Source: Cutibacterium acnes
Lineage (GTDB): Bacteria; Actinomycetota; Actinomycetes; Propionibacteriales; Propionibacteriaceae
Assembly: GCF_003030305.1 (NCBI RefSeq)
Contig: NZ_CP023676.1
Location: forward strand, 930,001-994,000
Direction: 5' to 3'
Length of the DNA stretch: 64,000 nt
A program made the position numbers and the translations under genes. The notes under the pieces were generated by a model. It searched no databases. It had not been told where the DNA came from and saw nothing but the letters and a program-made list of their open reading frames with translations. The stretch's first letter is position 1. Every line of letters starts with the position of its first letter. This document shows, one piece after another, positions 1 through 64,000 of the stretch.

Positions 1-37
1 CAGGATGCTTCGGAGGTCCATTCTAGTTTCCCCTCAA

Positions 38-63
38 ATATAGTTGCCGTATGGAAACTATAT
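38..63. repeat. Short inverted repeat, operator-like
   Basis: ATATAGTT at 38-45 is matched by its reverse complement AACTATAT at 56-63 with a 10-nt spacer. The size and AT-rich arms would suit a regulator site. No gene start can be assigned next to it, so the role is unknown. Confidence 0.3.
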
Positions 64-447
64 CACAGTTGGGGGTCTGGTCGTGGAAGGTCGTGAAAAT
101 CCGGGTAGGGACGCGAGATTGTCGGAAGGCCAGAGCTTCACTGCTAAGTCATCCATATCGCGGCAACCGACGGGTGTGTTTCGACTGGCACTAACGCTGA
201 AACATGTATCCGCCAACGCGAGCCAATAATCAGAGCCCTTGAGCGTAAACCTGCCAACGCAAGACCACGCGTATCAAATCCGATGTCTTACTAGACCCGG
301 CAGTGGGATCGCTCCTCAAAGAAGCTCGCCCAACTACTGGGACGCGAAACCGTGAACCTGCCATACTGGTCCGTGTGGCGTCAGCGTTCACGGAAATCGT
401 CCCCCGGCCAGGATGCTGTTCCTAACAGCCGGCGAGCCACTGGAATC
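64..447. other. Stretch without a supportable gene
   Basis: This stretch lies downstream of the stop of the SorC-type regulator. Short open frames exist on both strands, the longest being about 60 residues, but none has a convincing ribosome binding site or recognisable motif. It may be the decayed end of a neighbouring locus outside the window. Confidence 0.4.
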
Positions 448-1392
448 TCAGTCAAGATGGCCTAGCACCGCCCTCGCCGTCGCTATGTCGGTTACCAGAT
501 CCGTCACCCATTTACCTCGCAGAATTGCCGTTAGGGCCGGCACCTTTTCGGATCCAAAGGCGCTGACGATGACGTGGGTGATTGATGGAATCCGGTCCAG
601 CGGAACTGCCATCAACCCTTGACAAAAGTCTGCGTCAATGTGACGACCCCGGGTATCGACGTGATGCCCGCAGATGTGTCCTACGGCCCCGCGTGACAAC
701 AACTCTGTGTGTGCGCGCTCCGACATCACGTGGTCGAAGATCGGCGCCACCGAATGCATTCCGACTGTTCCTACGCCGGTCACCAAGATGTCTGCGTGAG
801 AGGCCATCGCGATCGTCATACCCACTGACTCCTCGGCCTTCAACGCGGCCGCTGCCTGAGGATTCGACACCAGCACCGGAGCCGGCATCACCCGGTATGC
901 ACACCCGATTCGTTCTGCTAGCTGACGGCACAACTCGGGAGAGTCCAACAACAAATTTCCCTTGGCTGTCCCACCAATAGCCTGCACCACCGTGGCCCCC
1001 GGACGGCGTATCGGCGTCATCGCATGCACCACTGACGCCACCCCGCGCCCGTTCGACAACGCGATTACCGAATCGGGATGCATGTACGTCGTCACCAGGT
1101 CGGCTGCCATCCGCGCCACCTCGTCGGCCGTGGCATTGTCGTTGGACATCGCGACTCGGGCGCAGGTCAGCCCGAAGGTGCGTGTCAGAGCGTCCTCTAA
1201 CTCGATGGCTCGCTCCAAAGGATGCTGCACTGTGAACGTGATGATCCCGCGACGCCTCGCCTCGTCAAGAAGCCTGGACACCATCGAGCGGGAGTAGCCG
1301 ATCTCGGCGGCGATTTCGGCTTGAGTGGCCTGCTCTAACCAGTACCGCCGCGCGACCGTCAGCAAGGTTTGGATGTGTTCGCGATCAGTCAT
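448..1392 (-). CDS. SorC/DeoR-type sugar-binding transcriptional regulator
   Basis: A 314-residue regulator. Residues about 15-50 form a helix-turn-helix (QAEIAAEIGYSRSMVSRLL), followed by the SorC sugar-binding domain, an isomerase-like fold that binds phosphorylated sugars. The domain has the family's glycine-rich phosphate-binding stretches (ALSNGRGVASV, ADILVTGVGTVG). Length matches the family. It is transcribed away from the sugar-acid operon starting at 1572, and a palindrome at 1399-1412 ends 6 nt upstream of its ATG, so it probably controls both itself and the operon. The inducer is not visible from sequence; a phosphorylated intermediate of the operon is the natural guess. Confidence 0.85.
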   Translation of the reverse strand: MTDREHIQTLLTVARRYWLEQATQAEIAAEIGYSRSMVSRLLDEARRRGIITFTVQHPLERAIELEDALTRTFGLTCARVAMSNDNATADEVARMAADLVTTYMHPDSVIALSNGRGVASVVHAMTPIRRPGATVVQAIGGTAKGNLLLDSPELCRQLAERIGCAYRVMPAPVLVSNPQAAAALKAEESVGMTIAMASHADILVTGVGTVGMHSVAPIFDHVMSERAHTELLSRGAVGHICGHHVDTRGRHIDADFCQGLMAVPLDRIPSITHVIVSAFGSEKVPALTAILRGKWVTDLVTDIATARAVLGHLD

Positions 1393-1398
1393 GAGTGT

Positions 1399-1412
1399 CT
1401 CACAGATGTGAA
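1399..1412. promoter_or_regulatory. Candidate operator, regulator side
   Basis: CTCACA-GA-TGTGAA is an imperfect palindrome and the reverse-strand counterpart of the motif at 1482-1495. It sits just upstream of the SorC-type regulator's start codon, where a bound repressor would block its transcription or initiation. Confidence 0.55.
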
Positions 1413-1481
1413 TCTTTGTGGTAGGTCCACCGTTAAAACGGGAAGTAAAGCCACCATACTAGCCTTTCTGCTTAGGATGAA

Positions 1482-1495
1482 TTCACATGTGTGAA
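1482..1495. promoter_or_regulatory. Candidate operator, operon side
   Basis: TTCACA-TG-TGTGAA has perfect 6-nt arms. It lies 76 nt upstream of the hydrolase start at 1572. It matches the site at 1399-1412 at 12 or 13 of 14 positions depending on orientation. Two copies in a divergent promoter next to a SorC-family gene suggest co-operative binding. No -10/-35 pair stands out clearly. Confidence 0.6.
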
Positions 1496-1571
1496 CTCAT
1501 GGCCTTGCGGGGTTGCTGTGGCGGCGGCTCAATGGTTCCCGTCACACAGTCGTGAGAGAGGAATCACTCCA

Positions 1572-2564
1572 ATGGCCGTCGTTCGTACCATCAATGGCGA
1601 CGTTTCGCCCGACACCCTCGGCGTCGTCAATGCCCACGATCACCTCATCCGCGTCGGAGCCGGGGAGGTCTACATCGACCCTGACCACTTGCTTGACGAC
1701 GTCGACAAGGCAGCCCAGGAGGCTACATATTTCGTCGAGGCCTCTAAGAGCTGGGCCGCTGGGGGAACCATCATCGACATGTGCCCGGCCTCCTCAGGCC
1801 GCGGCGTGCTCAAAACCCTCCAGGTCGTCGAGAAGGTTCCGGGGCTGCAGGTCGTCCAAGCCACCGGATTCCACCAGCAGAAGGTCTACCTCGAGTGGCG
1901 TCAGAGCTGGGTCAACCAGTACACCGTCACTCAGATCGCCGATCTACTCATCGCCGACATCGTTGAGGGCATCGACCGTTTCGACTATATGGGCCCCATT
2001 GTCGAGCGCACCAACGTCAAGGCGGGCGTCATCAAGTGGGCCACCGCCTACGGCAAGATCACCGAGTGGGAAAAGAAGTCCGGCCAAGCCGTCGCCATCG
2101 CATCTAAGGAGACCGGCTGTCCCATTAACACCCACGTGACGGCCGGAACTTGTGGCCCTGAGCAGGCAAGATTCCTTGTTGACCAGGGTGTTGATCCGGC
2201 CAAAATCGCTATCGGCCATATGCAGCGCAACTGGGATCCCTGGGTTCACGAGCAGATCTGCAAGCTCGGCTGCTACGTCGAGCTGGACGGCACTAACCGC
2301 ATCAAGTACGTCCCGGATAACACCCGCGTCAACCTCGTGAAGACCCTCGGTGAGAAGGGCTACGGCAAGCAGATTCTGTTGGGCACCGACTCCGGTAAGG
2401 CCTCTTACCAAAAGGTTTACGGTTCGGTCTCAGGCATCGATTACGATCCGGCCGTCTTCTGTCCACGTCTCGTCGAAGACGAAGGCGTCGACCGCGACTA
2501 CGTTAACGACCTCCTCATCAACAACGCGGCCACCTTCTTCGGCTTCGAGCCGCTGGCCGGGTGA
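1572..2564 (+). CDS. Phosphotriesterase-family metal-dependent hydrolase (probable phosphosugar lactonase)
   Basis: A 330-residue COG1735 amidohydrolase. All ligands of the binuclear metal site are visible: His22-x-His24 (AHDHL), the carboxylated lysine Lys155 (AGVIKWA), His188 (INTHVT), His216 (AIGHMQ) and Asp273 (GTDSG). The ATG at 1572 is chosen because GAGAGAGG lies about 10 nt upstream and the HxH motif then sits at the usual distance; an in-frame start at 1491 would overlap the operator. Several family members hydrolyse sugar lactone phosphates. Standing first in an operon with UlaD/UlaE/AraD-like genes, it is a likely non-orthologous replacement for the UlaG lactonase (inference). The stop overlaps the next start. 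Confidence 0.85.
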   Translation: MAVVRTINGDVSPDTLGVVNAHDHLIRVGAGEVYIDPDHLLDDVDKAAQEATYFVEASKSWAAGGTIIDMCPASSGRGVLKTLQVVEKVPGLQVVQATGFHQQKVYLEWRQSWVNQYTVTQIADLLIADIVEGIDRFDYMGPIVERTNVKAGVIKWATAYGKITEWEKKSGQAVAIASKETGCPINTHVTAGTCGPEQARFLVDQGVDPAKIAIGHMQRNWDPWVHEQICKLGCYVELDGTNRIKYVPDNTRVNLVKTLGEKGYGKQILLGTDSGKASYQKVYGSVSGIDYDPAVFCPRLVEDEGVDRDYVNDLLINNAATFFGFEPLAG

Positions 2565-3223
2565 CGACGATGCCACGACTTCAGATCGCTCTTGACACCT
2601 ATGATCTGCCGTCGGCCCTGGCTCCGTTGGCCACCGCCGTCGACCAGATCGACATCATCGAGTGCGGTACCATCCTCGTCCTTGCTGAGGGAATGGATGC
2701 GGTGCGGGCTATCCGGGCTGCCTACCCTGACAAGACAATTCTTGCTGACGTTCGCATTGCCGAAGCCGGGGCCAAGATCGCCCGAATGTGCTTTGAAGCA
2801 GGCGCCGACCTCGTCTCCTGTGTCGCCGGAGCATCCCTGACAACCATCGACCAAGTATGCAAAGTGGCCGGGGAGTTCGGCGGTGAAGTGCAAGTCGAGC
2901 TCGCCGACGAGTGGTACGACGCCGAGCGTGCCCGCAGATGGCGCACACTCGGCGTCCAACACGTCATCGTCAAGCGTTCCCGTGACCGCGAGGCCGCCGG
3001 AGACCTCTCCTGGAAACCAGAAGACCTCGGGCGGGTCGACGAGCTGGCAGGAATGGGATTCACCGTCACCGTCACCGGAGGAATCACCCCCGAAGACCTT
3101 CCGGTTTTCGCTGGGCATCCGGCCGGCATCGTAATTGCCGGTCGCTCAATTGTCGCTGCTGATGATCCCAAAGCTGCCGCGAAACGACTGCGCTCCACCT
3201 TGGATGAGGTGTGGCCGCAATGA
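2561..3223 (+). CDS. UlaD-like 3-keto-gulonate-6-phosphate decarboxylase homologue with altered active site
   Basis: A 220-residue TIM-barrel protein of the OMP-decarboxylase superfamily, very similar in layout to E. coli UlaD (ALDTYD, IIECGTIL, VTVTGGI, IAGRSI). The family's DxKxxD motif reads D63-V-R65-I-A-E68, so lysine is replaced by arginine and the second aspartate by glutamate. The UlaD YHRSRD motif reads VKRSRD, with Lys138 where His136 of UlaD sits. Asp12, Glu34 and Glu113 are kept. The fold is secure; the exact reaction is not. The GTG at 2561 overlaps the previous stop; an ATG at 2570 is an alternative start. Confidence 0.8.
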   Translation: MTTMPRLQIALDTYDLPSALAPLATAVDQIDIIECGTILVLAEGMDAVRAIRAAYPDKTILADVRIAEAGAKIARMCFEAGADLVSCVAGASLTTIDQVCKVAGEFGGEVQVELADEWYDAERARRWRTLGVQHVIVKRSRDREAAGDLSWKPEDLGRVDELAGMGFTVTVTGGITPEDLPVFAGHPAGIVIAGRSIVAADDPKAAAKRLRSTLDEVWPQ

Positions 3224-4107
3224 CCGAATCGCTGACCGACGGGGTGACCCTCGGCATCTATGAGAAAGCCCTCGTCGGCAACCCCTTGGCTACCGACGAC
3301 GACTGGCGACGCTTCCTAAACCAGGTACCCGAGGCAGGATTCAGCTTCGTCGACCTGTCCGTCGATGAGTCTGAAGAGAGGATGGCACGGCTCGGATGGG
3401 ACCAGCGCCGGCGTCGCATGGTGCGCCATTGCGTTGAGGCCACAGAAACCGCTATTGGTGGTGTCTGCTTGTCGGTACATCGGCGTATTGGCCCTGGTAG
3501 TGCCGACCCAGCCGTGCGCCAGCGAGCTCGGGAGGTGATGGGCGAAGGATTGCAGCTGTGCCACGACCTTGGCGCTCCTGTGCTTCAGGTCGCGGGGTAT
3601 TACTGCTACTACGAGCAGATGAACGACCATGCCGAGCAGTGGTACACCGACCTCCTGCTCGATGCCGTCCCGATGGCTGCACGGCTGGGGGTCGTCATGG
3701 GCATCGAGAATGTTGACGGCACCGACGTCACCTCTATCCGGAAGGCGATGGAGTTTGTCAAGCTTGCCGACTCGCCCTACCTGCAGGTGTACCCAGACCT
3801 TGGCAACATTGCCGAGCAACAGCTTGACGTCGTGACCGAACTCGAGGCCGGGCGGGGCCACATGGTCGCGATCCACGTCAAGGATGTTAGGCCGGGCGAG
3901 CCTCGTCGGGTACCAATGGGGGAGGGCACCGTCGACTGGGACGAGTCCTTCGCTGTCCTTGCTGAGCAGGGTTGGCGCGGCCGAATGATGATCGAGATGT
4001 GGAACGACGACGCTCCCGATTCCAACACGCGCAGTGCGTCAGCACGCCAGTTCATAGAGGAGCATCTTAGGACCGCTGGAATCCCGGTTCGCCGCGCCCT
4101 CTTTTGA
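3220..4107 (+). CDS. UlaE-like L-xylulose-5-phosphate 3-epimerase
   Basis: A 295-residue xylose-isomerase-like TIM barrel, close to E. coli UlaE in length and motif order: DLSVDESEERMARLGW, CLSVHRR, the metal-binding Glu in GIENVD, His in AIHVKD and Glu in MIEMW. No catalytic residue seems to be missing. It would interconvert L-xylulose-5-P and L-ribulose-5-P after decarboxylation. Its ATG overlaps the preceding stop as ATGA, implying coupled translation. A GTG three codons upstream (3211) is an alternative start. Confidence 0.85.
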   Translation: MTESLTDGVTLGIYEKALVGNPLATDDDWRRFLNQVPEAGFSFVDLSVDESEERMARLGWDQRRRRMVRHCVEATETAIGGVCLSVHRRIGPGSADPAVRQRAREVMGEGLQLCHDLGAPVLQVAGYYCYYEQMNDHAEQWYTDLLLDAVPMAARLGVVMGIENVDGTDVTSIRKAMEFVKLADSPYLQVYPDLGNIAEQQLDVVTELEAGRGHMVAIHVKDVRPGEPRRVPMGEGTVDWDESFAVLAEQGWRGRMMIEMWNDDAPDSNTRSASARQFIEEHLRTAGIPVRRALF

Positions 4108-4194
4108 CCCTGGGCTGGGGGCTCGGCATGAATTCCGGGCCGCCCAGTTCTGCGCCTCTACAAATTTTCATTATTGTTCAAAGGAGAACCCTTC

Positions 4195-4863
4195 ATGCTT
4201 GAAAAGCTCAAGACAGACGTCTGTCGAGGCAACCTCGGACTGCCCCGTCATGGACTTGTGACGTGGACCTCGGGCAACCTGTCCGCTCGGGACCCTGAGA
4301 CCGGCCTTGTCGTCATCAAGCCGTCCGGGATGCTGTATGACGCTATGACCCCGGACGATATGGTTGTTGTCGACCTTGACGGCAAGGTCGTGGAGGGGCA
4401 TCGAGGAGCGTCCTCCGATACCGCCTCACACTTGTATGTCTACCGACGTCGCGACGACATTCGGAGCATTATCCACACCCATTCCACCTTCGCCACCGCG
4501 TGGGCGGCCACTGGCCAGGACATCCCCTGTGCAGTGACGGCCATCGCTGATGAGTTTGGGGGGCCAGTGCCGTGCGGCGACTACGCCCAGATTGGCACTG
4601 AACAGATTGGTGAGCAGATCATGAGGTTCATTGACCAGTCGCCAGCGGTGCTACTCAAAAAGCATGGTGTCTTCACTGTCGGCACCTCGATCGAGAAGGC
4701 CATCAAAGCAGCTGTCATGGTTGAGGACGTCGCCAAGACCCTCACCTACGCCAAACTCATCGGCGAGATCTCCCCACTTCCACAGTCGGAGATCGACTCC
4801 AACCACGATCGATACACCAACCGTTACGGCACTGCGGCAGCATCCACGGGGGTGACGGCATGA
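4195..4863 (+). CDS. AraD/UlaF-family class II aldolase/epimerase (probable L-ribulose-5-phosphate 4-epimerase)
   Basis: A 222-residue class II aldolase/adducin protein. Zinc ligands are seen in IIHTHST and KKHGVF, the substrate loop in SGNLSA, and the AraD-type SSDTASH carries Asp where aldolases have Glu. The start at 4195 follows AAAGGAG at 4181-4187. Oddly, the C terminus reads NRYGTAAAS instead of the AraD ending HGxxAYYGQ, so the tyrosine equivalent to the catalytic Tyr229 of E. coli AraD is not evident. Epimerase is the likeliest role given the neighbours, but an aldolase or decarboxylase role cannot be excluded. An 87-nt gap precedes it and its stop overlaps the kinase start. Confidence 0.78.
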   Translation: MLEKLKTDVCRGNLGLPRHGLVTWTSGNLSARDPETGLVVIKPSGMLYDAMTPDDMVVVDLDGKVVEGHRGASSDTASHLYVYRRRDDIRSIIHTHSTFATAWAATGQDIPCAVTAIADEFGGPVPCGDYAQIGTEQIGEQIMRFIDQSPAVLLKKHGVFTVGTSIEKAIKAAVMVEDVAKTLTYAKLIGEISPLPQSEIDSNHDRYTNRYGTAAASTGVTA

Positions 4864-5810
4864 CCTACGACATCTCGACCATCGGCGAGGGGCAGATCCG
4901 GCTCACCTGCTATAAGGGTGAACGTCTCATTAATGCCCAGCAGTTGCGTGCCACCGCAGCCTGCTCCGAGGCCAATGTGTCCGGCTTGTTGTCTCAACTT
5001 GGGCGCAGTACCTGTTGGGCCTCTGTCATGCCGAAGGGCGATCTTACTGATCGGGTCGTCAACGAGTTCCGCAGTGTTGGGGTCGACGTTTCCCACATCT
5101 GTATGAAGCCCGAAGGGCGCGTCGCGTTGTATTTCATGGAGCCCGGTGAGTATCCGATGCCTGCCCGCGTGCTCTACGACCGGGAGCACACCCCGTTCCG
5201 CGACGTCACCGTCGAGGACCTCGACTGGGAGGCCTTGCTCGATACCCGTCTGGTCTTTGTCACTGGCATCACCGCTGCCTTAACCGAGAATACTGCGGCT
5301 GTGGTGCGTCACTTCGTTGACGAGGCTCACCGCCGTGGCATTGCCGTCGCCCTCGACGTCAACTACCGGTCCCTGCTGTGGGGTCCGGAGCACGCTCGTG
5401 AGGTGTTGGAACCAATTGCAAGGATGTCGAATATTGTCTTCTGCTCGGTGCGTGATGGCAAGGCCGTCTTCGGCATCGAATCTGATGGGGAGCAGGCATG
5501 CCGCGAATTGCGTGAACTGTTTGGGGTCCCGACGGTCGTGTCTACCGATCAAATCAATGGTGTGTACTTCTCGGACGCCGAGCGCGGCGACTGCACGTTC
5601 CCCGTGGTTCAGGTGCCCGTCATCGACCGCCCGGGCGCGGGAGACTCCTTTGTCGCGGGAACCCTTCACGGGTATCTCGGAGGTGACGTGGTGCAGGGAA
5701 TCCATTATGGACAGCGGACCTCCGCCTACGCTCTAACCCATTACGGTGATCTGACTCGTGTGAGCCCTAGCGAACTCAATATTCCCCCGAATACCGACAT
5801 TCTGCGCTGA
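4860..5810 (+). CDS. PfkB-family carbohydrate kinase (2-keto-3-deoxygluconate kinase-like)
   Basis: A 316-residue ribokinase-fold protein. The PfkB signature DRPGAGDSFVAG near residue 258 carries the GAGD anion hole and catalytic Asp. ALDVNYRSLLW resembles the KdgK subgroup, which phosphorylates keto sugar acids. It overlaps the preceding gene by ATGA and is followed by the permease. In an operon with a permease rather than a PTS, this is the obvious enzyme to phosphorylate the imported sugar acid or lactone. The phosphate acceptor is inferred from context only. Confidence 0.85.
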   Translation: MTYDISTIGEGQIRLTCYKGERLINAQQLRATAACSEANVSGLLSQLGRSTCWASVMPKGDLTDRVVNEFRSVGVDVSHICMKPEGRVALYFMEPGEYPMPARVLYDREHTPFRDVTVEDLDWEALLDTRLVFVTGITAALTENTAAVVRHFVDEAHRRGIAVALDVNYRSLLWGPEHAREVLEPIARMSNIVFCSVRDGKAVFGIESDGEQACRELRELFGVPTVVSTDQINGVYFSDAERGDCTFPVVQVPVIDRPGAGDSFVAGTLHGYLGGDVVQGIHYGQRTSAYALTHYGDLTRVSPSELNIPPNTDILR

Positions 5811-5844
5811 ACCTGATCACAGCGCAGACAGGAGACACACTCAC

Positions 5845-7203
5845 ATGTCCACCTCAACAACACCCAAACAATCAGCTCTAGACCTCATCGATTCGCGTCC
5901 CTTAACGCGCAATCAGAAGAATCTTGTTGCCCTAGCCGTCGTCGGAAATATCTCCGAGTTCTTTGATATCTTCCTCATTGGTTTCGTCGTATCCGTCCTG
6001 ACTAAGCCATGGAATCTGACTGGCACTGAGGCGGGCGTCATTCTCGCCTGTTCCGGTCTGGGGACGGTCATTGGCGCCATCATGTGGGGACGTCTTGCCG
6101 ACAAGATCGGACGCCGCTCCTCTTTCTTCTGGTGCGTGCTCCTGTTCGTCGTGTTCACTGTAGTATCAGTGTTCACCCCAGATCGTGGCTGGATTATGCT
6201 CGCCATTTTGCGTATTGGCGTGGGGATCGGAGTCGGCGGACTTAATATCACCTCGATTCCCTACGTCCAGGAGTTCGTGCCTGCTAAGCAGCGCGGTCTT
6301 CTTGCCGGCCTGGCGTCGGTATTCATCCCCCTCGGTCTGTTCTTGGGGTCGTTAGCACAAAATGCACTGGGCGATAATTGGCGTGCCCTCATCGCTTTGG
6401 GCGCCATTCCTGTTTTCCTGCTGGTGTGGATCCGTTTCGTGCCCGAATCACCACGGTTCCTACAGAGTCATGGGCGTGATAAGGAAGCACGCGAGGCCCT
6501 AGCCTGGGCACTCGATATACCCGCTGACGACATTGGAGATTTGCCTGCCGTTGAACACGTCCAAGACGCTTCCTACTCACTTGTCTTTGGTAAATACCGC
6601 AAGAGTCTTCTCATCGTCAGTCTGGGATCATTCTGCTTCATTCTGGGCTCTTTTACGATTCAGTCGTGGGGCCAGACCCTGCTCAAGACCGGCTTTGGCA
6701 AGTCTCCCGAGCAAGTCGGGACCCTGTTCATGTTCGTTTCCCTGGCCGATCTCATCGGGCGCTTCCTATCAGCATGGCTGGCAGACCGCATTGGTCGGAG
6801 AGCCACCATGTTGTCGTTTGGCCTCATCGGTGCTGGCGGGACTCTCATCATCGCCCTTTCGGCCCGCCTGGGTTGGGGCTGGCAGATCTTCTTCGTCGGT
6901 GTCCTCATTGCGATGGCCTTCGCCGACGGCGCCTTCGGCATCCTCAATGCTTTCGGCGCCGAGCAATTCCCCAACGAAGCTCGCTCGACTGGTCTGGGAC
7001 TGGGCTACGGCATCGGCGCCACCGCCAAGATCATCGGTCCGGCGCTTATGGGACTCATGGTGGGCGGATCTGCCGTCAAGCAGAATGTCACCCTGGACGC
7101 GGTATTTCCGGCATTCATCCTGTTCGCTGTGCTGCTAGTCATTGGCGGTATGACGTACATGTTTGCCCGCGAAACTCGTGGCACCTCGCTCGACACGATC
7201 TGA
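5845..7203 (+). CDS. MFS sugar or sugar-acid transporter
   Basis: A 452-residue major facilitator permease with about 12 membrane segments. Motif A is present in both halves (GRLADKIGRRSS and WLADRIGRRATM), and the sugar-porter-like PESPRFL follows TM6. It ends the operon, 34 nt after the kinase, with AGGAGA ahead of the ATG. The expected role is proton-coupled import of the sugar acid processed by the preceding enzymes. The substrate is unknown. Confidence 0.88.
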   Translation: MSTSTTPKQSALDLIDSRPLTRNQKNLVALAVVGNISEFFDIFLIGFVVSVLTKPWNLTGTEAGVILACSGLGTVIGAIMWGRLADKIGRRSSFFWCVLLFVVFTVVSVFTPDRGWIMLAILRIGVGIGVGGLNITSIPYVQEFVPAKQRGLLAGLASVFIPLGLFLGSLAQNALGDNWRALIALGAIPVFLLVWIRFVPESPRFLQSHGRDKEAREALAWALDIPADDIGDLPAVEHVQDASYSLVFGKYRKSLLIVSLGSFCFILGSFTIQSWGQTLLKTGFGKSPEQVGTLFMFVSLADLIGRFLSAWLADRIGRRATMLSFGLIGAGGTLIIALSARLGWGWQIFFVGVLIAMAFADGAFGILNAFGAEQFPNEARSTGLGLGYGIGATAKIIGPALMGLMVGGSAVKQNVTLDAVFPAFILFAVLLVIGGMTYMFARETRGTSLDTI

Positions 7204-7715
7204 CCAATTAGATGATCCTGATGTCGAGGGCCTGTACCTGCCTCAAAGGATTGACCGAGGCCGTGACTTGACGGGGTGGTTTAGGGGTCCTCGACACGCC
7301 AGATCGAGCGGTGCGGAGTGATTTACGACGTTGACAGTGAGATCTGGAGGTTCTTTGGTGGCCTTAACGGCGTCCACGATGGATAGACGGCATTACAGGC
7401 CTTGCTGTCCTTTACAGTGATAGATGTTGTGCTCGTCACTGGTGGCTGCTGCAGTTGCGGAATCCAACGTGTCAAGTCGTCATAGGCCGTTGCACAGCAT
7501 CTCTTTGTCCCCGACAGCTCTCCATGACAACGAGGTTTCGGTCTCGGCAACCTCTGACGTAGCAGCGTCGAGAACCTCAACGTCAGGGTCAAGGTGGGGG
7601 CTATGCCGGCATGGTGTCACCCGGATCTTTGCCTGGTTGGAGCTGGTTTGAGACGGCATTTCCCGATTAGTAGGGCGAGGACCGTCGTGAGCGCACGGCA
7701 CGGCGGTAGGTTAGA
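7204..7715. other. Long intergenic stretch with possible decayed minus-strand coding
   Basis: About 500 nt separate the permease from the TPP riboswitch. On the minus strand, adjoining frames (about 7700-7480 and 7590-7320) give short protein-like runs interrupted by stops, which could be a decayed gene. I recognise no family and assign no gene. Confidence 0.3.
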
Positions 7716-7719
7716 AGGC

Positions 7720-7812
7720 AACGACGCGGGAGCCCACTGATCGCTGTGGGCTGAGAGGGCGCCACGAAGGTGCCGACCGCCGGAACCTGTCCGGATCATG
7801 CCGGCGAAGGGA
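7720..7812 (+). promoter_or_regulatory. TPP (thi-box) riboswitch
   Basis: The conserved thi-box elements appear in order: CGCGGGAGCCC (7725-7735), CTGAGAGGG (7751-7759), GAACCTG (7783-7789), the CCGG-ATCATG-CCGG arm and loop (about 7790-7803), and GAAGGGA closing P1 (7806-7812). It lies directly upstream of thiM. The final GAAGGGAG also serves as the thiM ribosome binding site, so control by hiding the Shine-Dalgarno sequence when thiamine pyrophosphate binds is plausible. The 5' boundary is approximate. Confidence 0.9.
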
Positions 7813-7821
7813 GTGGTTGAC

Positions 7822-8631
7822 ATGACTGAATTGTCGAATTTGGTGGCGGAATCTGTAGAGCGATTACGCCGAGACAAGCCGCTGGTGCAGTGCCTGACGA
7901 ACATCGTCGTGGCTAATTTCACCGCTAACGTGTTGCTGTCTGCAGGGGCGGTTCCTGCCATGGTCGACAATCCCGAGGAATCCGAGGGATTCGCCTCCAT
8001 TGCCGACGGTGTACTCGTCAACACCGGAACTCCCTACCGGGAGACCGCTGAGGCCATGATTGCTGCTGCGCGCGGTGCCGCAAGCAGCAACACACCATGG
8101 GTACTTGACCCGGTGGGGGTAGGCATGCCATGGCGCACTCGGGTGGCCCTGGATACCTTGGACGTCGCCGCTCCAGCCGTCATCCGGGCGAACGCCTCTG
8201 AGGTGTTGGCATTGGCCGGTACTGGTGCCTCCGCTCGAGGTCCGGAGGCAGGAGATGCTGTTGAGGATGCCTTGGCGTCCGCGACTCAGCTCGTCCGCCG
8301 TTACGGCTGCGTAGTGGCCATTAGCGGCCCCGTCGATCACATCCTCGATGCGGACCGGCATGTGATCGTGTCATCGGGGCATGAGTGGATGACGCGGGTT
8401 ACTGGAGTTGGGTGCTCACTGGGAGCTCTCACGGCAGCCTTTGCGGGAATCCAGAATGACCACCTCATCGCGGCCGTGTCCGCGACCGCCATGTTGTGTG
8501 TCGCCGCCGAACGGGCAGCTGAGCGCAGTGCTGGTCCGGGGGCTTTCGCGCAAGCTCTTGTTGACGAATTATTCCTGGTATCACCCGACGAGGTTGGTGA
8601 GCGGGGAGGGCTCCGCGATGTCACGGCCTGA
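7822..8631 (+). CDS. thiM: Hydroxyethylthiazole kinase
   Basis: A 269-residue ThiM. It has the family N terminus (PLVQCLTNIVVANFTANVLL), the substrate loop SAGAVPAMVDNPEE, and the C-terminal GVGCSLGALTAAF motif with the catalytic cysteine. It phosphorylates 4-methyl-5-hydroxyethylthiazole for thiamine salvage. The start is set at 7822 because an in-frame ATG at 7798 lies inside the riboswitch core and GAAGGGAG is well placed for 7822. thiE overlaps its 3' end. Confidence 0.93.
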   Translation: MTELSNLVAESVERLRRDKPLVQCLTNIVVANFTANVLLSAGAVPAMVDNPEESEGFASIADGVLVNTGTPYRETAEAMIAAARGAASSNTPWVLDPVGVGMPWRTRVALDTLDVAAPAVIRANASEVLALAGTGASARGPEAGDAVEDALASATQLVRRYGCVVAISGPVDHILDADRHVIVSSGHEWMTRVTGVGCSLGALTAAFAGIQNDHLIAAVSATAMLCVAAERAAERSAGPGAFAQALVDELFLVSPDEVGERGGLRDVTA

Positions 8632-9268
8632 ATTTGATCTGTCGGTTTACCTCGTCACCGACACCGCCCAGTGTGGCGGACCTGACGAGGTTGTTGAGAC
8701 CGTGCGCCACGCTATCGCCGGCGGGGTGACTCTGGTCCAATTCCGCGACCACGACTTGTCCGATGACGAGTTCGTCGCTTTGGGGCGACGCGTCAGAGAG
8801 ATCTGTGTGTCGGGAGGGGTGCCCCTCATCATTGATGACCGCGTACATCTCGTTGCCGAAATTGGGGCCGATGGTGTCCATGTTGGGCAGTCTGACATGC
8901 CGGTCGACCAGGCCCGTGCGATTCTGGGCGACGATCTACTCATCGGCTTGTCCGCTCAGACTCCCGCCCATGTGGAGGCCGCCCTGTCCCAGGGGCGTGA
9001 CATCGTCGACTATCTGGGAGTTGGGGCCCTGCATGGTACTGGAACCAAACCTGAGGCTGGGGAGCTCGGCCTGGCTGAGATTCGTGATGTCGTCAACGCC
9101 AGCCCGTGGCCGGTGTGCGTCATCGGTGGGGTGAGCGCATCCGATGCTCAAGACGTAGCCCGGGTGGGATGTGACGGCCTGAGCGTCGTCTCGGCGATTT
9201 GCCGGAGTACCGACCCCAAGTCCAGTGCACGGGAACTTGCGGAGGCGTGGCGTACGGCGAAGGAATGA
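8618..9268 (+). CDS. thiE: Thiamine-phosphate synthase
   Basis: A 216-residue ThiE TIM barrel that joins HMP pyrophosphate and thiazole phosphate to thiamine phosphate. Landmarks are VQFRDHDLSDDEF, LIIDDRVHLVAEIGADGVHVGQ, GVGALHGTGTKP and CVIGGVSASD. The ATG at 8618 lies within the end of thiM and follows GGGGAGGG; a longer frame from 8408 runs through thiM and is rejected. With thiM it forms a TPP-controlled salvage pair. Confidence 0.93.
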   Translation: MSRPEFDLSVYLVTDTAQCGGPDEVVETVRHAIAGGVTLVQFRDHDLSDDEFVALGRRVREICVSGGVPLIIDDRVHLVAEIGADGVHVGQSDMPVDQARAILGDDLLIGLSAQTPAHVEAALSQGRDIVDYLGVGALHGTGTKPEAGELGLAEIRDVVNASPWPVCVIGGVSASDAQDVARVGCDGLSVVSAICRSTDPKSSARELAEAWRTAKE

Positions 9269-9380
9269 TGACCATGGCCTGGTGTGGAGACGTGCACAAA
9301 TGGCCATAGATGCTGGCATCTTGTTCAGATGAGCGGACCTGGTGCGCAGCGTTCTGAATCAGGCGCGAAGGCACCTTAAG

Positions 9381-10349
9381 ATGACCGTCATGAGCACTTT
9401 TGACGCCACTCGTCGCGCCTCCAAAATTTCCGTTGTCGGTGCTGGTTCAGTCGGTTCTTCACTGGCCTACGCCTGCCTCATCCGTGGATCGGCCGGCCTG
9501 GTATCCCTCTACGACATCGCCAAGGACAAGGTCGAGGCCGAGGTGGCGGATCTCGCCCACGGCACTCAGTTCACCCCTGCTTCGGTCATGGGCGGTGCTG
9601 ACGTCCACGACACTGCTGACTCTGACGTCGTCTTCATTACTGCTGGGGCCAGACAAAAGCCGGGCCAGACTCGCCTAGACCTCGCCGGCGTCAACGCCAA
9701 TATTTTGCGTTCCCTCATGCCACAGCTCGTTGAGCAATCCCCGAACGCCCTGTTCGTGCTAGTGACCAACCCGTGTGACGTCCTCACCGTCGTTGCCCAG
9801 GAGGCCACCGGATTGCCCGCCAACCGTGTTTTTTCCACCGGTACGATGCTCGACACCTCGCGGCTGCGTTGGCTCATCCGTCAGTGGGCCAACGTCGAGC
9901 AGCGTCATGTCCATGCCACCATTGTGGGCGAGCACGGCGACTCGGAGTTTCCGCTGTGGTCGACAGCCAATATCTCCGGTGTACCGATCCGCGACTGGGC
10001 AGTTGACGGTAACCGGGTGTTTACCGAGGATGTACTGGCTGACCTAGCCCACGAGGCGGCTTACGCGGCTTACAAGATTATTGAGGGCAAGGGCGCTACG
10101 AACTACGCCATTGGCTTGACGGGCGCTCGTCTAGCCGAGGCTTTGCTCCGTCCAGGCCGCTCCGTTCTGCCATTGTCGAGCGTCATGACGGACATGCACG
10201 GAATATCGGGGGTGGCCCTATCGATGCCCTGCATTGTCTCCCGTGACGGCATTGAGGGGGTCGTCCCCGTTGCTATGGATACCGAAGAAATCGCTTCTCT
10301 CAAGGCTTCAGCGGAACGGCTGCGTGACACTTTGTCATCGATCGCTTGA
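9381..10349 (+). CDS. ldh: L-lactate dehydrogenase
   Basis: A 322-residue NAD-dependent LDH. It has the Rossmann motif [26 protein letters not shown], the substrate-binding TSRLRWLI and the catalytic histidine in [13 protein letters not shown]. It interconverts pyruvate and L-lactate in the cytoplasm. Start choices are ATG 9381 or ATG 9390; the frame is open further upstream, but the conserved region begins just after 9390. It stands alone between thiE and the malic enzyme gene. Confidence 0.92.
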
Positions 10350-10391
10350 CCCGATGAACATCTGTGCTGCTGACCGCATAAGCTAGGGGAT

Positions 10392-12098
10392 ATGTCAGTT
10401 CCCTTTCAGTATGCGCATGATGACGACGGAGGCCTTCTAAGGATTGCGGCCCGTGGCCAGGAGGTGTTGACGAACCCTCTGGCCAATCGGGGCACTGCCT
10501 TCACTATCGAGCAGCGAAAGGCGCTTGGTCTCACCGGCCTGTTGCCGTCGGGTGTCATGACAATCACTGATCAGCTCAAGCGGGTCTACGCACAGTATTC
10601 GGCGCAGCCTGATGACCTAGCCAAGTACCTGTACCTCAACCACATGCATGACCGCAATGAGGTGCTGTATTTCCGCCTCCTTGCCGAGCATATTGAGGAG
10701 ATGCTTCCAATCGTTTACACGCCGACCATCGGCAAAGCGATTGAGGAGTACAGCCACTGGTACGACCGTCCGCGCGGCATCTACCTGTCCATCGATGATC
10801 CGGAAGACATGGAGCAGGCTCTCGCACAGTTGGGTCATGGCCCTGACGGCGTCGACCTCATCGTGGCCACCGATGCGGAGGGCATCCTGGGCATCGGCGA
10901 CCAAGGTGTCGGTGGCGTCGCGATCACGGTAGGAAAGCTAGCCGTATACACCGCAGCTGCAGGGATTCACCCTCACCGCGTGCTCCCGGTCATTCTCGAC
11001 GTCGGTACCGACAATATGGAACGTCTTAACGACGATGGCTACCTTGGGGTACGTCACCCCCGCGTGCGCGGCGAGCGTTACGACGAGTTCGTCCAGCAAT
11101 ATGTCGAGACCGCTCACCGGATGTTCCCCCACGCCCTACTGCACTGGGAGGATTTTGCGGCCGGCAACGCCACCCGGATTCTCAACAAATACCGCGACGA
11201 CTACTGCACGTTTAATGACGACATCCAGGGCACCGCGGCTGTCGTCGTCGCGGCAGTGCTGAGCGCCGTTAAGTCGTCGGGGATCCCGCTGAATGATCAC
11301 CGCATTGTCATCCATGGGGCGGGCTCGGCTGGTACCGGAATTGCCAACCTGCTGGTGCAGCTTATGGTGAGCCAGGGCGCTGACGAAAAGACGGCTCGCT
11401 CCCATTTCTGGGGGCTTGGATCCCATGGCTTGTTGCGCGAAGGTTTACGTCTGCGCGACTTTCAGCAACCCTTCGCCCGCAGTAAAGAGGAGTTCGAAGG
11501 CTGGACCCTCGATAGCCCAGACCAGTACACGCTCGGTGACGTGGTACGAAACGTCCACCCGACGATCCTTATCGGCTGCTCCGCCCAGCCCGGTGCCTTC
11601 ACCGAGGACATCGTCAAGACGATGGCTGCCCAGTGTGAGCGTCCGGTCATCATGCCACTGTCGAACCCGACCCGTAAGGCTGAAGCCCTGCCGTCCGACG
11701 TACTCACGTGGACTGACGGACGTGCTTTGGTCGCGACCGGTTCGCCGTTCAAGCCAGTCATGGTCAATGGTGTGACCTATCAGATCGCGCAGGCGAATAA
11801 CGCTCTGGTGTTCCCAGGAATTGGTTTGGGAACTATCGCTGTTCGGGCGTCCCGGGTCACTAGCGGCATGATCGCGGCCGCTGCCGAGGCGGTGGCGATG
11901 CATATCGATAACCGCGTTGTGGGAGCTTCGCTGTTGCCGTCAATCAAGAGCCTAAGGCCATTGTCGGCATCTGTGGCCATTGCTGTTGCCCAGCAGGCGA
12001 TGGAGGAGGGCGTGGCAACCGAGGTCACGGACAATCCAGTTGAGAAGGTGTTCTCGGCGATGTGGCAGCCGCGTTACCCGCGCATCGCGGTTGTCTGA
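10392..12098 (+). CDS. NAD-dependent malic enzyme (malate dehydrogenase, oxaloacetate-decarboxylating)
   Basis: A 568-residue malic enzyme of the large form. It has NRGTAFT and ALGLTGLLP near the N terminus, YTPTIGKAIEEYSHWYDRPRG, the Mg and NAD region YCTFNDDIQGTAAV, the Rossmann GAGSAGTGIANLL, and ANNALVFPGIGLG near the C terminus. It converts malate to pyruvate and CO2. It follows ldh in the same direction with a 42-nt gap that may hold its own promoter (CATAAG before the ATG). This is a sensible pyruvate-node pair in a fermenting organism. Confidence 0.92.
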   Translation: MSVPFQYAHDDDGGLLRIAARGQEVLTNPLANRGTAFTIEQRKALGLTGLLPSGVMTITDQLKRVYAQYSAQPDDLAKYLYLNHMHDRNEVLYFRLLAEHIEEMLPIVYTPTIGKAIEEYSHWYDRPRGIYLSIDDPEDMEQALAQLGHGPDGVDLIVATDAEGILGIGDQGVGGVAITVGKLAVYTAAAGIHPHRVLPVILDVGTDNMERLNDDGYLGVRHPRVRGERYDEFVQQYVETAHRMFPHALLHWEDFAAGNATRILNKYRDDYCTFNDDIQGTAAVVVAAVLSAVKSSGIPLNDHRIVIHGAGSAGTGIANLLVQLMVSQGADEKTARSHFWGLGSHGLLREGLRLRDFQQPFARSKEEFEGWTLDSPDQYTLGDVVRNVHPTILIGCSAQPGAFTEDIVKTMAAQCERPVIMPLSNPTRKAEALPSDVLTWTDGRALVATGSPFKPVMVNGVTYQIAQANNALVFPGIGLGTIAVRASRVTSGMIAAAAEAVAMHIDNRVVGASLLPSIKSLRPLSASVAIAVAQQAMEEGVATEVTDNPVEKVFSAMWQPRYPRIAVV

Positions 12099-12128
12099 TG
12101 CGCTGACTGAGAGGTCGGCTGATGCCAG

Positions 12129-12167
12129 GCTCGCGCTTCATGCGCATGCTTTGTATGAGGCGCGAGC
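12129..12167. terminator. Bidirectional hairpin between convergent genes
   Basis: GCTCGCGCTTCAT (12129-12141) pairs with ATGAGGCGCGAGC (12155-12167) at 12 of 13 positions across a 13-nt loop. It lies between the malic enzyme stop and the stop of the convergent gene. There is no clear T-run, so it may act as a structure-only terminator. Confidence 0.6.
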
Positions 12168-12721
12168 TACGCTCTGATCATTAATGCCGAAATGGGGGAG
12201 GACATCCCTGACCCGTGGGTAAGCATGACGGTGGCATCGGTTCGTGGACAATCGATCGTGATCGTGCCGTGAACCTTGTGGCCTTGGGATACACCAGTGC
12301 CGAGTGAGCCTGTAGGGGGCTGGCTCGCCTGATGGATATCGGTTGACTGGTTCTCCATGATGAAGAAGATGTAGTCGGTCAAAGAACCCTTGGTGACCGC
12401 GATGGTCATCGTCAGGGTGACGGTGTTAGGTCCCCATTCCACGTGGTCGATTGACCACCTCCCCTCGGTGTCATCATCCTTCGAGGAGAAGGGTAAAGAG
12501 GAGGCGACCGCAGTAGCCGATGCCGGAATGGGCGTCGGAGTCGAGGACGCGGATGTCGCAATGGGGGACGGCGTCGGCGTGACGGGGTTCGCCGGCTCGG
12601 TCGTGACCCGGCGTGCAACGATGACCAGCGCGACGACGAGCGCTGTCACGATGATGACGGCGATCCAGCCGCCGTGGCGTTTCGGCGGCCGGTACTGGTT
12701 GATGTCAGGCGGTTGGTTCAT
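12167..12721 (-). CDS. Single-pass membrane protein of unknown function
   Basis: A 184-residue protein from ATG 12721. A short cytoplasmic head precedes one hydrophobic segment (residues about 19-36, WIAVIIVTALVVALVIVA). A Pro/Thr/Ser-rich linker of about 35 residues then leads to a C-terminal domain of about 110 residues with alternating hydrophobic strands (VEWGPNTVTLTMTIAV), which looks like an extracytoplasmic immunoglobulin-like beta sandwich similar to the DUF4352 type. No catalytic motif is seen. The longer frame from 12883 would run into the promoter of the divergent gene. Confidence 0.6.
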   Translation of the reverse strand: MNQPPDINQYRPPKRHGGWIAVIIVTALVVALVIVARRVTTEPANPVTPTPSPIATSASSTPTPIPASATAVASSLPFSSKDDDTEGRWSIDHVEWGPNTVTLTMTIAVTKGSLTDYIFFIMENQSTDIHQASQPPTGSLGTGVSQGHKVHGTITIDCPRTDATVMLTHGSGMSSPISALMIRA

Positions 12722-12757
12722 GGTGGCTCTACTGTACGTTGTTGCGCGCGGCTGATG

Positions 12758-12860
12758 TTGTCCACAGCATGGCGTCAAGACAAGGTGGCGCAGATGGGAG
12801 TTGTCCACAGATTCGAAATTGCTTGGCGAATGTGGCGGGGTCGAGACGACAACTGGAGGT
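12758..12860. promoter_or_regulatory. Upstream element of the DUF4192 gene with two DnaA-box-like sites
   Basis: TTGTCCACA, the actinobacterial DnaA-box consensus, occurs at 12758-12766 and again at 12801-12809. The 60 nt from 12801 to the gene start align closely with the 59 nt upstream of comEA (17416-17474), sharing GAAATTGCyTGGCGAA and CGACAACTGrAGGTATG. This is probably a shared promoter or regulator site. Confidence 0.55.
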
Positions 12861-13883
12861 ATGACAGCACTACATTCCTCCACCGCTGATAACCGTGATC
12901 CGCTGACCGTCAGAACCGTCGAAGAAGCGGTGACCTTGGCGCCGTACCTCTTGGGATTTCAGCCTACTGAGAGCCTGCTCATGATTGTCGCCGACGACGG
13001 TGCCGCGTGTCAGGGTTTCGTTGCCCGAGCTGATCTCGATGGCCTCGAATCCGCCCCGGCTATGAATGCCTTCGCTGCGCGGGTCGGTCCCTTGGCAGGG
13101 CAGGGTCGAACGGTCGTCTTAGCGTTCAGCAAAGATCAAGATCGCGGTATGGTGACTCTGGCATCGGCCGTCGAGGCGATGAAGGGCATGAATATTGGTG
13201 ACGCCGCGTGGACTGACGGTGAGTATTGGCGCAGTATCTTCTGCGATGAACAGGGTTGTGGCGAAAACCACCGCTTTGTTCCGGATCCGACCATTGCAGC
13301 CGAAGCGGTCTATCGCGGGCTAACCGTCCTGCCCAGTCGCACCAGCCTCGTCGATAAACTCTCGGGCCCTGGGCGCACCTGTGATCCAGATACCCGCAGA
13401 CTCCTGGCCAATTCCCGGCGGCGGCTTTCCCGCAAAGATGACAACACCGTGGAGGTCAGGTGTCAAGCCCTCTTTGAGTCTGGCGATGAGATCAACGATG
13501 CGGTTGTGACGGAGCTAGCGGTTGCCGTCCAGCGTTCCGACGTAGCGCGCAGACTGTGGATGTCAATGGAACGGGCCGACGCGTCACGGTGGCTCAGAAT
13601 ATGGAGTCGAGCAGTCGAGATCATTCCTGATCGGATGGCGCCAGCACCGCTGTCTCTGTGCGGACTGGCAGGATGGTTGAGCGGTGAAGGAGCAGTGGCG
13701 GCGGTGTGCGCTCGGCGATGCGAATTCATGGTGGGAACAGCCGACCTGCCAGCTGCGCTGACAGTCATCGTTGACGCTTTTGTACCGCCCAAGCTGTGGG
13801 ACGTGATGGACCATGACCCGGCAGTGATTGCCCACCCATTTTTAGAAGAGCAGGTAGACGAGGAGATCAACTTATCGGCGTAG
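12861..13883 (+). CDS. DUF4192 domain-containing protein
   Basis: A 340-residue protein of the actinobacterial DUF4192 family, recognised by the N-terminal APYLLGFQPTESLLMI and the mid-region DGEYWRSIFC segment. The biochemical function is unknown. The start at 12861 is placed after CTGGAGGT, although the Shine-Dalgarno-like GGAGG ends only 1 nt before the ATG, which is too tight for normal use. The transcript may be leaderless, or that stretch may be part of the upstream element shared with comEA. It is convergent with the VIT1-like gene. Confidence 0.75.
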   Translation: MTALHSSTADNRDPLTVRTVEEAVTLAPYLLGFQPTESLLMIVADDGAACQGFVARADLDGLESAPAMNAFAARVGPLAGQGRTVVLAFSKDQDRGMVTLASAVEAMKGMNIGDAAWTDGEYWRSIFCDEQGCGENHRFVPDPTIAAEAVYRGLTVLPSRTSLVDKLSGPGRTCDPDTRRLLANSRRRLSRKDDNTVEVRCQALFESGDEINDAVVTELAVAVQRSDVARRLWMSMERADASRWLRIWSRAVEIIPDRMAPAPLSLCGLAGWLSGEGAVAAVCARRCEFMVGTADLPAALTVIVDAFVPPKLWDVMDHDPAVIAHPFLEEQVDEEINLSA

Positions 13884-13892
13884 CGGCGGAAG

Positions 13893-14681
13893 TTACACCC
13901 GCGTACCGACGAGGTGACCGGTGAGATAGGTGATCGTCATGGAACACATACCGACGATGATATTGCGGGCGACTGGACGGGTCTTTCCGCTGCCACTGGC
14001 AAGAGCCGAGCCCAAACCGGTGAGGAACAGGCCGACGATCGTTGCGGTGATGGTGATGTAGACCCGGGTCGCCGTCGGGGAACATACCATGGCCAGCAGT
14101 GGCACTAGGGCGCCGACGGTGAACGCCGCCATCGAGGCGAAGGCGGCATGCCACGGGTTGGTGTATTCGTCGGGGTCAAGGCCTAGCTCGGCCTCGGCAT
14201 GGGCACGCAGCGGGTCGTGGGCGGTGAGTTCCAGAGCCACCTGACGAGCAGTGCCACGGGACAACCCCTTTTCCGTGTAGATCCCCGTGAGCTCCTCAAG
14301 CTCCTCGTCAGGGAAGTCGCGTAGCTCAGCGGTTTCCTTAGCCATGACGGTCTTTTCAATGTCGCGCTGGGAGCTCACGGAGACATACTCGCCGCCAGCC
14401 ATCGACAAAGCGCCGGCGGCCAGACCAGCCAGACCAGCAATAAGGAGGGAGGAACGGTCGACGGTGGCGCCAGCGACGCCCATCACGATGCCGGCTGTCG
14501 AAATGATGCCGTCGTTGGCGCCCAGCACTGCGGCACGTAACCAATTGAGTTTCGAATTGAGGCTACCCGTGCCCTTGTCAGGTTCGTGAGGCTGACGGCT
14601 GGGCGTCGAAGAGCGAGTTGATTCGGTCGAAGAAGCGTCGTGCGCGAGGGCCAAGGCAGACATGTTCGGGATAGAGGACAT
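13893..14681 (-). CDS. VIT1/CCC1-family transporter
   Basis: A 262-residue membrane protein of the vacuolar iron transporter-like family. It has NWLRAAVLGANDGIISTAGIVMGVAGA near residue 45 and LSMAGGEYVSVSSQRDIE around residue 95, both signatures of the family. A charged central helix pair (residues about 110-170) and three further membrane segments follow. It probably exports Fe(II) or Mn(II) from the cytoplasm (family knowledge). The ATG at 14681 has GGGAGGAG about 9 nt upstream. The same frame stays open to 16040 but opposite leuS, so that extension is rejected. Confidence 0.85.
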   Translation of the reverse strand: MSSIPNMSALALAHDASSTESTRSSTPSRQPHEPDKGTGSLNSKLNWLRAAVLGANDGIISTAGIVMGVAGATVDRSSLLIAGLAGLAAGALSMAGGEYVSVSSQRDIEKTVMAKETAELRDFPDEELEELTGIYTEKGLSRGTARQVALELTAHDPLRAHAEAELGLDPDEYTNPWHAAFASMAAFTVGALVPLLAMVCSPTATRVYITITATIVGLFLTGLGSALASGSGKTRPVARNIIVGMCSMTITYLTGHLVGTRV

Positions 14682-14830
14682 CTCCGTCTCCTCCCTAGGC
14701 GTGTTCACGCCGTGCGCCGTGATGCTCACTCCGTTACTGTGCCCTTGTCCGAGACTGCCTACAAGGAAGGACAGGGAACCCTGACGCTTGGTGTGGGGAG
14801 GTTTCGCTAGACTCAAACCCATATGTGTCG

Positions 14831-14848
14831 CGGGTCTGGTTAGACCCG
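14831..14848 (+). promoter_or_regulatory. Stem-loop in the leuS leader
   Basis: CGGGTCT and AGACCCG form a perfect 7-bp stem with a GGTT loop, ending 22 nt before the leuS GTG. No T-box consensus or T-tract is seen. It could affect leuS translation or be incidental. Confidence 0.35.
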
Positions 14849-14870
14849 TAGTGGATCCGAGAGGTGTGAC

Positions 14871-17351
14871 GTGAGCGACCAGGTGCGCGAGACAACGGGC
14901 TACGACGCAGTCGCAGCCCAAGAGAAGTGGTCCAAGTATTGGGAGGAGCACCGCACCTTCGCCTCCCTTGATGACGGCTCCAGGGAGCGTCGCTACGTGC
15001 TTGACATGTTCGCCTACCCCTCCGGTGACCTTCACATGGGACATGCTGAGGCGTTCGCCATTGGCGATGTGCTGGCCCGTTACTGGCGTCTGCGTGGATT
15101 CGACGTGTTGCACCCGGTGGGCTGGGACTCCTTCGGTCTGCCGGCTGAGAACGCCGCGATCAAGCACGGGACCCATCCTGCGGAATGGACCTACCGCAAT
15201 ATCGACACTCAGGCGGCCTCTTTTAAGCGGTACGCGGTTTCCTTCGACTGGTCGATGAGGCTGCACACCTCCGATGAGGAGTACTACCGCTGGACCCAGT
15301 GGCTGTTTAACCGTTTCTTCGAAAAGGGACTGGCCTACCGTAAGGACTCCTGGGCTAACTGGTGCCCCAACGACCAGACGGTGCTCGCCAACGAGCAGGT
15401 CAAGGATGGGTGTTGCGAGCGTTGTGGTGCTGTCGTCACCAAGCGTCAGCTCAACCAGTGGTATTTCCGCATCACTGACTACGCTCAGCGTCTGCTCGAC
15501 GATATGGACCAGATCGAGGGTAAATGGCCCGAGCGTGTGCTGTCGATGCAGCGCAACTGGATCGGTCGTTCCGAAGGCGCCTACGTTGATTTCACGATTG
15601 ATGGTCGCAAGGAGCCAGTGAGGGTTTTCACCACCCGTCCGGACACCCTGTACGGAGCTACCTTCATGGTGGTGGCTCCTGACTCGGCCCTGGCCCAGGA
15701 GATCGTCTCCGATGAGGCCCGGCCAGCCTTTGAAACCTACCTCGATGAGGTCAAGAAGAAGTCCGAAATTGAGCGGCAAGCCACCGATCACGAGAAGACC
15801 GGGGTGCCCCTCGGGGTCGAGGCGACTAACCCTGTCAATGGTGCCAAGGTTCCGGTGTGGGCTGGTGACTATGTGCTGGCGGACTACGGGACGGGTGCCA
15901 TCATGGCTGTGCCCGCCCATGACCAGCGTGACCTCGACTTCGCCCGCACATATGGCATTGACGTCATCCCGGTCATCGACACTGGCGAGGCTGATCCTCG
16001 CGAGTCTGGGGTCGCTACGACGGGTGATGGCGCTTACCAAAACTCCGGATTCCTCGATGGCATCGCCACTAAGACTGAGGCCATCGCGACAATGTGTGAG
16101 TTCCTTGGCAAGAAGGGGATCGGTGAGCCGACAATCACCTATCGGCTGCGCGACTGGCTGCTAAGCCGTCAGCGTTTCTGGGGATGCCCCATCCCGATCA
16201 TCCATTGTGAGTCCTGCGGCGACGTCCCGGTCCCTGACGATCAGCTGCCAGTCAAGCTGCCCGATCTCCGCGGCGCCGAGCTTGCCCCTAAGGGTACGTC
16301 ACCGCTGGCTGGTGAAGAGGCCAGCGAATGGCGTTCGGTGGCCTGCCCGTCGTGTGGGGGAGCTGCCCAGCGTGACACCGACACCATGGACACCTTCGTG
16401 GACTCGTCGTGGTATTTCATGCGCTATTGCTGTCCGCACTATGACAAGGGCCCGTTTGACGTGGAGGCAGTTCGTCGTTGGATGCCGGTAGCCCAGTACA
16501 TCGGTGGCGTTGAGCATGCCACTATGCACTTGCTGTACTCCCGATTCTTCACCAAGGTGCTGCATGACCTCGGCATGGTCGACTTCACTGAACCGTTCCA
16601 GCGGCTCATGAACCAGGGTCAGGTCATCAATGAAGGCCGGGCAATGTCGAAGTCGCTGGGCAATGGCGTGGACCTCGGCAAGCAGATCGACGAGTTCGGT
16701 GTCGACGCAGTACGTACCACCGTTATCTTCGCCGGTCCGCCAGATGAGGACATTGATTGGGCCGACGTCTCACCGGCCTCGACTCTAAAGTTTTTGCAGC
16801 GTGCCTGGCGCGTGGCCTCTGAGGTCACGAGCGATCCTGACGCTGACCTGACACAAGGCGACTCCACCCTGCGTCGGGTTACCCATCGCAGCATCGCCGA
16901 CATCACCGAGTTGCTGGAGGGCGGGCGTTACAACGTCGTTGTGGCGCGGATCATGGAACTGGTCAATGCCACCCGTAAGGCCATTGATTCGGGGTGCGGC
17001 CCGGCTGATCCTGCAGTGCGCGAGGCTGTCACCTTTACTGCCCAGGCGCTATCTTTAGTGGCCCCGTACTTGGCTGAGGAGATGTGGGAGATGCTCGGCT
17101 TGGAGCCCTCCGTTGCCAACTCTCATTGGCCCACTGCTGACGAGAAGCTGCTGGTAGCCGACAAGGTGACCATGGTCGTCCAGGTGACGGGCAAGGTACG
17201 CGCTAAGCTCACAGTGAGCCCCGATATCACCGAGGCCGAGGCCCGCGAGGTGGCTTTAGCCGACGTTAATGTGCAGCGGTTTACTGAAGGCAAGGAGATC
17301 GTCAAGATCATTGCCAAGCTGCCGAAGATGATATCAATCGTCGCGAAATAA
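14871..17351 (+). CDS. leuS: Leucyl-tRNA synthetase
   Basis: An 826-residue class I synthetase. The HIGH-type motif reads HMGHAEAF (near residue 53), followed by the CP1 editing domain with [12 protein letters not shown] and [10 protein letters not shown], zinc-type cysteine pairs (CPNDQ...CERCG; CESCG...CPSCG), and the KMSKS loop as [11 protein letters not shown]. The C-terminal anticodon-binding domain ends with [11 protein letters not shown]. Length is about normal for bacterial LeuRS. It starts with GTG after GAGAGGTG and looks monocistronic. Confidence 0.96.
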
Positions 17352-17385
17352 CGACTTAACCCGTTCCGGCACGAGGCGGCGGGCC

Positions 17386-17474
17386 TGTGGATAGCAGGCT
17401 GGCCGCCGCATCGTGTTATCCACAGGTTTGAAATTGCCTGGCGAAATTCGGTTGTCCCGACGACAACTGAAGGT
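17386..17474 (+). promoter_or_regulatory. Upstream element of comEA with DnaA-box-like sites and a palindrome
   Basis: TTATCCACA, the perfect E. coli-type DnaA box, lies at 17416-17424, and TGTGGATAG, an inverted near-box, at 17386-17394. The 59 nt from 17416 to the ATG match the region before the DUF4192 gene. GTTGTC-CCGAC-GACAAC (about 17451-17467) is a perfect inverted repeat, and GAAATT is repeated directly 13 nt apart. This is a candidate control element for the competence operon. Confidence 0.55.
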
Positions 17475-18326
17475 ATGAATGACGACTACCGAGACCGTCT
17501 TGAAGACCTCATCGCGCGGCTGCCTGCCCGAAACCTGGGGCCCCGGCGCTCGGCGACCCCAGCGGAGGAGGAACCGGCCCAGGAGGAGACTCCAACTCCT
17601 CGACGAACAGTGAGCCGAGTCCATGCCTCAGCAGTGGGGGTATTGCTCGTTGTGGTGTTGTCCGTCATCGCTGTCTGGCTGATGCGCTCGAAACCTACCG
17701 AAGTGCCAGCGGGCGCTGTCATGGTGTCAACGGTGCCCGAGGGCACGACTATGCCCGGCAGGGAGACAACCGAGTCAGAAGCGTCGTCCGAAAGCACCAC
17801 GCCCGCCGCGCTCCCGGTCGCAACGACGACGCCCGCAGTGGGCGCACCCATCCAGGTTCACGTGGCCGGACGAGTGAAGCATCCCGGTGTGTACACGGTT
17901 AATCCCAACGCCCGTGTCGCTGATGCCATTGAAGCCGCGGGCGGGATGACGGCGGGCGCCCACCCCGGTCGTCTCAATCTTGCTGCCCCGGTCTGTGACG
18001 GGTGTCAGGTATGGATCCCCGTGGGTGGAGACGGAGCGGTGACACCACCCGACCAAAGCGCTGGCGGTCCGGCGGGGGCTGTTGGAGGGTCGGGACGTAG
18101 TTCTGGAGTAGCAGCGGCTTCGGGTAGCGATAAAGCTCCAGTTAATCTCAACACTGCAAATCAAAGCGAATTTGAGACGATTGACGGGGTCGGTCCAGTA
18201 ATGGCGGGCAAGATCATGGCTTGGCGTCAGGAACACGGACAGTTCGCCTCGGTCGACCAATTACGGGAGATTTCTGGTATCGGGGCAAAGACGTTCGAGA
18301 AGATCAAGCCGCATGTCACCATCTAA
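17475..18326 (+). CDS. comEA: ComEA-type DNA-binding competence protein
   Basis: A 283-residue protein. It has a cytoplasmic N terminus, one membrane anchor (residues about 53-70, VGVLLVVVLSVIAVWLM), a Thr/Ser-rich linker, an SLBB domain (IQVHVAGRVKHPGVYTV) and a C-terminal double helix-hairpin-helix (LNTANQSEFETIDGVGPVMA, then ISGIGAKTFEKIKPHV). It binds DNA on the outer face of the membrane and hands it to ComEC. It overlaps comEC by 14 nt. The start is preceded by AACTGAAGGT. Confidence 0.93.
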   Translation: MNDDYRDRLEDLIARLPARNLGPRRSATPAEEEPAQEETPTPRRTVSRVHASAVGVLLVVVLSVIAVWLMRSKPTEVPAGAVMVSTVPEGTTMPGRETTESEASSESTTPAALPVATTTPAVGAPIQVHVAGRVKHPGVYTVNPNARVADAIEAAGGMTAGAHPGRLNLAAPVCDGCQVWIPVGGDGAVTPPDQSAGGPAGAVGGSGRSSGVAAASGSDKAPVNLNTANQSEFETIDGVGPVMAGKIMAWRQEHGQFASVDQLREISGIGAKTFEKIKPHVTI

Positions 18327-20667
18327 ATCTCACCGTGATGACTATCAACGCCAGGTTGTTTCGACCCCCGATGTGCGCATGGTCCCGGTGGCCATCACGG
18401 CATGTGGGATGGCTGCTGTCGGTATCGGCGGTCATCGCTGGATGATTCTTAGTGCCGGAATTGGATGCCTTGCCGCAGGCATGATCGCGGTAAAGCGTAA
18501 GGCGTGGTTGGTTGTGGTATCCGCCGCGGTGGGGTTGACCGTCCTCATGAGCGCCGGAATGCGCGACCTCGTTGTCCACCACACCGGTGTTGCTGAGCTT
18601 GCCCAGGAAGGAGCCGCAGTGACGGTGACAGGTCGCGTCGCCGCCGACCCACGGATCTTCGAGGTGAATGGTTCGGGTGGGAGCACCGTCATGATCACTC
18701 TGGTAGCCCACCGCATCGTCGCAGAAGCCCAGGCTATTGATCAATCGGTAAGGATAGTCGCCATGGCGTCGGGATCCACATCGGGCCCAGCGACGACGGT
18801 GGTCGTCGGGCAACAGGTTCAGGTGCGGGGACTGCTGACTCCGCCGCGGGAAGGCCGGGCTGAAGCAGCGGTACTGAAACTACGGGCCCCGCCGAGGGTC
18901 GTCGCACCTCCCGGGCCTCTTGACCGTGGGGTCAATCGTTTTCGCGCCGGTCTGGTTAGTGCTGTCGCCGGATGTCCAGAGGGTCAACGGGCTATCGTTC
19001 CATCGCTTGTTGTGGGGGACACCGCTGCGGTCTCGGAAGAGATGTCCGAGGAGTTCCGAGTGACGGCGTTAACCCATCTCATGGCCGTGTCTGGAGCCAA
19101 TCTTGCCTCCACGACGGCCCTGTTGTGGTGGATAGGTGCGTGGTGCGGCCTGAAGCGGCGAGGGCTAAGGGCGACGTCGGTAGCTGGCGTCGTCGTGTTT
19201 GTGGTGGCGTGTCGGGCCGAAGCCTCGGTGGTGAGGGCGGCCGCGATGGGAGTGGTCGCCATGGCTGCGACGGGGGTCGCATTCGACCGACGCGGTGGAA
19301 TCCGAACCTTAGCTGTCGCGGTGACTGGGCTGATGCTTATCGATCCATGGTTAGTGGGATCGGTGGGTTTCTGGCTGTCAGTTTGCGCCACGGCTGGCAT
19401 CTTGTGGTGGGCTCAACCGTGGTCGGTCGCGATGGAATGGGCACCAGCCTGGCTAGCGGTAGGCGTCACAGTGCCATGGGCAGCCCAGGTGACGACTCAG
19501 CCCGTCATCACCTGGATGGCTGGCACCGTATCGACTACCGGCCTCGTCGCCAACCTCGCGGCCGCCCCCTTTGTACCACCAGCCTCGACACTAGGGATGG
19601 TGACCGGGCTTCTCGCCTTCATCTGGCTGCCTCTGGGGATGCCGTTCGGGCGGCTTGCCGGGTGGTGTGTCCAACCGATTATCTGGATAGCTCACTTTGG
19701 TGCCAAGGCGCCATCTGGTCTGATCAGGTGGCCAGCAGGCGGATGGGCTCTTGGGGTGCTGGCCGGGCTATGTATGGGATTGGCCTTGATTACTCCAACG
19801 GTCTTGGCGAAGCCTTGGTTGACTGCGCTTGCAGGACTAGCAGTCATAGCAGCGATGGTCGTGCGTCCTCCCCTCCCAGGCTGGCCGGGACAGTGGCAGG
19901 TGGCGATCTGTGACGTCGGTCAGGGCAGCGCGGCTCTGGTGCGTGCTGGCCCACATGAGGCTGTCGTCGTCGATACTGGGCCAGATCCGCACAGACTGAG
20001 TCGTTGTCTGGATGACCTCGACGTTGCCCAGGTGCCGATGGTCATCCTCAGCCACTTCCACGCCGATCATGTCGACGGCCTGAACGCCGTTCATGACCAT
20101 GGCCTGACGAGGGCCATCGTCGTGTCCCAACTGTCCTCTCCTCCTTGGTCAGCGAAGCGGGTGGCGCAAACGGCTGCGCAGCTGGGCGCCAGGGTTGTCG
20201 TGGCTAACCCGGGCCGTGTGATGACGGCCGGAACGGCAAAACTTGAACTATGGGGAGGAACCCAGCTTTCCGATACCGGTAAAGATGAATCAGGGGAGGA
20301 GCCTGCTGTCGAGAACAACTCGTCGGTTGTGATCAAAGCGACGGTTGACGAGTTGAGAGTTGTGCTTCCCGGAGACGCCGAGCCTGAAGAACAGCACCAT
20401 ATTCTGACCGGAGGCACGGACTTGTCGAGTGATGTCCTTGTGCTGCCTCATCACGGATCGGCCCGTCAAGATGAGGGTTTCTGGGCGGCGACCGGGGCAA
20501 GTGTGGCGGTGGCATCTGCTGGCCAGGGAAATCCCTTCGGACATCCCTCGTACAAGGCATTATCTCTGGCTAAACGGATGGGGATGCAGCTGCATCGCAC
20601 TGATCTTGAGGGGACGGTGCTATTGGCCCGCAATGGTGGGTCCGTATTGGTCCAAACACGGTCGTGA
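18313..20667 (+). CDS. comEC: ComEC/Rec2 DNA-uptake channel protein
   Basis: A 784-residue membrane protein. It has an N-terminal DUF4131-like region, the Competence domain with several transmembrane helices (FRVTALTHLMAVSGANLAS, EASVVRAAAMG), and a C-terminal metallo-beta-lactamase-like domain (ICDVGQGSAALVRAG, ILSHFHADHVDGLN, LPHHGS). It would carry single-stranded DNA across the membrane. All parts look intact, so DNA uptake is possible in principle; no pilus genes are in this window. Confidence 0.93.
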   Translation: MSPSKSHRDDYQRQVVSTPDVRMVPVAITACGMAAVGIGGHRWMILSAGIGCLAAGMIAVKRKAWLVVVSAAVGLTVLMSAGMRDLVVHHTGVAELAQEGAAVTVTGRVAADPRIFEVNGSGGSTVMITLVAHRIVAEAQAIDQSVRIVAMASGSTSGPATTVVVGQQVQVRGLLTPPREGRAEAAVLKLRAPPRVVAPPGPLDRGVNRFRAGLVSAVAGCPEGQRAIVPSLVVGDTAAVSEEMSEEFRVTALTHLMAVSGANLASTTALLWWIGAWCGLKRRGLRATSVAGVVVFVVACRAEASVVRAAAMGVVAMAATGVAFDRRGGIRTLAVAVTGLMLIDPWLVGSVGFWLSVCATAGILWWAQPWSVAMEWAPAWLAVGVTVPWAAQVTTQPVITWMAGTVSTTGLVANLAAAPFVPPASTLGMVTGLLAFIWLPLGMPFGRLAGWCVQPIIWIAHFGAKAPSGLIRWPAGGWALGVLAGLCMGLALITPTVLAKPWLTALAGLAVIAAMVVRPPLPGWPGQWQVAICDVGQGSAALVRAGPHEAVVVDTGPDPHRLSRCLDDLDVAQVPMVILSHFHADHVDGLNAVHDHGLTRAIVVSQLSSPPWSAKRVAQTAAQLGARVVVANPGRVMTAGTAKLELWGGTQLSDTGKDESGEEPAVENNSSVVIKATVDELRVVLPGDAEPEEQHHILTGGTDLSSDVLVLPHHGSARQDEGFWAATGASVAVASAGQGNPFGHPSYKALSLAKRMGMQLHRTDLEGTVLLARNGGSVLVQTRS

Positions 20668-20763
20668 CGTTCTGCGTTGTCGGGAACGTCGTCGATAGCT
20701 GTCGGACGGCCGCGCTAACCTGATCGGTCGGTTCACAGTGAGCTGTTGCGGAAAGGAGAACAG

Positions 20764-22506
20764 GTGGCGTCACGGTTCACGGCTCAAGGGCCTCGTATGC
20801 CGATGCGTTTGCGCACCTGGCAGCGAGAAGCGCTGGATTCATACCTGGCTACTAGCCCTCGTGACTGGCTGGTTTGTGCTACCCCGGGAGCCGGTAAGAC
20901 GACGTTCACTCTGGCCGTTGCTGCACATCTGTGGCAGGACCACGTCATCAACCGCGTCATCGTGGTGTGCCCGACCGATCACCTGCGCTCTCAGTGGATT
21001 GCTGCGGCCCGTGGACTTGGGCTGGACTTGCGCGATACAACCAATGCTGAGGCGCTCCCACCCGATTGCCACGGATGCGTTGTCACCTATGTCCAAGTCG
21101 CCCAAAAACCGGCCCTACACGCAGCCCGCGCCACCAATATGCGCACCCTGGTCATCTTCGACGAGATACACCACGCCGGCGATGTCATGAGCTGGGGATC
21201 GGGCGTCATTGAGGCCTTCTCAGGGGCCGTGCGGCGACTTGGCGTGACAGGAACTCCCTTCCGGTCTGACGAGGCCAGGATTGCCCACGTTCGATATGAG
21301 GAAGTTAGTGATGGAGCCTTCGAGTCGGTAGCCGACTACACCTATGGATACGGCGATGCCCTGCGTGACGGCGTGGTGCGTCCCGTTACCTTCGCTACGT
21401 ACACCGGGCGCTCCACCTGGACTGACGCTGTGGGTGAAACCCACACGGCCATCCTCGGTGATTCCGAACTCACCAAGGCTCATGAGGAGATGGCCTGGCG
21501 CACCGCCTTGGACTCTGACGGCGAGTGGATTGCCCATGTCATGGCGGCAGCGTGGGCACGAGTGAGCCAGCTACGCGAATCGGGCACGATCCCGCATGCC
21601 AAGGTGCTTATCCCAGCCTCTAATCAGAAGATTGCTAAGGAATATGCCGAAGTCTGGCGAGACGTTACCGGCAATGAACCGTCCGTGATCCTCTCGGAGG
21701 ACGCGGCCTCGGCTAAGAAACTTGCCGCCTACCGCGATAATCCAGACAAGACTTGCGCGGTGTGTGTGCGTCTTATCACTGAGGGTGTTGACGTCCCGGA
21801 CGCAGCCGTTCTCATCTACTCGACGACGGCGTCTACCCCGCTATTCTTCGCCCAGATGGTGGGACGTGTGGTTCGAGCCCGGAACCGTCGTGAACGGGCC
21901 ACGGTCTTTCTGCCCGCGGTGGGACGACTCCTCGATCTCGCGTCCCAGATGGAGGAGGTGCGCGACCACGTTATCGGTCCGCCCGCCGAGCCCGACCTCA
22001 TTGAGGAATTCGACACTCGTGAGCGCTCTGAGCCGGACCCTAACGCCGGTACCTGGCAGGCCGTCGCTTCCGACGCTATCCTCGGCGAGGTCATCGACAC
22101 GTATGCTCCCTCGGACGGTGGTCTCTTCGCCCTTGACGGTCTGCTCAGCCCTGAGCAGGAGCGGGCTTTGCTAGCCCGCGACGAGAAGATTCGCGCCGAA
22201 CAGGCCCGTCGCATCGCCTCGGCCCGCCGCGCGTCCAAAGCCTCGAGGGAGGCCGAGGAGAGGCAGGCACGACGAGATGAGGCGGTTGCTTTACAGCGTC
22301 GCGGTGGATCCACTATTGACACCATCAGCGACCCGCGTGAGATGCGACGCGAAATACATCGTGCCTTGCTCGATTATTCCCGCCACCATGACCTAACTCC
22401 GCAGGCCGGTTGGGGCCAGCTATACCGAGAAGTTCCTGGGCCGAAAAATGAATCGGCCCCGATGGACTTGCTGCGTACTCGGTTGGAGTGGCTGCATTCT
22501 CACTGA
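20764..22506 (+). CDS. DEAD/DEAH-box superfamily 2 helicase
   Basis: A 580-residue protein. Motif I is ATPGAGKTTFTLAVA, motif II DEIHHAGD, motif III VTGTPFR, motif V RLITEGVDVPDAAVLIY and motif VI QMVGRVVRARNRRERA. It resembles type III restriction or UvrB-like SF2 helicases without a nuclease domain. A charged helical stretch (residues about 470-530, rich in Ala, Arg and Glu) follows. The GTG at 20764 has AAAGGAGAA upstream; an ATG at 20797 is an alternative start. It lies between comEC and holA; the substrate is unknown. Confidence 0.82.
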   Translation: MASRFTAQGPRMPMRLRTWQREALDSYLATSPRDWLVCATPGAGKTTFTLAVAAHLWQDHVINRVIVVCPTDHLRSQWIAAARGLGLDLRDTTNAEALPPDCHGCVVTYVQVAQKPALHAARATNMRTLVIFDEIHHAGDVMSWGSGVIEAFSGAVRRLGVTGTPFRSDEARIAHVRYEEVSDGAFESVADYTYGYGDALRDGVVRPVTFATYTGRSTWTDAVGETHTAILGDSELTKAHEEMAWRTALDSDGEWIAHVMAAAWARVSQLRESGTIPHAKVLIPASNQKIAKEYAEVWRDVTGNEPSVILSEDAASAKKLAAYRDNPDKTCAVCVRLITEGVDVPDAAVLIYSTTASTPLFFAQMVGRVVRARNRRERATVFLPAVGRLLDLASQMEEVRDHVIGPPAEPDLIEEFDTRERSEPDPNAGTWQAVASDAILGEVIDTYAPSDGGLFALDGLLSPEQERALLARDEKIRAEQARRIASARRASKASREAEERQARRDEAVALQRRGGSTIDTISDPREMRREIHRALLDYSRHHDLTPQAGWGQLYREVPGPKNESAPMDLLRTRLEWLHSH

Positions 22507-22953
22507 ACCAATCAGACCGATTCTGGGAACATGCGATATTTTAAGTCAGCGCATTCTAGCCTTGGTATGTGCCATGTTGCCTACGTTTGCCTTGGCTGCT
22601 GATGTTTGAGAGATGGATCATGCATCGGTAACTCATGGTGCGATTACAGTGATGCCTTTCAGATATCAGAAAATCCTTTGATCTCTGGCTCTTTCGTGGC
22701 AGCGTGGCTTTTAATTAGGAAGGGGTGTTGTGTGAAGTTCGTTTTGAAACCTCGGGATCTATGGTGAATTTCTCAACAGTGCGATGTGGCGATAGTGGAA
22801 GTCTGGCCCTAGCGGATTCGGGGATTTACCGTCGATCCCTCCGGGGCGAAACGAGAGATATTTGGGTAGACCTACGGTGAAAAGTGAGTATGGTCCATGC
22901 AGACTTCACTCGCTCACTGGCGCGGCTACCGATCCTGCGGCATCCTTGGACAG
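22507..22953. other. Intergenic stretch without a supportable gene
   Basis: About 400 nt, visibly more AT-rich than its surroundings, separate the helicase from holA. Only very short open frames occur. It probably holds the holA promoter; no strong terminator hairpin was found. Confidence 0.4.
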
Positions 22954-23919
22954 GTGAACTCGGTCTATGGCACGGCTTTGTTGGTCCAGGGTGCAGAGGC
23001 CCTGTTGTCAGACAGGGCCGTTGACGCCCGTATCAAGGCCGCCCGCCGGGAGTTTCCGGATGCCGAACTCGTCGAGTTGGAAGGTCGGGAAGTCGACGCT
23101 GGGCGATTCGTTGAGGCCACCGGAGGGTCACTGTTTAGTCAAGCGACGATCGTCGTCGTCAATGCTGTGTCTGATCTCGACAAGGATCTGTTTGACCTTG
23201 TTGCCACCACTGCAGCTAATCCTCCTGACACCCTGTGTCTCATCTTGGTCCATCCAGGCGGGGTCAAAGGTAAAGGGTTGCTGACCAAACTCACGAAAGC
23301 CAAGGTGGAGATCGTCAAGGCCGATGTCCCTAAACCATGGGCAATCCCGGACTTCATCGTAAATGAGGCACGTCGAGGCCACCTCGACATGGACCACGAC
23401 GCCGTTAATGCTCTGCACCAGGCTCTCGGCAACGATTTGCGCACTCTGGCAGCAGCTGTCGGTCAGCTCGCGAGCGATTCCCCGAATGGGCGAGTTGGAG
23501 CTGAGGAGGTCACGACCTATTTCGGTGGGAGGGCGGAGATCTCGTCTTTTAATGTTTCCGACGCCAGCTTAGAAGGACGGCTCCCTGATGCGTTGGAGAC
23601 CTTACGCTGGGCCTTGTCGATCGGGGTGCAACCGGCTGCGGTGACCGCTGCGATGGCACGCGGACTGCGGTCGGTGGGTCTCTACCTGGATCTGCGAAGC
23701 CAGCGGATGGGGGATAAGCAACTCGCCCAAACTATTGGCGTATCGCCATGGAAACTCAAGTCCCTCAACAAGCAGGCTCGGTCGTGGAGCAAAGCTGGCG
23801 TTGCAAGAGCTATCCGGCTCGTCAACACGTGCGATGCTGCCGTCAAAGGGGCTGCTGTTGACCCCGATTATGCCTTGGAATCGATGCTTATCGCTATCGA
23901 CGAGGCTCGCCAAGCCTGA
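22954..23919 (+). CDS. holA: DNA polymerase III delta subunit
   Basis: A 321-residue clamp-loader subunit. The N-terminal AAA-like fold starts with YGTALLVQGAEALLSDRAV, with LILVHPGGVKGKGLLTKL mid-domain. The C-terminal region (ISSFNVSDASLEGRLPDALE, LRWALSIGVQPAAV, GVSPWKLKSLNKQARSWS) is typical of actinobacterial HolA. It opens the beta clamp within the clamp-loader complex. The GTG at 22954 is favoured because homologues begin close to this point; ATG 22897 would add 19 atypical residues. It is convergent with rpsT. Confidence 0.9.
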   Translation: MNSVYGTALLVQGAEALLSDRAVDARIKAARREFPDAELVELEGREVDAGRFVEATGGSLFSQATIVVVNAVSDLDKDLFDLVATTAANPPDTLCLILVHPGGVKGKGLLTKLTKAKVEIVKADVPKPWAIPDFIVNEARRGHLDMDHDAVNALHQALGNDLRTLAAAVGQLASDSPNGRVGAEEVTTYFGGRAEISSFNVSDASLEGRLPDALETLRWALSIGVQPAAVTAAMARGLRSVGLYLDLRSQRMGDKQLAQTIGVSPWKLKSLNKQARSWSKAGVARAIRLVNTCDAAVKGAAVDPDYALESMLIAIDEARQA

Positions 23920-23971
23920 TCGGGGCTCGGTTGGGTAGGCTTAGTGCTTCTCCCATCGGGAACACACATCA

Positions 23972-24032
23972 AGCGCCCCAACCACCCAGTGGGTCGAGGC
24001 GCTGTGTGTATTCTCCTGGAACTCACCAGGAG
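23972..24032. terminator. Paired stem-loops between holA and rpsT
   Basis: AGCGCC (23972-23977) pairs with GGCGCT (23998-24003), extended outward by ACACA/TGTGT and inward by CCCA/TGGG. A second hairpin, TCTCCTGG (24012-24019) with CCAGGAGA (24026-24033), has a 6-nt loop. They lie between convergent stops and probably end transcription in both directions. Confidence 0.65.
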
Positions 24033-24040
24033 AGGAAGAC

Positions 24041-24307
24041 TCAGGCGGCCAGCGAGTTGAGCTTTTTGGAAATGGCCGACTTGCGGTTGGCGGCCTGGTT
24101 CTTGTGAATAACGCCCTTCGATGCGGCCTTATCGAGCTGACGGTTAGCGACCCTGGCGGCCTTAGTAGCGGCCTCGACGTCGCCGGCCTCAGCCGCGCGA
24201 CGGAAGTTGCGCACGTAGGTGCGCAGGGCGGACTTGACAGCCTTGTTGCGCTGGCGCGACTTCTCATTGGTCTTCACGCGCTTGATCTGCGACTTAATGT
24301 TCGGCAC
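24041..24307 (-). CDS. rpsT: 30S ribosomal protein S20
   Basis: An 88-residue, strongly basic protein with the S20 N terminus [20 protein letters not shown] and the C-terminal [19 protein letters not shown]. It binds 16S rRNA in the body of the small subunit. The GTG at 24307 is chosen because S20 proteins begin with (M/V)PNIKSQ; the 21 residues upstream in the same frame are not S20-like. Its position opposite holA is common in actinobacteria. Confidence 0.95.
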
Positions 24308-24427
24308 TGGGCAGCCTCTGATTCCTTGGTCGATGTACGTGGAGTGCGCCAGAAAGGCGCGACAGGACACGCTACCAAATCAATGCAGCTGGACCCAAAT
24401 CAGTCGACCTCTGTGAGTTGCGCATGG

Positions 24428-26341
24428 TCAGGCCTGAGAGCGGTCGCTTAGCCAAAGGCACTCATAGGGAGCGAGGCGCAGGTTCATGGGAGTCAAGTCG
24501 TAATCGAACCCTCTTAGCAACTCGGTGACGACGTCGTCAAGCTCAGAGCGCAAGGTTTCCATGGGGAACCACACTTCGTGCTCACTGATGTTGTATAGCT
24601 CAATCATGCGGCCTTCCGGATGTGGACGTCCCCACATAATGACCTTACGGTGAGGCGAAGGCAGGACTACTGTGTCGACGGAGGCATGGAACTCGGGGCT
24701 GCGGTGTCGGGCATTGATGGCCCGGCGCACCCCGTTCCATATTCGACCAGGAACGCTGTGCGGCTCGGCGTGGGCCTGCTTGACCATCGACCAGTTCATC
24801 ATAGGTCGATGGACCCAGCGGTTGTCGTCGGCATGACCGGGATCACGTTGCCAGTCGTCGTTGAGCATCCCGACCTCGTCTCCCATCCAGATTAGTGGTA
24901 CTCCGCCGTACCCGAGGATCGCGGTGTGCAGCATAACGATCCGGGCGATGGCAGCGTCAACACCAGCTGGGTCGTCGGACTCCAGGGCAGATTCCAGCCC
25001 CGCCAGGCTTGCTAAGGAGCCACTAATTCGACGGTCGCCGGTAACCGGGTTGTCTTGGAAGACCAGACCACGGGCGAAGGATCCGGGGAATGTCCCGGAA
25101 TAGAAGTCGGAGAGGAACTGCCGGTGGGCGACGGGGTCAAGGCCAGTTTTACGGGCGTCGGCATCATCGACGGTCCATCCGATGTCGTCGTGGCATCGAG
25201 CGTAGGTGGCCCAGGTTGTTGTCGAGGGTTTGTCGGGCGTCCGACTCAACGCTGTTTCCATGAGGCTGACGTCGCGGGTAGCTAGGGCGCTCCACAGCTG
25301 CACCATGAGGCTGTTGTGATAGATCATGTCGCAGACTTTTCCCCAGTGGCGCCCGCGTCCGAAATATCCCGTGAGATCGTCGGGGCCAACGATGGCATCG
25401 GCCATGAAAGCGACGGCGGGCGCGACGATCCGTATTGCCTGACGCAATGACTGAGTGATGTCGTGAATTTCCGGAAGGTTCTGACAGTTGGTGCCGAGTT
25501 TCTTCCAGATGAAGGCGATGGCGTCGAGGCGGAACACCTCGACCCCGCGATTGGCCAGCACACGCATCAGGTCGAGGAATTCGCAGAAAACGTCAGGGTT
25601 AGCCCAGTTGAGATCCCACTGGAATTCGTTGAAGGTCGCCCATACCCACCCCTGGCAGTCGTCGTCCCAGGTGAAATTGCCATGCGCGAAGTCCGGAAAA
25701 ACGTCCGGAAGGTTCTTCTCCCAGGCGTCAACCTCATCTTGAGTCGACAGAATATGGAAATAGTCGCGGTACTTCTGTTGACCAGCCCGAGCTCTTCGAG
25801 CCCATTCATGCTCGGCCGCTACGTGGTTAACGATGAGGTCCATGACGAGGGATATGCCGTGGGCACGCAGGGTAGCCGTGAGGTCAGCTAGGTCATCCAT
25901 AGTACCCAGATCCGTGCGGATAGTGCGATGGTCCGCAACGGCATAGCCACCATCGTCAGTACCTTGGCGAGGTTGCAGCAGGGGCATGAGATGCAGATAG
26001 CGCACACCCATGTCGCAGAGGTGATCGAGGTGATCGCTTATACCTTTGAGGGTGCCGGAGAAATGGTCGGTATAGGTTGCATAACCGATCATCGTCGGTT
26101 GTTGAAGCCAGTCGGGCTCCAGGAGGCGGGCTTCGTCGAGGCGCTTGAGATCATCAGGACGTTCGGCACACCGTTTTAGCAGGATGGCGCGGATTCTCTG
26201 CAGGGTTTCATCGGCGCGGTCTCCGTAGACCCTGCTCAGCCCGATCCATAGATCAGGTAGGTAGTGCTCCCAGCGGAGGTCGAAAGACTGCTGGGTGGAA
26301 GGATCAAGGCTCACATGTCCGGGGCTGTCGTCGGCGACCAT
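24428..26341 (-). CDS. Amylosucrase-like GH13 enzyme with Asp at the acid/base position
   Basis: A 637-residue GH13_4-like protein, co-linear with Neisseria amylosucrase: DGGYAV (residues 130-135), DLIVNHVAAEHEWA (168-181), WATFNEFQWDLNW, the nucleophile Asp273 in RLDAIAFIWKK, and HDDIGW at 384-389. The acid/base residue, Glu328 in the Neisseria enzyme (SEAIV), falls 42 residues after the nucleophile in both proteins; here it is Asp315 (ADAIV, codon GAT). Amylosucrases split sucrose and build alpha-1,4-glucan. The swap could lower or change activity. There is no signal peptide. The gene stands alone and diverges from lepA. Confidence 0.85.
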   Translation of the reverse strand: MVADDSPGHVSLDPSTQQSFDLRWEHYLPDLWIGLSRVYGDRADETLQRIRAILLKRCAERPDDLKRLDEARLLEPDWLQQPTMIGYATYTDHFSGTLKGISDHLDHLCDMGVRYLHLMPLLQPRQGTDDGGYAVADHRTIRTDLGTMDDLADLTATLRAHGISLVMDLIVNHVAAEHEWARRARAGQQKYRDYFHILSTQDEVDAWEKNLPDVFPDFAHGNFTWDDDCQGWVWATFNEFQWDLNWANPDVFCEFLDLMRVLANRGVEVFRLDAIAFIWKKLGTNCQNLPEIHDITQSLRQAIRIVAPAVAFMADAIVGPDDLTGYFGRGRHWGKVCDMIYHNSLMVQLWSALATRDVSLMETALSRTPDKPSTTTWATYARCHDDIGWTVDDADARKTGLDPVAHRQFLSDFYSGTFPGSFARGLVFQDNPVTGDRRISGSLASLAGLESALESDDPAGVDAAIARIVMLHTAILGYGGVPLIWMGDEVGMLNDDWQRDPGHADDNRWVHRPMMNWSMVKQAHAEPHSVPGRIWNGVRRAINARHRSPEFHASVDTVVLPSPHRKVIMWGRPHPEGRMIELYNISEHEVWFPMETLRSELDDVVTELLRGFDYDLTPMNLRLAPYECLWLSDRSQA

Positions 26342-26426
26342 AGTTTGAGCCTAGCTGGGTTGTGTGCGACGGTGTGATCGTAACTGAAAGCACAGTGTCA
26401 CTGGCGCGTGAGAGACTACATGTTGA

Positions 26427-26442
26427 GCCGGGCATCCCCGGC
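26427..26442. repeat. Small GC hairpin upstream of lepA
   Basis: GCCGGG-CATC-CCCGGC forms a 6-bp stem in the divergent gap between the amylosucrase-like gene and lepA. The role is unknown. Confidence 0.3.
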
Positions 26443-26468
26443 ACCATCATCGATATATGAGGGAGCAG

Positions 26469-28304
26469 ATGTCCGCGCCTCAGCCTGGCAGTACAGATCC
26501 GGCCGTCATCCGGAACTTCTGTATCATTGCGCACATTGACCACGGCAAGTCGACTCTAGCTGATCGGATGTTGCAAATCACTGGTGTCCTTGACGAGCGC
26601 AGTGCTCGCGCCCAGTACTTAGACCGCATGGATATTGAGCGGGAACGCGGAATCACCATCAAGTCCCAGGCAGTGCGGATGCCGTGGGAGGTTGACGGTG
26701 TCACTCACCTTCTCAACATGATCGACACTCCTGGGCACGTCGACTTCTCCTACGAGGTATCCAGATCTCTGCAGGCCTGTGAAGGAGCGATTTTGCTCGT
26801 CGACGCGGCTCAGGGCATCGAAGCCCAGACGTTAGCCAACCTGTATCTGGCTTTGGAAGCTGATCTGGAGATCATTCCGGTGCTCAACAAGATCGACTTG
26901 CCTGGTGCTGAGTCGGATCGTCATGCCGCCGAGATTGCCGGAATCATTGGTTGCGACGAGTCTGAGGTGCTGCGAGTTTCGGCAAAGACTGGTGAGGGCG
27001 TCAGCGATCTGCTTGATACCATCGTCGCTAAGGTGCCAGCCCCCGAGGGAGTGGCCGACGCGCCTGCTCGGGCCCTCATTTTTGACTCGGTCTATGACAC
27101 GTATCGTGGTGTTGTCACGTATGTCCGCGTCGTTGACGGTGCTCTGCGCCACCGTGAGAAAATCCTTATGATGAGTACCGGCGCAGCACACGAGGTGCTT
27201 GAGATTGGCGTCATATCCCCAGAAATGGTGCCGGCTCAGGGGCTGTCGGTGGGGGAGGTCGGGTACCTCATCACCGGCGTCAAGGATGTCCGTCAATCCC
27301 GAGTCGGCGACACTGTCACCAATGCCTCCAAGCCCTCTGAGAAAGATCTTGGCGGCTATCAGCACCCCAAACCAATGGTGTATTCGGGACTCTTCCCGAT
27401 TGATGCCAAGGATTTCCCTGACTTGCGTGATGCTCTCGACAAGTTGCAGCTCAACGACGCTGCCCTGGTCTACGAGCCTGAAACCTCGACGGCCCTGGGC
27501 TTTGGCTTTCGGGTCGGGTTCCTCGGGCTGCTGCACATGGAGATCGTGCGCGAGCGTCTAGAGCGCGAGTTCGACCTTGACCTCATCTCCACAGCTCCCT
27601 CAGTGGTTCACCACGTCCTCATGGAAGACGGATCGACTGTCGCCGTGACAAACCCGTCGGAGTACCCGACTAGCGGGCGGATCGCTGAGGTGCGTGAACC
27701 CATCGTTGACGCCACCATTCTCAGTCCTGCCGAGTACATCGGCACCATCCTTGAGTTGTGTCAGCAGCGTCGTGGTGTTCAGCAAGGCTTGGATTATTTG
27801 TCGTCTGATCGAGTGGAAATCCGGTACCGTCTGCCGCTTTCGGAGATCGTTTTCGACTTCTTTGACCAGCTCAAGTCGCGAACCAAAGGGTATGCCTCGC
27901 TGGACTACCACGAAGCCGGTGAGCAGGCTGCCGACCTCGTTAAAGTCGACATTTTGCTCAACGGAGATCCGGTGGACGCTTTAAGCTCGATCGTCCACCG
28001 CGACAAGTCTTATTCCTACGGCGTCGCGATGGCCGCCAAGCTTAAGGAACTCATCCCGCGCCAGCAGTTCGAGGTGCCGGTCCAGGCCGCCATTGGCGCG
28101 CGGGTTATCGCTCGTGAGACCATTCGCGCCGTTCGTAAGGACGTGCTGGCCAAATGCTATGGCGGTGACATTTCCCGTAAGCGCAAGCTGCTTGAGAAGC
28201 AGAAGGCTGGTAAGAAGCGCATGAAGGTCGTCGGCTCGGTGGAAGTGCCTCAGGAGGCCTTTGTAGCTGCCTTGCGTACCGGAGAGTCCACGGAGAAAAA
28301 GTGA
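26469..28304 (+). CDS. lepA: Elongation factor 4 (LepA)
   Basis: A 611-residue translational GTPase. G1 is [14 protein letters not shown], the switch I region is [12 protein letters not shown]3 is DTPGHVDF, G4 is NKIDLPGA and G5 is SAKTGEG. The LepA-specific C-terminal domain carries [23 protein letters not shown]. It acts on stalled or back-translocating ribosomes. ATG 26469 follows GAGGGAG; an in-frame ATG 26457 is possible. The stop overlaps the menC GTG by 4 nt. Confidence 0.95.
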
Positions 28305-29308
28305 AGGGTCTGAAGGCGTACCGATTAGACGTTCCGCCCATGCTGGCCGATCGTGGTATTGATCGGATGCTCGCATTCGCCGTGCCTCTGACAGTGAGGT
28401 TCCGTGGCATTAAGGTGCGGGAGGGAACTCTGCTCCACGGTCCAGAAGGTTGGGGAGAGTGGTCGCCGTTTTGGGACTACGACCCGGTTGAGTCAGCGTC
28501 GTGGTTGCGCGCGGGAATCGAGGGTGCTACCCGGCGCCTACCCGTGGCGCGACGAGATCGGGTGCCGATAAATGTCACGATTCCCGTCGTCGACGCGGAT
28601 CGTGCCGGGAGGATGGCTGCCGAGTCGGCCTGCCTGACGGCCAAGGTCAAGGTTGCTGACCCTCGTAGCGATCTGCGCGAGGATTGCCGACGGGTCGCCG
28701 CAGTGCGCGAAGCCATGCCAGACGGACACATTCGGGTGGACGCCAACACTGCCTGGGATGTTGATGCAGCGGTCCGTGCGATTACCGAGCTTGACGCCGC
28801 AGCCGAAGGGCTGGAATATGTCGAGCAGCCCTGCGCAAGCGTGGCGGAGCTGGCCCAGGTCAGACGCAAGGTCAACGTGCCGGTGGCAGCTGACGAGTCA
28901 GTACGTAGAGCTGAGGATCCACTCGCGGTGGCACGTGCCGGTGCTGCCGATCTCCTCATCGTTAAGGCACAACCGTTGGGTGGAGTTGCCCGAGCCCTTG
29001 AGGTCATCGATGCTACCGGGTTACCAGCCGTCGTCTCCTCGGCCCTGGACACCAGTATCGGGATCGGGTTGGCTACTTATCTAGCGGCGGCCCTGCCCAG
29101 CCTTGACCACGCCTGCGGGCTGGGGACAATTCGTCTTTTTCAGGGTGATGTCAGCGCCTCGCCACTCCTTCCGGTTGACGGTTACCTGAGACCGCGGCGC
29201 GGGGAGGTTGACGTCGAGGTTGAGGAGTCGGATACGGATCTGTGTCCGAGGTGGTCACAGCGTTTGGCTCTCACCGTGGCCGCCCTTGTTGAGCGAGAAC
29301 GGAGTTGA
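28301..29308 (+). CDS. menC: o-Succinylbenzoate synthase
   Basis: A 335-residue enolase-superfamily enzyme of menaquinone synthesis, dehydrating SHCHC to o-succinylbenzoate. Catalytic landmarks are the KxK pair in LTAKVKVAD, metal ligands in [13 protein letters not shown] and AADESVRR, and the second lysine in [10 protein letters not shown]. It starts with a GTG overlapping the lepA stop, and menD follows after 1 nt. Confidence 0.9.
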
Positions 29309-29309
29309 G

Positions 29310-30836
29310 GTGAACCCCTCTACAGCAGTCGCCCGACGTCTGGTGAATGCTCTCGTTGAGGCCGGGGTCGAACACGTCGTGTATTGCCCCGGATCCCGGG
29401 ATGCCCCTATTGGGTATGCGTTGGCTGATGCTGAAACTGCTGGATGGCTGCGGGTTTACGTGCGTCTGGACGAGAGGTCAGCTGGTTTCGTCGCCCTAGG
29501 GCTGGGCCGGGCTGGCTGCCCGGCTGCGTTAGTCACGACCTCGGGCACCGCGGTGGCCAACATTCACCCGGCCGTTCTCGAGGCCGACGCTGCCGGGGTG
29601 CCGCTTATCGTCCTCTCGGCCGACCGTCCCGCCGAGATGTGGCACACGGGGGCTAACCAGACGACTGTCCAAACCGGGATCTTCGGGTCCGCGCCACGTC
29701 TCAGCACTGATGTGCCGGCCGGATTCCCCGCCGACGAACGCCTCGACGCTCTTGTTCTACGGGCTGTGACAGCCGCGACCGGGGCGCTGAGCGCCGACCC
29801 GGGCCCGGTGCACCTCAACGTGAGCTTTCGTGACTCGCTCGTGCCTGACGGGCCGTGGCAGCCGCAGGCATTGGTGCCCCGTCGGGTGAGTTCCTTCCCG
29901 ACTGCACCGACGCCGCTGGTGATGCCTGCCCGGACGGTCGTCGTGGCCGGGGACGGTGCCGGATCGCTCGCCCGCGAGTTGGCACAGCAGGGCGGATGGC
30001 CTCTGCTGGCCGAACCCACCTCGGGCTCCCGGGTCGGGGACAACGCTCTCACCGACTACCAGACGGTCCTGGGTAGCGAGCTGGTCGACGATGTCGAGGC
30101 TGTCCTCGTCCTGGGCCACCCCACTTTGTCGCGCCCGGTGTCGCGGCTGTTAGCGCGTCCCGACGTTACCGTCGTAACTGATCGCAGTCGGTGGACTGAC
30201 GTCGCCGGGGTAGCCCGGGTCGTCACGGGACCGGTGGAACTGGCCGAGATCGATACCGACCCGGCGTGGCTCGGCCGCTGGAAGGACGCAGACCGGCCCG
30301 TCGTACCGACCGCCAAGCAGCGCCTGTGCCGCGACATCTGGTGGGCCTGTACGACCCCGAACGCCCCCGTGCTTGTCATTGGCGCCTCCGAAGTCATCCG
30401 CTGTTTCGATCGATTTGCTGTGCCCGGCGACATCGCTCCAACGGCGCTGGCCAACCGGGGGCTGGCAGGCATCGACGGCACCATCGCTACGGCGATCGGT
30501 GTGGGGTTGGGCACCGGTCGGCCGGTGCGTGTTGTCGTCGGCGATCTCACCTTCGCCCACGACGCCATGTCCCTGCTGTTGGGAGAGACCGAACCTGAAC
30601 CTGACGTGCAGGTTGTCGTCCTGGACGACCGTGGTGGGGCGATTTTTAGCGGCCTTGAGCACGCCGCCGCCCCCGCGCCTGTGCTGCGACGGATGTTTTT
30701 GACCCCTCAGCGTCTCGATTCCGCCGCCCTCGCGCACGCCCTCGGAGCGAGTCACCGGAGGGTCTCTCCAGACGACCTCCAGTTCCTCGACGAACCGGTT
30801 GTGGGTCGTCAGGTCGTTTCGGTACCACTCACCTGA
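29310..30836 (+). CDS. menD: SEPHCHC synthase (MenD)
   Basis: A 508-residue thiamine-diphosphate enzyme that joins isochorismate and 2-oxoglutarate. Motifs are [31 protein letters not shown] (ThDP Glu region), [17 protein letters not shown], and the C-terminal [17 protein letters not shown] with [13 protein letters not shown] and LDDRGGAIF. It is shorter than many MenD proteins (about 550 residues) but not visibly truncated. The GTG at 29310 follows GGAGTTGAG. Its 3' end overlaps that of the convergent menF by 28 nt. Confidence 0.92.
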
Positions 30837-32014
30837 CCGTTGGGCAGGGCGTCGCCGAAGGCTTCCATCTTGGCGCCAACCTCGATCCACTCCTTAGCAG
30901 GGTCAGAGGTTGGCAAGATTCCGGCTCCAGCGAACATTCTCACCTGGCGCGAGTCCTCACTGAATTGTCCACAGCGCAGCGCTAGGGCCCACTGTCCCGA
31001 CCCGTCCGAGCTCATCCAGCCCACCGGCCCGGCGAACCGTCCCCGGTCCAAGTGCTCTATCTGCGCGATGAGCTTGTAAGAGGCCTCGCGGGGGGTGCCG
31101 CACACGGCGGCGGTCGGGTGCATTGCATCGACGATGCGCGCCGCGTTGGAGCCGTTCACCCTAGCGGTGACATCGGTCGCCAAGTGGACGACATTGGGGA
31201 GCTCCAAACGGAAAGGACCGCGGATGACAGGATCAGTCAGCCCGGCCTGGGCCAGTCGCCCGGTGACCGAGGCCACCGCCAGCTCGTGTTCGTGGCGTTC
31301 CTTGGGGTTGTCGAGCAGCTCGTGGGCCCAGGCCGGTTTGCGGGTGCCGGCCAGCACCCGACAGCGGAAGAGCCCGTCGCGGCAGTCGACGAGCAGCTCG
31401 GGGGTTGCCCCCACCAGCCCGTCGTGGCTGTACGTCCAGCAGCCGGGGAACCGTGCGGCCAGTCGTGAGGCGACCTGACTGCGGTCGATGGGCACCTCAG
31501 AGGTGATGTCGACCGCCCCGGCCAATACCACCTTCTCGAGCTGCCCGTCGTGGTCTAGCTGCTGGGTCACCGCGGTAACCGACGCTGTCCATGTGGCTTC
31601 GTCGATGGCCGGTCTACGGGTCAGGTGTTTCTTCGGCTCGGGCCCCCACGTTCGTCGGGTGAGCCGCTGGTGATTCGTCACCTCGGTCGGCCCCCCGAGG
31701 TGACGACGTCGGATGAGCACCTGCGGGACCACGAGGAACCCTTCCTGGGTGCGCGAGAAGGGAAACGAGCCGAAGGCGAAGAGGTCCTGCCCTTCGGACG
31801 CCATCCGGCGCCAGGCGGACTCGACCGCTCCGTGACCGGATGCGGTGAAGCGTCGAGTGACGCCCCAGCCGACCATGGCGGGGGCGTCGTCGGAGTCAGG
31901 GGCCAACCAGATCCACGGGTCGACGCCCTCGGGCACCCAGTGGAGCACTTCATCAAGCCAGGCCGTTCCCGGCAGGGCCGAGACGGTGTCAGAGCAGGGC
32001 AGCAGGTTTAGCAC
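30809..32014 (-). CDS. menF: Isochorismate synthase
   Basis: A 401-residue chorismate-binding enzyme making isochorismate for MenD. It has [64 protein letters not shown], and the C-terminal [24 protein letters not shown] with [15 protein letters not shown]. The GTG at 32014 with AAGG upstream gives a normal length; the open frame to 32278 adds unlike sequence. Convergent, overlapping transcription with menD could make mutual antisense RNA. Confidence 0.9.
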
Positions 32015-32099
32015 GGGCTCGACCTTACTTGCTGAAGCCCACACAATGCTTTGCGGGAGACCCGGACTACGGGTGCGACCACGACGTTGCACGCAAACA

Positions 32100-32433
32100 A
32101 TGTGGTCGCACCCAACGCCCAAGAAGTGATGCGTCAAATTCGACCGACCGCGACAAGAAGTCAAGATTTTCGAGAAGTTCACCCACGGCGACCAGACGCA
32201 GAAAATCGTCAAAGTCAATGGGGAGACGCGATCATGAAATTCGGCATAGTAACTGCGGACGAAAAGACCGCGATCCACGTCGTGGAGTCGATATATCCGA
32301 AGGCCAGAAAACGTCCAGAGTTGACGAAGAATGGAGCGACATGGGCTTGGATGAGGTCAACGAACTGGCCGAGCGATTCGACGTGTGGGAAACCCCGGTG
32401 GTCCACTATGCGCTCGATCTCAGTGCGCCGTGA
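32100..32433 (+). pseudogene. Decayed small gene(s), three frames
   Basis: Protein-like segments follow each other in different frames. First comes a segment with RQEVKIFEKFTHGDQTQ and IVKVNG that ends at a TGA overlapping the ATG at 32234. Next is MKFGIVTADEKTAIHVVESI from that ATG. Last is DMGLDEVNELAERFDVWETP, which runs to a stop at 32431-32433. The order suggests one or two small genes broken by frameshifts. I cannot name the family. Confidence 0.4.
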
Positions 32434-32627
32434 GGACTCTACATTCTCCGATTGTCATGGCTGTTCACAGACGTGTTCAGACGACGAGTGGACACATTGT
32501 GTCATCACAGGGCCTCCTGTCATGTGTGAATCAGACAGGAGGCTCTCAAGCGCAGCATGATCGGCGCGGCGCGGACCAAGGATTTCGCAGGTGACGTCTT
32601 GTGCGTGATGTCCCCGAAAACCAGCGG
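32434..32627. terminator. Perfect 10-bp stem-loop downstream of the remnant
   Basis: GCCTCCTGTC (32512-32521) pairs exactly with GACAGGAGGC (32534-32543) across a 12-nt loop. It lies downstream of menE (minus) and of the decayed plus-strand gene, so it may end transcription from either side. The rest of the stretch shows no gene. Confidence 0.6.
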
Positions 32628-33812
32628 TCACACCCGCCAGGCTGCTCCGGACTCTAGCGTCGCCGTCGTTATTCGGCGTACCTCTACTCGGTCGATCTTG
32701 CCCGACGCCAGCATCGGCAGCTCGTCGACCTCAACGATGACCCGCGGAGCATGGGTGCGTCCCAGACGTCGTCCGACGAGGTCGCGCAGCGCCTCGGGAC
32801 CTCGCCACCCCCGCCCCGGGACGACGACGGCGGTGACAACCTGGCCCCAGGTGGCGTCCGCCAAGCCAAGGACGAGGCCGTCGCGGACCATGCCGGTGGC
32901 CCGGATCTGGTCGAGCACCTGACCGGCGGCGATCTTGAGCCCGCCGGAGTTGATGACGTCGTCGATGCGCCCGTCGATGACCAGGCGCCCACTCTGCCAA
33001 TGCCCGAGATCCTGGGTGGCCAGCCACGGCCCGACCGGACCTTCGTCGAGATAGCCGCTCATGATCATCGGCCCGGCGATGCGCACCCGGCTGTCGTCGG
33101 TCAGGTCGACCCGTACCCCTTCGAGTGGCACCCCGTCGTAGACGCACCCGCCGCAGGTCTCGCTCATGCCGTAGGTCACCCGTACCGGGACGCCAGCCTT
33201 CCGGGCCCGCGACAGCAACGACGTTGACGCGGCGGCCCCGCCGACGAGCACCGCGGCACACCGGGTCAGGGCCTCCGTCCCAACCGGGTCGTCGAGGAGC
33301 CGCGACAACTGGGTAGGCACCACCGATATCGCCACCCGGCCATCGTCATGACGGTTTACCGCCTCGTCGACGGCTGCCGCCACAGCCGGAGCGTCGAGGC
33401 GCCCCTCGACCACCACGACCTCGCGACCGTCGCCGACGGCTCGGGCGACGACCTGCAGCCCAGCGATGTGATGGGGAGGCAGGGCCAGCACCCACGTGCA
33501 TGGCCATCCCAAGCGCTCCCGGGTGGCCGTACCCGAGGCTCGCAACTGCGTTGCCGACAGTCCGACGAGACGCCCGGTCCCGGAGGTCGACCCCGAGGTG
33601 CGCATGACGAGGGCGACCTCGTCTGGCAGCCACACCGTGCGGTCCTCGACATCTTGGAACACCGCCGGAGGCAACTCGTTGCCACCGGCCGGCACGAGCA
33701 CCGACCGGGCCCCGTCGAACACTTCGGTCAGACGCCCAGCCAGCCAGTCGACGTCTTCGCGCGTGCGCTCGACGCGTACCACCCGCACCCGCGATGTCAG
33801 CTCGGATCCCAC
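32628..33812 (-). CDS. menE: o-Succinylbenzoate-CoA ligase
   Basis: A 394-residue adenylate-forming enzyme. It has the P-loop VMRTSGSTSGTGRLVGLS, VTYGMSETCGGCVYDG, and the C-terminal hinge VIDGRIDDVINSGGLKIAAGQV with the lysine in LASGKIDRVEVRR. It activates o-succinylbenzoate for MenB. The GTG at 33812 starts 7 nt after the menB stop with TGAGG upstream; the frame's earlier ATG (33878) would overlap menB by 59 nt. Confidence 0.9.
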   Translation of the reverse strand: MGSELTSRVRVVRVERTREDVDWLAGRLTEVFDGARSVLVPAGGNELPPAVFQDVEDRTVWLPDEVALVMRTSGSTSGTGRLVGLSATQLRASGTATRERLGWPCTWVLALPPHHIAGLQVVARAVGDGREVVVVEGRLDAPAVAAAVDEAVNRHDDGRVAISVVPTQLSRLLDDPVGTEALTRCAAVLVGGAAASTSLLSRARKAGVPVRVTYGMSETCGGCVYDGVPLEGVRVDLTDDSRVRIAGPMIMSGYLDEGPVGPWLATQDLGHWQSGRLVIDGRIDDVINSGGLKIAAGQVLDQIRATGMVRDGLVLGLADATWGQVVTAVVVPGRGWRGPEALRDLVGRRLGRTHAPRVIVEVDELPMLASGKIDRVEVRRITTATLESGAAWRV

Positions 33813-33819
33813 GACGGCC

Positions 33820-34809
33820 TCAGAAGTAATAGGGGTAGTCGGACCAGTCCGGGGAGCGGTGCTCGAGGAAGGCGTCACGTCCCTCCTGAGCTTCCTCGGT
33901 CATATATGCCATCCGGGTCGCCTCGCCAGCGAATGCCTGCTGACCAGCGATGCCGTCGTCAACCATATTAAAGGCATACTTGAGCATCCGGATCGCCTGC
34001 GGGGATTTGCCAGCGATCGTCAGTCCCCACTCAATGGCGGTGTTCTCCAATTCAGCGTGGCCAACGGCCCGGTTGATGACGCCCCACTTTTCGGCCTGCT
34101 CGGCGTCATATGTTTCGGCGAGGAAGAAGATCTCGCGGGCTCGCTTGTCACCGATCTGGCGTGCCAGTAGGGCCGAGCCATACCCGGCATCAAATGAACC
34201 GACGTTGGCATCGACCTGCTTAAACCTGGCGTACTCGCGGCTGGCCACGGCCATATCGGCTACCACCATGAGGGAGTGGCCGCCGCCGGTTGTCCATCCA
34301 GGGATGGCGGCGATGATCGGTTTGGGGGTGGCACGCATGAGGCGTTGCACCTCAAGGATGTGGAGACGTCCCAGCCGTCCCTTCTCGACGCGTTCGCGTC
34401 GGGCGTCGGTGGCCAGGTCCTCGTCGCCGGAGGTTTCCTGCGACTCGTACTGGTATCCGGCGGCCCCACGGATCCGTTGGTCGCCGCCTGAGCAGAAGGC
34501 GTACCCACCGTCGCGCGGGGAAGGGCCATTGCCGGTGAGGATGAGTGCCGCAACATCTGGGGTGCAACGAGCGGCGTCGATACAGCGGTACAACTCGTCA
34601 ACCGTGTGGGGGCGGAAGGCGTTGCGGATGGCCGGGCGGTCGAAGGCAATGCGTACCACCGGCAGATCCTCCCCAGCCGGGGCGTGGTCAGACTCGCCCC
34701 GAGACACGAGGCGATGGAAGGTCATGTCGGTCAGCGGATCTCCGGGAAGGTCAACATCGCGCCAGCGGGCTGCATCAAAAGTGTCAGAAACGAAAGGAAG
34801 GGTGCTCAC
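33820..34809 (-). CDS. menB: 1,4-Dihydroxy-2-naphthoyl-CoA synthase
   Basis: A 329-residue crotonase-fold enzyme that closes the naphthoquinone ring. It has IAFDRPAIRNAFRPHTVDELY, the oxyanion-hole stretch FCSGGDQRIRG, IPGWTTGGGHSLMVVADMAVAS, VGSFDAGYGSALLARQIG and the typical C terminus EHRSPDWSDYPYYF. It is longer than E. coli MenB, as in other actinobacteria. It is probably co-transcribed with menE. Confidence 0.94.
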   Translation of the reverse strand: MSTLPFVSDTFDAARWRDVDLPGDPLTDMTFHRLVSRGESDHAPAGEDLPVVRIAFDRPAIRNAFRPHTVDELYRCIDAARCTPDVAALILTGNGPSPRDGGYAFCSGGDQRIRGAAGYQYESQETSGDEDLATDARRERVEKGRLGRLHILEVQRLMRATPKPIIAAIPGWTTGGGHSLMVVADMAVASREYARFKQVDANVGSFDAGYGSALLARQIGDKRAREIFFLAETYDAEQAEKWGVINRAVGHAELENTAIEWGLTIAGKSPQAIRMLKYAFNMVDDGIAGQQAFAGEATRMAYMTEEAQEGRDAFLEHRSPDWSDYPYYF

Positions 34810-34833
34810 CCGGTGGAAGTTACCACTGCCTGC

Positions 34834-35451
34834 CTACCTGGAATGACGAGCTAGCCGCGACGCCGAGATGACGCCACCGACCGCCCCGCCGAGGTGAGCC
34901 TGCCAGGAGACACCTGCCGCGCCCGGCAGCACTCCCCACAGCACTGATCCGTAAATGAGGAATACGATGATCGCTATCAGGATGTCGTGCAGTCTCTTGG
35001 TGAACAGGCCGCGGACCAGCAGATAGGCCAACCAACCGAAAACGATCCCGGACGCCCCCAGAGTGATCGTTCCGGGAGCGCTGAAACACCACGCGAAAAG
35101 TCCCGAGCACACCATGATCGTCAGCCCTGAGACGATCCAGGTTCGTGTCGACTCCAGGTACACGAGCATTCCGAGGACAAACAGCGGCACTGAATTGCCG
35201 GCCAGATGTGCCCAACCGTAGTGCAGCCATGGGGCAGTGAAGATTTCCCACAGCCCCTGCCCGGTCCAGGAATGGATGCCGAAGTGGTCAAGAGTGTTGC
35301 CAAGCATGGTGTCGATGACCTCGAGGATCCACATGATCGCGACGACGACGGCCATCACACCTGCGCTGTTCGCAATGGAATTGGTGCGGATCGGCGGTGG
35401 GGCCTGACGCCGGCGGACAGGAGCGGACGACGGGGGCAGATAGGAAGTCAT
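34834..35451 (-). CDS. Rhomboid-family intramembrane serine protease
   Basis: A 205-residue protein with about six membrane segments. The catalytic serine lies in GASGIVFGW and the histidine in the last helix, AHLGGAVGG, giving the Ser-His dyad. The HYGWAHLAGNSVPLFVLG segment matches the rhomboid loop region. The ATG at 35451 is preferred over 35478. It would cut membrane proteins within the bilayer; substrates are unknown. It lies upstream of menB on the same strand with a 24-nt gap, but need not be functionally linked. Confidence 0.85.
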   Translation of the reverse strand: MTSYLPPSSAPVRRRQAPPPIRTNSIANSAGVMAVVVAIMWILEVIDTMLGNTLDHFGIHSWTGQGLWEIFTAPWLHYGWAHLAGNSVPLFVLGMLVYLESTRTWIVSGLTIMVCSGLFAWCFSAPGTITLGASGIVFGWLAYLLVRGLFTKRLHDILIAIIVFLIYGSVLWGVLPGAAGVSWQAHLGGAVGGVISASRLARHSR

Positions 35452-35578
35452 GTACCCAGTGTGGCAAAGAAGAATCAAAGAACTTATGTGATTTTCTTCA
35501 CATAAGACGCATTGTGTGGTTCCAGTGTTCCCAACATGTCGGATGCCGCAACAGCGGCGGAAGGTCGAGGAGGACCGT

Positions 35579-37463
35579 ATGACGAACCAACAGGACGTCT
35601 TCGAACCTGATCAGAACATCGTCGACAACGCCTGGGTCTCAGGCTAGAAGACGCTTGAGGGCAAGGCAAAGGCCGACCTAATCGCGTACTGGGACGAGCA
35701 GGCCCAAGAGCTGGGATGGTCAAAGCCGTGGGATAAGGTCCTTGACGACTCGAACAAGCCTTTCTTTCAATGGTTCACTGGCGCTAAGACCAATATTGTC
35801 ACCAACGCGGTGGATCGGCATCTCAGTACCGCCCGCCGCAATAAGCTAGCCCTTATCTGGGTCGGTGAGAACACTGATGAGGTGCGTACCTTTTCCTATT
35901 TCGCCCTCAACCGAGAAGTCGAGCAGATGGCCAATGTTCTTAAGGCGATGGGCGTGCGCAAGGGCGATGTCGTCACTATTTATCTGCCTCGCATCCCGGA
36001 GATCTTTTTCGCGATGTTGGCCTGCGCCAAGATTGGTGCGGTGCATTCGGTGGTTTTTGCAGGCTATTCGTCGGAGGCTCTTAACGCGCGTATTGATGGC
36101 TCGGAGTCGAAGGTCGTTATCACCGTCGACGGTTCGTGGATTAACGGCAAGGTCTTTCCCATGAAGCAGATTGTCGATGAGCCGTGAAGTTCTCCCTGGC
36201 CGTCGAGAACGTCATTGTGGTGCGCAATACGAAGACCGAGGTTTCGATGGACTTGACTTGTGACCACTGGTACGACGAGTTGTGCAAGCTGCCGATCGCT
36301 AAAGGCAAGTGCGAGACCGTCCAGGTGGTCTCAGAAGACCCACTGTTCATTCTGTACACCTCTGGGTCCACCGGCAAGCCGAAGGCCATCGTTCATACCC
36401 ATGGTGGCTACCAGGTTGGCACCTACATCACCCTCAAGCAGTGCTTCGACATTAAGGAAGAGGACCGCTGGTGGTGTACTGCTGATCCGGGCTGGATTAC
36501 GGACACTCCTACCTCGTCTACGGCCCGCTGCTCAACGGTGCCACCGTCTTCATGCATGAGGGCGGTCCGACGTATCCATACCCCGACGGCTGGTGGCAGC
36601 TCATTGAGCACTACGGCATCACTAGCTTCTACACCGCTCTAACCGCTATTCGCACTTTCATGTGCTTTGGCGACGCCTGGGTGCGCAAACACGATCTGTC
36701 CAGTTTGCGCGTACTCGGTTCGGTTGGCGAGTCCATCAACCCGGAGGCTTGGCGCTGGTTCCACGACGTGGTCGGTGACGGCACGTGTCCGATCACCGAT
36801 ACCTGGTGGCAGACCGAAACTGGCATGTTCCAGATCACCACTGTGCCGTCGATGCCGCTCAAACCAGGTGCCGTTGGGCGTCCGGTCTTTGGCCAGGAGG
36901 CTGCTGTTGTCGACGAGGAGGGCCATGAGCTCCCTGCGGGCAAAGAGGGCTTCCTCGTCCTCAAAAACCCGTGGCCGGCCATGATGCGCACCCTGTATAA
37001 GGATCCGGATCGATACCTCGAGGCGTACTGGACGAAGTACCCGGGTGTCTATCTCACCGGTGATTCCGCACGAATCGATGATGACGGCTACATATGGATC
37101 ATCGGACGTGCTGACGACGTCATCAAGGTATCCGGTCACCGCATCGGTACTGCTGAGGTGGAGTCCGCTCTGATCTTTCACCCCGCCGTCGCCGAGGCTG
37201 CGGCCATAGGGCTGCCTCACGAAGTGAAGCGCAACGCGATCCATATGGTCGTTGTACTCAATCATAGTTTCGAGCCGACGAAGAATCTCGTCTCTGATAT
37301 CCGCGGACACGTCGCCGAAACCCTCTCGCCGATTGCCAAGCCTGACACCATCGAGTTCGTCGACAAGTTGCCGAAGACCCGCTCCGGCAAGATCGTGCGT
37401 CGCGTCCTCAAAGCTCGTGTCCTGGGTGGAGACGAGGGAGACCTGTCAACCCTAGAGGACTGA
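35579..37463 (+). pseudogene. acsA: Acetyl-CoA synthetase, inactivated by a stop and two frameshifts
   Basis: The full Acs sequence can be followed through three frames. ATG 35579 (GAGGAGG upstream) opens the gene, but codon 23 is TAG (35645-35647), probably from TGG. Near 36183 one base is missing (GAGCCG-TGAAG, expected GAGCCGCTGAAG), and near 36501 another (ATTACGG-ACAC, expected ATTACGGGACAC). Between and after them the AMP-binding loop YTSGSTGKPKAIVHTHGG, the hinge GRADDVIKVSGHRIG and the acetylatable lysine in PKTRSGKIVRR are well kept, so the damage is recent. It would have activated acetate to acetyl-CoA. Confidence 0.9.
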
Positions 37464-37523
37464 GGCCATTACCGGGAGGGGCGGGGTATGCCATGTCCTC
37501 GTCCCTCGTGCTTGTCGACCATG

Positions 37524-37897
37524 TCAGCGGTGTCCTTGCCAGGCCCGCATTGACTGTGAGTACGTGTCGGCGAGATCAGGCTGCGACAGAATATGCGTGC
37601 CGTAGGAGTTGGCAAAATTGACCTGTTTATCTGTTCGGTGTGATCTACAGCCATTGGGCAAAATTCTTTGCAGCCTCAACTTCGTTGCTAGATCCTTTGG
37701 CGTAGTGATTGTAGGCCTGTCAGACGCCCCTCCCGTCATATTCGTGGTACCACTGGACGATCTTTCCTGAGCCACCAGGCATGGCGCTAGAATTTGAATC
37801 GGGTGAGAAACTATGGGTGTTTGATCCGCATCCGGTTAGGGCGGCAGTGGCAAGACCTGCGGATGCGTGAAGGAAGTGCCGGCGAGAGATTTTTCAT
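37524..37897 (-). pseudogene. Remnant of an ABC sugar-binding lipoprotein
   Basis: On the minus strand one frame reads RRHFLHASAGLATAALTGCG, a Tat-like or lipoprotein signal with lipobox LTGC. It continues with KIVQWYHEYDGRGV and, after a stop, with QAYNHYAKGSSNEVEAAKNF. Another frame then carries TDKQVNFANSYGTHILSQPD to a stop. These are N- and C-terminal pieces of a solute-binding protein for sugars (about 430 residues when complete), so most of the middle is deleted and frames are shifted. It lies next to the broken acs gene. Confidence 0.7.
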
Positions 37898-38137
37898 GAC
37901 AGTTAAATCCTCAAGCTGTTGAGTATTCATTACATTGAGCCAGGTATTTGCTATGTGGATACCTATGAGGTGTTTATAAAGTTGTCTGAATCGTCGTCAC
38001 GCTATCGTGCCGTGATGATGTGCGGGATGAATTGACGAGCTATGCTGCGTGGCAGATATCTTTGACAACTGCCGCGGAAGGCGTCAGGTGACATCATGCA
38101 AAAGTGTACCCCGTACCCCCGCATAATGAGGAGGACC
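37898..38137. other. AT-rich intergenic stretch
   Basis: This stretch lies between the lipoprotein remnant and hemW and contains no supportable gene. It is more AT-rich than neighbouring coding DNA and likely carries the hemW promoter and the former promoter of the lipoprotein gene. Confidence 0.35.
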
Positions 38138-39319
38138 ATGACGCACGCCGACAATAGCCTGCCAGAACTTCATCCAGCTGACGGGCCGTGGAGCATCTAC
38201 CTCCACGTTCCCTTCTGCGCATCGCGGTGCGGGTACTGCGACTTCAACACTTACGTGCTGTCAGCGATGGGAGATGACGCGGTTGCGGGGTATCTCGACG
38301 CCGCCCACCAGGAACTCGAGCTGGCTGCTGACGCGCTGGGGGATGCACAGCCTCCGGTTTCGACGATCTTCTTTGGGGGCGGCACTCCGACGATGCTCTC
38401 CCCAGTGCAGCTGGGGGAGCTCATCGATCACATTCGTACCCTATGGGGGATTGACCCTGACGCCGAGGTCACCACTGAGGCCAATCCCGAAACCCTCAGC
38501 GTAGAAGTCTTAGCCGGCCTACTGAAAGCCGGGATTAACCGGTTATCGATGGGAATGCAGTCCGCCGACGAGTATGTCTTGACGGTCTTAGATCGTCGCC
38601 ATCGGCCAGGACGCGCCGTCGAGATGGCACAGCTGGCGCGCCAGGTCGGATTCGACGACGTCAGCTTGGATCTCATCTTCGGCGCCCCCGGGGAGAACTT
38701 TGACTCGTGGCGACACAGCCTCGACGTCACGTTGACGGCTGAGCCAGACCACATTTCCGCATACTCCCTCATCGTTGAAGAGGGAACTCGGCTGGCGGGC
38801 AGAATCCGTCGGGGAGAACTACCTATGACTGACGAGGACGATCTCGCTGACAAATACCTGCTTACCGAAAAGATTCTCACCGAGGCTGGGTACGTCAACT
38901 ACGAGGTCTCGAACTGGGCTCGTCCTCGCAGCGGCCGGGATCACCGATGTCGACACAACATGGCGTACTGGTTGGGGTACGACTGGTGGGGAATTGGCCC
39001 GGGGGCTCATTCTCACGTTGCTGGCACGCGGTGGTGGAATGTCAAACACCCTGCCACCTACCGGAACGTGCTGGGTGACAGAGTGCTGCCCGTTGACGAC
39101 TATGAGGTTCTTGGTGATGTGCAGCGTCATGAGGAGACGGTGCTTCTTCGGTTGCGTTTGGCTGATGGGTTGCCGATGGCGGATCTGTCCGAGGTCGAAT
39201 GTATGCGGGCTACTGAGGTTGTCGAGCAGGGGCTCGGGACAATGGAGGAGGGGCGGCTGGTACTCAACTTGTCAGGTCGAATGGTGGCTGACCGAATCAT
39301 TACCGATCTCCTGGTCTAG
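38138..39319 (+). CDS. hemW: Radical SAM haem chaperone HemW-like protein
   Basis: A 393-residue radical SAM protein. The 4Fe-4S cysteines are in VPFCASRCGYCDFNTY (CxxxCxxC). FFGGGTPTMLSP, EANPETLS and the HemW-type NYEVSNWARP follow, with a C-terminal HemN-like domain. HemW binds haem for delivery to respiratory proteins; older annotation calls it oxygen-independent coproporphyrinogen oxidase-like. The start at 38138 follows GAGGAGG; ATG 38096 is in frame but poorly supported. Confidence 0.9.
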   Translation: MTHADNSLPELHPADGPWSIYLHVPFCASRCGYCDFNTYVLSAMGDDAVAGYLDAAHQELELAADALGDAQPPVSTIFFGGGTPTMLSPVQLGELIDHIRTLWGIDPDAEVTTEANPETLSVEVLAGLLKAGINRLSMGMQSADEYVLTVLDRRHRPGRAVEMAQLARQVGFDDVSLDLIFGAPGENFDSWRHSLDVTLTAEPDHISAYSLIVEEGTRLAGRIRRGELPMTDEDDLADKYLLTEKILTEAGYVNYEVSNWARPRSGRDHRCRHNMAYWLGYDWWGIGPGAHSHVAGTRWWNVKHPATYRNVLGDRVLPVDDYEVLGDVQRHEETVLLRLRLADGLPMADLSEVECMRATEVVEQGLGTMEEGRLVLNLSGRMVADRIITDLLV

Positions 39320-39391
39320 CCGTCTTCATCCACCAGGTCGTCAGGTCGGCCGCTAGCGCGGCTTGTCGTCATTGTCACACGTGGCAATACA

Positions 39392-40270
39392 GTGGCTATC
39401 GTGATCGACCGGTACTCTCACGACGTCCTTGCAAGCGGCTGGCGCACCTCTCACATGAAGAAGAGCGCTGACATGCCACTGGAACTTGGCATGGTCATTG
39501 AGGATCCTTCCAGCGGATTCGTGGGGGCTGTCGTCGGGTGGCAAAACGGCCTGGTTGTGCTTGAGGACCGCAAGGGTAAACGCAAATCCTTCCCCGTTGG
39601 ACCGGGGTTCTGGGTGGACGGGCGACCCGTCAACCTGTGTATTCCCCCGCGTCAAGGAAGCGCGAGTATCAAACACACGGCGTCTGGGTCCATCGCCGGT
39701 GGTGCTGAACCGGCCCGAGTTGCCCTTCCTAGCCGGATATACGTCGAGGGACGTCATGACGCTGAACTCGTCGAAAAGATATGGGGCGACGACCTGCGCC
39801 ACGTCGGGGTCGTTGTGGAATACATGGGTGGCATGGACGACCTCGTCGGGATCGTCGCCGAGTTTAAGCCTGGTCCGGGGCATCGCCTTGGCGTGTTGGT
39901 TGACCACCTCGTTGCCGACACCAAAGAGTCACGGGTAGCGGACGAAGTACGTCGTGGTGGGTATAGCGAGTATGTCATGATTACCGGTCATCGCTTTATT
40001 GACATCTGGCAGGCCATCAAACCTCAACGAATTGGCCGTCAAGAATGGCCTGAGGTCCCGATGGACGAAGACTTCAAACTCGGCACCCTGAAGCGTCTGG
40101 GCCTGCCTCACTCGACCCAAGCTGACGTCGGTAAGGCCTGGCAGGCCATGCTGGCACGAGTGCGCGACTGGCACGATTTAGACCCCCGCTTTAACACGGA
40201 GATGGAGAAACTTATCGATTTCGTCACGCGTGACCATGTCGACGAGCTGGACAATGGGGAGATGGCATGA
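39392..40270 (+). CDS. DUF3097-family protein
   Basis: A 292-residue protein of the actinobacterial DUF3097 family, identified from overall resemblance: N-terminal YSHDVLASGWR, LPSRIYVEGRHDAELVEKIWG and VLVDHLVADTKESR. The EGRHDAELVEKIWGDDL segment with a later DHL resembles a TOPRIM core, hinting at nucleic-acid chemistry, but function is unknown. It begins with GTG and overlaps the next gene by ATGA. Confidence 0.75.
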   Translation: MAIVIDRYSHDVLASGWRTSHMKKSADMPLELGMVIEDPSSGFVGAVVGWQNGLVVLEDRKGKRKSFPVGPGFWVDGRPVNLCIPPRQGSASIKHTASGSIAGGAEPARVALPSRIYVEGRHDAELVEKIWGDDLRHVGVVVEYMGGMDDLVGIVAEFKPGPGHRLGVLVDHLVADTKESRVADEVRRGGYSEYVMITGHRFIDIWQAIKPQRIGRQEWPEVPMDEDFKLGTLKRLGLPHSTQADVGKAWQAMLARVRDWHDLDPRFNTEMEKLIDFVTRDHVDELDNGEMA

Positions 40271-41028
40271 GTATTGACGTCGACACGGTGTCTGACCTCA
40301 TCCGGGATGTGAGTGCCAGGGTTATCGATCCCCGGTTCCGGACCCTCCACGATCATCAAATCCACCAGAAAAAGCCCGGGGACTTCGTTACTGATGCCGA
40401 TCGTCAGGCCGAGTGCGAGCTGGGTGCCGCTGTGACCAAGTATGCCGGCGGTATTGTCGTGGGGGAGGAATCAGCCTTCGCCGACCCAACCATCCTTGAT
40501 GCCGTTTCCGATGCTGACCTGGCCTGGGTCATCGACCCCATTGATGGCACCAAGAACTTCGTGCACGGGTCTGTTGATCACGGCGTCATGCTTGCTCAGC
40601 TCAGCCGTGGTGAAACAGTCAGAGGATGGATATGGCAGCCGCAGTACGGGCACATGTGGTTCGCTGAGCATGGCGCCGGAGTGACGTGCGACGGTGATGA
40701 GGTGACGCGAGGAGATTCCCACTCTCCGGTTCGTGCTGCCACCACCCATGAGGCCTACAAGATTCCCTCGCCTGTGGTGGAATGGCGAATGGCGAAATGG
40801 TGCTGCGCGGTGGATTATCCGTTGGTGTGCCAGGACGAGAACGATGTCACCGTCTATCAACACTCTTACCCGTGGGATCACCTTCCTGGCGCGCTCATGG
40901 TACGAGAAGTCGGTGGAGTAGTGCGTACTGTCGATGGGGCGGAATATGGTTCGCGAGAAACCTCCGGAAAGCTCATTGTCGCCGCCGATGAAGAGGCTTA
41001 TGAGACGGTAGCCAAACTGCTGCGCTGA
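40267..41028 (+). CDS. Inositol-monophosphatase-family phosphatase (histidinol-phosphatase-like)
   Basis: A 253-residue Mg-dependent phosphatase. Metal-binding motifs are GEESAF (Glu), WVIDPIDGTKNFVHG (Asp-x-x-Asp-Gly-Thr) and YPWDHLPGALMVREVGG (Asp). The closest functional group in actinobacteria is HisN histidinol-phosphatase, but other IMPase substrates are possible. It overlaps the DUF3097 gene by 4 nt, so they are probably translated together. Confidence 0.85.
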   Translation: MSIDVDTVSDLIRDVSARVIDPRFRTLHDHQIHQKKPGDFVTDADRQAECELGAAVTKYAGGIVVGEESAFADPTILDAVSDADLAWVIDPIDGTKNFVHGSVDHGVMLAQLSRGETVRGWIWQPQYGHMWFAEHGAGVTCDGDEVTRGDSHSPVRAATTHEAYKIPSPVVEWRMAKWCCAVDYPLVCQDENDVTVYQHSYPWDHLPGALMVREVGGVVRTVDGAEYGSRETSGKLIVAADEEAYETVAKLLR

Positions 41029-41046
41029 ATCTCCTCGCTGTGGCTT

Positions 41047-41718
41047 TCAGGGGAGAGGGAGATGTCGGTCGGTGAGCGGGATATTCGTGGGAATTCGCTC
41101 GGCGAGCTGGGCACGCTGATTCATAACGCCGGTGGCATCTATGGGCTGGCCGTGTCCAGGAACATAGATGCCGGCTCCGTCGGTGCCCGTGATGACCGAA
41201 TCGATCGCCCGTGGCCAACCACGGACGTCAGTCGTCTCGTCAGATTGTGGTTCTCCTGCGGTCTCTACGAGGTCTCCGACGAAGGTGATCTTTTCGTCGC
41301 GCACAATGACAATGAGGTCGCCGTCGGTGTGAGCCGGGCCGGGATGGATAACCTCGGCACCCAATCCTCCCAAATTCACATACGCCATAAGAGATACGGG
41401 GTGGTCGACATGGAGGTCGGGACAGTGAGCTAGCGCAGCCTCGTGCATCCACACTTCAGCATCGGTGATGCCGGGTAGGCCACCGCTGTGGTCGTAGTGG
41501 TGATGGGTGACGACGATTCGATCGACGGGGCGGCCTAGCATGCGGGCTGCTGACATCGCCAAGGTATGCCCCTGCTCGGGAGTCGATCCGGTATCGATGA
41601 GGAGGACGTGGTCCTCGCCAGCTACCAGTCCGCAAGTGACACTCCCTGGTTCAACAGAGGTTGTCCACACCCGAGGTGTGAGGGCGAACCATTGGGGAGT
41701 CTCGGGATTCGTCGACAT
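41047..41718 (-). CDS. MBL-fold metallo-hydrolase
   Basis: A 223-residue metallo-beta-lactamase-fold protein. The zinc motif is THHHYDHSGGLPG (HxHxDH); HPGPAHTDGD supplies the next histidine, and VPGHG lies near the C terminus. LLIDTGSTPEQG is the family strand-turn. It resembles glyoxalase II-like or cyclase-type hydrolases; the substrate is unknown. The ATG at 41718 is preferred to the longer frame (41802), which runs into the CIRCE element. Confidence 0.8.
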   Translation of the reverse strand: MSTNPETPQWFALTPRVWTTSVEPGSVTCGLVAGEDHVLLIDTGSTPEQGHTLAMSAARMLGRPVDRIVVTHHHYDHSGGLPGITDAEVWMHEAALAHCPDLHVDHPVSLMAYVNLGGLGAEVIHPGPAHTDGDLIVIVRDEKITFVGDLVETAGEPQSDETTDVRGWPRAIDSVITGTDGAGIYVPGHGQPIDATGVMNQRAQLAERIPTNIPLTDRHLPLP

Positions 41719-41796
41719 GGCCACCAGTCTGGCACGTTTGGGGGGAATGTGCTGCCAGCGAGAGAGGCAGGAGGACCGAGTGTGAACGCGATAAGG

Positions 41797-41821
41797 TGGC
41801 ACTCGGCACCCGAGAGTGCCA
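41797..41821 (+). promoter_or_regulatory. CIRCE operator
   Basis: TGGCACTC-N9-GAGTGCCA, a near-consensus controlling inverted repeat of chaperone expression, lies 42 nt upstream of the hrcA start. HrcA binds it and represses until heat shock. This implies autoregulation of hrcA-dnaJ-rsmE. Confidence 0.9.
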
Positions 41822-41862
41822 AAGTGGGATGTGCATTTGGCCGGATCGCGTGAGGAGGGGTT

Positions 41863-42882
41863 GTGCTCGACGACCGCAAGCTCGACGTGCTCAAAGCCAT
41901 CGTCACCGATTACGTCTCCAGCAAGGAGCCGGTAGGTTCAAAGGCGCTGGTGGAACGCCACGGGTTGCGCGTTTCCCCGGCTACCGTCCGTAACGACATG
42001 GCCGTACTAGAGGAGGAGGGGTACATTACCCACCCCCACACCAGCGCCGGGCGCATCCCTACGGACAAGGGGTACCGCCTCTTCGTCGACCGCATCGCTA
42101 CTCTCAAGCCGCTCTCGGCGCCTGAGCAACGAGCCATTCAGGCATTCATGACTGGGGCGGCGGACCTTGACGACATCGTGCGCCGTACTGTGCGCCTGCT
42201 TGCTCAAATCACCCACCAGGTAGCGATTATGCAGTACCCGGTGGCGACGACGGGGACGATTCGTCACCTCGAATTGGTGAGTTTGTCGACCGATCGTATC
42301 CTTATCGTGCTCATCATGTCGTCGGGATCGGTAGAGCAGCAGATCGTTGAGCTTCCGGGCCACGACGAGCAGAGTCTTGCTGCACTTCGCACCCGGCTAA
42401 ATGAGACTCTCGTCGGATTGACAGTCGCTGAAGCGGCCGACTCGCTCAACCGCTTTCTTGACGACCTGGGACCGGCCGAAGGGCCTCGGGCAGCGTCGGT
42501 GATTGCTACCGTTCTCGAGATCCTTGCCGTCGACCCATCTGCTCGGGTTGTGGTCGCCGGGGTTCCCAATCTCACCGCATTCGGTGCACAGTGGGAGACA
42601 GCGGTACGTCCCGTCCTTGAGGCCCTTGAAGAGCAGGTCGTCCTTATGCGACTGCTCGGCGAGGCAACCGCGGGGGAGGCTGGCGAGGTTACGGTCCGCA
42701 TCGGCGCCGAGAACACCGATGTACCTTTCCAATCGACCTCGTTAGTGGCGAGCACCTACGGTCCCGAGGATGCCTTGTCGAGTCTTGGCGTCGTCGGGCC
42801 GACCCGAATGGACTACCCCTCAACCATGGCAGCTGTGCGAGCCGTGGCCCGTTATGTGGGCCGGTTCCTGGCAGAAGGATGA
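41863..42882 (+). CDS. hrcA: Heat-inducible transcription repressor HrcA
   Basis: A 339-residue repressor. The N-terminal winged helix reads RKLDVLKAIVTDYVSSKEPV and SPATVRNDMAVLEEEGYI with HPHTSAGRIPTDKGYR, all HrcA hallmarks. The C-terminal part ends with VGPTRMDYPSTMAAVRAVA. GTG 41863 follows AGGAGGGG with short spacing. It precedes dnaJ by 3 nt under its own CIRCE site. Confidence 0.95.
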   Translation: MLDDRKLDVLKAIVTDYVSSKEPVGSKALVERHGLRVSPATVRNDMAVLEEEGYITHPHTSAGRIPTDKGYRLFVDRIATLKPLSAPEQRAIQAFMTGAADLDDIVRRTVRLLAQITHQVAIMQYPVATTGTIRHLELVSLSTDRILIVLIMSSGSVEQQIVELPGHDEQSLAALRTRLNETLVGLTVAEAADSLNRFLDDLGPAEGPRAASVIATVLEILAVDPSARVVVAGVPNLTAFGAQWETAVRPVLEALEEQVVLMRLLGEATAGEAGEVTVRIGAENTDVPFQSTSLVASTYGPEDALSSLGVVGPTRMDYPSTMAAVRAVARYVGRFLAEG

Positions 42883-42885
42883 TTC

Positions 42886-44064
42886 TTGAGTAACGACTAC
42901 TACGAGATTCTTGGCGTTTCCCATGATGCGAGTGCCGACGAGATCAAGAAGGCGTATCGCCGTAAGGCTATGAAACTCCACCCCGATGTTGCCGGGCCCG
43001 GATCAGAGGAGGAGTTCAAAAAGGTCCAAGAGGCTTATGAAGTCCTCCAGGATCCGCAAAAGCGCGCCGTTTTTGATCGTGGCGGTGATCCCAATGCCCG
43101 GATGGGCGGGTTCGGCGAAGGCGGATTTAGCAGTGCTGGATTCGATTTCACCAATCTTGTTGACGCCATGTTTGGTGGCAGCTCTCCCTTTGGTTCTGGT
43201 GGTGGCCGCGGCCCGCGCTCGCGTACCCGCCGTGGCCAGGACGCTCTGGTCCGAATGCGTCTTAGCCTCGCCGAGGCAGTTTTTGGCGTTACCAAGTCGT
43301 TAGAAGTCGACACCGCAGTGGTGTGCCCGAAATGCCAGGGTAAGGGCGCACAGTCCGGTTCCGAGCCTGTGACCTGCGATACCTGTCAGGGGCGCGGTGA
43401 GGTCATTACCGTGCAGCGCTCCTTCCTTGGTGATATCCGCACCAGCCAACCCTGCCCGACCTGCCATGGTTACGGTACGGTCATTCCTGATCCCTGCCAG
43501 GAGTGTTCCGGTGAGGGGAGGGTACGCACCACTCGCACGATCAACGTCAAGATTCCCGCCGGAGTGGCTGACGGCAACCGCATCCATCTCGATTCCCAGG
43601 GAGAAGTCGGTCCCGGAGGTGGTCCGGCCGGTGACCTGTATATCGAGATGACGGTCAGTCCCCATGATGTCTTTACCCGTCACGGTGACGACCTCGAGAT
43701 GGTTGTCACCATCCCGATGACGGCCGCAGCGCTGGGGGCGAAGGTCCTCATGCACACGTTGGAAGCCGATCGCGAGGACTTCGCCGAGGATACTAAGACC
43801 GTCACTGTCGAGGTGCCGGCCGGCACCCAGTCCGGAACCCGGATCGTCGTTTCCGAACGAGGCGTGCCGAGGCTTCGTCGCAACGGGCGTGGTGATCTTG
43901 GTGTCACGTTCATCGTCCAGACACCGACGAAACTTGACTCCCACCAGAAGGATTTGCTGCGTCAGCTAGCTGAGGCTCGGGAAGAAACCAATGCTTCGGC
44001 GTCGGTAGAGAAATCAGGCGGTCGCGGCATGTTTTCCCGCATCAAGGAAGCTTTTGGCGGATGA
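42886..44064 (+). CDS. dnaJ: Chaperone protein DnaJ
   Basis: A 392-residue type I Hsp40. The J domain ([23 protein letters not shown] in LHPDV) is followed by a Gly/Phe-rich linker ([13 protein letters not shown]). Four CxxCxGxG zinc repeats ([32 protein letters not shown]) and a client-binding C-terminal domain complete it. The start is TTG at 42886, with AGAAGGATG upstream. It stimulates DnaK ATPase. Its stop overlaps the rsmE ATG. Confidence 0.95.
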
Positions 44065-44801
44065 GTGACCCCTGCTTTCTTGGCGAGGTCGCCGCAGCTG
44101 TGCCCGGATCGGTGGTAGAAATCACCGATGCAGAGGGCCACCATGCTGGCTCGGTTCGACGCATTCGGGTAGGTGAGACTGTTCTCGTCACCGACGGGCA
44201 GGGTCATGCCGTTCGCGGCCCTGCCATTGAGGTGACGAAGGGGTCAGTTAGCGTCGAGACCGTTGAGATCCTCCATACTCCCGCGACCACGCATCGATGG
44301 GTCGCCGTCCAAGCATTGCCGAAGTCCGATAGAGCTGAGCTGGCGGTGGCGACCCTCACCGAGATGGGAGTTCACGAAATCCTCGCCTGGCAGGCTGATC
44401 GGAGCATCGTGCGATGGAAGGGCGACAAGCAAGCCAAGGGCGTCGCGAGGTGGCAAGCGGCTGCCCGTGAGGCCACCAAACAGTCTCGACGTTTTCTTGT
44501 GCCGCAGGTAGAACTAGCGCAGACCCGTGAAGTTGTTAAGCGGATTTGCAATGCCCAGGCCGCCTACGTTTTGCACGAGTCGGCCAGTGAACCGCTGGTG
44601 CATCAGGAGCTGCCGGCATCCGGTGAGGTCATCTTCATCGTCGGGCCAGAGGGTGGCATCACCAGCCAGGAAGTGGAGGCCTTCGTCGCGGCCGGTGCAC
44701 GCCCTGTGACGGTGTCGGACGGGGTATTGAGAACCTCGACCGCCGGTGTGGTCGGCTTAGCCCAGTTGCGGGCTATGGCTAACCTCACCGTTTGCGATTG
44801 A
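44061..44801 (+). CDS. rsmE: 16S rRNA (uracil-1498-N3)-methyltransferase
   Basis: A 246-residue SPOUT methyltransferase. It has [19 protein letters not shown], the loop [27 protein letters not shown], and the C-terminal trefoil-knot motifs [15 protein letters not shown] and [11 protein letters not shown]. It methylates U1498 of 16S rRNA. The typical partner position after dnaJ and the ATGA overlap indicate operon membership. Confidence 0.93.
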
Positions 44802-44817
44802 GAACTTGGCGTTGGGT

Positions 44818-45864
44818 TCAGGGCTCGACGGTCACTTTGATGGCTTCGCCCTTGGCGACGATATCAAAGACCGTCATGACGTCGTCGAGTTTGACGTGAC
44901 GGGTGATGAGATCCTTAACCGGAACCTGTCCCGAGGCGATGTACTGCAAGGCACGTTTGTTGTGCTCGGGGGCCGAGCCATTGGCGCCGTGGATGTGGAG
45001 TTGACGGTAATGGATCAGGTTCGAGTCGCAGGTGATCGTTGGGTTCGTCTTGGGCAGGCCGCCGAAGAAAGAAATACGGCCATTGCGGGCAGCCATGGAC
45101 AAGGCCTGTTCCTGGGTGATGTTGGCCGGGGTCGCGGTGATGATGACGTCGGCACCGCGACCGTTGGTAAGTTCCATGACCTTGGCGACGACATCCTCCT
45201 GTGAACCGTCGATGGTGATGTCGGGCTTGACGGCAGCGGCTGACATTGCGAGGCGTTCGGCGTTGATGTCAATCATGACGATAGTGCCGACCTTGTGCAC
45301 GCCACGCGCGATACGGGTGTGCATGCACCCGATCGGGCCGGCGCCAAAGATGACGAGGAAGTCACCTTTTTCGATGCCGAGTTGTTCCTGGGCGTTGATG
45401 GCGCAGGCGAAAGGTTCGGCGGCGCTGGCCTCGTCGAAATCGACGTCGTCGGGGATGCGATTGAGGCCGTCTACCTTGAGTACTTGCGGCGGGACGATCA
45501 TATATTCCGCAAAACCACCGTCGTACTGATAACCGACGCTGGTCTGGTTTTGGCAGACCTGCATCCACCCTTTGCGGCACTCGTGGCACTGCCCGCACGG
45601 GACAGCGGCGATCGACTGGACCCAATCGCCGACCTTCCAGTCGCCAGCCACCTCGGAGCCGATTTCGACGATCTCGCCAGCAACTTCGTGGCCCATTGTC
45701 GTGACTCCGGTGATGTTCTGGTGGCCGTTGTGAAGGATCTTGACGTCGGTGCCACAGGTGGAGCAGTTGCGAACCTTAATCTTGATCTCGTCGGGCTTGC
45801 ATTCCGGTTCGGGGACGTCTTCGAGACGAACATCCTCGGGTGCGTGGAACCTCAATGCCTTCAT
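44818..45864 (-). CDS. Zinc-dependent medium-chain alcohol dehydrogenase (polyol/polyol-phosphate type)
   Basis: A 348-residue MDR enzyme. It has catalytic zinc motifs NCSTCGTDVKI and MGHEVAGEIVEIG, structural-zinc cysteines in PCGQCHECRKGWMQVC, and an NAD-binding FGAGPIGCMHTRIA near residue 170. It resembles sorbitol, threonine and hexitol-phosphate dehydrogenases. It follows the mannitol-type PTS gene by 28 nt on the same strand and no MtlD-like gene is in the window, so it may oxidise the hexitol phosphate (inference). The longer frame to 46071 overlaps the PTS gene and is rejected. Confidence 0.85.
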   Translation of the reverse strand: MKALRFHAPEDVRLEDVPEPECKPDEIKIKVRNCSTCGTDVKILHNGHQNITGVTTMGHEVAGEIVEIGSEVAGDWKVGDWVQSIAAVPCGQCHECRKGWMQVCQNQTSVGYQYDGGFAEYMIVPPQVLKVDGLNRIPDDVDFDEASAAEPFACAINAQEQLGIEKGDFLVIFGAGPIGCMHTRIARGVHKVGTIVMIDINAERLAMSAAAVKPDITIDGSQEDVVAKVMELTNGRGADVIITATPANITQEQALSMAARNGRISFFGGLPKTNPTITCDSNLIHYRQLHIHGANGSAPEHNKRALQYIASGQVPVKDLITRHVKLDDVMTVFDIVAKGEAIKVTVEP

Positions 45865-45892
45865 GATGTGTGCCTTTCTATAGATCCGCTGA

Positions 45893-47800
45893 TTATGCCT
45901 GCTGGGAACCGAGGAGGTTGAGGACCTCGTCGGTGCATGTCGCCTCACGAAGTTGCCGGGCGGTTTCGGGATTAGACAAGATTCTTGCGAGGGCTGCCAT
46001 AATCTCGAGGTGCTCGTCGCTGGACGACGCGATAGGAATGACGACAGTGCAGATGTTCCCGTCCCATTCAACGCCCTCGGGGAATTGGAGGAAGCCTAGG
46101 GTGGCCTTGTCGATGTGGTCGCGGACCTCATCGACACCGTGGGGGATCGCGACCCCCTCGCCCATATAGGTTGAGATCTGCTTTTCCCTGGCGAGCATGC
46201 CTTTGACGTAGACATCGTCTGCGGCGCCCTCATCAATGAGCACCTGGCCAGCCATGGTGATGGCCTCCTCCTTGCTCGTGGCGCGCTGTCCCAGACGGAT
46301 GGCGTCGCGGGGCAGCACGCTGATGGCGACGTGGGTATGGCTGTTCGCATCGGACGCCCGGGAGAGTCCTCCGTTATCAGTAGGCGCGGTGGCGGCGTCA
46401 TCATGTGCTGCGCGAACCTCGGTCTCGACGCGGTCGAAAGCAGGATCATTCATATAGTTCGTAAAGGGAACGATACGGGCGCTCGGGGCGCGCCTGCGGG
46501 CGCGGTCGACGAGGCCTTCTTGAGTGAGGATGAGGGGTGTATCCGAGGGAATCTGGTCGACGGCCGTGTGAGCGACCTCGACCCCGTACCGGGACAGTCT
46601 GTTCTTCATGGTGGAGGCGACCATCACCGAGGAACCCATGCCTGCGTCGCAAGCGATGACGACTTTGGAGATGTTGGTAAGCGGGGCTTGAGCCCCGATT
46701 GTGGTGGGGACAGTGGGGTTCTGGCCCTCACCCGCTACGTCATCCTGGGTACTATTCTTGCGGATGAGCAGCATTGCCACCACAAAGGAAACGGCAGTTG
46801 CGACGAGGAAGTCGGCAACCATGGCCAGGTAGTGCCCGGGCTGGCACATGAGGAACCATGCGATGATCGAGCCTGGGGAGGCAGGGGCAACGAGACCGGC
46901 ATGAAATGCGACCCCGATCGCCAGACCGCTCATGCCCCCGGCAATGGTGGCGAGAATGGTCTTGGGCTTCATAAGTACGTATGGGAAGAAGATTTCGTGG
47001 ATGCCGCCAAAGAGGTGGATGATGATGGCGCCCGGAGTCGACTGACGTATCTGACGGGAACCGAAGAACTGGTAGGCAAGTAGTAGGCCAAGGCCGGGGC
47101 CGGGATTCGACTCAACCATGAAGAGAATTGATCGTCCGGTGATATGGGCCTCTTGGATGCCCAGCGGAGTGAAGATGCCATGGTTAACGGCGTTGTTAAG
47201 GAATAAGACCTTCGCCGGTTCGACGAGGAGAGATGCGAGTGGCAGCAGACCGTGATGCACGAGAAATCCCACCCCGGCCGCCAGCCAGCCCATGAGAGTC
47301 GAGACGAGTGGTTCGACGCCCAGGTGCCCGATGACGGCCAGGGCCATGCCGAGAATGCCGATCTCGAAATTGTCTACGAGCATCTCGAACCCGGAATGGA
47401 TCCGGCCGTCGAGGAGCTTGTCGACCTGTTTGAGGAGCCACGCTGCGAAGGGACCTATTACCATCGCGCCAAGGAACATTGTGATGTCGGCGCCGACGAC
47501 GACGCCCATCGTGGCGATCGCGCCGATGACGCCACCACGTGTCCCGTTGACGATCTTTCCACCGGTGTAGCCGATGAGGACGGGAAGCAGATAGGTCAGG
47601 ATCGGGTTAACGAGCTTGGCGAGGGTTGCATTGGGTGCCCATCCCGTTTCGATGAAAAGAGCCGTTAACAGGCCCCAAGCGATGAAGGCTCCGATATTCG
47701 GCATGATCATGCCGGCCAGGAATCCTCCGAGCCGTTGGACGGAGGCACGTGCGCCGTGTCCCTGCAGGTTCTTGTGGATCGTCGCGTCAGGTAGTGACAT
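45893..47800 (-). CDS. mtlA: Mannitol-type PTS transporter EIICBA
   Basis: A 635-residue fused permease. EIIC (about residues 20-350) has LNNAVNHGIFTPLGIQEAH and FGGIHEIFFPYVLMKPK. EIIB carries the phosphorylated Cys384 in VIACDAGMGSS, and EIIA the phosphorylated His554 in AIPHGVDEVRDH. It imports and phosphorylates a hexitol, most likely mannitol. Fusion of all three domains matches E. coli MtlA. An inverted repeat lies upstream (47874-47926). Confidence 0.9.
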   Translation of the reverse strand: MSLPDATIHKNLQGHGARASVQRLGGFLAGMIMPNIGAFIAWGLLTALFIETGWAPNATLAKLVNPILTYLLPVLIGYTGGKIVNGTRGGVIGAIATMGVVVGADITMFLGAMVIGPFAAWLLKQVDKLLDGRIHSGFEMLVDNFEIGILGMALAVIGHLGVEPLVSTLMGWLAAGVGFLVHHGLLPLASLLVEPAKVLFLNNAVNHGIFTPLGIQEAHITGRSILFMVESNPGPGLGLLLAYQFFGSRQIRQSTPGAIIIHLFGGIHEIFFPYVLMKPKTILATIAGGMSGLAIGVAFHAGLVAPASPGSIIAWFLMCQPGHYLAMVADFLVATAVSFVVAMLLIRKNSTQDDVAGEGQNPTVPTTIGAQAPLTNISKVVIACDAGMGSSVMVASTMKNRLSRYGVEVAHTAVDQIPSDTPLILTQEGLVDRARRRAPSARIVPFTNYMNDPAFDRVETEVRAAHDDAATAPTDNGGLSRASDANSHTHVAISVLPRDAIRLGQRATSKEEAITMAGQVLIDEGAADDVYVKGMLAREKQISTYMGEGVAIPHGVDEVRDHIDKATLGFLQFPEGVEWDGNICTVVIPIASSSDEHLEIMAALARILSNPETARQLREATCTDEVLNLLGSQQA

Positions 47801-47873
47801 CGGAACTCCAGTGTGTTCAGCTGCCGATCATTGGCAGGATCCCCATCGATCTGTGAACAAGTCTGGATCTGTC

Positions 47874-47926
47874 TGTTTATGTTGTCAAGGAGTTGTGTTG
47901 TGTTGGTTTTATAGCTGACATAAACA
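47874..47926. promoter_or_regulatory. Candidate operator for the mannitol PTS genes
   Basis: TGTTTATGT (47874-47882) and its exact reverse complement ACATAAACA (47918-47926) are separated by 35 nt, each extended by TGTCA-like bases. They lie 74-126 nt upstream of the PTS start codon. Spaced sites of this type suit a DeoR or MtlR-like repressor forming a loop. No such regulator gene is in the window. Confidence 0.45.
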
Positions 47927-47990
47927 ACGGGGTCGGACAGATGGCATCCGTCCGACCCTGTTGTTATGCGTCGCCGCTGAGGGCGAGACG

Positions 47991-48392
47991 TTACTTGGCG
48001 CCATCGAGGGCTACGGTGAGCAGGCTGCCGATCAGGCCGAGGTTTTTGCAGAACTGGATCTGGTCGCCCTGCTTCTCTGCGCCTTCCTTCTCCCAGAAGG
48101 CATGTCCAGCAGCGGTTACTGGCACGAGCTGGGCGGCCAAGACGGTGGCGGCCAGGCGCGGCTTGATGCCAAGGGCCAGCAGGGAGCCGGCGGCCAGCAT
48201 GGTGGCTCCGTTGACCTTGACCAGCAAGGTTGAATCGACATCGGGGATCTGGGAACAGGACGATTTCGGGAGTTTCGAGAGGAGCCCGTCGACAGCTTCG
48301 GAAAGCTGATCGGCTTTCTTAATCTCGTCCAGACCTCCGGTGATGAAGATGGCCGACAGCAGGGAACGCGCGGTGAACTTGGCAAGGGACAT
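47991..48392 (-). CDS. DoxX-family membrane protein
   Basis: A 133-residue protein with about four hydrophobic segments. It begins with LAKFTARSLLSAIFITGGLDEIKK, typical of the DoxX/SURF4-like family, and contains ATMLAAGSLLALGIKPRLAA. Family members associate with redox or thiol-stress functions; the role here is not established. It has GGAGGATTT before the ATG on the minus strand and stands alone. Confidence 0.8.
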   Translation of the reverse strand: MSLAKFTARSLLSAIFITGGLDEIKKADQLSEAVDGLLSKLPKSSCSQIPDVDSTLLVKVNGATMLAAGSLLALGIKPRLAATVLAAQLVPVTAAGHAFWEKEGAEKQGDQIQFCKNLGLIGSLLTVALDGAK

Positions 48393-48553
48393 AAAATCCT
48401 CCTGGCTGGTTTGATGCTACTTCTATCGTGCCTCATGATGGCTCGTCCCGCTCCGTCATTGGCTCGTCGACGTGGCAACGTTCGCGTTTAGGTGATGAAT
48501 CTACGTCTGTTTATCGAGCCTGGCGCCTAGCTGCGGCCTCGACCCGGCGTGGG

Positions 48554-50704
48554 TCAGGCTGTGAGGGCGAGGGCTAGTGGAAGAACGGGCCCGGATCCGG
48601 CTCGTCTCAACGACCGTGCAGCGACCGTCATCGTCCAGCGGCTAGAGATGACGTCATCGATAAGCAGAACCGATGCCCCGCCAAGATGGGATAACCGAGA
48701 CATCAGCCCCGGTCCGACGCTGAACCGATCATGGACATCACGGAGCCGGTAAGCCGAGTTCGTGGATGACTGTAGTCGTGCGGACCCATCCGCCAGGTCC
48801 AACCACCCAAGGTCTTGCAGGTGGCCAACCCGTGCAATTCCCGAGGCCAGGGAATCAATGAGGTGTGGGCGAGTGATCGACGGGATCCGTACTATCGCGG
48901 CTGGACGCTGCTCCCAGTCCCACTCGGCCAACACTCGCAAGCACGCCTTGGCCAACGCCGGGGTGATCTCAGCGTCGATAGGGACACCATTGGTGTCGGA
49001 GCGAAGTAGGTCGCGCAGCGCCCCTCCCCAACCCAGATCGGAGAGTCTCGCGATGACGCGGCCCTCTGCAGCGATCTCCTCGGCACTGATGCGACCCTTG
49101 AGCGCAACCTGGAGGGCATCCATCCCCACGGGCCAGGCGGTGCGTGGTTCCACCGGAACTCCCACCCGGTTGAGGGATTGGACGGCTCTCACAGCGGCTG
49201 ACTGATCGACCTCGACTGAGTACCACGGGCCAGCACAGACGTCGCAGCGTCCGCAAGGAGTCGTGGAGGGGTCGTCCAGCTGCCCGGTGAGCAAGGTCAT
49301 GCGACAGGTTCTTGAGCGCTCGTAGCCGAGCATGGCCTGCTGTTCCTCGCGACGTGCCTGGGAGATGCGTTCGTACCGTTCGGTGTCGTGCACCCACGGC
49401 TTGCCGGTGGCTTGCCACCCATCTCGGACCTTCACGACCGAGCCATCAACGGCCATCACTTTAAGCAATAGCTCTAACTGGCTACGCCTGATGTCGACCC
49501 GCGTCTCCAGAGCTGAGATAGAGAGCGCCTGACCACCTGCGAGTGCTCTGAGCACGGCATCGGCTCGTTCTTGGGTGGGCATAGAGGAGGTAGCGAAGTA
49601 AGTCCAAATGTCAGGATCCTCCGGGCCCGGAAGCAACAGGATATCGGCATTGTCGGTGGCGCGACCGGCACGGCCTACCTGCTGGTAGTACGCGATCGGA
49701 GAGCTCGGCGCACCCAAGTGCACGACGAAACCGAGGTCCGGTTTGTCGAAACCCATGCCCAGGGCACTGGTCGCCACTAAGGCCTTGACCTGGTTATTGC
49801 GCAGGGCTTTCTCGAGTTCGGTCCTTGCTTCGGCATCGGTGCGTCCGGTGTAAGCCCGCACATTGTGACCGGCCGTGGTTAGAGCACGCGCGGTGTCCTC
49901 GGCCGTCGAAACAGTCAGGCAGTAGATAATTCCCGACTTGGGAAGTTCACTGAGGTGCTGGACGAGCCAACCGAGCCGTTCGGAAGGGTTGGGCAGATTG
50001 AGTACGCCGAGTCGCAGAGATTTCCGGGCTAACGGCCCACGAAGGATGAACACATCATCGGCGCTGGGGGCAATCTGCTCGGCCACATCTTGGACCACAC
50101 GTGAGTTTGCGGTCGCCGTTGTCGCAAGTACTGGGATCGTAACCGGTAGGGCAGAGACGAGGTTACGGATGCGTCGGTAATCGGGGCGAAAATCGTGCCC
50201 CCAGTCAGAGATGCAGTGGGCTTCGTCGATGACCAACATGCCCATTCGCTTTATGAGCTCGGGCAGCTGCCTACTGGCGAATGTGGGATTGACCAGGCGT
50301 TCGGGGGAGACTAATAGAACGTCGAGTTCGTCGGCGTCGAGGCGTTGGGCGATTTCGGACCACTCGGTGGCATTGGCCGATGAGATGGCCGCTGCGCGCA
50401 CGCCAGCTCGCTTTGCGGCAGCGACCTGGTCGCGCATGAGGGCGATAAGTGGAGAGACGATGAGGGTCGGGCCTGAGCCGATGGCACGCTGTAACAAGGT
50501 AGCGACAAAGTAAACCGCTGACTTTCCCCAACCGGTGCGCTGGACTACGAGCGCTCGACGGTGGTGGGCAACCAGAGCCTCTATGGCCTCCCACTGTCCA
50601 GGGTGGAAATCGGCATTGTTGCGACCGACGAGACGACGAAGGATTGCCACCCCTTGGGTGCGTAGGTCATCTACTTTCGGTATTGCGTCGGTAGTTGTCG
50701 TCAT
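48554..50704 (-). CDS. RecQ-like ATP-dependent DNA helicase with phosphoribosyltransferase-like C terminus
   Basis: A 716-residue helicase. Motif 0 is HPGQWEAIEAL, motif I QRTGWGKSAVYF (Lys61), motif II VIDEAHCISDWGHDFRPDYRRI, motif III TTATA and motif VI QQVGRAGRATD. A cysteine cluster (CRMTLLTG...CGRCDVC) follows as in RecQ zinc domains. The last 40 residues contain VLLIDDVISSRWTMTVAARS, which resembles the PRPP-binding loop of ComF-like phosphoribosyltransferases. The ATG at 50704 has AAGGAGGAG upstream. It likely acts in DNA repair. Confidence 0.87.
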   Translation of the reverse strand: MTTTTDAIPKVDDLRTQGVAILRRLVGRNNADFHPGQWEAIEALVAHHRRALVVQRTGWGKSAVYFVATLLQRAIGSGPTLIVSPLIALMRDQVAAAKRAGVRAAAISSANATEWSEIAQRLDADELDVLLVSPERLVNPTFASRQLPELIKRMGMLVIDEAHCISDWGHDFRPDYRRIRNLVSALPVTIPVLATTATANSRVVQDVAEQIAPSADDVFILRGPLARKSLRLGVLNLPNPSERLGWLVQHLSELPKSGIIYCLTVSTAEDTARALTTAGHNVRAYTGRTDAEARTELEKALRNNQVKALVATSALGMGFDKPDLGFVVHLGAPSSPIAYYQQVGRAGRATDNADILLLPGPEDPDIWTYFATSSMPTQERADAVLRALAGGQALSISALETRVDIRRSQLELLLKVMAVDGSVVKVRDGWQATGKPWVHDTERYERISQARREEQQAMLGYERSRTCRMTLLTGQLDDPSTTPCGRCDVCAGPWYSVEVDQSAAVRAVQSLNRVGVPVEPRTAWPVGMDALQVALKGRISAEEIAAEGRVIARLSDLGWGGALRDLLRSDTNGVPIDAEITPALAKACLRVLAEWDWEQRPAAIVRIPSITRPHLIDSLASGIARVGHLQDLGWLDLADGSARLQSSTNSAYRLRDVHDRFSVGPGLMSRLSHLGGASVLLIDDVISSRWTMTVAARSLRRAGSGPVLPLALALTA

Positions 50705-50786
50705 GGCTCCTCCTTGCGCCGTCATTTTTTCCGGAGCTAGTGACAGTTTCGTGGCGAGATTCCGGCACGGAGGAAGAACACCGTAG

Positions 50787-52004
50787 TCAGAACGGCAATG
50801 GCAACTGGTCAACGACCTCCTGCGCCCGGTCCTGCTGGGCAGTGACGATTGTTCCCAGCCATTCGACGACCTGATTCCGGGCTGCTTCGTCGAAGGACTG
50901 GATAACGTCGAGGTAGTTGGCCCCAGAATTGGCGGCCGCACCGCATAGACGCACTATCTCGGCAGGTGCGGGGGAATCAGCCGTCTCGAGGGAGGAGAGG
51001 AAGGCGTCACGGTTGTCGATCAATTGAGCGCGCCCAGCGTCGGTCGGCTGGACTTTGCCGATGAGAGATTTAAGCCTCTTGACTCGCTCTTTCCGCGCTG
51101 AGACGAGGTTGTCGAGAGCACCTTGCCAGACCAATCCGGAGAGGCGATCACGGGACATGAAGAGACGACGAATCTGTCGGTACCAGGCCTCAAGAGCAGA
51201 TAAATTGCCCAGATACGAGACGTTATGGGCGATGATGCGGTTGAGCTTGGAGTAGCTGTTCGGGGCGACAGGACGCTGACGTGTCGCAGGGGGAGCGGGC
51301 AGCACGAGCTGATCATCCTCGGGAACGTCGTCACGCAGGATTGAGCCTGCCCCGACCACGGTGCCGAATCCGGTGGCTACCGGCCCGACAGCACCGCCCT
51401 GACCACCAAGGAAGATCGGATGACGGTCGAGCAGCACCCCGCGCGGCACATCGCCGAAAAGGGAGGCTGTCGTCTTATCCCCGTCGGGAGTGAAGTTGAA
51501 ATGAATGTAGGAAGAACCGACCTCAGAATGGTTTGTCCTCGAGGTGCCGCCGGCCAAGAGGACATCACAGAAGTTGATGAGGCTCCCCAAGGTGACAAAG
51601 GGCATGAGGATGGTTTGCTTGAGGCCGACGGTATGGGCCCCATTGGCCTCCTCCTCGAGGATAGTGCCCCCGCGGACGTGGGCACCTGAGCCCATGCTCG
51701 CCCCGTCAAGGAAAACAGCGTCCTGGGCGAACCCGCCCTTGAGCTTGACCCCGGTGCCAAGTTGGCAGTCCTGGATTGTCATGGGGGCCTCATCCCCGAG
51801 TATGCACCCGGCTGAGATGACAGTCCGACGGCCACGGATTCGGCATCCAGGCCCGATGACTACTCCATCACTACTGATGTTGTCGATGTCGACTGCCTCA
51901 TCAATGTCGACGGTCAACGGATTCGGGATGCGCACCCCTCTATCGATGAGCTTGGCCACCTTCTCCAGGCCGCGCGGTTCAAGCACACGGGAGTTGACGT
52001 CCAT
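50787..52004 (-). CDS. Left-handed beta-helix protein (GlmU C-terminal-like), function unknown
   Basis: A 405-residue protein. Residues about 35-240 have the hexapeptide pattern of a left-handed beta helix (VVIGPGCRIRGR, VISAGCILGDEAP, SYIHFNFTPDGDKTT, GPVATGFGTVVGAGSILRDD), similar to the acetyltransferase half of GlmU. The N-terminal nucleotidyltransferase half is missing. A helical domain of about 150 residues follows (SYSKLNRIIAHNVSYLGNLS onward). It may be a sugar-nucleotide-related transferase; no reaction can be assigned. Confidence 0.65.
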   Translation of the reverse strand: MDVNSRVLEPRGLEKVAKLIDRGVRIPNPLTVDIDEAVDIDNISSDGVVIGPGCRIRGRRTVISAGCILGDEAPMTIQDCQLGTGVKLKGGFAQDAVFLDGASMGSGAHVRGGTILEEEANGAHTVGLKQTILMPFVTLGSLINFCDVLLAGGTSRTNHSEVGSSYIHFNFTPDGDKTTASLFGDVPRGVLLDRHPIFLGGQGGAVGPVATGFGTVVGAGSILRDDVPEDDQLVLPAPPATRQRPVAPNSYSKLNRIIAHNVSYLGNLSALEAWYRQIRRLFMSRDRLSGLVWQGALDNLVSARKERVKRLKSLIGKVQPTDAGRAQLIDNRDAFLSSLETADSPAPAEIVRLCGAAANSGANYLDVIQSFDEAARNQVVEWLGTIVTAQQDRAQEVVDQLPLPF

Positions 52005-52046
52005 CGATGGTCCTTTCGAGGTCGTGATCCGTTACTGCCAGCCTAG

Positions 52047-52898
52047 TCACTCCCGTTGTCGGCCGCCGGCCATGACGAGCCAGGCCGCAGTGACGACGAA
52101 TGCCATCCCGAGCATTTGTGACCCAGTGAGGTTCTGGCCGAGGATGAAGAATCCTGCGGCTGCTGCGACGGCCGGCTCGACACCGGTCAAGATGCCGTAG
52201 ACCGTGGTGTCGATGTGGCGTAGCGCGTACATTTCCAGGCTGTAGGGAAGGGCCGACGACATCACGGCTACAACCGCTCCGGTGAGGAGATGGTACGGCT
52301 CGACGAGGCGCGTCCCCGCAGTGGCGAAGCCAAACGGTACCAGCACGACCGAACTGAGCAGGATGGCCCACCACAGCCCCTCCAGTTTCGACCAGCTCAT
52401 CCCAACTAACTGTGCCGATTTGGCATAGAGGGCCCAGAAAACACCTGCGACAAGGGCGAGTACCAGACCGAGGAGATCGAGGTGGGCCCAGTCGGCGGTA
52501 AGCGCACCTGAGACTGCCACCACTCCGCACAGAGCCAGCAAGATGGCGAGCCAGTCACGTAGGGATCGGCTTCCGAGGGCTGCCATGCCCAATGGCCCCA
52601 GAAATTCGGCGGTGACCGCAACACCGAGGGGCAGGCGTTCCAACGAGAAATAGAACACGGTATTCATGCCAGCCAAGGCGATGGTCAGGGCCAGCACCCT
52701 CGTCCAGTCAACGCGGTTATGGCCTTTCACATGGGGCCGAACGATCGGCGCCAGGACGAGGGCCGCCAAAGACATCCGCAGCGCCACGGTGCCTAAGGCT
52801 CCGACATGGGGGATGAGGGTTGCGGCGAAGGCACCTCCGAACTGCACTGAGAGGATGGCCATGAACACCAAGATCGCTCCGCGCACGAACGCCACCAT
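52047..52898 (-). CDS. EamA/RhtA-like drug/metabolite exporter
   Basis: A 283-residue membrane protein with about ten hydrophobic segments in two EamA repeats. It resembles E. coli RhtA (LSVQFGGAFAATLIPHVGAL, GMNTVFYFSLERLPLGVAVTAEFLGPL, SSALPYSLEMYALRHI, EPAVAAAAGFFILGQNL). Family members export amino acids such as threonine and homoserine. The substrate is not known. It diverges from tgt. Confidence 0.85.
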   Translation of the reverse strand: MVAFVRGAILVFMAILSVQFGGAFAATLIPHVGALGTVALRMSLAALVLAPIVRPHVKGHNRVDWTRVLALTIALAGMNTVFYFSLERLPLGVAVTAEFLGPLGMAALGSRSLRDWLAILLALCGVVAVSGALTADWAHLDLLGLVLALVAGVFWALYAKSAQLVGMSWSKLEGLWWAILLSSVVLVPFGFATAGTRLVEPYHLLTGAVVAVMSSALPYSLEMYALRHIDTTVYGILTGVEPAVAAAAGFFILGQNLTGSQMLGMAFVVTAAWLVMAGGRQRE

Positions 52899-52984
52899 AA
52901 CGCCGTGGTTGCTAAACCCTCACTCGGGCAGGCCTGCGAACCTGCGTGGTCGGTGGGTTCCGGACATCCTGCAAGAATAACTCC

Positions 52985-54226
52985 ATGACATTTGGCTTCG
53001 AGGTCACCTCTCGTCTGGACAATGCTTGCGGACGTACCGGCCTCATACACACCCCGCACGGTGCCATCCAGACGCCGGCCTTCGTCGTCGTCGGCACCAA
53101 GGCGACGGTTAAGGCCCTGTTACCCGAGTCAGTGGTTCAACTGGGAGCTCAGGCGGTGCTCGCCAACGCCTACCACCTTTTCCTGCAGCCCGGTCCGGAG
53201 TTGATCGACGAGGCGGGCGGCCTGGGCCAATTCATGAACTGGACGGGCCCCACCTTCACTGATTCCGGTGGCTTCCAGGTGCTCAGTCTCGGTGCGGGTT
53301 TCAAGAAGACCCTAGCCATGGACGTTTCCCAGCTCACCGAGGCTGACGTCATTGCCGCTGATGCCGATCGTAAGGCGATGGTCGACGACGACGGTGTGAC
53401 TTTTCGCAGTCCCCTCAATGGAGATCTACATCGTTTCACTCCCGAGGTGTCGATGGGCATCCAGCACCACCTCGGCGCCGACATCATGTTCTCCTTCGAC
53501 GAGCTGACCACCCTCATGAACACCCGCGCTTATCAGGAAGAAGCCTTGGAGCGCACCCGACGGTGGGCTGAGCGCTGCCTGGCCGAACATCGTCGTCTCA
53601 CCGAGGTGCGCAGCGGCAAGCCGTACCAAGCCCTTTTTGGTGTCATCCAGGGAGCCCAGTACCAAGATTTGCGTCGTAGGGCTTGCCGGGATTTGGCAGG
53701 CATGGAGATCGACGGTCAGTGCTTCGACGGGTTCGGCATTGGCGGCGCCATCGAGAAAGCCAATCTGGGACGAATCGTGACGTGGTGTGCTGAGGAGCTT
53801 CCCGAGGACCGTCCCCGTCACTTGTTGGGCATCTCCGAGCCCGACGACCTCTTCGCGGCCTGTCGGGCGGGGGCCGACACCTTCGATTGTGTTAACCCCT
53901 CCCGGGTGGCCCGTAACGCTGCCATCTACACCGTTGACGGGCGTTACAACGTTGATACCGCGCGGTTCCGGCGAGACTTCGGCCCGTTGGAGGACGACTG
54001 CGACTGCTACACATGCACCCACTATTCCCGCGCCTATATCCACCACCTGTTCAAGGCTAAGGAGCTTCTCGCGAACACTTTGGCGACGATCCACAACGAG
54101 CGTTGGACGGTAAGACTGGTCGACCAGATTCGGGGCGCCATGTGTAGCGGGGACCTCGATGCTTTCGAGACCGAGTTCATGGGGCGGTGGAATGCCAACG
54201 GCGGGAGGCTGGCCAAGGTTAACTGA
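52985..54226 (+). CDS. tgt: tRNA-guanine transglycosylase
   Basis: A 413-residue TGT that swaps guanine for a queuosine precursor at position 34 of GUN tRNAs. It has the nucleophile region TDSGGFQVLSLG, ALFGVIQGAQYQDLRRR, the second aspartate in DGFGIGGAIEKA, and zinc ligands CDCYTCTHYSRAYIHHL. ATG 52985 matches the conserved N terminus FEVTSRLDNACGRTGLIHTPHG. No queuosine synthesis genes are nearby, but a VUT-type transporter lies at 58686-59411, suggesting salvage of free queuine. Confidence 0.94.
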   Translation: MTFGFEVTSRLDNACGRTGLIHTPHGAIQTPAFVVVGTKATVKALLPESVVQLGAQAVLANAYHLFLQPGPELIDEAGGLGQFMNWTGPTFTDSGGFQVLSLGAGFKKTLAMDVSQLTEADVIAADADRKAMVDDDGVTFRSPLNGDLHRFTPEVSMGIQHHLGADIMFSFDELTTLMNTRAYQEEALERTRRWAERCLAEHRRLTEVRSGKPYQALFGVIQGAQYQDLRRRACRDLAGMEIDGQCFDGFGIGGAIEKANLGRIVTWCAEELPEDRPRHLLGISEPDDLFAACRAGADTFDCVNPSRVARNAAIYTVDGRYNVDTARFRRDFGPLEDDCDCYTCTHYSRAYIHHLFKAKELLANTLATIHNERWTVRLVDQIRGAMCSGDLDAFETEFMGRWNANGGRLAKVN

Positions 54227-54273
54227 CAGGGCTGTTCTCCGGAAACTCATCCTTACGACGGAGGAGACTGACA

Positions 54274-55623
54274 GTGCCACTCGTTACGCTCGGGGGCGTG
54301 CGAGAGTCGATCGTGTCCTTCATGGCGATGGACGACCTATGGCGTCGCCGAGTGCCGGAGCATAAGGGCTGGCAGATCCCGGTCGTGTGGTTCCTGCCCG
54401 CTGTTGACGTGCTCGTCGGAGCGCTCGTGGCCCTGGCCGTGGGTGCCGGCGGGCTGTTGCTGGCGGCTCTTCAGGACCACCTTGACACCCTCGGACCAGG
54501 TGATGTCATCGTTGTCATCGTCCTTGCCGTAGCTCTTTCCTTCCGACGGGTGATGCCAATCACCTCGGCCGCCGTCATGACTCTCGTCTGGATTAACGGA
54601 ACCTATGCGACGCCGTACATGGCGACGAACTGGGTGTCGACCTTGGCCTTTTTCTTCTCCTACTACTCCCTCATGGTGTGGGTACGGACACGTCGAATCG
54701 CGTGGGGATCGATGTTGGCGGTCTTCGTCGTCATCATGGGCTGGGTCGCCATGATGATGGCCTTCGGGAGGTCGCTCACCGAGCAGCTTAAGATCATTAA
54801 TCCCGACAGCAATGGGGAGGGGGTCATCTACCTCGTCCTCACCTATGTGATCGTCAATGTCACCTTCGTCGTCGGAGCCGCATTGGTGGGACAGGTGTCC
54901 TGGCTGTGGGCACGAGACCTAGCCGAGGTTCGCCGTCAGGCCGCTACAATCGAACGGCAGCGTACCCAGCTTGCTGAGCAAGCAATTCTTGACGAAAGCT
55001 TGCGGATCGCCCGGGAGATGCACGATTCGATGGCCCATCACGTGTCGGTCGTGGGGATCCATGCCGCAGGTGCTCGTCGAGCCTTTGACGTCGATCCGGA
55101 TCTGGCTCGGGAGGCCTTGGCAACCGTGGAAGTGGAGTCCCGGGAAGCTGTCACCGAGATGCGATCCCTGCTGGGATCCTTGCGGGCCGGTGACGAGCCA
55201 CGTGCCCGCCTCAGCCTGGCTGACCTTGACCGACTGTGCAACGAACCCCGGCGCGCGTCGGTGCGGTTGCTGCGAGTGGGAGATGATTCCCTGGTTGGTC
55301 CACAGCTGGGTCACACCTGTTACCGAATCGTCCAGGAATCCCTTAACAATGTGGAGGCCCATTCCAGCGCCTCCGAGGTGACGGTGTCGGTGCGCTGCAG
55401 AGATGACGAGGTCGAGGTGGAGGTCACCGACAACGGCCGCCCGATTCGATCGGCACCCTCGACCGAGGTGGGAATCGTCGGGATGTCAGAGCGGGTCAAG
55501 GCCCTGGGCGGCACCATTGAGGTGGGTCCACGCAAGATCGGTGGATGGCGAGTTCGTGCCGTCATACCGATGCGTCGGGGTGAGAATGTGAGGGACGAGG
55601 ACATGAAGGAGGGGGAGGACTGA
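54274..55623 (+). CDS. Two-component sensor histidine kinase, NarL/DesK type
   Basis: A 449-residue membrane kinase with several N-terminal membrane segments (residues about 35-215), a short coiled coil and a HisKA_3 dimerisation helix with the phosphorylated His in REMHDSMAHHVSVVGIHAAG. The HATPase domain follows (RIVQESLNNVEAHS, TDNGRP, VGIVGMSERVKALGG). It shares the TGATG junction with its response regulator. A downstream ABC exporter suggests the pair senses membrane or antimicrobial stress (inference). Confidence 0.9.
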   Translation: MPLVTLGGVRESIVSFMAMDDLWRRRVPEHKGWQIPVVWFLPAVDVLVGALVALAVGAGGLLLAALQDHLDTLGPGDVIVVIVLAVALSFRRVMPITSAAVMTLVWINGTYATPYMATNWVSTLAFFFSYYSLMVWVRTRRIAWGSMLAVFVVIMGWVAMMMAFGRSLTEQLKIINPDSNGEGVIYLVLTYVIVNVTFVVGAALVGQVSWLWARDLAEVRRQAATIERQRTQLAEQAILDESLRIAREMHDSMAHHVSVVGIHAAGARRAFDVDPDLAREALATVEVESREAVTEMRSLLGSLRAGDEPRARLSLADLDRLCNEPRRASVRLLRVGDDSLVGPQLGHTCYRIVQESLNNVEAHSSASEVTVSVRCRDDEVEVEVTDNGRPIRSAPSTEVGIVGMSERVKALGGTIEVGPRKIGGWRVRAVIPMRRGENVRDEDMKEGED

Positions 55624-56279
55624 TGCGCGTCGTGCTGGTCGACGACCAGAAACTAGTTCGTCAAGGGTTCCGCCTCATCCTCGCGGTGGAGCCCGACATC
55701 ACGGTTGTTGGGGAGGCCACCAACGGGGCTGAGGGCGTGGACGTAGTGAAGGAAACCGCTCCCGACGTCGTCCTCATGGACGTCCAGATGCCCGTCATGG
55801 ATGGTGTCGCGGCCACCGCGAAGATCCGCGAGTTCAGCGACGTCAAGGTCGTCATCCTCACCACCTTCGACCGGGACGACTACCTCTTCGATGCTCTCGA
55901 CGCCGGGGCCAGCGGATTCATGCTCAAGAATGCTGACGCAGAGTCGCTCGTCGCCGGTCTGCGTCAGGTCGCTGACGGGCATGCCCTGCTGGCTCCCGAG
56001 GTGACCCGGCGAGTTATCGCCCGGTCGGTGCACCAGGGGGGCACGGTGACCGGCAGCAAGGCCGAACAGCTCACCGCCCGCGAGATCGAGGTGGCCAAAT
56101 TGGTGGCTCGGGGCCTGTCCAATGCTGAGATCGCCGAGGAACTTGTCGTCTCCGCAGCCACCGTCAAGACCCATGTTTCCAATTGCCTCATGAAGTGTGA
56201 CCTGCGTGATCGGGTTCAACTCGTCGCCCTGGCTTACGAGTCGGGACTCATCCGTGTGGGGGAGCCTTCCCGAGACTGA
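55623..56279 (+). CDS. LuxR/NarL-type response regulator
   Basis: A 218-residue regulator. The receiver domain has the acidic pair LVDDQK, the phospho-acceptor Asp in VVLMDVQMPVMDG and the lysine in MLKNAD. The C-terminal LuxR helix-turn-helix reads LTAREIEVAKLVARGLSNAE and AATVKTHVSNCLMK. It is translated from an ATG that overlaps the kinase stop. The likely target is the ABC operon starting 84 nt downstream. Confidence 0.92.
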   Translation: MRVVLVDDQKLVRQGFRLILAVEPDITVVGEATNGAEGVDVVKETAPDVVLMDVQMPVMDGVAATAKIREFSDVKVVILTTFDRDDYLFDALDAGASGFMLKNADAESLVAGLRQVADGHALLAPEVTRRVIARSVHQGGTVTGSKAEQLTAREIEVAKLVARGLSNAEIAEELVVSAATVKTHVSNCLMKCDLRDRVQLVALAYESGLIRVGEPSRD

Positions 56280-56363
56280 AATCCGTCTTGCCGCCGATGT
56301 GCAATGACCAGAAATTGGGTGTGATGGTCATGTGATCGCAAATCGAGGACGCAGGAGGTAGCC

Positions 56364-57296
56364 ATGATCGACACGGACATGTGCCACCGAGAACCGGTGT
56401 CGGTACGGGTCGAGGAACTCATCCGGGCCTTCGAGGACCTAGTGGCGGTCGACCATCTGAACTTCGACATCCCGGCGGGTCGGATGACGGGCTTTGTCGG
56501 AGCCAATGGCGCTGGCAAGACGACGACGATGCGGATGATCGTCGGAGTGCTTAAGCCCACCTCCGGCCAGGTGTTGTGGTCAGGAAGGCCGATCACGGCT
56601 GAGGACCGCCGCACCATCGGTTACATGCCTGAGGAGAGAGGTCTCTATCCCAAGCAGCCGGTCATCGATCAGCTCGTCTACCTCGCCCGAATCAAGGGGG
56701 CATCCACACAGACGGCTCGCACCGAGGCCATGGAATACCTAGACAGGTTCGGGCTTGCTGATCATGCCCGCGAGCAGGTGCAGAAGTTGTCCTTGGGTAA
56801 CCAGCAGCGGATCCAGGTAACGGCATCGCTGCTTGCTGATCCGGCAGTCCTCATCCTCGATGAGCCCTTCTCTGGACTTGATCCGGTGGCCGTGGACGCG
56901 ATGGCCGATGTATTGCGAGAGAAGACCGCCCAAGGAGTCCCGGTCCTCTTCAGCTCCCATCAGCTCGATCTCATTGACCGGCTGTGTGACCGCATGGTCA
57001 TCCTGCACAAGGGCCGCATGGTTGCCAATGGCACGACAGAGGAATTGCGCGAAGTCGGTCCCCGGCGTTACCGGGTGGAAGCCCGTGGCGATCTTGGCTG
57101 GTTGCGCTCGCTGCCCGGCCTGACGGTTGTCGACGTCGACGGCACCACTGCCGTCATCGAATTCCCCGATCCCAACCAGATTGACCGTCTCCTCGACGTC
57201 ATCGTCACCGAGTCGATGAACCGTGGCGGACTGGTCGAGTTGACCCATATTCGCCCGAGCCTGGGCGAGATCTACCGAGAGGCGGCCCAGTCATGA
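56364..57296 (+). CDS. ABC transporter ATP-binding protein (NatA-like)
   Basis: A 310-residue ATPase. Walker A is FVGANGAGKTTTMRM, the signature is KLSLGNQQRIQVTASLL, Walker B VLILDEPFSGLDP, and the H-loop SSHQLD. A C-terminal DUF4162-like region (YRVEARGDLGWLRSLPG) fits the NatA/CcmA-type export family. AGGAGG precedes the ATG. It overlaps the permease gene by ATGA. The cargo could be Na+, a lipid or an antimicrobial. Confidence 0.92.
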   Translation: MIDTDMCHREPVSVRVEELIRAFEDLVAVDHLNFDIPAGRMTGFVGANGAGKTTTMRMIVGVLKPTSGQVLWSGRPITAEDRRTIGYMPEERGLYPKQPVIDQLVYLARIKGASTQTARTEAMEYLDRFGLADHAREQVQKLSLGNQQRIQVTASLLADPAVLILDEPFSGLDPVAVDAMADVLREKTAQGVPVLFSSHQLDLIDRLCDRMVILHKGRMVANGTTEELREVGPRRYRVEARGDLGWLRSLPGLTVVDVDGTTAVIEFPDPNQIDRLLDVIVTESMNRGGLVELTHIRPSLGEIYREAAQS

Positions 57297-58504
57297 CGAA
57301 CACATCATCGGCCTGGCGTCTCGTCGCTTCCCGCGAGGTCGACGTCAAGCTGCGCGACAAAGGATTCATTATCTCGATGATCATCACGGTGCTTCTCATC
57401 GTGGCTATCTCCGTGGTGTTGTCCATCATCTCCTCCAAGCACGACCATGACAGCGTGGTCGTGACCGACGACAAGGCCGCTGCTATCGTCAAGGTCGCTC
57501 AGCAGGACTTGGCTGCCAGGGGATCGACGGACAAGACCGAGGTGGTTCGGGCTGCTGATGAGGCCGAGGCCCATCGCGAGCTCCAGAATGACGACAACAT
57601 GGTTTATCTTCACCAGAAGGATGGCCAATGGCATCTCGACGGGTACGACAAGACGCCCTCGGCTGACGGGTCGTCCACCGGGGCCATGGAGAGAGCCGTG
57701 GCTGTTGCAGCGGTGGCTGACAATACCAAGGCTGCTGGGGTCGATGCGTCGACTATGACCAAGGGGATGTCTCTTCAGACAGGACAGGTGAAGCCCTCAG
57801 ACGGCACATCGGAGGCTGTCAGATACATGCTGGCCATCGTCTTCAGTGTCCTGTTCATGATGTCGGCGATCTATTACGGCGTGATGATCGCCAACTCAGT
57901 AGTCGAGGAAAACCAGTCCAGGATCGTGGAGATCCTGTTGACGGGGGTGCCTGCCCGTCAGTTGCTCATCGGCAAAATCGTAGGCAACACGGTATTGGCG
58001 GTTGGACAGCTCATCATCATTTGCGGGTTGAGCATGCTCGCCGTGTCCTTCTCGCAATGGTCGAACATCATCACGTTCGCGATGTCGTGGTCGGTTATGT
58101 GGTTCCTGCTGTTCTTCCTCGTCGGGTTCGTGGCGCTGGCAAGCCTGTACGCGGCTGCGGGGTCAATGGCCTCGCGCAGTGAGGACGTTCAGAACACCAC
58201 CTCTCCGCTGATGTATCTCATCATGATCATCTACTTCTGGGTGGTGTTCTCGATGTCGAACCCTGATGGCATGAGCGCCAAGATCGGCAGCTACGTCCCG
58301 ATCGCGTCGGTAGTCTTTATGCCGCTGCGCATGCTCGGTCATCGCGCGCAGTGGTGGGAACCAATCGTGTCGATCTTTGTGACCCTCGGTTTCACCGTGT
58401 TTGCGGTATTGGCCGGCGAGAGGATCTATCGACGCTCGATCCTGCAGACCAACGGTCGGGTCAGCTTCAAGAACGCCTGGAAGCAGAACGAATCGGTGGC
58501 GTGA
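57293..58504 (+). CDS. ABC transporter permease (NatB-like)
   Basis: A 403-residue ABC-2-type permease. One N-terminal helix (about residues 22-42), an extracytoplasmic domain of about 130 residues, and five or six C-terminal membrane segments are seen, with NSVVEENQSRIVEILLTGVP and QLLIGKIVGNTVLAVGQL typical of NatB. It forms the exporter with the preceding ATPase. Confidence 0.88.
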   Translation: MTNTSSAWRLVASREVDVKLRDKGFIISMIITVLLIVAISVVLSIISSKHDHDSVVVTDDKAAAIVKVAQQDLAARGSTDKTEVVRAADEAEAHRELQNDDNMVYLHQKDGQWHLDGYDKTPSADGSSTGAMERAVAVAAVADNTKAAGVDASTMTKGMSLQTGQVKPSDGTSEAVRYMLAIVFSVLFMMSAIYYGVMIANSVVEENQSRIVEILLTGVPARQLLIGKIVGNTVLAVGQLIIICGLSMLAVSFSQWSNIITFAMSWSVMWFLLFFLVGFVALASLYAAAGSMASRSEDVQNTTSPLMYLIMIIYFWVVFSMSNPDGMSAKIGSYVPIASVVFMPLRMLGHRAQWWEPIVSIFVTLGFTVFAVLAGERIYRRSILQTNGRVSFKNAWKQNESVA

Positions 58505-58596
58505 CGTCCGACGTCATGGCATCTGACGGGGCAGGCCCCGATGGAACTCGCACCGTTTTGCTTCGTCGCGACGGTCGAGCGGTAATGTCATCTATA

Positions 58597-58656
58597 CCTG
58601 CCAAGAAGTGGTCTGAAAACCGGGCGGCAACGTCACCATTGACATTTCTTGGCAGG
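58597..58656. terminator. Long-loop inverted repeat between convergent genes
   Basis: CCTGCCAAGAA (58597-58607) and TTCTTGGCAGG (58646-58656) are exact complements separated by 38 nt. They lie between the permease and the convergent transporter gene. A bidirectional terminator is possible, although the loop is long. Confidence 0.45.
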
Positions 58657-58685
58657 AATGGAGACAATGATTCAGAGGTATCGCG

Positions 58686-59411
58686 TCAGTTCCGGGCCAC
58701 TGCCAGCCTCTCCTGATAGCTTGGCTCGTGTTTTTTGATCCAGGCGATGATCCGAGTCGTGATGGGGATGCAGGCGTACTCGACAAGGGTTTTCCACAAG
58801 AACCCGAAGAAGGCGTAGTTGCACCATTGGCCGAAGCTGGTGATTCCGACGACAGGTGCCGCGATCGCGCAGAAGATGATGGTGTCAACGGCCTCGCCAG
58901 CACCGGTGGATCCCATCAGTCGGCCGACCAGACCGCGCTCTAACCACTTGGCCTTGAGTCGAACCATGATGACCGAGTTTGTAAACTGTCCGGCCAGAAA
59001 TCCGCATGCTCCGGCGAGCACCATCTGCCATAGCGGACCGAGGGCCATTTTTAGGGCGGTGTCATGGGCTACCGAGTAGGTATCGGTGAATCCAGGAAGG
59101 GCGATGATAGCCCAGAAGCACAGCACAGAGAGGATCGCGCAGATAAACCCCATGACGATCGCGCGGCGTGCTGCCTTGATCCCGTAGATTTCGGTGGTGA
59201 TATCTCCCATGACATAGGCCAGCGGGAACAAGAAAAAGCCGCTATCGGTGGTGATGGGGCCGAGCTGCACCCCTTTTGAACCGCCGATATTCGACAGGAT
59301 GACGACAACGCACATGAGGGTGAGCAGGATGTCGTAGTGCCCCGACCCTCGATCGGCATACGCAGGGCGGGATGCCGCGGATGATTTGAGGCTGGTGGAG
59401 TGTGACGTCAC
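58686..59411 (-). CDS. yhhQ: VUT-family queuosine precursor transporter
   Basis: A 241-residue membrane protein with about six segments. YhhQ-type motifs are seen: NIGGSKGVQLGPITTDSGFF, PLAYVMGDITTEIYG, ACGFLAGQFTNSVIM and SFGQWCNYAFFGFLWKTLVEY. It imports queuosine precursors for Tgt (family knowledge). The start is uncertain: GTG 59411 keeps it clear of the divergent pip promoter, while ATG 59438 or 59507 would lengthen it. C. acnes-type bacteria lacking queuosine synthesis would depend on such uptake (inference). Confidence 0.85.
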   Translation of the reverse strand: MTSHSTSLKSSAASRPAYADRGSGHYDILLTLMCVVVILSNIGGSKGVQLGPITTDSGFFLFPLAYVMGDITTEIYGIKAARRAIVMGFICAILSVLCFWAIIALPGFTDTYSVAHDTALKMALGPLWQMVLAGACGFLAGQFTNSVIMVRLKAKWLERGLVGRLMGSTGAGEAVDTIIFCAIAAPVVGITSFGQWCNYAFFGFLWKTLVEYACIPITTRIIAWIKKHEPSYQERLAVARN

Positions 59412-59475
59412 GGCGAAATGGTAACCGTGTTGGCGCATATCATCGAGATGACGATCATGACCACAGGAGGTTTCC

Positions 59476-60483
59476 GTGACTCTTGCTACTTCCGAGCTGG
59501 ACATCACCCCGCACCGGGATCTCTATCCGCCGATTGAGCCCTATAACACCCAGATGGTTGACGTGGGTGACGGTCAGCAGCTCTACGTCGAACAGTGCGG
59601 CAACCCTGAGGGCAAGCCGGTGGTTTTCCTGCATGGTGGCCCTGGTGGTGGCGGTGGTACCGAGCGGCGTCGCTTCTTCAACCCCGATGCCTACCGCATC
59701 ATCATCTTGGATCAGCGGGGCTGCGGTCTGTCTACCCCGCACATTGCCCAGGCTCACACTCCACGTGAGATGGCCACCAATACGACGTGGAAACTTGTTG
59801 AGGATCTTGAGAAGATCCGGGAGTTGCTTGGCATTGAGCGCTGGGAGGTCTTTGGCGGATCGTGGGGATCCTGCTTGTCGCTGGCTTACGCCGAGACCCA
59901 TCCCGAGCGGGTGACCGAACTCGTGCTGCGTGGCATCTTTACCATGCGTGAGCAGGAGTTGGACTGGTACTACAACTTCGGTGCCTCCGAGGTTTTCCCG
60001 GAGCTGTGGAACAAGTTCTGCGAGCCGCTGCGCCGCGTCGGGCATGACTTTTCTCGTGACAACATTGCCGCCTACTACGACCTGCTGTGGGACGACGACC
60101 CCGACGTCCACGGTCCTGCCGCGGTGGCCTGGACGACATGGGAGGGCGCGACGACCTCGTTGTCCTTCGACCCGTCCCACATCGAGGAGTTCTCGGATCC
60201 AAACTTCGCGCTGGCCTTCGCCCGCATCGAGAACCACTACTTTGTCAATCATGGGTTCATGGTTGAGGGGCAGTTGCTGCGTGATGCCCACAAGCTGGCC
60301 GACATCCCGACTGTTATCGTTCAGGGACGCTACGACATGTGCTGCCCCGACGTCACGGCCGTCGATTTGTCGCGAGCCTTGCCGAGTGCCGATCTGCGAA
60401 TCGTGATGGCAGGTCACTCTGCATTTGAGCCATTAATTGCCTCCGAACTAGTGAAGGTGTGTGACGAATTCGCCGAGCGATGA
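59476..60483 (+). CDS. pip: Prolyl aminopeptidase
   Basis: A 335-residue alpha/beta hydrolase of peptidase family S33. The oxyanion-hole motif is LHGGPGGGGGTERRRFF, the nucleophile Ser lies in FGGSWGSCLSLAYA, Asp in QGRYDMCCPD and His in MAGHSAFEP. DQRGCGLSTPHI is typical. It removes N-terminal proline from peptides. GTG 59476 follows AGGAGG. It stands alone between divergent and convergent neighbours. Confidence 0.93.
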   Translation: MTLATSELDITPHRDLYPPIEPYNTQMVDVGDGQQLYVEQCGNPEGKPVVFLHGGPGGGGGTERRRFFNPDAYRIIILDQRGCGLSTPHIAQAHTPREMATNTTWKLVEDLEKIRELLGIERWEVFGGSWGSCLSLAYAETHPERVTELVLRGIFTMREQELDWYYNFGASEVFPELWNKFCEPLRRVGHDFSRDNIAAYYDLLWDDDPDVHGPAAVAWTTWEGATTSLSFDPSHIEEFSDPNFALAFARIENHYFVNHGFMVEGQLLRDAHKLADIPTVIVQGRYDMCCPDVTAVDLSRALPSADLRIVMAGHSAFEPLIASELVKVCDEFAER

Positions 60484-60509
60484 ATTGTCGCCCAGGCGTG
60501 TCGAGGCCC

Positions 60510-60557
60510 AAGTCCAGTCGATTTGATCGAGTACTCACGGTCAAATCGACTGGACTT
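60510..60557. terminator. Perfect 17-bp inverted repeat downstream of pip
   Basis: AAGTCCAGTCGATTTGA (60510-60526) pairs without mismatch with 60541-60557 across a 14-nt loop, starting 27 nt after the pip stop. It is the longest perfect stem noticed in the window. No T-run follows on either strand, so it may be a structure-only bidirectional terminator or a processing site. Confidence 0.6.
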
Positions 60558-60616
60558 CGACATGGTGGTGGGGATAGCGCGCCGCCAGTTGAATAAAGAC
60601 GGGTGGGTTTGCCCGA

Positions 60617-61030
60617 CTATGTTAAGATGAAAGAGTAGTATCCCTCTTCATTCTTGTCTAGTGGTGGCTCGGGGATCTCTTCAAACATGATCGCTGACAA
60701 GGGCCGGCTGAGGGTGCGAATGACAGCTCTGGGGACGTCGTCCGGTCCGCTTCCCCAGTACTTTCCTAAATTAATCATGACCACTAAGTTGTCGAGATTT
60801 CTGCCAACGGTAAAGACCGAGACATCCATGACGAGCATCTCGCTGTCCGTATTTTTGACAGGAGCGCTCGTGTCCTGGTCTATGAAGTACAGCTTCTCGG
60901 GTCGGGTCGCAGCTTCGTTGATGACCATTTGAATGGTCTTCGGGATGACCGGGTAAAATCGATTATCCCGAATGAAATCTGGATGGACGATGAAGGTGAT
61001 AACGCCACCAAATTCCTTGCGTGCAGACAT
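60617..61030 (-). CDS. Hypothetical protein, unrecognised
   Basis: About 137 residues if the ATG at 61030 is used; the frame is open to 61093, which would overlap the upstream gene. The sequence is compact with alternating strands and helices (GGVITFIVHP, KLYFIDQD, LDNLVVMINLGKYW). It has no signal peptide, membrane segment or familiar motif. Base and codon use are more AT-rich than in its neighbours, hinting at transfer. No good ribosome site is seen for either start, so translation may depend on the preceding gene. Confidence 0.5.
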   Translation of the reverse strand: MSARKEFGGVITFIVHPDFIRDNRFYPVIPKTIQMVINEAATRPEKLYFIDQDTSAPVKNTDSEMLVMDVSVFTVGRNLDNLVVMINLGKYWGSGPDDVPRAVIRTLSRPLSAIMFEEIPEPPLDKNEEGYYSFILT

Positions 61031-61049
61031 AATCTTGATTAAATTGAGT

Positions 61050-62183
61050 TCATCTCTGATTCCTGAGTTTCTCGTGTGAAAAACAGTTTGCAACGGTCAG
61101 ATGTTTGGACCATCCCCAATCCTGAACTGCGCGATGCGCCATTCGCCCGCACAGATCCGCGATGATCGGTGTCAGCACGCCATGTGTTGCGGCCCATGTC
61201 CAGCGGTGCACCATTGCACGCCTAGCCATGTCGCCTCGTTGATTCGGATGGTGTCGACGAAGAGAATCTAAAGATAGCTCGGTCAACTGAAGTGTTGCAG
61301 CTGTCCCCGCCAGACCGATCATCGGTTCATCGGCCAACCAAGAACCTGCGTAACGGGAACCATCTAGGAAACCTTCGCGGACGGCGTCGAGAAACTCTGC
61401 GGGGACTCCCACGAGCCCGTCACAACTGCTCCACGGCATCACCAGATTGACGACGTCGACCGCCGGGTGGTGAATGGAGGTGGCCTCGTAGTCGACGAAT
61501 CTGGCGTGATCTTCGGTGACGAGCACATTGCCTGGACACGGGTCTGCTTGGGTGACGACCTCGGTTCCTTCGGCTCCTCGTAGCGACTCAAATAAGTCGA
61601 GCTCCGCATCATCGGGTACTTCAGTCTCTAGCGCAGCGCACATTTTTTCCAGGCCTCGCCCTGGCAGACGAGGCGAGGCTGGACCACCCGCTGAGCGCGT
61701 CTGTGGGTCAAGACGACGGATGGTGTCCTGGAATGCGGGGATGACCTCGTCGCGTGCCGCTCGATCAGACATTTCCCGCATCGATGCCGCCATAACGGTC
61801 GCCGTTGCTCGCCCCCACATCTGTGCGGCGATGAGAGCGGCTGAGGGGTCGTTGCCGGTCAAGATCGATTCCAAGGTCATCCCTGACACGTCGCCCATAA
61901 CCACTACGCCCAGGCTTAGGTCAGCTGCATACAGCCGCGGTGCCTCCGGAAGACACCCCAAACCGGCAATCTCGCGGACAATCCCCAGCCCGCCGGAATT
62001 ATGTGACATCGATGTTGATCGGAAACATTTCGCTATGACCGTTCGCGCGCCCGCAGTTGCTGTCGTCGAACCATCTACCCAGCACCGGGCTACGCTAGTG
62101 CGCACCCCCTCGTGAAGTACCTTGTTCAGTGACAGCTCGGTGCCTAAGGCGAACGCGGCATCATCGAGCCAGCCCAGTCCCAT
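61050..62183 (-). CDS. Aminoglycoside-phosphotransferase-fold protein
   Basis: A 377-residue kinase-like protein. The catalytic loop QADPCPGNVLV (HxDxxxxN type, with Gln-Ala-Asp in place of His-Gly-Asp) and the metal-binding FVDYEAT match the APH/choline-kinase fold. IAKCFRSTS may hold the ATP-binding lysine. The ATG at 62183 has AGGAGGTAGGG upstream; the longer frame to 62651 overlaps phoH and is rejected. The substrate is unknown. The last residues (about CFSHEKLRNQR) are atypical and more AT-rich, as in the adjoining hypothetical gene. Confidence 0.72.
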   Translation of the reverse strand: MGLGWLDDAAFALGTELSLNKVLHEGVRTSVARCWVDGSTTATAGARTVIAKCFRSTSMSHNSGGLGIVREIAGLGCLPEAPRLYAADLSLGVVVMGDVSGMTLESILTGNDPSAALIAAQMWGRATATVMAASMREMSDRAARDEVIPAFQDTIRRLDPQTRSAGGPASPRLPGRGLEKMCAALETEVPDDAELDLFESLRGAEGTEVVTQADPCPGNVLVTEDHARFVDYEATSIHHPAVDVVNLVMPWSSCDGLVGVPAEFLDAVREGFLDGSRYAGSWLADEPMIGLAGTAATLQLTELSLDSLRRHHPNQRGDMARRAMVHRWTWAATHGVLTPIIADLCGRMAHRAVQDWGWSKHLTVANCFSHEKLRNQR

Positions 62184-62276
62184 CCCTACCTCCTGGTACG
62201 CCGCACCGTCGTCGGCTACGTCTACAGTGGGAGAGTACACATTCCCGTCACACCGGAGAGAACCCTGACCACGACC

Positions 62277-63296
62277 TTGCACATCCACAACACCGATACC
62301 GGCAAAGAGGGCGCAGCGCGCCGCGTCGTCGCGGTCCCCACGTCGATTCCCATGGTGACTTTGGTCGGGCCCAATGACGAATTCCTCAAACGACTTGAGG
62401 ACGCCCTTGACGCCGACATCTTGGTACGCGGTAACGAGATTCACCTCGCTGGGCATCCCGCAGATTTGGCCGATGCTGGCGACATCCTGTCGGAGATGAT
62501 CACGATCATACGCACCGGCCAGGGCCTGTCCGCCGACGACGTCGATCGGGTCGTTGCCATGACTCGCAACGGAGAAGGCCCGGCCGAGATCATGACGGCT
62601 GACATCCTCAGTAATCGCGGCAGGACAGTTCGACCCAAGACCCTGAACCAAAAACGGTATGTTGACGCGATTGACGCCAACACCGTCACCTTTGGTATCG
62701 GCCCAGCTGGCACGGGCAAGACGTATCTGGCGATGGCCAAGGCGGTGCAGGCCCTTCAGACCAAGCAGGTGAGCCGGATTATCCTTACCCGCCCGGCCGT
62801 CGAGGCGGGAGAGAAAATCGGTTACCTACCCGGCACATTGTCGGAGAAAATCGACCCCTATTTGCGTCCTCTCTACGACGCCCTACGCGACATGGTCGAC
62901 CCCGATACCGTGCCACGTCTTGTCGGTGCCGGAACTGTTGAAGTGGCACCGTTGGCCTATATGCGAGGCCGCACTCTCAACGACGCCTTCGTTATCTTGG
63001 ACGAGGCCCAGAACACATCACCGCAGCAGATGAAGATGTTCCTCACTCGTCTCGGCTTCGGCTCAAAGATCGTCGTTACCGGCGATATCACTCAGGTCGA
63101 CCTGCCCGGTGGTATGAAGTCTGGTTTACGAGTGGTGCAGGGCATCCTCGACGGTATCGACGACATTGCCTTCTGTAACCTCACCAGCCGTGATGTCGTC
63201 CGTCACCGTCTGGTGGGCAAGATTGTTGCTGCTTACGACGTTGCCTGCGAGTCCCGTGGCGCCAAAAATTCGCGCAAGAATAGGAAGACCCGATGA
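62277..63296 (+). CDS. phoH: PhoH-family ATPase
   Basis: A 339-residue PhoH-like protein. An N-terminal KH-like segment (TLVGPNDEFLKRLEDAL) is followed by the NTPase with Walker A GIGPAGTGKTYLAMA, Walker B FVILDEAQNTSPQQMKMFLT and VTGDITQVDLP. It is linked to RNA metabolism through its conserved partnership with ybeY, whose start overlaps its stop. The start is uncertain (TTG 62277 or a codon nearer 62352). Confidence 0.9.
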   Translation: MHIHNTDTGKEGAARRVVAVPTSIPMVTLVGPNDEFLKRLEDALDADILVRGNEIHLAGHPADLADAGDILSEMITIIRTGQGLSADDVDRVVAMTRNGEGPAEIMTADILSNRGRTVRPKTLNQKRYVDAIDANTVTFGIGPAGTGKTYLAMAKAVQALQTKQVSRIILTRPAVEAGEKIGYLPGTLSEKIDPYLRPLYDALRDMVDPDTVPRLVGAGTVEVAPLAYMRGRTLNDAFVILDEAQNTSPQQMKMFLTRLGFGSKIVVTGDITQVDLPGGMKSGLRVVQGILDGIDDIAFCNLTSRDVVRHRLVGKIVAAYDVACESRGAKNSRKNRKTR

Positions 63297-63760
63297 TCGA
63301 CATCACTAATGAGTCTGGTTCTCCGTCTAATGAGGAGGGGCTTGTCGGCCTGGCGACATTTGCCCTCGACTGGTTGCGTATCCACCCCTCTTCGGAGTTG
63401 TCGATCATTCTCGTCGACGAGGAAACGATGGAGGCTTACCACGAGAAATTCATGGGTCTTCCTGGTCCGACCGACGTCCTGAGCTTCCCGATGGATGAGA
63501 TGCGTGCCCCCGGCGACGACGAGGATCCGCCTTCTGGGCTACTCGGTGACATCGTGCTGTGCCCGACCGTCACAGCTCGCCAAGCTGCTGAGAATGGTCG
63601 CACTCCCGACGGGGAGGCGGAATACCTCCTCATCCACGGGTTGTTGCACCTGCTCGGCCACGACCATGCTGAACCCGGAGAGAAGCGCGTCATGTTCAGA
63701 CTTAACGATGAGATCATCGCGGCATGGGATGACCATCGAGAACAGACAGGTCAGCGGTGA
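63293..63760 (+). CDS. ybeY: Endoribonuclease YbeY
   Basis: A 155-residue zinc-dependent RNase for 16S rRNA maturation and ribosome quality control. The zinc motif HGLLHLLGHDHAEPGE (HGxxHLxGHDH) and the upstream GPTDVLSFPMDE are diagnostic. The ATG overlaps the phoH stop, and its own TGA overlaps the next GTG, so three genes are translationally linked. Confidence 0.95.
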   Translation: MIDITNESGSPSNEEGLVGLATFALDWLRIHPSSELSIILVDEETMEAYHEKFMGLPGPTDVLSFPMDEMRAPGDDEDPPSGLLGDIVLCPTVTARQAAENGRTPDGEAEYLLIHGLLHLLGHDHAEPGEKRVMFRLNDEIIAAWDDHREQTGQR

Positions 63761-64000
63761 CACGGCAAGAATGGATCGTTCTGGCGATCGCCTTCATCTT
63801 CACAGTGTTGGCAAGCCTCAATGTGGCCATGGAGACGGCCCTTCAACACATGTCTCACTCCAAGGCCGAGGAGCTTGCTGCCGACGGTAAAGCTGCGCAC
63901 CAACGAGTACTTGACATGGTCGCCGATCCTGCCCCGTTCATCAACACCGCGATGCTAGTGAGGGTTATTTCCGAGGTGACAGCGACAGCACTTGTCGCGC
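63757..64000 (+). CDS. CNNM/DUF21 (CorC/haemolysin-like) membrane protein, partial
   Basis: The first 81 residues of a gene cut by the window end. A GTG overlapping the ybeY stop starts the protein. A first membrane segment (WIVLAIAFIFTVLASLNVAM) and METALQHMSHSKAEEL match the DUF21 start of CorC/HlyC-type proteins, which normally follow ybeY in actinobacteria. Likely function: Mg/Co efflux or regulation, by family. Confidence 0.8.
   Translation, partial: MTRQEWIVLAIAFIFTVLASLNVAMETALQHMSHSKAEELAADGKAAHQRVLDMVADPAPFINTAMLVRVISEVTATALVA

Follow-up and report, generated by a model that had tools for sequence, protein, structure and literature searches.

The six genes between positions 1572 and 7203 of the window (the whole stretch of Cutibacterium acnes DNA that was analysed, 64,000 nucleotides from a genome of 2,495,001 bases) appear to form, together with a divergent regulator, a self-contained catabolic unit for L-ascorbate or one of its stereoisomers that is probably SorC-regulated and ends at D-xylulose-5-phosphate; we put the probability of this reading at roughly 0.55. 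Judged from the sequences, the most unusual point of the operon is a new observation that was not noticed in the earlier note on this DNA: three catalytic residues of the UlaD homologue are exchanged. The literature searched yielded no study of this operon and no account of C. acnes using ascorbate.

Gene content and putative operators

All six genes are intact, co-directional and tightly packed on the forward strand (Table 1). They encode, in the order claimed in the earlier note, a lactonase of the phosphotriesterase (PTE) type, UlaD-, UlaE- and AraD-like enzymes, a PfkB kinase and an MFS permease, the last of the Sugar_tr/aromatic-acid:H+ type according to family profiles, and the family assignments agree with those given there. 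The span of 1393 to 7203 given there holds all six genes, but leaves out the divergent SorC-type regulator, which is part of the operon unit; the two palindromes went unmentioned.

The two TTCACAnATGTGAA-like palindromes lie 83 bases apart inside the 182-base intergenic region and are presumably bound by the SorC protein. Five other loci (L029, L030, L031, L032 and L035) show the same 83-base spacing, and many Actinomyces intergenic regions contain weaker palindrome matches only. Only three places in the genome fall within 1 mismatch of TTCACAnATGTGAA, two of them being the operon sites at 1399 and 1482. The third site (165070–165083, L159) precedes a large ORF for a membrane transporter and is probably a chance match.

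Table 1. Positions in the window of the operon genes, the regulator and the operator-like palindromes.
Feature	Positions	Strand	Remarks
SorC/DeoR-type sugar-responsive regulator	448–1392	-	divergent from operon; PF04198 Sugar-bind, 181.6 bits
Operator-like palindrome CTCACAGATGTGAA	1399–1412		near regulator start; 1 mismatch to TTCACAnATGTGAA
Operator-like palindrome TTCACATGTGTGAA, within ATGAATTCACATGTGTGAACTCAT	1482–1495		TTCACAnATGTGAA-like
PTE-family phospho-furanose lactonase homologue	1572–2564	+	PF02126; best PDB match 3msr/3ovg; probable start ATG 1572
UlaD/KGPDC homologue with K64R, D67E, H136K (E. coli numbering)	2561–3223	+	PRK13306; model matches 1kv8
UlaE-type L-xylulose/L-ribulose-5-phosphate 3-epimerase	3211–4107	+	PRK13209; start GTG 3211 or ATG 3220
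AraD-type L-ribulose-5-phosphate 4-epimerase	4195–4863	+	PRK06557; 1jdi; probable start ATG 4195
PfkB kinase related to 2-keto-3-deoxygluconate (KDG) kinase	4860–5810	+	PF00294; candidate ascorbate (or 3-ketogulonate) 6-kinase
MFS permease, sugar/organic-anion type	5845–7203	+	PF00083; TIGR00895 below cut-off

Residues and structural matches of the enzymes

The UlaD homologue scores 235 bits against PRK13306 and does not reach the cut-off of 250. Its structural model (pLDDT 94.6) has E. coli KGPDC (1kv8) as the best PDB match, with TM values of 0.94/0.96, and a UlaD search of the genome returned this gene as the single match. The residues D11, E33, T36, D62, E112, R139, T169 and R192 are kept, and positions 112, 139, 169 and 192, which discriminate KGPDC from hexulose-6-phosphate synthase (HPS), are of the KGPDC type, unlike in HPS. 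The canonical KGPDC motif, DxKxxD together with H136, is nevertheless absent. In place of K64, D67 and H136 of E. coli UlaD, all three listed in a published signature table (PMC5980557), the homologue has R64, E67 and K136. Mutants K64A and H136A of E. coli KGPDC are on record in PDB titles.

A comparison of 26 clade members with 19 canonical sequences revealed exactly three columns that are invariant in each set and differ between the sets, namely 64, 67 and 136, all of which are catalytic. The altered pattern, DxRxxE with K136, occurs in 27 of 27 clade members when the distant L128 is included as the 27th, and FastTree, with HPS as the root, places these UlaD homologues in one clade (support 0.96). 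K, D and H are kept in the UlaD of three annotated ulaG-containing clusters, from Pantoea, Aerococcus and Levilactobacillus, as well as in the closest matches from the phylum of a Lachnospiraceae genome. Among 396 Actinomycetota genomes, sampled rather than surveyed exhaustively, two carried a DNA pattern of the changed motif, and both belong to this clade. Within the sequences sampled, the R/E/K swap is confined to this clade. We know of no natural variant of this kind, with the catalytic motif swapped as a set, from the literature searched or the sampled genomes. Because three catalytic residues differ, the activity of UlaD could be lost or altered; we presume that decarboxylase activity is retained.

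The best PDB matches of the PTE are 3msr/3ovg (2.8e-59), followed by 3pnz. The protein shares with these phospho-furanose lactonases the metal ligands and a putative phosphate pocket, but it is 34–38% identical to them, and its score against the NCBIfam family (NF045706), 237 bits, does not reach the equivalog cut-off of 630. All six metal ligands (H21, H23, K154, H187, H215 and D272, numbered from residue 2) are present, and the compared loci retain them in every case where the aligned segment extends over these positions. The pocket residues K244, K275 and Y278, presumed counterparts of the residues that contact phosphate in Lmo2620, do not vary within the actinobacterial clade. Outside it, most sequences have K, R/K and Y at these positions; L058, L059, L076 and L098 are among the exceptions. 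A phosphorylated lactone is the likelier substrate, since these presumed contacts are kept. Characterised relatives of the enzyme act on pentonolactone phosphates.

Both epimerases pass their family cut-offs, with 385 bits against 317 for the UlaE homologue (PRK13209) and 342 against 251 for the AraD homologue (PRK06557). The former aligns over nearly its full length with E. coli UlaE (3cqh, 1.7e-64) and keeps E, D, H and E residues that are presumably metal ligands. The latter keeps the equivalents of H95, H97, D120 and H171; an apparent lack of the catalytic Tyr in the alignment was dismissed, as a C-terminal NRYG/VYGQ motif is the likelier match by eye, and the Tyr is probably supplied by the C-terminal NRYG. 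The PfkB kinase matches the KDG kinase structures 2afb and 1v19 and contains a GAGDSF motif.

Recurrence of the module and known counterparts

A scan of named genomes with the PTE alignment yielded 80 loci, and the module is found, besides the window, in 25 actinobacterial loci from Cutibacterium, Acidipropionibacterium, Propionibacterium, Actinomyces, Actinobaculum and unclassified relatives. A more distant member (G133/L128; PTE 61%, UlaD 68%) has the full gene order. Because the order recurs in these loci, the cluster is not due to chance; AraD is missing or divergent in some of them. AraD had no match in the fetched stretches of L036 and L048, where the 4-epimerase may come from elsewhere, and many Actinomyces loci (L041, L042 and others) carry a divergent AraD (45–49%) that follows the MFS gene in the opposite orientation and whose C-terminus is mostly VYGQH. 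The SorC-type regulator adjoins the PTE gene in most actinobacterial loci. That there are few shared neighbours is an impression only, since shadow ORFs of high-GC DNA interfere with the clustering of neighbours. In the Chloroflexi loci L055, L056 and L078, two PTE homologues flank an AraD-like gene, with no UlaD match.

The E. coli ula regulon (ulaG, ulaABCDEF) likewise opens the lactone before decarboxylation and leads to D-xylulose-5-phosphate through UlaD, UlaE and UlaF-type steps. By contrast, the operon described here has an MFS permease and a kinase instead of the PTS, a PTE-type protein instead of UlaG and a SorC-type regulator instead of UlaR, and the catalytic residues of its UlaD are altered. 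Non-PTS uptake and a kinase that feeds the KGPDC route are also features of the E. coli yiaK-S pathway for 2,3-diketo-L-gulonate, which differs in its reductase, TRAP transporter and FGGY kinase and has no lactonase. On a Levilactobacillus plasmid (L163, 2236–3792), the gene of an FGGY kinase is next to ulaG and ulaD, and a PTS IIC gene is close by.

The Mycoplasma clusters also combine a PTE-family gene with UlaD, UlaE and AraD, and the PTE has been proposed as the missing UlaG on the basis of gene context (PMC4866288). Most of these loci consist of PTE, a gap of ~2.7–3 kb, and then UlaD, UlaE and AraD; L083 matched PTE only. The gap in the two loci that were read (L067 and L074) holds three genes with ascorbate-type PTS IIC, IIB and IIA as best NCBIfam matches, below the curated cut-offs, and the PTE therefore sits where UlaG would be needed. 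Queries with PfkB and MFS gave no match in the Mycoplasma clusters and, unlike the clade described here, their UlaD keeps DxKxxD and H136. The suggestion that a PTE-type lactonase replaces UlaG is favoured by the metal ligands, the putative phosphate pocket and the lack of a UlaG match in the genome, but it was anticipated for mycoplasmas; the variant features here are the kinase–MFS entry and the substituted UlaD residues.

The genome-wide absences come from profile and protein searches. No match to UlaG (PRK11709) was obtained anywhere in the genome, with the E. coli control over the cut-off, which agrees with the absence of UlaG claimed previously. The absence of the PTS, claimed alongside, is true of the operon but not of the genome: an ascorbate-type PTS IIC (NF006919, 535 bits against a cut-off of 380) and a IIA-IIB fusion are encoded at ~482.7–485.1 kb (L156, 6690–9093), about 450 kb from the operon, and could be the entry route for ascorbate instead. 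None of the ten ORFs scanned near the two IIC genes was recognisable as UlaD, UlaE or a lactonase. A link to this PTS through SorC sites was discarded, as the whole-genome search within 1 mismatch found no site there; when up to 3 mismatches were allowed on one strand of L156, the only matches were two weak ones, at 1260 and 8369, and neither lies upstream of the PTS genes.

Proposed route and alternatives

In the proposed route, L-ascorbate or a stereoisomer would be taken up through the MFS permease and phosphorylated at position 6 by the PfkB kinase in an ATP-dependent reaction. The PTE-type lactonase would open the phosphorylated lactone ring to 3-keto-L-gulonate-6-phosphate, and the UlaD homologue would decarboxylate this to L-xylulose-5-phosphate by the KGPDC reaction, with Arg64 and Glu67 acting for Lys64 and Asp67, and Lys136 for His136. 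3-Epimerisation by UlaE and 4-epimerisation by AraD would then give D-xylulose-5-phosphate. We propose only tentatively, on the basis of sequence comparison, that the UlaD homologues of this clade are functional decarboxylases which catalyse the reaction of KGPDC, or one that differs from it in stereochemistry, with the Arg64–Glu67–Lys136 set, fed by an ATP-dependent ascorbate 6-kinase and no PTS.

We infer both the substrate and the order of kinase and lactonase. By family assignment, none of the six operon genes encodes an oxidoreductase; the simplest assumption is therefore a substrate that already has the oxidation level of 3-ketogulonate. Ascorbate or an isomer would fit this better than gulonate, galactonate and dehydroascorbate, which the earlier note had listed as candidates as well. 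The kinase and permease in place of the PTS, on a route to D-xylulose-5-phosphate, remain the natural reading of the operon, with UlaE and AraD of the expected types. Against this reading stand the three exchanged catalytic residues of UlaD, the PTS elsewhere in the genome, the proximity of the kinase to KDG kinases, the score of the PTE below the equivalog cut-off and the pentonolactone phosphates used by its relatives.

It is unlikely that the same substrate is processed in the reverse order, such that the PTE converts free ascorbate by ring opening to 3-keto-L-gulonate and the open acid is then phosphorylated by the PfkB kinase. The closest relatives of the kinase indeed phosphorylate open keto sugar acids, and LyxK of the E. 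coli yia pathway phosphorylates the open acid 3-keto-L-gulonate; yet the PTE retains the presumed phosphate contacts K244, R/K275 and Y278, and in mycoplasmas the PTE is associated with a PTS, a transporter that supplies its sugar in phosphorylated form. We prefer to place the kinase before the lactonase because gene order in Mycoplasma speaks for a PTE whose substrate is a lactone phosphorylated by a PTS.

Similarly doubtful is the degradation of a different C6 acid lactone, with R64/E67/K136 reflecting another decarboxylase substrate or stereochemistry. The catalytic nature of all three columns that discriminate the sets, and the restriction of the swap to this clade among the sequences sampled, speak for it, whereas the retention of E112, R139, T169 and R192 and the L-xylulose-5-phosphate/L-ribulose-5-phosphate type of UlaE and AraD argue against it. 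An HPS function of the UlaD homologue, in an operon for formaldehyde or pentose phosphate metabolism, is very improbable even though the two related enzymes, KGPDC and HPS, are both promiscuous (PMC5980557): the HPS signature residues are missing and those of KGPDC present, which led us to reject the formaldehyde route, sampled actinobacterial HPS-like sequences retain DxKxxD, and no hexuloisomerase is found among the operon genes.

Should the ascorbate reading hold, common actinobacteria of the skin, mouth and rumen would be able to use vitamin C, or a relative of it, through a kinase-based route. In one lineage, the residues of a catalytic motif common to KGPDC, HPS and OMPDC would then have been exchanged together, which would offer a natural test of the motif parts required for decarboxylation and of re-routed proton delivery.

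Follow-up and report, generated by a model that had tools for sequence, protein, structure and literature searches.

The gene at positions 2561-3223 of the 64,000-nucleotide stretch of the Cutibacterium acnes genome analysed here (the window) probably encodes a working decarboxylase of the KGPDC branch, which would convert 3-keto-L-gulonate 6-phosphate to L-xylulose 5-phosphate with a repacked active-site pocket, as part of a PTS-free ascorbate route. DxKxxD is regarded as the hallmark of catalysis in the OMPDC suprafamily; in E. coli UlaD its lysine and aspartate, Lys64 and Asp67, are catalytic residues. Both residues are replaced in the C. acnes protein, and the same replacements are found throughout an actinobacterial clade that shares a conserved operon.

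The gene lies on the forward strand, starts with GTG and encodes 220 amino acids. The protein aligns end to end with E. coli KGPDC/UlaD (1kv8; 187 bits, E 2.9e-54, 45% identity), scores only about 90 bits to HPS, and is recognised by Pfam OMPdecase and by the NCBIfam models for KGPDC/HPS. The AlphaFold model, which is of a monomer (pLDDT 93.7), fits KGPDC structures best (Z 34, 1.2-1.3 A), followed by HPS (Z 29) and OMPDC (Z 24); by both sequence and fold the top solved relatives are all KGPDC, ahead of HPS and OMPDC. Because it departs from KGPDC at two defining residues, and because it reaches only 235.3 bits against the KGPDC subfamily model NF009832 of NCBIfam (cut-off 250 bits), the protein is best called a member of a DxRxxE subfamily and not a standard UlaD. 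It is 95% identical to its counterpart in C. namnetense and 89-90% to those in C. avidum and C. modestum, and the canonical proteins nearest to the clade share only about 45% identity with it. No second UlaD-type gene was found in the C. acnes genome, so 2561-3223 is the sole copy.

Alignment with UlaD places Arg65 at Lys64 and Glu68 at Asp67, in a motif that reads Asp63-Val-Arg65-Ile-Ala-Glu68 (codons 2747-2764, forward strand), and Lys138 at His136, in Lys138-Arg-Ser-Arg141 (codons 2972-2983, forward strand; His136-Arg-Ser-Arg139 in UlaD). The preliminary description had reported these three substitutions correctly, and the E. coli residues that it had named are all on the published list of KGPDC active-site residues: D11, E33, D62, K64, D67, I87, C88, E112, H136, S138, R139, T169, G191 and R192 (PMC5980557). 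The unchanged polar residues of this site are Asp11, Glu33, Asp62, Glu112, Ser138, Arg139, Thr169 and Arg192 in UlaD numbering, and Thr169 is the single residue unique to KGPDC (PMC5980557). The Mg2+ ligands Glu33 and Asp62 correspond to Glu34 and Asp63 here and are present in 37/37 clade members; Glu112, Arg139 and Thr169 correspond to Glu113, Arg141 and Thr172 and are kept in 37/37, 36/37 and 37/37. Arg141 is Cys in the Actinomyces timonensis UlaD (L037) alone and is invariant elsewhere in the clade. In this family, according to the structural literature, Asp67 acts across the dimer interface.

To place these substitutions, loci were collected from genomes of the bacterial family (147), the phylum (396) and a second order (396), together with a scan of 84,980 species genomes that reaches close relatives only. 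The resulting clade sample comprised 37 distinct UlaD-like proteins, all from Actinomycetota: Cutibacterium, other Propionibacteriaceae, Actinomycetaceae, bifidobacteria-like bacteria and other families. Arg65 and Glu68 occur together in all 37 and in none of the seven UlaD references of other phyla; the substitutions are therefore neither chance nor sequencing error. DxKxxD with His is found in HPS proteins of the same bacteria and in the seven UlaD/SgbH references, which come from Enterobacterales, Lactobacillales and Mycoplasmatota. Among 394 genomes of the class, no canonical UlaD was found besides the clade members. In a UlaD-only tree in which columns 65, 68 and 138 were masked, a branch supported at 98/96 separates the DxRxxE proteins from the others. 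An earlier tree, also with the trait columns masked but with four distant outgroups, had given two changes between Arg/Glu and Lys/Asp; since the UlaD-only tree gives one, the long HPS branches are the likely cause and the two-change history was abandoned.

The clade differs from the references by the fixed substitutions K64R, D67E, T85S, I87V, C88A, V134I and F188V and by one inserted residue, near position 149. Of the seven diagnostic substitutions, four coincide with one of the 24 positions listed for the active site (P 0.003); the charged side chains are lengthened, and three residues of strand 4 are shrunk. The sequence pattern suggests that the pocket changed as a unit, and it is what repacking would look like. 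The preliminary description had held that the three changes go together in an otherwise well-kept protein. The remaining catalytic residues are indeed kept, and Arg65 and Glu68 are inseparable, but the clade-wide substitutions at UlaD positions 85, 87, 88, 134 and 188, in or near the pocket, had been missed, and residue 138 varies: it is Lys in 29 members and His in eight. His138 is carried by the earliest-branching member (G616) and by seven proteins of one bifidobacteria-like family, whose hosts are probably bifidobacteria. Residue 138 changes twice on the best tree, and a single Lys clade is not rejected (p-AU 0.24). The same operon surrounds Lys138 and His138 members. Lys138 was considered as the mark of a new function and ruled out: it cannot define a new reaction because His138 occurs within the same operon in the bifidobacteria-like members.

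At the locus in the window, a divergent SorC/DeoR-type sugar-binding regulator (448-1392, reverse strand; PF04198, 181.6 bits) adjoins the operon, as it does at nearly every locus whose sequence extends that far. All other genes of the operon are on the forward strand. The first encodes a phosphotriesterase-family lactonase (1572-2564; PF02126, best solved relative 3msr), which is 36% identical to the lactonase of a Mycoplasmopsis PTS-ascorbate/ulaDEF operon, has its metal ligands (HxH, bridging Lys, two His, Asp) and is predicted to open a phosphorylated lactone. The lactonase reading frame opens at GTG 1491, 81 bases upstream of the homologues' start, and ATG 1572 is the likelier start. The decarboxylase gene is followed by genes for a UlaE-like L-xylulose/L-ribulose-5-phosphate 3-epimerase (3211-4107; NF009688, 384.6 bits, cut-off 317), in which the Glu/Asp/His/Glu motifs of the metal site are kept, and a UlaF/AraD-like L-ribulose-5-phosphate 4-epimerase (4174-4863; NF005123, 344.4 bits, cut-off 251), a short form that keeps the HTH metal motif and is without about 10 residues of the E. 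coli active-site loop. Lactonase, decarboxylase, 3-epimerase and 4-epimerase genes thus stand side by side (1572-4863). Downstream are a PfkB kinase (4860-5810; PF00294, GAGDSF motif, nearest solved relative 2afb), which is nearest to 2-keto-3-deoxygluconate kinases rather than to a known kinase for ascorbate or 3-ketogulonate, and an MFS transporter (5845-7203; PF00083/PF07690) that is conserved in the operon. The lactonase and decarboxylase genes overlap, as do those of the decarboxylase and UlaE and of UlaF and PfkB; gaps of 66 and 34 bases separate UlaE from UlaF and PfkB from the transporter. A second UlaF/AraD-like gene elsewhere in the genome (G000:C1:2460923-2461525; L165, about 5921-6538) is 74% identical to 4174-4863, contains two in-frame TGA codons and is likely a pseudogene; an FGGY kinase and a UlaR-like regulator lie around it.

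The operon contains no oxidoreductase gene, and no ascorbate PTS (UlaABC) is linked to its enzymes, the MFS transporter and PfkB kinase being present instead. A set of lactonase, epimerases, kinase and transporter with no oxidoreductase implies that the nutrient is already as oxidised as a 3-keto-hexonolactone, for example ascorbate. Import, phosphorylation, lactone hydrolysis, beta-keto acid decarboxylation and C3 and C4 epimerisation, with no redox step, would fit L-ascorbate. A distant UlaA/UlaB/UlaC-like PTS is encoded at 483 kb in the same genome (L163, G000:C1:476000-492000, 6690-9093); it is 29% identical to E. coli UlaA, and no ula enzyme adjoins it.

The DxRxxE proteins define a clade with the same operon, an association that the preliminary description had proposed to look for. 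The gene set is kept across the other clade loci, with local loss or replacement of UlaE and UlaF. Two bifidobacteria-like clusters, L108 (G769, 5321-10891) and L157 (G602), consist of lactonase, UlaD, PfkB and MFS genes without UlaE, and no UlaE was found anywhere in the G769 genome. One locus had suggested that bifidobacteria lack the epimerases altogether; this was dropped for most of them, UlaE lying directly after UlaD in G543 and G867. At L156 (G911, 12058-13785), the MFS gene is followed by UlaE and UlaF genes of a remoter type (35-49% identity), which looks like a replacement of the epimerases.

UlaG is the L-ascorbate-6-phosphate lactonase and makes the KGPDC substrate in E. coli. No UlaG was found in the C. 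acnes genome, and the argument from UlaG therefore goes via relatives. An E. coli UlaG query matched in 3/147 and 1/392 genomes; UlaG thus occurs in 4/539 genomes overall and in 3 of the 31 with a DxRxxE UlaD (hypergeometric P 7e-4, uncorrected for relatedness). In G097 (L146), UlaG is the final gene of a DxRxxE/Lys operon, where no phosphotriesterase gene was found; in G121 (L159) it lies between the regulator and the MFS gene, with a phosphotriesterase also present; and in G616 (L144), the early-branching DxRxxE/His member, it lies about 8 kb away, past a transporter cluster adjoining the regulator, and no phosphotriesterase was found beside the cluster. With the UlaG equivalog model (cut-off 306), these three proteins reach 579-617 bits. 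UlaG also occurs in a fourth genome, G033 of the Propionibacteriaceae (L168, 6478-9681), beside a UlaC-UlaA-UlaB-like PTS and with no UlaD match. Mycoplasmopsis operons show the converse, a lactonase of phosphotriesterase type next to an ascorbate PTS and a DxKxxD UlaD. Lactonase type and uptake system are thus swapped around UlaD of either motif, and the simplest reading is that the reaction is unchanged. The preliminary description had proposed a changed reaction (isomerase, aldolase or a different keto acid), and the retention of Glu112, Arg139 and Thr169, the presence of UlaE and UlaF downstream and the UlaG genes in or near the cluster in three genomes argue against it.

The KGPDC reaction by a repacked pocket has to be weighed against several other readings. 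Some points tell against it: the score below the NF009832 cut-off, the identity of only about 45% to canonical proteins, the recourse to relatives for UlaG, the kinase's affinity with 2-keto-3-deoxygluconate kinases, the two bifidobacteria-like genomes without UlaE, the shortened UlaF loop, and the caution of the UlaG study that ula operons of divergent type might serve other hexose phosphates (PMC3219644). We rate as less likely than not a broader alternative in which the clade either removes CO2 from another 3-keto-hexonate 6-phosphate or carries out the KGPDC reaction by an altered proton route and with an altered stereochemical outcome, in an undescribed actinobacterial pathway with PfkB as an ascorbate (or 3-ketogulonate) kinase. 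Taken by itself, an enzyme that is still this type of decarboxylase but serves another 3-keto-hexonate 6-phosphate seems rather improbable. Its substrate would be a diastereomer, for example one derived from erythorbate, or would come from some other phosphorylated sugar-acid lactone that the phosphotriesterase accepts, and Arg65 and Glu68 would set the preference. The changed residues line the substrate pocket, most clade members have the phosphotriesterase lactonase rather than UlaG, and the kinase is of keto-deoxygluconate type, all of which would suit such a substrate. However, UlaG replaces or joins the lactonase beside the same DxRxxE/Lys enzyme, and most members keep both UlaE and UlaF, which are needed for L-xylulose 5-phosphate but would be superfluous for D-ribulose 5-phosphate, the product of a route from erythorbate.

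It is very unlikely that the fold now serves a different reaction, as an isomerase, an aldolase such as hexulose-phosphate synthase or an epimerase. The signature motif of the suprafamily is altered, and KGPDC and HPS enzymes are promiscuous (PMC5980557), but the C. acnes protein has Glu, Thr and Arg where HPS has Asp (position 112), Ala (169) and no Arg (139). HPS homologues of the same bacterial family have these HPS-type residues together with DxKxxD. Moreover, what the pathway requires is a decarboxylase, its epimerisations being covered by separate enzymes, and residue 138 toggles between His and Lys with no change of operon. That catalysis was lost, through decay or in favour of a non-enzymatic role, is likewise very unlikely: the catalytic roles of Lys64 and Asp67 in UlaD are established family knowledge and the K64A and H136A mutants have been crystallised, but the same replacements and the metal ligands occur in 37/37 homologues of several families, pairwise dN/dS among the Cutibacterium copies is about 0.03-0.1, indicative of purifying selection, and the genome holds no other UlaD; together with the conserved operon, this agrees with the preliminary view that the substitutions are not decay.

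For the KGPDC reaction that we favour, the mechanism would be as follows. The enzyme would strip CO2 from 3-keto-L-gulonate 6-phosphate to give L-xylulose 5-phosphate through a cis-enediolate intermediate as in E. coli UlaD, with Glu34 and Asp63 holding Mg2+. Arg65 would assume the enediolate-stabilising charge of Lys64 and Glu68 would fill the role of Asp67, the longer side chains being given room by the smaller strand 4 residues Ser86, Val88 and Ala89 (for Thr85, Ile87 and Cys88), and the proton may be delivered by Lys138 or His138 with Arg141. In the proposed route, the MFS transporter would import ascorbate or a close relative, the PfkB kinase would phosphorylate it at C6 and a lactonase, of phosphotriesterase type or UlaG in some genomes, would act before the decarboxylase; UlaE and UlaF would then lead to D-xylulose 5-phosphate.

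This arrangement can be compared with known systems. The C. acnes protein shares with E. coli UlaD its fold, the equivalents of Glu33/Asp62, Glu112, Arg139, Thr169 and Gly191-Arg192 and the UlaE and UlaF homologues downstream; it differs in the seven clade substitutions, in H136K (His in 8/37) and in the insertion, and its operon has MFS and PfkB for the ascorbate PTS and usually a phosphotriesterase-type lactonase for UlaG. The Mycoplasmopsis ascorbate operon (phospho-furanose lactonase, ulaABC-like PTS, ulaDEF) likewise combines a phosphotriesterase-type lactonase with UlaD, UlaE and UlaF, but its UlaD keeps DxKxxD and His, and it has a PTS and no kinase. The E. coli yia-sgb cluster (YiaMNO, LyxK, SgbH, SgbU, SgbE), which includes 2,3-diketogulonate reductase, also places non-PTS uptake and a kinase ahead of a KGPDC, although the kinase LyxK is of FGGY type, the transporter is a TRAP system and SgbH has DxKxxD and His. 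3-Hexulose-6-phosphate synthase (HxlA) belongs to the same suprafamily and shares the fold (Z 29) but has Asp112- and Ala169-type residues and DxKxxD, at about 30-36% identity. Nothing relevant to this operon, to an ascorbate kinase or to UlaD in Cutibacterium or Bifidobacterium was found in the open literature, nor any assay of a clade member, and novelty is provisional because the search covered open literature and little of the subscription literature.

A natural clade with Arg and Glu at these positions in a coherent operon offers a test of how an enediolate active site can be repacked without a change of reaction. Annotation pipelines keyed to the lysine motif may mislabel DxRxxE genes. 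For the bacteria themselves, the operon predicts PTS-free vitamin C use, with an unassigned kinase, by Cutibacterium, Actinomyces and bifidobacteria-like bacteria, which live on human skin and in the mouth and gut.
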